Source: Acidobacteriota bacterium (GTDB taxonomy: Bacteria; Acidobacteriota; Terriglobia; UBA7540). Taken from it: 12,160 nucleotides of DNA. Numbering within the stretch: the first letter of the stretch is position 1; each line of letters starts with the position of its first letter. The DNA lies in contig PLWR01000631.1 in NCBI GenBank assembly GCA_003165615.1, positions 1 through 12,160 of the forward strand. The letters run 5' to 3'. The position numbers and the translations under genes were made by a program. The notes under the pieces are model-generated. The model was given only the letters and a program-made list of their open reading frames with translations, searched no databases and was not told where the DNA came from. Below are positions 1 through 12,160 of this stretch, piece by piece.

Positions 1-1
1 C

Positions 2-657
<656 letters not shown>

Positions 658-972
658 TTACTTCTTGCCTGCTGCCGTTTTCGTGTGTTCAATTACTCCC
701 AGAACTTCGTCTTCGCGCAGGATCAGGTATTCATGGTCGTCAACCTTGATCTCCGTGCCGGAGTACTTGCCGAACAGGATGCGATCCCCCGCCTTCACGT
801 CCAGCGGAATGATCTTCCCCTCTTCCGTCTTCTTTCCGTTTCCAGCGGCAATCACTTCGCCCTCCTGCGGCTTCTCTTTCGCCGAGTCGGGGATGATGAT
901 CCCACCTTTAATGGATTCCTTTTCTTCTATCCGCTTCACTATCAGTCGGTCATGAAGAGGTCTAACATTCAT
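658..972 (-). CDS. groES: 10 kDa co-chaperonin GroES
   Basis: This is the heptameric lid of the GroEL folding chamber, cytoplasmic, 104 residues, slightly longer than the usual ~95-97. The start was set at ATG 970-972, which gives the canonical N-terminus [16 protein letters not shown]. The frame stays open further upstream, but that extension is not GroES-like. An AGGAGG/AAGGAG ribosome-binding sequence precedes the ATG on the minus strand. The mobile loop that contacts GroEL is visible around residues 17-35 with the hydrophobic tripeptide in [13 protein letters not shown]. The C-terminal strand (DEVLGVIE) is also present, followed by a short Lys-rich tail (TKTAAGKK). It is the first gene of the groES-groEL operon, with a promoter and two CIRCE operators upstream. 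Confidence 0.97.
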
Positions 973-1123
973 AATTAATTCTCCTTTCCTCCTCAGATAT
1001 GCCCGGGATCGTAACCACCGAACTTTGGCGACTTTCGCCCCGCCCGGAGGCCCCCTCGGGCTCCTGCAATCAGGTCTTGATTGGGTAACTCTGAGTGCCT
1101 CCCCGCGAACGAATCCGGGTCGT

Positions 1124-1150
1124 TTGGCACTCACATGTTCCGAGTGCTAA
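1124..1150 (-). promoter_or_regulatory. CIRCE operator 1 (HrcA site), promoter-proximal
   Basis: The sequence TTGGCACTC (1124-1132), nine spacer bases, then GAGTGCTAA (1142-1150) matches the CIRCE consensus TTAGCACTC-N9-GAGTGCTAA with one substitution. HrcA binds CIRCE and represses groESL until heat shock (established knowledge). Here the site abuts and overlaps the -10 hexamer of the groES promoter, so bound HrcA would block RNA polymerase directly. Confidence 0.95.
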
Positions 1151-1177
1151 TATAGCCTGTGCTGGCTCGCATGTCAA
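1149..1177 (-). promoter_or_regulatory. sigma70-type promoter of groES-groEL
   Basis: Read on the minus strand there is a perfect -35 TTGACA (1172-1177), a 17-base spacer, and a -10 TATATT (1149-1154, five of six consensus bases). The -10 overlaps the first CIRCE arm. The predicted transcription start falls around 1142, inside operator 1, which would leave CIRCE sequence in the 5' end of the mRNA. Confidence 0.88.
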
Positions 1178-1205
1178 GCACGGAATTCGGCCTGAAATCA
1201 ATAAA

Positions 1206-1232
1206 TTAGCACTCAAGGCCTTTGAGTGCCAA
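1206..1232 (-). promoter_or_regulatory. CIRCE operator 2 (HrcA site), distal
   Basis: This is a second CIRCE: TTAGCACTC (1206-1214), a nine-base spacer, then GAGTGCCAA (1224-1232), one mismatch to consensus. It lies 55 bases beyond operator 1, upstream of the -35. Two operators could allow cooperative HrcA binding. It also lies 16 bases before a plus-strand TTGACA (1248-1253), so it could in principle influence rightward transcription too. Confidence 0.93.
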
Positions 1233-1390
1233 TTTGCCTTGAAAAACTTGACAAATAGCCCTGCATCAACATAAGTCTATGAAATAAATGACATTGTTAG
1301 ATAAACTTGCTTAACATCAGGGATCTTTGGATTATCCACAATGCTTTCCGGCGAAACTGCACAATCATTCCAATTCCTTTCAAATCAAGT
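1233..1390. other. gene-free AT-richer divergent intergenic region
   Basis: No convincing coding sequence was found between the CIRCE sites and the promoter of the gene at 1431. A single perfect consensus DnaA box, TTATCCACA, occurs at 1332-1340. No cluster of DnaA boxes or AT-rich unwinding region accompanies it, so there is no case for an origin here. Confidence 0.5.
1248..1276 (+). promoter_or_regulatory. weak candidate rightward promoter
   Basis: A perfect -35 hexamer TTGACA (1248-1253) is followed at 16-17 bases by a poor -10 (CATAAG/ATAAGT). It faces the gene at 1431 and would form a divergent arrangement with groES across the CIRCE sites. The -10 is weak and the TATAAT at 1414 is a better candidate for that gene. 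Confidence 0.3.
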
Positions 1391-1419
1391 TTGTTCCCGG
1401 GCATGGCATACCGTATAAT
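1391..1419 (+). promoter_or_regulatory. candidate promoter giving a near-leaderless transcript
   Basis: A perfect TATAAT (1414-1419) lies 17 bases after TTGTTC (1391-1396, three of six -35 bases). The expected start site is near 1426, only about 5 bases before the ATG at 1431. No Shine-Dalgarno sequence is present before that ATG, which fits a leaderless or very short-leader mRNA. Confidence 0.55.
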
Positions 1420-1430
1420 CTCAAGTCACC

Positions 1431-2597
1431 ATGCAATGTGCACCGTACGGGCGTCGCCAAACTAATGTCCAATGTGCCCACGACTTCAGGCTCTGGGGTC
1501 TGGCTTTATCTGCATGCCTCCTGATCTTTGCCGCTTCTGCCACCGCGCAAGTGGAACCACAAGAGCCACCCCCGGTTCAAACCCAGGCGTCCCAAACGCC
1601 GCCGGATGCCTTGCTGCCCCAAATCACGGCGGCCCTTCAGGGCGTGACCACCCGTGGTGTCATTGCTCTGTCGAAGGCTCTGCACATCGGCGAGAGGCTG
1701 GAAGGCACTGCGCCCGGCACTCCCCTCAACACGCTTGCGCCCGTGGGGGACTTGGACGGTGATGGCGTGCCGGAAATGCTCTTGAAGTGGGCGATTCCGG
1801 ATGTCGCGGTGGGAGCGGATGCGGCGCCCGCACCCGACTCGCGGCCGCTCTGGAGTGTTTACCTGCTTTCCTGGGACGGCGCCCACTGGAAGGCCTCGCG
1901 CGTGCTTACAGGGGTCGAGGAGTTCAATCCCATCATCGTCAATTTGGGCCCACCCATTGGGCGCGGCCTGGCCGTCGTAGTCGTGGACGTTGAAACCCAA
2001 ATTCCTTACCCCGCCATTTTCCAGGTCAAGGACCACGCCGCAAAACTCTTGTGGGATGCTCAATCGGACGACAGCCGTTACCAGCCCCTTCTTCAGGGCC
2101 GGGTGAGCTTCCTTGACCATGCCGGCGCGACAACAGAAATGATCGTAACCGGCCGCGCTGATCCGGGGTTCCTCCAGGTTGCCCGCGATGGGCGGCGCGG
2201 CTTCCAGGCGCGCGCGGTTTATCATTGGGTCGGCACGGCCTTCATTCCAGCGAAGAACGAGTATTCGGCAAACCAGGATTACACGCTCTATCGGTTTGTT
2301 TCGGCGCTTCATTTGCACGATTACGCTTCGGCCTATGCCCTGGTGGTTCCGGAAAAATTCCTCAAGGCGAATCCGCCCACGCTGGAGGCGTTCCGCCGTT
2401 TCATCGAGGACCATTTGCAGGAGTTTCTTCATGATGAGATCTTTGCCGCTCCCGAGGTGCCTGCGGGCGCGCCCGACGAGCACCTGTTTGTGTTGTCCAA
2501 GCCGGGCAGGCGCTCGGTTTATCACCCGGTCTTTTCCAGCGATGGTAAATTCCTGCTGACCGGCCTGACCCGCACCCAGGAAGCGACGCAACCTTGA
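1431..2597 (+). CDS. secreted hypothetical protein with FG-GAP/VCBS-like motif
   Basis: This 388-residue protein has no family I can name. The N-terminus has a positively charged stretch followed by a hydrophobic segment (about residues 21-36, LWGLALSACLLIFAASA) and a plausible signal-peptidase site ATAQ near residue 40, so export is likely. A Pro/Gln-rich linker follows (41-60). The motif DLDGDGVPE (107-115) is the Ca-binding type loop of FG-GAP/VCBS repeats, and the following strands (SVYLLSWDGAHWKASR) fit a short beta-propeller-like part. The C-terminal third (about 280-350) is helical and of unknown type. ATG 1431 is the first start in frame after the stop at 1416-1418; no in-frame ATG, GTG or TTG was seen between it and the hydrophobic segment. 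There is no Shine-Dalgarno. A 361-residue open frame lies antisense to it, but the signal peptide and domain logic support this strand. Confidence 0.85.
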   Translation: MQCAPYGRRQTNVQCAHDFRLWGLALSACLLIFAASATAQVEPQEPPPVQTQASQTPPDALLPQITAALQGVTTRGVIALSKALHIGERLEGTAPGTPLNTLAPVGDLDGDGVPEMLLKWAIPDVAVGADAAPAPDSRPLWSVYLLSWDGAHWKASRVLTGVEEFNPIIVNLGPPIGRGLAVVVVDVETQIPYPAIFQVKDHAAKLLWDAQSDDSRYQPLLQGRVSFLDHAGATTEMIVTGRADPGFLQVARDGRRGFQARAVYHWVGTAFIPAKNEYSANQDYTLYRFVSALHLHDYASAYALVVPEKFLKANPPTLEAFRRFIEDHLQEFLHDEIFAAPEVPAGAPDEHLFVLSKPGRRSVYHPVFSSDGKFLLTGLTRTQEATQP

Positions 2598-2737
2598 ATC
2601 GGGTGATCAGGAGATCGGGTGATCTGGCGAACAAAGGAGGCATGATTCTCGAATATGATTTTTGTTCATCCGATTACCCGATCATCAGATCATCGGACCT
2701 GTTCACCCGATCACCCGATCGCCGGATCACCCGATAG
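2598..2737. repeat. inverted array of GATC-containing 9-mers
   Basis: This intergenic stretch carries CGGGTGATC at 2600-2608 and 2616-2624 and its reverse complement GATCACCCG at 2709-2717 and 2725-2733, with degenerate copies between them (around 2668-2708). The two ends (about 2598-2632 and 2699-2735) are near-perfect reverse complements, so the whole block can fold into a long hairpin or cruciform. It contains eight GATC tetramers. It fills the gap up to the start codon of the TSUP gene at 2741, so it is also that gene's 5' region. Its function is unknown. Confidence 0.8.
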
Positions 2738-2740
2738 CTT

Positions 2741-3508
2741 ATGACTTTCCCCCATGCCATCCTTCTCTTTGTGGCCGCGGTACTGGCCGGCGCGATGAAT
2801 TCCGTGGCCGGGGGCGGCAGTTTCTTCTCTTTCCCCGCCCTCATTTTTACCGGAGTGCCTCCCATTCCCGCCAATGCCACCAACACCGTGGCAGTATGGC
2901 CGGGCTCGGTGGCAAGCGTCTTCTCCTATTGGAGGCGCTTGCCGAGGTCCCCGCGCATCATGGTCCCGCTGATTACCATCAGCATCATTGGCGGCTGGGT
3001 GGGCGCTTTGGTGCTTCTGCGCACGCCGCAAGCGACTTTCATGAGCCTGGTTCCGTACCTGTTCGGAATCGCCACCCTGCTCTTCGCCTTTGGCAAACGG
3101 CTTACCCGGGCGCTCGGCCACGTGGTCAAGCACAGGGGGCCGCCTTCCTGGCCCACCCTCATTGGCCTCACGATGGTCCAGTTCTTCATTGCCCTTTACG
3201 GAGGCTTTTTTGGCGGCGGCATTGGCATCCTGATGCTGGCCATGCTGGAGATGATTCATATCGAAGATATCCATGCCATGAATGCGGTGAAGACGGTTTT
3301 GGCCACGTCCATCAACGGTGCGGCGGTGGTGACGTTCATCGTCGCCAGGCAAGTGGTGTGGCCGCAGGGGATTCTGATGATCGTCGGAGCCGTGGCCGGA
3401 GGATATGGCGGCGCTCACTATGCGCAGAAACTCGACCCCCGCTGGGTGCGCGCGTCAGTGATCTGCGTGGGCACGGGAATGACGATCTACTTTCTGTGGA
3501 GATACTGA
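2741..3508 (+). CDS. TSUP (TauE/SafE, DUF81) family membrane transporter
   Basis: A 255-residue integral membrane protein with about eight hydrophobic helices, the usual size for the TSUP family, whose members export sulfite, sulfoacetate or related organic/inorganic anions. The two internally repeated family motifs are clear. The first is AGAMNSVAGGGSFFSFPAL (16-34) followed by GVPPIPANATNTVA (38-51). The second is YGGFFGGGIGILML (153-166) followed by MNAVKTVLATSINGAAV (180-196). A third Gly-rich helix, GAVAGGYGGAHYA (216-228), is typical of the C-terminal half. The ATG at 2741 puts the first motif in the first helix, as expected. No Shine-Dalgarno is visible, because the GATC repeat array ends four bases before the ATG. 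No sulfur-metabolism gene is next to it, so the substrate cannot be assigned. Confidence 0.9.
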   Translation: MTFPHAILLFVAAVLAGAMNSVAGGGSFFSFPALIFTGVPPIPANATNTVAVWPGSVASVFSYWRRLPRSPRIMVPLITISIIGGWVGALVLLRTPQATFMSLVPYLFGIATLLFAFGKRLTRALGHVVKHRGPPSWPTLIGLTMVQFFIALYGGFFGGGIGILMLAMLEMIHIEDIHAMNAVKTVLATSINGAAVVTFIVARQVVWPQGILMIVGAVAGGYGGAHYAQKLDPRWVRASVICVGTGMTIYFLWRY

Positions 3509-3514
3509 CGACTC

Positions 3515-3538
3515 GGGATTAGGGATTAGGGGTTGGGG
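3515..3538 (+). repeat. telomere-like G-tract repeat, quadruplex-capable
   Basis: Four G-runs of three or four (3515-3517, 3522-3524, 3529-3532, 3535-3538) are separated by ATTA, ATTA and TT. This satisfies the standard G-quadruplex pattern. It begins seven bases after the TSUP stop codon. Confidence 0.7.
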
Positions 3539-3551
3539 ATTCGCGCCTACG

Positions 3552-3581
3552 CCCGCCGAAGGGCTTCGGCCCGCAGGCGGG
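3552..3581. repeat. palindromic intergenic hairpin (REP-like)
   Basis: CCCGCC (3552-3557) pairs with GGCGGG (3576-3581), and an overlapping inner palindrome GCCGAAG (3555-3561) pairs with CTTCGGC (3564-3570). It lies downstream of the TSUP gene. No T-run follows, so it is not a typical intrinsic terminator; it may still protect or shape the 3' end of the transcript. Confidence 0.6.
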
Positions 3582-3585
3582 ACTC

Positions 3586-3624
3586 GGGAAACGGGGCGCG
3601 GGACTGGGGATTCGGGGCTTAGGG
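3586..3624 (+). repeat. second G-tract cluster
   Basis: Six runs of three or four G (3586-3588, 3593-3596, 3600-3602, 3606-3609, 3614-3617, 3622-3624) are spaced by three or four bases. Together with the G-runs at 3515-3538 and the hairpin between them this makes a 110-base repeat block before the RiPP locus. Confidence 0.65.
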
Positions 3625-3691
3625 TTATAAATCAATCCGGGCCGGTAGCCATCTCGGACAGTGTAGTTTGAGGGTCACTCCAAGTTTTGAA

Positions 3692-3720
3692 TTGACACAG
3701 CCTCAAAAATATGAGAAATC
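3692..3720 (+). promoter_or_regulatory. candidate promoter of the RiPP precursor gene
   Basis: A perfect TTGACA at 3692-3697 lies 62 bases before the precursor ATG, in an AT-rich stretch. The region 16-18 bases downstream (3714-3720) has only a poor -10 match, so either the promoter needs an activator or another sigma factor is used. Confidence 0.35.
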
Positions 3721-3759
3721 TTCAAGAAAGTTCAGCCAAAATAAGTGCCAGGAGGCTAT

Positions 3760-4044
3760 ATGCCAAATAAAAGTTGGCCAAGTCCGTCCGATGTCGACCT
3801 CGTTCTCGCCAAGGTGAGGTCCGATGAGTCTTTCAAGGCGCTGCTTTTGAGCGATGCCAATGCCGCTTTGCATGGAATTGGCATTGAGGTTCCGAGTGGT
3901 TTGACCGTCAAAATCCATGAAAACACCTCCTCTTGCGTCAATTACATCCTGCCGCCAAAGTCAGGAGCAACCGAGCTGAGCGATGCAATGCTTGAGTCCG
4001 TTACCGGTGGGGGTAATACCATTATCCACGGCATTCAAAAGTAA
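3760..4044 (+). CDS. NHLP-type (nitrile hydratase-like leader) RiPP precursor peptide
   Basis: A 94-residue precursor of a ribosomally made, modified peptide. Residues 10-66 match the nitrile-hydratase-alpha-like leader layout: a helical part (DVDLVLAKVRSDESFKALLL), ANAALHGIGIEVPSGL, then VKIHENTSSCVNYILPP. ELSDAMLESVTGG (72-84) follows, which is the usual end of such leaders at a double-glycine protease site. Cleavage after G84 would release a 10-residue core, GNTIIHGIQK (nine residues if after G85). The core has no Cys, Ser, Asp or Glu; possible modification sites are Thr, His, Asn, Gln and the C-terminal Lys94. The start was placed at ATG 3760 because AGGAGG (3750-3755) lies four bases upstream; a GTG at 3745 in the same frame would overlap that site. 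The gene is followed by a GNAT gene on the same strand, the likely maturase. No exporter/protease gene is seen in the window. Confidence 0.88.
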   Translation: MPNKSWPSPSDVDLVLAKVRSDESFKALLLSDANAALHGIGIEVPSGLTVKIHENTSSCVNYILPPKSGATELSDAMLESVTGGGNTIIHGIQK

Positions 4045-4078
4045 CAGTCGCCAGTGATTTCGCATAGTTTGGAGCTGC

Positions 4079-4134
4079 GGCGACGTCGCCTTGCACGACC
4101 TGTCTGGGATTTCCGGGAAGGTGGAGCGACGTCG
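4079..4134. repeat. duplicated GCGACGTCG motif between precursor and GNAT genes
   Basis: The perfect 12-base palindrome GGCGACGTCGCC (4079-4090) is followed by a second GCGACGTCG (4126-4134), 46 bases away. Both lie in the 178-base gap between the precursor stop and the proposed GNAT start. They could be a regulator site or mRNA structure. Nothing more can be said from sequence. Confidence 0.4.
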
Positions 4135-4222
4135 TCCTGCGGCTTGTTCCTGCATTTACTCTTTTGCCTGGCCGGGTCATCCATACGCCCTTCCCCGTGT
4201 TGCACGCGTTGGGCATGGCGTA

Positions 4223-5224
4223 ATGACTCCCGCAACCCGGACATTGCCGCAAGCCGTGTTATGGCGTGAGCCCTCTATAGATGGCAGCCAATGGGCACTA
4301 TCTGCATCGTCAAGTTCCCCGATGAGCTTTATTATTGAACGGCTCTCCGCCCCCACGACGGCTTTCTCTGGCCTGACGTTTCCCCGCTATCGTCCTCTCG
4401 TGGAATCAAGCAAAGAGAACACCTTGGCCATTGCCGCTTCTTCGGATTTGGTCCCGGTGGGGCTTGCCCTCGCGGAGTTCGATAAGAAGGAGGCTGTGGC
4501 CCGGCTCCTGTCACTTGCTGTCGATGCCAGCCATCGGCGGCGTGGCCTGGGAGGCGGGTTGTTGCGCGCGTGCGAGGCGGCGCTGGCGGATTTGGGATGC
4601 AGAGAGGTGGCTGCCTACCATTCCAGCCGTCTGCCCTGCGCAACCGCCTTTGCCGCCACGCTGCGGCGGTGTGGGTGGCCGCCTCCGCAGGTCTGCCAGG
4701 TTCGGTCCGCCGGCCGGTGCGGGGTGCTGGCCGCCGCCATCGCGGAATGGCCAGGGGTGCGGCGCTTGCTGCGCAACCCCGATTTCACTTTCATGCCGTG
4801 GACGACGCTAACGCCAACGGACGAAACGGCCATCGACCGGCTGTGTCAGGAACCCGCCTGCAGCCAATACCTGTCCCCCAAAACCTGGACGGGTCAAATC
4901 GAGCCTCGCATCAGCACTGTCATCCGGCAAGGGGAAGAGTTGGTAGGCTGGGTCCTGGTGAGGCTCGATCCTGAATACTCCGAACCGACCCTGCACTGCG
5001 AAGCTGCCTACATCCGGCATGACCTCTGGCGCTCGGGCCTTCTGGTGGCAGGCTATCTTCACGTCTACAGAGCGGCGGCCAGTTGTTTTGGAAATGACAC
5101 CATCCTACACTTCCACACCAGCCCGCGCTTGCCCGGCATGATGGCGCTCACCCGCCGCCGGTTCGCTCCAGTCTCCCTTTGGGTCGACGATTGGCTGGAA
5201 TCCCGGAAAAGACTGGGCGGGTAG
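4223..5224 (+). CDS. tandem GNAT-fold acyltransferase, likely RiPP maturase
   Basis: A 333-residue cytoplasmic enzyme. The N-terminal half holds a recognisable GNAT domain: strand LLSLAVDASH (95-104), the acyl-CoA/pantetheine loop RRRGLG (105-110, the R-x-x-G-x-G motif A), helix GGLLRACEAALADLG, strand REVAAYH (127-133) and the late-GNAT helix ATAFAATLRRCGW (140-152). The C-terminal half (about 186-325) repeats the order weakly (LVGWVLVRLD, LHCEAAYIRHDLWRSGLLVAGYL, TILHFHT, ALTRRRFAPVSLW) without a good motif A, so it looks like a second, degenerate GNAT fold. GNAT enzymes transfer acyl groups from acyl-CoA or acyl-ACP to amines. Beside an NHLP precursor with a core Lys, N-acylation of that peptide is the natural hypothesis. 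The open frame reaches back to TTG 4091; ATG 4223 was preferred because the upstream 44 residues look non-coding, and ATG 4322 is a further alternative. None has a strong Shine-Dalgarno. Confidence 0.8.
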   Translation: MTPATRTLPQAVLWREPSIDGSQWALSASSSSPMSFIIERLSAPTTAFSGLTFPRYRPLVESSKENTLAIAASSDLVPVGLALAEFDKKEAVARLLSLAVDASHRRRGLGGGLLRACEAALADLGCREVAAYHSSRLPCATAFAATLRRCGWPPPQVCQVRSAGRCGVLAAAIAEWPGVRRLLRNPDFTFMPWTTLTPTDETAIDRLCQEPACSQYLSPKTWTGQIEPRISTVIRQGEELVGWVLVRLDPEYSEPTLHCEAAYIRHDLWRSGLLVAGYLHVYRAAASCFGNDTILHFHTSPRLPGMMALTRRRFAPVSLWVDDWLESRKRLGG

Positions 5225-5245
5225 CCACGCAGCAGGTAGCAGATA

Positions 5246-5341
5246 AGCGACGGCAAGGCCATTCGCAATTTCCCTCGCCCAAAGCTCGGGAACACGTAAG
5301 CCTTCCCGCTCAACGACGGCTAAAACGGCGTCGGCATAAGC
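5246..5341 (-). pseudogene. fragment of a VapC-like PIN-domain toxin gene
   Basis: About 32 codons on the minus strand read AYADAVLAVVEREGLRVPEL followed by WAREIANGLAVA. This matches the pattern around the second conserved acidic residue of VapC PIN domains (x-VPxLWxxEVANxL). The N-terminal Asp motif of PIN domains is missing: upstream the frame runs into the palindromic element at 5352-5421. Downstream it runs into sequence antisense to the GNAT gene, so it is a remnant, not an active ribonuclease. No VapB antitoxin gene is visible. The assignment rests on a short motif by eye. Confidence 0.5.
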
Positions 5342-5350
5342 GCCGGCTGG

Positions 5351-5382
5351 CGCAGACCTGTACTCCAAGGTCTGCGGCTTTT
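5351..5382 (+). terminator. hairpin plus short T-run downstream of GNAT gene
   Basis: CGCAGACCT (5351-5359) pairs perfectly with AGGTCTGCG (5368-5376), a 9-bp stem with an 8-base loop, followed by GCTTTT. It lies 126 bases after the GNAT stop, between convergent genes, so it may end the RiPP transcript. It is also the left part of a small palindromic repeat, which may be its true origin. Confidence 0.45.
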
Positions 5383-5421
5383 CTCGATTGGGGCCGAGGG
5401 TCGCGGACAAAACAGGTCTGC
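5352..5421. mobile_element. 70-bp palindromic element with 10-bp terminal inverted repeats
   Basis: GCAGACCTGT (5352-5361) and ACAGGTCTGC (5412-5421) are perfect inverted repeats at the ends of a 70-base segment, and a third inner copy of the arm occurs at 5368-5376. The size, terminal symmetry and intergenic location resemble REP-like or MITE-like non-autonomous elements. No clear target-site duplication was found, and only one copy is in the window. Confidence 0.5.
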
Positions 5422-5473
5422 TACGCCTGCTCCAAAGGACCCACCACAGCCATTCGCAACCTGCCGGCGGAGG

Positions 5474-8400
5474 TCAGTGTTTGCTGGCCGAAGTCGAGGT
5501 TGTTGTCACCGTCAGGCTGATGGCCTGAGTCTTTGTAACTCCTCTGCCGGTAGCCGTTACTGTCAGCGAAATGGCGCCCGCCGCTTTGGTGGAGGAGGAG
5601 GCCAGCGTTAAGGTGCTAGTGCCACGGCCCGGCGCGGCAATGCTGGTTGGGGAAAAGCTCGCCGTGACTCCGCTCGGAACTCCACTGATTGACAACGCCA
5701 CGGCGGAGTTGAATCCTGTCCCCCCCGCGGCGGTCACGGTTATTGGCACTGATCCGCCGCGCGCTACATTGGCGCTCGTGACACTTAATGATAGCGTGAA
5801 GGCGCCGGAGCGCGTCAGGCTGAGGGTTTGAGTCTTGGTCACGCCTCCGCCCGCAGCCGTTACGGTCAAGGTGGAGGTTCCCGCTACGGCTGTGGAAGCC
5901 GCTGTCAGAGTTAAAGTGCTCCTCCCACTACCGGGCGATGCAATACTGGTGGGCGCAAAGCTTGCCGTGACTCCCGCCGGAAGTCCAGTGATTGACAACG
6001 CCACTGCCGAGCTGAATCCGTTCACCCCGGCGGTGGTCAACGTGATGGGTGTCGAACCACCCGGTAGCACACTCGCGCTGGTAGCGCTTGGCGTCAATGT
6101 GAAGCTGGAGGACGGCGCGACTGCCAGGGTGATGGTTTGAGTTTGCGTGATACTCCCGCTCGTACCCGTCACGCCCAGGACGGAGGTTCCCGCTGCCACC
6201 CCCGAGGCCACCGATATCTTTAAGGTGCTACTGTTACTCCCCGACGCGATGCTGGTGGGCGAAAAACTCGTGGTGATTCCCGTCGGAAGTCCACTGATGG
6301 ACAACGCCACGGCCGAGTTGAATCCATTTAACCTTGTGATTGTCAGTGTGAAAGATGTCGAGGCGCCCACGTTCACACTGGCGCCCGTTGGGCTCGGCGA
6401 CAGCGTAAAAGTGGCGGCCGTGACTGTCACGGTGAAGGCCAGCGTGCGCTTGAATCCGCCACCTGTTCCGCTAACGGTCATCGGGTAAATGCCTGCTGCG
6501 GCGTTGGTGGCGGCGGTCACCGTCATGGTCACCGGGGCGGCGGTGCTCAGGGTGGGGGAGGTGAAGGTCACCGTCACGCCGCTGGGAGCTCCGGCCGCCA
6601 ACAGCGTGACCGGAGAATTGAATCCGCCTTGGGCAGTCATCGTCAGGTTTGCCGTGTGCGGGCTACCCGGCGAAACGGTCAGGCTGGAGGAATTTGAGGC
6701 CAGGGCGAAGTTCGAGGCGCGGCTGTTGTTCCAGCTATTGACCAGCAGGAAGGCATTCACCGAACCGAGTCCGGTGGTCATATCGTACCCAGGACCTGCG
6801 CTATAGCCCGTGACTCCGGGCACGCTATTGTTGCCGCTGGTGATGTCGTGGAAGACTGCCGGGCCCCCGGCGGCTTGCTGACTGGCCAGCGTATACAGAT
6901 TAGGGTTGACGTTTCCCCACGGTGTCCCGGCATTCTGGAGCACAAGGGCCATCACGCTCGCCAAAGACGGAGTCGCCGCAGATGTGCCGGCGATATAATA
7001 GGACGAACCTTGGAATTGGATGACGTAGGCATCGTGAATCGCAGACGAGGCCGCGATATCGGGAACCATGCGCATATTACCAGCGGGAACTCCGGGTCCG
7101 GACTGCCAACCGGGCCTCGGGTAGACGGTGCTTAACCCGCCTCCCGATGCGTCAAGTGCTCCGGCCCATGAGCTTTCATTCCAGGTAAGTTCCGGAATGT
7201 AGCTGAGCGCGGAACTCATGCCCGCGCCATTGGTTGCCGACCAATAAACGCCTGGATTGGTATTGTCGTTGAATTCCGTGCCTCCCACGCAGGTGCTGTT
7301 GGGAGTGGAGCAAATGGCGTTGACGGCTTTTCCCTGGGTGGCGACCTGCTCCGTGGAGGCATCGCAACCTGCGGCGCCACTGTCGCCCGAGGCTACAAAT
7401 ACGGATTGTCCTTGTGACGCGGCTTGGGCCCACAGGCTGCCCCAGAGACTTTGCCCCCCAGCGGAGAGCGTGTTCTCGCAGTGGAGATAACTCACCGACA
7501 CGATGGGCGCTACTTTATTGGTCACGGCGTACTGGGCGGCCAGCACCACCCCGTCGGTTGCACCCGATGCCGCACTCACGAATTTGATGGAGGCGTTTTT
7601 GGCGATCGCACCCGCCCACTCGACATCGAGAGCGGACTCCGCCTCGTCCTGACAATCCGGCATTCCGGGATTGACGCCGTTAACGAAAATCTTCTGCGGG
7701 ATGTTTGCCGGCAGCCCGGCGCTCGAGCGGAAGGTCTCCACGTCGGTCAAGGCAACGTCTGTGCGCCCCACCACCGCGATGCTCTGTCCGCTGCCATCCA
7801 GCCCTTGGCTGTAGAGCGGGGTGACGTCGTAGATCGTGTCCCAGTCCTTCGGCATCAGAAGGGTGACGCCATTGGGGAGAGTGTAGGCAGGCACCGTCTC
7901 ATGTGCCGGCGCGCTGTGAAAATCGTGAAGCGAGACAATTCCTTTCACCACTTCCGCCAAAGCTTGGGGAATTTCGGGGTCAGTGGCATTGGCAAAGTGG
8001 ATTTCTCCTTTGACGGAGTATTTTCGCATCTGTGTGTGAAAGGTTGTCTCCACCTGCCCGGCCGTACCACTAAATACGATGGAACGGTGCGAGGACGGGA
8101 CTTCGTCCACCTTCATTCCGTGCATCTCCAACCAGCCCGTGACTTGGTAAATGTCGTTTTGGGAAATCCCGAAATGCTCGCCGAAGGTCTCGGGAGTGAG
8201 CCATTGATGATAATAAGGTGAATTTGGATCCTGCTGGGCCCGGATTAACTCCTCCAGCGCCTCATCCTGTGTGGGGTCTGGGCGCAGGACAAGTACCATC
8301 CTCGCCATGGGCTGGTCGGGCAGAACCGCACCGGCCATATTCGCGGGCCTTGCCAGCGGGTGCACATTCCCTGTAAGCACGACCCGTTGGGTATCGTCGA

Positions 8401-8539
8401 TTTGCAGTGACACCTTGTCGATAGGGCCGACGCTGAGGGGGTCGCTAAGTCGATCGAGGTTCTGCGCGGTCTGTGACCAGGCGGCGAGAGATGACAGGAG
8501 GATGAAAAGAGTCAGAAAAGCAGGCTTTCTTCCGTGCAT
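5474..8539 (-). CDS. secreted S53 (sedolisin/pro-kumamolisin) peptidase with Ig-like repeats
   Basis: A 1021-residue exported serine-carboxyl protease; the family works at acidic pH and cuts extracellular proteins. There is a signal peptide at residues 1-25 (hydrophobic LTLFILLSSLAAW). The S53 activation prodomain covers about 77-210, and the catalytic domain about 225-600. Catalytic residues are in place: E301 and D305 in ESALDVEWAGAIA, the oxyanion Asp D386 in ASGDSG, and the nucleophile S520 in GTSAATP. The C-terminal Ca-site elements FHDITSG (D565) and GPGYDMTTGLG (D586) are present. Four Ser/Thr/Val-rich repeats of ~100 residues follow (609-707, 711-807, 813-909, 914-1011), each with a (L/V)PxGVTxSFxPTSIA-like core; they look like bacterial Ig-like folds for surface or substrate attachment. 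The start ATG 8537-8539 has GAGG a few bases upstream. It is monocistronic and convergent with the GNAT gene. Such repeat-tailed S53 enzymes are frequent in Acidobacteriota. Confidence 0.95.
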   Translation of the reverse strand: MHGRKPAFLTLFILLSSLAAWSQTAQNLDRLSDPLSVGPIDKVSLQIDDTQRVVLTGNVHPLARPANMAGAVLPDQPMARMVLVLRPDPTQDEALEELIRAQQDPNSPYYHQWLTPETFGEHFGISQNDIYQVTGWLEMHGMKVDEVPSSHRSIVFSGTAGQVETTFHTQMRKYSVKGEIHFANATDPEIPQALAEVVKGIVSLHDFHSAPAHETVPAYTLPNGVTLLMPKDWDTIYDVTPLYSQGLDGSGQSIAVVGRTDVALTDVETFRSSAGLPANIPQKIFVNGVNPGMPDCQDEAESALDVEWAGAIAKNASIKFVSAASGATDGVVLAAQYAVTNKVAPIVSVSYLHCENTLSAGGQSLWGSLWAQAASQGQSVFVASGDSGAAGCDASTEQVATQGKAVNAICSTPNSTCVGGTEFNDNTNPGVYWSATNGAGMSSALSYIPELTWNESSWAGALDASGGGLSTVYPRPGWQSGPGVPAGNMRMVPDIAASSAIHDAYVIQFQGSSYYIAGTSAATPSLASVMALVLQNAGTPWGNVNPNLYTLASQQAAGGPAVFHDITSGNNSVPGVTGYSAGPGYDMTTGLGSVNAFLLVNSWNNSRASNFALASNSSSLTVSPGSPHTANLTMTAQGGFNSPVTLLAAGAPSGVTVTFTSPTLSTAAPVTMTVTAATNAAAGIYPMTVSGTGGGFKRTLAFTVTVTAATFTLSPSPTGASVNVGASTSFTLTITRLNGFNSAVALSISGLPTGITTSFSPTSIASGSNSSTLKISVASGVAAGTSVLGVTGTSGSITQTQTITLAVAPSSSFTLTPSATSASVLPGGSTPITLTTAGVNGFSSAVALSITGLPAGVTASFAPTSIASPGSGRSTLTLTAASTAVAGTSTLTVTAAGGGVTKTQTLSLTRSGAFTLSLSVTSANVARGGSVPITVTAAGGTGFNSAVALSISGVPSGVTASFSPTSIAAPGRGTSTLTLASSSTKAAGAISLTVTATGRGVTKTQAISLTVTTTSTSASKH
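5507..6715 (-). repeat. four tandem ~300-bp coding repeats (Ig-like domains)
   Basis: The C-terminal part of the S53 gene repeats with a period near 100 codons. The last three copies share stretches such as GACAACGCCAC (read on the plus strand near 5690, 5994 and 6300), so they are recognisable at DNA level as well as in protein. This supports duplication within the gene and makes repeat number prone to change by recombination. Confidence 0.85.
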
Positions 8540-8835
8540 GGGGGCCTCAGGACAACATTAGCGTTTTCGAATAAATAATACAATATTAGATTAGATTGAC
8601 TTGTGGGCTACCAGCAATAGTACGTTAGTCCTGTTTTGCCCAGTAAACTGGCCTTTTGCATTAAAGTTTTCACATGATTGATGCGAAACTCGGTTGGGCG
8701 AAAGGGCGGCCTTCACGCGACGGCACTCTTATTTCTGATTCTTGGGTGTTTCCGCCTGTGACCCAGGCCGGGGGATAACCGTGAATGGTTATTCGTGCTT
8801 CATAATTCCGACTTCATAATCCATAATTGTTTCGC
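8540..8835. other. divergent intergenic region, S53 gene to ABC ATPase gene
   Basis: No gene is evident. The part next to the S53 gene (8560-8600) is AT-rich and probably holds its promoter, but no convincing -35/-10 pair could be chosen. Near the right end CTTCATAAT is repeated at 8798-8806 and 8812-8820, and a third CATAAT occurs at 8822-8827. These CATAAT hexamers resemble -10 boxes very close to the ATG at 8836, which has no Shine-Dalgarno. Confidence 0.45.
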
Positions 8836-9630
8836 ATGACAAACGAGCTCACATCCCAGCCGGCGGAAACTCCCTACATCGAATTCCACCACGTCTATAA
8901 GGCGTTTGATGACCAGCCTGTTCTGGAAGATGTGACCTTTGACGTGCGGCGCGGCGAGATGGTGGCGGTGCTGGGGCGCAGCGGCGTGGGCAAGAGCGTA
9001 ACGCTCAAACACATTCTGGGGTTTCTGAAGCCCGACGCGGGGCAGGTGTATGTGGCGGGCCGCGAGGTTTCCGCCCTGACTGAAGAAGAACTGATGGACG
9101 TCCGCCGGCGCGTGACCATGGTCTTTCAATCGGGCGCGCTTTTCGATTCCCTTACGGTCGGCGAAAATGTTGCCTACCCCCTGCGCGAGCGCGCCCTGCG
9201 CGGGCTGGTTGTGAGCGAGGGCGACATTCAGCAACGCGTTGACAAGCTGCTGACGCAGGTGGAACTGGAAGGTATGCGTGACCTGGCGCCTTCTGACCTG
9301 AGCACCGGCATGAAACGGGCCGTGGCCATAGCGCGCGCGCTGGCGGCGGAGCCGGAGTGCATCCTCTACGATGAGCCCACCACCATGGTTGACCCACTGA
9401 TGGCGCAGACCCTCAGCGATCTGATCCTGAAGGTTAAGCGCACCACGGGTCTTACCTCTATCGTGGTGACGCACGACGTAAAGCTGGCGCGCAAGCTGGC
9501 GGACCGCGTGGTGTTCCTGGTGGACGGCCGCGTGACGTTCTTTGGCACCATCCCGGAGATGGACCGATCCACCGTGCCCATGGTTCAGGACTTCATTCAG
9601 CTCGATGAGGTTTCTTTCCTGCCTTCATGA
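8836..9630 (+). CDS. ABC transporter ATP-binding protein, MlaF/Mkl-like
   Basis: A 264-residue cytoplasmic ATPase of the family that powers MlaFEDB/Mce-type phospholipid or sterol transport across the envelope. Visible motifs: Walker A GRSGVGKS (47-54), Q-loop VFQSGALFDSLTVGENVAYPLRE (Q98; wording typical of MlaF), signature LSTGMKR (155-161), Walker B CILYDEP (175-181), D-loop region MVDP (184-187) and H-loop THD (H213). The signature has Thr instead of the usual first Gly (LSGGM/LSGGQ). The start is ATG 8836; a TTG three codons upstream is less likely. It stands alone: no MlaE permease or MlaD/MCE substrate-binding gene lies on either side in the window, so partners must be encoded elsewhere. 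The exact substrate is unknown. Confidence 0.88.
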   Translation: MTNELTSQPAETPYIEFHHVYKAFDDQPVLEDVTFDVRRGEMVAVLGRSGVGKSVTLKHILGFLKPDAGQVYVAGREVSALTEEELMDVRRRVTMVFQSGALFDSLTVGENVAYPLRERALRGLVVSEGDIQQRVDKLLTQVELEGMRDLAPSDLSTGMKRAVAIARALAAEPECILYDEPTTMVDPLMAQTLSDLILKVKRTTGLTSIVVTHDVKLARKLADRVVFLVDGRVTFFGTIPEMDRSTVPMVQDFIQLDEVSFLPS

Positions 9631-9639
9631 GTGCATAGA

Positions 9640-9682
9640 TTTCACAGATTCCAGAGATAAAAGAAGTGTGGGATCTGTGAAA
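9640..9682. repeat. inverted repeat after the ABC ATPase gene
   Basis: TTTCACAGAT (9640-9649) is perfectly complementary to ATCTGTGAAA (9673-9682), with two more G-C pairs after one mismatch. A related AAATCTGTGG occurs at 9690-9699. There is no T-run, so a terminator role is only possible, not shown. Confidence 0.5.
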
Positions 9683-9848
9683 GTTGCGAAATCTGTGGAT
9701 TGGTAAAGTGCTTTTGCTCTGCGACGAGAGGGATGCAACTCATGCATCTTCTGAACCGCCGCGAAGTCGAAAGCGCGCTCAATGCTTGCGCCCAACGCCG
9801 GTGGCTCCCATGATTTGAAATGGCCGATTCGCGACGGGCTGATGGGAT

Positions 9849-10643
9849 ATGAAATCCAAACCTACCATGACCCTCGACCGCGTGCTCTCGCGCTTTGGCA
9901 TTGCCTCGCGCACGGTATCGCGTGAGGCGATTCTGGCGGGCCGGATGAAAGTTAACGGCCGCATCGTGCGTGACCCCGATCTTTGGGTTAGCCCGGAGCG
10001 CGACGCGATCCACTTGGACGGCCAGCGGCTGAAACCGGCGCGCAAACGCTACCTGCTCTTCTACAAGCCCAAGGGAGTGATCACCAGCCACGGCGACCCT
10101 TCCGGCCGGGACACCATTTATAAATACCTCGGCGATGTAGCGCCGCCCTTTCGGGCGGCACGTGCCGGGCTAAATCCCGGCGCTATGGCGGAGAACGCAT
10201 GGATTGCGCCGGTGGGGCGGCTCGATAAAGACAGCAGCGGCCTCCTGCTTCTGACCAATGACTCGGAATTCTCGGACTTCATCCTGAATCCTGAATCCGG
10301 AATTCCGAAGACGTACCTGGTAAAGACCAATGCTTTGCTCAGTGACGAAGTCATCGCCCAGCTTAATGCCGGGGTGGAAATGAAGCGTGGCGATATGGCG
10401 CAGCCCCTCAGCGTGCGGCGGCGCGAAGATCGCGGCAAATACACGTGGCTGGATGTCGTTTTGACGGAGGGCAAGAACCGCGAAGTGCGGCGCATGGTGG
10501 AAGCAGTGGGGTTCACAGTTTTGAAACTTGTGCGCACGCGCATCGGGCCGTTGACCCTGGAGGGATTACAGGTGGGGAAGTGGAGGGAACTCAGCCCCAC
10601 AGAAGTTTCCAGCCTGCGGAAGGCGGTAGGCAGAATACAGTGA
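9849..10643 (+). CDS. RsuA/RluB/RluE/RluF-family pseudouridine synthase
   Basis: A 264-residue rRNA-modifying enzyme that isomerises a specific uridine to pseudouridine in ribosomal RNA. The N-terminal S4 RNA-binding domain covers about 8-60 (LDRVLSRFGIASR, EAILAGRMKVNG). The catalytic domain begins at YLLFYKPKGVITS (68-80). The catalytic Asp is D126 in VGRLDKDSSGLLLLTND. KTYLVKT and the C-terminal TEGKNREVRRMVEAVGF motif are intact. Between GRDTIYKYLGD and WIAPVGRLD about 17-20 residues are extra; they are encoded by a palindromic repeat at 10137-10187 that keeps the frame. ATG 9849 was chosen as the first in frame; ATG 9867 (residue 7) is possible. Which of RsuA, RluB, RluE or RluF it corresponds to cannot be settled here. 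Confidence 0.92.
   Translation: MKSKPTMTLDRVLSRFGIASRTVSREAILAGRMKVNGRIVRDPDLWVSPERDAIHLDGQRLKPARKRYLLFYKPKGVITSHGDPSGRDTIYKYLGDVAPPFRAARAGLNPGAMAENAWIAPVGRLDKDSSGLLLLTNDSEFSDFILNPESGIPKTYLVKTNALLSDEVIAQLNAGVEMKRGDMAQPLSVRRREDRGKYTWLDVVLTEGKNREVRRMVEAVGFTVLKLVRTRIGPLTLEGLQVGKWRELSPTEVSSLRKAVGRIQ
10138..10185. repeat. palindromic repeat inserted in frame within the pseudouridine synthase gene
   Basis: Ends TAGCGCC (10138-10144) and GGCGCTA (10179-10185) are perfect inverted repeats. Inside are two hairpins: GCCGCCC/GGGCGGC (10142-10148 and 10153-10159) and GCCGGG/CCCGGC (10164-10169 and 10176-10181). It encodes residues 97-112 or 113 of the enzyme. The same outer arms and the first hairpin recur at 10656-10709, outside the gene. 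Confidence 0.85.
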
Positions 10644-10655
10644 CACCAATTCTTT

Positions 10656-10709
10656 GTAGCGCCGCCATCCTGGCGGCATCTTCCCATGCCGGCAAGATGC
10701 CGGCGCTAC
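10656..10709. repeat. palindromic repeat, intergenic copy
   Basis: GTAGCGCC (10656-10663) and GGCGCTAC (10702-10709) form perfect 8-bp ends of a 54-base element. Inner hairpins are GCCGCCA/TGGCGGC (10661-10667, 10671-10677) and GCATCTT/AAGATGC (10676-10682, 10694-10700). It begins 13 bases after the pseudouridine synthase stop and shares its arm design with the copy inside that gene. Confidence 0.85.
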
Positions 10710-10803
10710 TTCGGAACTGTCACTATATTGTGCAACACTCACTAAGTGCTTCCGCTTTGTTCGCACAGGCAGTAAAACAGCCGCTTTTTGGAGTATTATA
10801 AAT

Positions 10804-10827
10804 GGAGCCCTTAGTTTGGGGGGCTCC
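10804..10827 (+). other. hairpin upstream of the dehydrogenase gene
   Basis: GGAGCCC (10804-10810) pairs with GGGCTCC (10821-10827), a 7-bp GC-rich stem with a 10-base loop. It directly follows an AT-rich TATTATAAAT (10794-10803) that could be a -10 region, although no good -35 was found. No T-run follows, so it is more likely a leader structure than a terminator. Confidence 0.45.
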
Positions 10828-10847
10828 TGGACGGCTCACCAACACGA

Positions 10848-10916
10848 GCAGACGGACCATGCCCACCGAGCAAATTGGCACAACTTAGGAAATTGCTTTC
10901 CGGGCTGCACGTCTGC
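10848..10916 (+). promoter_or_regulatory. possible structured 5' leader of the dehydrogenase gene
   Basis: Three nested pairings can form: GCAGACG (10848-10854) with CGTCTGC (10910-10916), GCCC (10861-10864) with GGGC (10902-10905), and AGCAA (10869-10873) with TTGCT (10893-10897). The resulting long interrupted hairpin ends 30 bases before the start codon and 20 before the Shine-Dalgarno sequence. No known riboswitch class is recognised. The rest of the 303-base gap (10644-10946) holds the palindromic repeat and no gene. Confidence 0.35.
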
Positions 10917-10946
10917 CGGGGAGTAAAAATATAAGCAGGAAGGTAA

Positions 10947-12053
10947 ATGGCCAAAAAAGTTAAGCCCTCTCCTCTCACCTTTGTGCGCACGGGGCCCTCT
11001 CAATATGTAAATCGCGCCGGCATTCTTAGCAAAGCCGGGGAGTGCATTGCTCCCTGGGGCAATCGCGCCCTGATCAGCGGAGGGAAGACCGCGCTCGCGG
11101 TGTCAGAAGAACGGCTCACAAGATCTCTCGACAAAGCCGGCGTTAAATGGCGAAAGCTCCTATTCACGGGTGAATCCAGCCCTGCCAACATTGCCAGGAT
11201 CAAAGAACCGGCGCAGTATCTCAACGCCAACGTCATCATCGGAGTCGGCGGCGGAAAATCTCTGGACGCCGCCAAGCAAGCGGCCACGGAACTCGGCCTG
11301 CCGATCGTGTGCATCCCCACCATCGCCGCCACGTGCTCGGCCACCACGGCGTTGTCTGTTATCTACAGTGACCGGGGAGAGTTTCAAAGAGTCCATGTGC
11401 AGGCCAGGAATCCCAGCCTTGTTCTTGTCGATCCGGAAATCATCACCAACTCCCCGGGCATCTACCTGCGCGCGGGCATCATGGATTCCCTGGCCAAGTG
11501 GTACGAAGGGCGTGCCGTCTGGCCGTCCGTTCAGAATCCCGATGTTCAAACGATGTCGGCATTTCAACTGGCGGAAGTGCTCTACAAGGGGCACCGAAAG
11601 CATGCTACCAACGCGGTGCGCCTGAATGCTGAACACCGTGTGGATGACGCCCTGATCCAAACCCTCGATATCGTTATCCTCCTGACGGGAATGATCCAAA
11701 GCCTCGCCAAGGGAACGCTGTTTACCGGGCTTGCCCATCCCGTGCACAACGGCATGACTCTGATAAAAGAGAGCCACGACGTTCTGCACGGTTTGAAAGT
11801 GGGCTACGGGATCATGGTGCAGCTTTGCGTACAGAAGTGCCCCAGGAAGGAATTTGAGGATGCCCTTTCCTTCTTTCGCGGGTTGGGACTAGAGCCCTCG
11901 CTGAAAGGTCTGAACCTGCCCTTCGATCGCGAGCTCATTCTGCGCGTGGCGGACAAGGCAGCCAATGACCCGGATATCGGCCCCCTTAACTTCCCTGTAA
12001 ACAAGTTCGTCATCGCGACAGCTATGGAAAAGCTGGAAAAAAGGCTGGCCTAA
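10947..12053 (+). CDS. iron-containing alcohol dehydrogenase family protein (GldA-like)
   Basis: A 368-residue cytoplasmic NAD(P)-dependent oxidoreductase of the Fe-ADH/glycerol dehydrogenase fold. The dinucleotide site GVGGGKSLDAAK is at 99-110. Likely metal ligands are D180 (AGIMDSLAKWYE), H264 (AHPVHNGMT) and H281 (HDVLHGLKVGYG), the Asp-His-His set of GldA-type enzymes. The length is normal for the group, which includes glycerol dehydrogenase and the HcxA (YbdH) hydroxycarboxylate dehydrogenase. The substrate cannot be chosen between glycerol, a 2-hydroxy acid or another alcohol. AGGAAGG (10937-10943) precedes the ATG. It is preceded by a potentially structured leader and has no obvious operon partner in the window. 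Confidence 0.9.
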   Translation: MAKKVKPSPLTFVRTGPSQYVNRAGILSKAGECIAPWGNRALISGGKTALAVSEERLTRSLDKAGVKWRKLLFTGESSPANIARIKEPAQYLNANVIIGVGGGKSLDAAKQAATELGLPIVCIPTIAATCSATTALSVIYSDRGEFQRVHVQARNPSLVLVDPEIITNSPGIYLRAGIMDSLAKWYEGRAVWPSVQNPDVQTMSAFQLAEVLYKGHRKHATNAVRLNAEHRVDDALIQTLDIVILLTGMIQSLAKGTLFTGLAHPVHNGMTLIKESHDVLHGLKVGYGIMVQLCVQKCPRKEFEDALSFFRGLGLEPSLKGLNLPFDRELILRVADKAANDPDIGPLNFPVNKFVIATAMEKLEKRLA

Positions 12054-12106
12054 GCGCAATGCTGTTCACTTAAACGGTTTCAGAACTCAAGCTGGAAATT
12101 CTTCTT

Positions 12107-12130
12107 CCCTCGCCCCCTTGGGGGAGAGGG
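12107..12130. terminator. GC-rich hairpin downstream of the dehydrogenase gene
   Basis: CCCTC-G-CCCCC (12107-12117) faces GGGGG-A-GAGGG (12120-12130) with a two-base TT turn: ten pairs and one G/A mismatch. It lies 54 bases after the stop codon. No T-run follows, so it may be a factor-dependent or bidirectional terminator, or another dispersed intergenic repeat. Confidence 0.5.
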
Positions 12131-12160
12131 GGGATCGCAAGGCGGAGGGGGCCCCACGTT

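What the first reader, a model, noticed from the sequence alone, without database searches (positions are those of the whole stretch)
3760..5224. Minimal two-gene RiPP locus: NHLP precursor with Lys-terminated core plus tandem GNAT, a possible ribosomal lipopeptide
Seen: an NHLP-type leader ending SVTGG, a core of only about ten residues (GNTIIHGIQK) with a single Lys at its very end, and the next gene encoding a GNAT-fold enzyme with an intact acyl-CoA loop (RRRGLG). Known: in selidamides, GNAT-like maturases attach fatty acyl groups to Lys or Orn side chains of NHLP/Nif11-type precursors. Inference: this locus makes an N-acylated or fatty-acylated short peptide in a likely Acidobacteriota host. 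The absence of any other modifying enzyme, protease or exporter gene nearby makes it unusually small.
Basis: partly seen in the sequence, partly recalled or inferred. Interest (0 to 1): 0.88.

Follow-up and report, generated by a model that had tools for sequence, protein, structure and literature searches.

The report
Two-gene RiPP with Lys-acylating GNAT
A bacterium, probably an acidobacterium, carries a tiny peptide gene next to a two-domain acyltransferase gene that most likely attaches an acyl group, perhaps a fatty acid, to the last lysine of the peptide; this would make it a very small relative of the known ribosomal lipopeptides called selidamides.

Summary
Window 3760-4044 encodes a 94-aa precursor with a leader_NHLP match (58.2 bits, cut-off 50.9) and a core GNTIIHGIQK. 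The next gene (4322-5224) encodes a tandem GNAT with a P-loop only in its N-terminal half. The GNAT does not look like housekeeping: 32 of 37 related genes examined lie within 2 kb of an NHLP- or Nif11-like precursor, and with curated models 13 of 23 precursors in 16 GNAT-bearing genomes do. Core Lys is enriched: 41 of 44 such precursors have one (Lys 8.4% of core letters, 3.0% of leader letters). The three misses come from one genome. The only close precursor relative also ends in Lys. A solitary precursor+GNAT pair is not unique: 9 of 29 relative loci show no exporter or radical SAM match. All ten Azospirillum-family genomes checked have a C39 peptidase domain, so processing in trans is possible. 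Best reading: a selidamide-like RiPP whose tandem GNAT acylates the terminal Lys. Acyl length, direct comparison with NpuN/PhaN, and the product are untested. New variant of a known kind, moderate interest.

The parts
3760..4044 (+). NHLP-type RiPP precursor, 94 aa; leader to about residue 84 (SVTGG), core GNTIIHGIQK with a C-terminal Lys
   Evidence: TIGR03793 58.2 bits over cut-off; Pfam NHase_alpha 23.8 bits, below its cut-off; relative P0025, 65% identical, also ends in Lys; RBS seen
4012..4041 (+). core region GNTIIHGIQK (10 residues after the first GG; 9 if cut after GGG), only Lys at 4039-4041
   Evidence: sequence; cleavage site inferred from the GG motif, not tested
4322..5224 (+). 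tandem-GNAT acyltransferase, 300 aa (an in-frame ATG at 4223 and a TTG at 4091 are less likely starts)
   Evidence: Acetyltransf_1 51.4 bits; AlphaFold2 mean pLDDT 93.9 with two GNAT-like halves; best Foldseek matches include tandem GNATs 2wpw, 5kf1, 6wqb
4535..4552 (+). P-loop RRRGLG ([Q/R]xxGx[G/A]) of the N-terminal GNAT half; no such motif at the corresponding place in the C-terminal half
   Evidence: sequence and alignment; motif definition from PMC13060382 section 11
4045..4321 (+). 277-nt intergenic gap with a promoter-like match at its end (4307-4335) and two weak hairpins
   Evidence: (region 3500-5480: 2 promoter-like sites against 0.6 in shuffles, 3 terminator-like against 2.2); no function claimed

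Best explanation
The two genes form a minimal RiPP unit. The NHLP leader of the precursor is recognised by the tandem GNAT, which binds an acyl-CoA (or acyl-ACP) through its N-terminal P-loop half and transfers the acyl group to the side-chain amine of the C-terminal Lys of the short core. The leader is then cut after the GG motif, probably by a C39 peptidase-exporter encoded elsewhere in the genome, releasing an acylated peptide of about 9-10 residues. Shown: both genes, their adjacency, the leader family, the tandem GNAT fold (model), linkage of this GNAT family to NHLP/Nif11-like precursors, and enrichment of Lys in the linked cores. Inferred: acylation itself, Lys as acceptor in this peptide, the acyl group (fatty acyl by analogy with selidamides), cleavage and export in trans.
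For: NHLP leader over the curated cut-off. In a tree of 58 GNATs the window protein and five relatives form a clade (99/91) joined at 100/98 to a clade with Azospirillum and rhizobial GNATs that lie next to RiPP-precursor-like genes (midpoint root; contexts). 32 of 37 GNAT genes examined lie within 2 kb of a precursor found with profiles built here. With curated models, 13 of 23 over-cut-off NHLP/Nif11 matches in 16 GNAT-bearing genomes lie within 2 kb of a GNAT (my count against 38, 47 and 52). Core Lys in 41 of 44 GNAT-adjacent precursors; Lys is 8.4% of core letters against 3.0% of leader letters of the same genes; 38 of 41 distinct cores against 18.9 (sd 3.1) expected. P0025 (diverged core TLNTYNPKK) keeps a terminal Lys. 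NpuN, shown by others to acylate Lys1 of a Nif11-led core, is likewise a tandem GNAT with a clear P-loop only in its N-terminal half (PMC13060382 sections 9 and 11).
Against: Three of the 44 precursors, all in one genome (L037), have no core Lys although they lie within 1.1 kb of a GNAT of this family. The cores counted are related, so the enrichment is not a count of independent events. Lys also occurs in precursors with no GNAT in the locus: 5 of 8 in G004 (L033, L111), whose cores are mostly longer and have only about 2% Lys. Many relative precursors match the curated leader models only weakly (6 of 20 re-scanned pass a cut-off, 12 are weaker, 2 have no NHLP/Nif11 match). Residues proposed as catalytic in NpuN (Asp182, His265) have no obvious counterparts in the window GNAT by my reading. 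The selidamide targets I could read about are Lys1 or ornithine, not a C-terminal Lys. No exporter or leader peptidase was recognised in the window. Nothing here measures the acyl group.
Confidence: 0.6

Rival explanations
1. [quoted passage not shown]
For: GNATs that lipidate N-termini exist (microvionin, goadvionins, lipoavitides; PMC13060382 introduction passage). Cores without Lys next to a GNAT exist (L037).
Against: Lys is enriched in the cores linked to this GNAT family. Acting on a free N-terminus would need cleavage first, and no exporter-peptidase was found in the window or in 9 of 29 relative loci.
Confidence: 0.13
2. The GNAT transfers acetyl or another short acyl group, as modification or self-protection, so the product is not a lipopeptide.
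For: Several solved relatives found by fold (5kf1 glucosamine N-acetyltransferase, VipF, mycothiol synthase) use acetyl-CoA (titles). Sequence alone does not give chain length.
Against: The characterised GNATs of NHLP/Nif11 systems that I could read about attach C10-C16 chains.
Confidence: 0.17
3. The GNAT-fold enzyme adds an amino acid from aminoacyl-tRNA to the peptide (amide ligation) rather than an acyl from CoA.
For: Foldseek also lists aminoacyl-tRNA-dependent peptide synthases (9wqy, 9wqx, 9wqw; ranks 27, 32, 46) among the 50 rows shown.
Against: The best-ranked acyl-CoA enzymes fit better (TM 0.55-0.62 against 0.41), though some others do not; the CoA P-loop RRRGLG is intact.
Confidence: 0.03
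4. Chance neighbours: an orphan NHLP protein beside an unrelated acetyltransferase, without functional link.
For: 277-nt gap and no clear RBS before the GNAT; gene order differs between lineages (GNAT first in L001, L006).
Against: The same GNAT family is precursor-linked in 32 of 37 genes examined, and the window GNAT falls inside that family.
Confidence: 0.05

Closest known systems
Nostolysamide GNAT NpuN and precursor NpuA (Nostoc punctiforme; selidamide-type)
   Same: RiPP precursor plus tandem GNAT with a clear P-loop only in the N-terminal half; Lys side chain acylated in npu; some related clusters lack a lanthionine synthetase (PMC13060382 sections 9 and 11)
   Different: npu has a Nif11 leader, Lys at core position 1, a lanthionine synthetase and a core of at least 25 residues (passages); the window has an NHLP leader, a 9-10-residue core, Lys at the last position and no other maturase in view. 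NpuN's own sequence was not reached.
Phaeornamide (pha) and kamptornamide, selidamides
   Same: pha: NHLP precursor and a GNAT maturase (PMC9505594 passages)
   Different: acyl on (hydroxy)ornithine made by a peptide arginase, and in pha also methyllanthionine, a hydroxylase and transporters; none of these was recognised in the window
Azospirillum precursor+GNAT loci (L001, L004, L006) and solitary pairs (L036, L067, L068)
   Same: homologous GNAT (window GNAT 37-38% identical to L001/L004/L006), precursor beside it, short Lys-bearing core; the solitary pairs have Lys-rich C-terminal tails
   Different: L001/L004/L006 precursors match leader_NHLP only weakly (17.8-26.5 bits, cut-off 50.9) and their loci also carry a C39 peptidase and an ABC protein; cores differ; I know of no characterisation
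Radical SAM loci with GNAT (L011, L038, L039)
   Same: GNAT of the wider family near a Nif11-type precursor (over cut-off); Lys is the first residue after GG
   Different: long hydrophobic cores, matches to radical SAM epimerase and methyltransferase; separate GNAT clade

Membership tests
NHLP-type (proteusin-type) RiPP precursor | nitrile-hydratase-like leader over the curated cut-off | tested here: met
   TIGR03793 58.2 bits, cut-off 50.9
NHLP-type (proteusin-type) RiPP precursor | GG-type cleavage motif before a variable core | tested here: met
   SVTGG/GNTIIHGIQK; leader conserved and core diverged in P0025; cleavage itself not tested
Selidamides | GNAT maturase encoded with the precursor | tested here: met
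   GNAT gene at window 4322-5224; that it is the maturase is inferred
Selidamides | tandem GNAT with a P-loop in the N-terminal half, as reported for NpuN | tested here: met
   against PMC13060382 section 11
Selidamides | GNAT groups in a tree with characterised maturases NpuN, PhaN or the kamptornamide GNAT | not tested
   their sequences were not reached; cyanobacterial GNATs were: homologous over 279 columns (hhalign 99.9, no shared sequence) but a separate clade
Selidamides | Asp182 and His265 proposed for NpuN | tested here: inconclusive
   no obvious counterparts in the window GNAT, but placed only by cyanobacterial proxies (none of the proteins held had both at those exact numbers) and only proposed from a model
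Selidamides | Lys or Orn in the core as acceptor | tested here: met
   one Lys, last residue; 41 of 44 linked relatives have core Lys, three do not
Selidamides | fatty acyl group on the side-chain amine of the product | not testable with these tools
   needs co-expression and mass spectrometry
Lanthipeptide class II | lanthionine synthetase gene and core Cys | tested here: not met
   core has no Cys; no such gene among the nine window ORFs scanned against Pfam

The most novel reading that the evidence does not exclude
Solitary NHLP-precursor + tandem-GNAT pairs are a distinct, recurring class of one-enzyme RiPPs: acylation of a Lys at or near the C-terminus of a tiny core is the only modification, and leader removal and export are done in trans by C39 exporters shared with other clusters. 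The window would be a probable acidobacterial case, with homologous systems in Azospirillum, where precursor and GNAT can even lie on different contigs (G456, G460).
Probability: 0.35. Interest if true: 0.65.

Novelty: new variant of a known kind. Interest (0 to 1): 0.5.

Why it matters
If true, ribosomal lipopeptides can be made with one enzyme and a ten-residue core, an easy system for engineering and for learning how tandem GNATs choose their acyl chain and their Lys. It would also mean that clusters of this kind are missed by searches that demand a lanthionine synthetase, radical SAM enzyme or exporter nearby.

Tried and rejected
Own-genome searches failed because no genome is held for the window. 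A single-sequence genome-contig scan found nothing; an alignment scan gave five loci. The viral-contig scan found no relative. Rfam gave no match in the window at gathering thresholds. The original selidamide paper (PNAS, DOI recalled) is not held, so I rely on passages of PMC9505594, PMC13060382 (passages; sections 9 and 11) and PMC12703449 (passages). An attempt to reach NpuN through a search with an alignment holding cyanobacterial GNATs (120 of 205 hits listed) gave many cyanobacterial GNATs, none identifiable as NpuN. A first profile comparison shared one sequence (P0020) between both sides; it was repeated without shared sequences, and only that is used. Considered and dropped: the S53 protease as leader peptidase (secreted acid protease family by recall; opposite strand), and the ABC ATPase at 8827-9630 as exporter (no C39 or membrane domain found).

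Limits of the counts. The precursor profiles were built from seeds found near GNATs, which favours linkage; the curated-model count (13 of 23) is independent of them but comes from genomes chosen for having the GNAT. Of 20 GNAT-adjacent precursors re-scanned with NCBIfam (of 44), 6 pass the NHLP or Nif11 cut-off, 12 match more weakly and 2 (L062, L064:8245-8601) match neither. In one search at most 5, at most 27 first-look candidates per genome were scored, so 4 of 385 and 12 of 82 are lower bounds. Of 11 places, three weak ones (E above 1e-8) were not examined; all places were. Of 15 plasmid records were fetched. L009 (GNAT fused behind a TIGR03032 domain) was left out of the linkage count; L006 and L059 are the same sequence in the compared genes. 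The solitary-pair count rests on tblastn with exporter and radical SAM proteins; lanthionine synthetases were not probed in the relatives. One search counts 44 precursors within 2 kb; left out from the list were L010 (4.3 kb away), one L037 precursor 5.4 kb away (also without Lys), and those with no GNAT in the locus: L033 (no Lys), L109 and L110 (4 of 4 with Lys, in G460 and G456, whose matching GNAT lies on another contig) and L111 (4 found; all 7 read, 5 with Lys).

Full report
WHAT IS THERE. Window 3760-4044 (+) encodes MPNKSWPSP...ELSDAMLESVTGG|GNTIIHGIQK, 94 aa, with an AGGAGG box before the ATG. It matches NCBIfam TIGR03793 leader_NHLP at 58.2 bits (cut-off 50.9). The next gene on the same strand, after 277 nt, encodes a GNAT. 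The open frame begins further upstream, but the protein database starts it at 4322 (P0003, 300 aa), and the upstream stretch lacks the gene's third-position GC. An AlphaFold2 model (18 sequences, mean pLDDT 93.9) shows two GNAT-like halves; top PDB matches include tandem GNATs: the clavulanic-acid tandem GNAT 2wpw, glucosamine N-acetyltransferase 5kf1 and VipF 6wqb. The CoA P-loop RRRGLG is in the first half; the second half has no such motif at the corresponding place. This is the layout reported for the selidamide-type enzyme NpuN (PMC13060382 section 11).

SURROUNDINGS. The other main window genes are GroES (Cpn10), a 388-aa protein without Pfam match, a TauE/SafE transporter, an S53 pro-kumamolisin (opposite strand), an ABC ATPase, a pseudouridine synthase and an iron alcohol dehydrogenase. 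tblastn with C39-peptidase, NHLP-exporter and radical SAM proteins of relatives finds only the ABC ATPase, weakly (28.6%). No genome is held, so an exporter further away cannot be excluded. The S53 protease's best plasmid hits are Granulicella (394 and 308 bits; best other row listed 124, with 12 of 43 records listed), which fits an acidobacterial host.

RELATIVES OF THE GNAT. One search gave 22 proteins including the window's own: five near full-length ones without organism names at 44-65% identity (P0004-P0007, P0009), a fragment (P0008), then Azospirillum doebereinerae at 39%. Named loci came from genome contigs and from 7 of 15 plasmid records with a match. Of 385 alphaproteobacterial genomes sampled, 4 have a match at E 1e-20 or better; of 82 in the Azospirillum family, 12; both are lower bounds because few candidates per genome were scored. 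In all I examined 37 GNAT genes besides the window's. Thirty-two lie within 2 kb of an NHLP- or Nif11-like precursor found with profiles built here. One more (L010) is 4.3 kb away in a stretch with IS5 transposase genes, and for four none was found (L029, L071, L072, L074; their surroundings were not annotated further). Because those profiles were seeded from such loci, I checked with curated models: 10 NHLP and 13 Nif11 matches pass the cut-off in 16 GNAT-bearing genomes, and 13 of these 23 are within 2 kb of a GNAT by my count. Of 20 adjacent precursors re-scanned, 6 pass a cut-off (L005, L011, L036, L038, L039, L073), 12 match NHLP or Nif11 more weakly, among them the Azospirillum precursors of L001, L004, L006 and L058, and 2 match neither. 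In two genomes (G456, G460) the precursors (L109, L110) and GNATs of the matching clade (L072, L074) lie on different contigs.

TREE. In a tree of 58 GNATs (midpoint root) the window protein and five relatives form a clade (99/91). It joins at 100/98 a clade with Azospirillum GNATs and Agrobacterium, Allorhizobium, Shinella and other rhizobial GNATs, all those with a read locus lying beside a precursor-like gene. Another clade (100/100, nine GNATs) goes with cores that mostly read TSFSAFILYGP..P.KPK; two of the nine (L072, L074) have their precursors elsewhere in the genome. GNATs of cyanobacteria and of radical SAM loci form separate clades. Profile comparison of the window family with eight cyanobacterial GNATs, no sequence shared, gives probability 99.9 over 279 columns.

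LYS IN THE CORES. Among 44 precursors within 2 kb of a GNAT, 41 have at least one Lys after the GG-type motif (38 of 41 distinct cores), against 18.9 (sd 3.1) expected from the Lys frequency of their own leaders (core 8.4%, leader 3.0%; Arg 4.8% in both). The sequences are related, so this is enrichment, not 38 independent events. The three misses (PTQCGNDGL, NPVSCNNDGA, VPINCNDQNIRA) are in one genome, L037, with C39-ABC exporters; a fourth such precursor, 5.4 kb from the GNAT and not counted, also lacks Lys. Precursors with no GNAT in the fetched locus are a small control: in G004 (L033 and the seven of L111) 5 of 8 have a Lys, but their cores are mostly longer and only about 2% of the letters are Lys; the four in G456 and G460 all have Lys, and those genomes hold the matching GNAT on another contig. 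So presence of Lys alone discriminates little; its density does. The single close relative of the window precursor, P0025, keeps the leader and a terminal Lys (TLNTYNPKK) while most of the core has changed. In the radical SAM loci L011, L038 and L039 Lys is the first core residue, as in nostolysamide.

IS THE LOCUS UNUSUALLY SMALL? Twenty-nine relative loci hold GNAT and precursor within 2 kb. In nine (L034, L036, L062, L063, L066-L069, L073) no exporter or radical SAM match was found in 15-16 kb; lanthionine synthetases were not probed there. Two genes next to such pairs, checked by Pfam, are an adenylosuccinate lyase and an EamA transporter; the other neighbours were not scanned. All 10 Azospirillum-family genomes checked have a C39 peptidase domain somewhere; G413, whose only detected pair is solitary, has one, on another contig. 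C39 domains are common (8 of 14 control genomes), so this shows only that export in trans is possible.

HOW IT MOST LIKELY WORKS. Leader binding brings the short core to the tandem GNAT, which transfers an acyl group from CoA (or ACP) to the terminal Lys; a C39 exporter encoded elsewhere removes the leader. This chain is inference from anatomy and relatives. Fatty rather than acetyl is by analogy: NpuN adds C16 chains to Lys1 (PMC13060382 section 9); phaeornamide and kamptornamide carry 3-hydroxydecanoyl and dodecanoyl on (hydroxy)ornithine.

COMPARISON AND NOVELTY. Works like a selidamide system: likely. Member of the selidamides: the chemical defining feature is untested, and the characterised enzymes could not be placed in the tree. 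That GNAT clusters without a lanthionine synthetase exist is already stated in PMC13060382, which adds that most encode an ABC transporter. The solitary pair with a Lys at the C-terminus is the part I did not see described in what I searched (listings only, apart from the passages and sections named; only open-licence papers are held).

Noticed in passing
L037:6864-8121 (G384): Three Nif11-like precursors next to a GNAT of this family have tiny cores with one Cys and Asn/Asp but no Lys (PTQCGNDGL, NPVSCNNDGA, VPINCNDQNIRA), with C39-ABC exporters nearby; what the GNAT acts on there is unclear.
   Followed up: partly
L035, L036, L067-L070, L073, L109, L110 and L007:10495-10815: A recurring NHLP-type core, mostly TSFSAFILYGPxxxPxKPK(K), linked to its own GNAT clade, often as a solitary pair and in two genomes unlinked from the GNAT.
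   Followed up: partly
L011:5847-10758, L038, L039 (and L010, with IS5 transposases between): Radical SAM epimerase + GNAT + radical SAM methyltransferase loci whose Nif11-type precursors have Lys as the first residue after GG, followed by long hydrophobic (Ala/Val/Thr-rich) cores: candidate Lys1-acylated epimerised peptides.
   Followed up: no
L009:6735-8846 (Nostoc sp. ATCC 53789 plasmid): A GNAT of this family lies inside one 2.1-kb gene annotated as TIGR03032 family protein, on a plasmid typed as conjugative: apparently a fusion.
   Followed up: no
L008:6849-8648 (Ensifer plasmid): A GNAT with an extra N-terminal region of about 280 aa, beside several Nif11-like precursors with Lys at or near the C-terminus.
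   Followed up: no
window 5474-8539 (-): Large S53 pro-kumamolisin protease with a long repetitive C-terminal part, closest to Granulicella among the plasmid records listed.
   Followed up: partly
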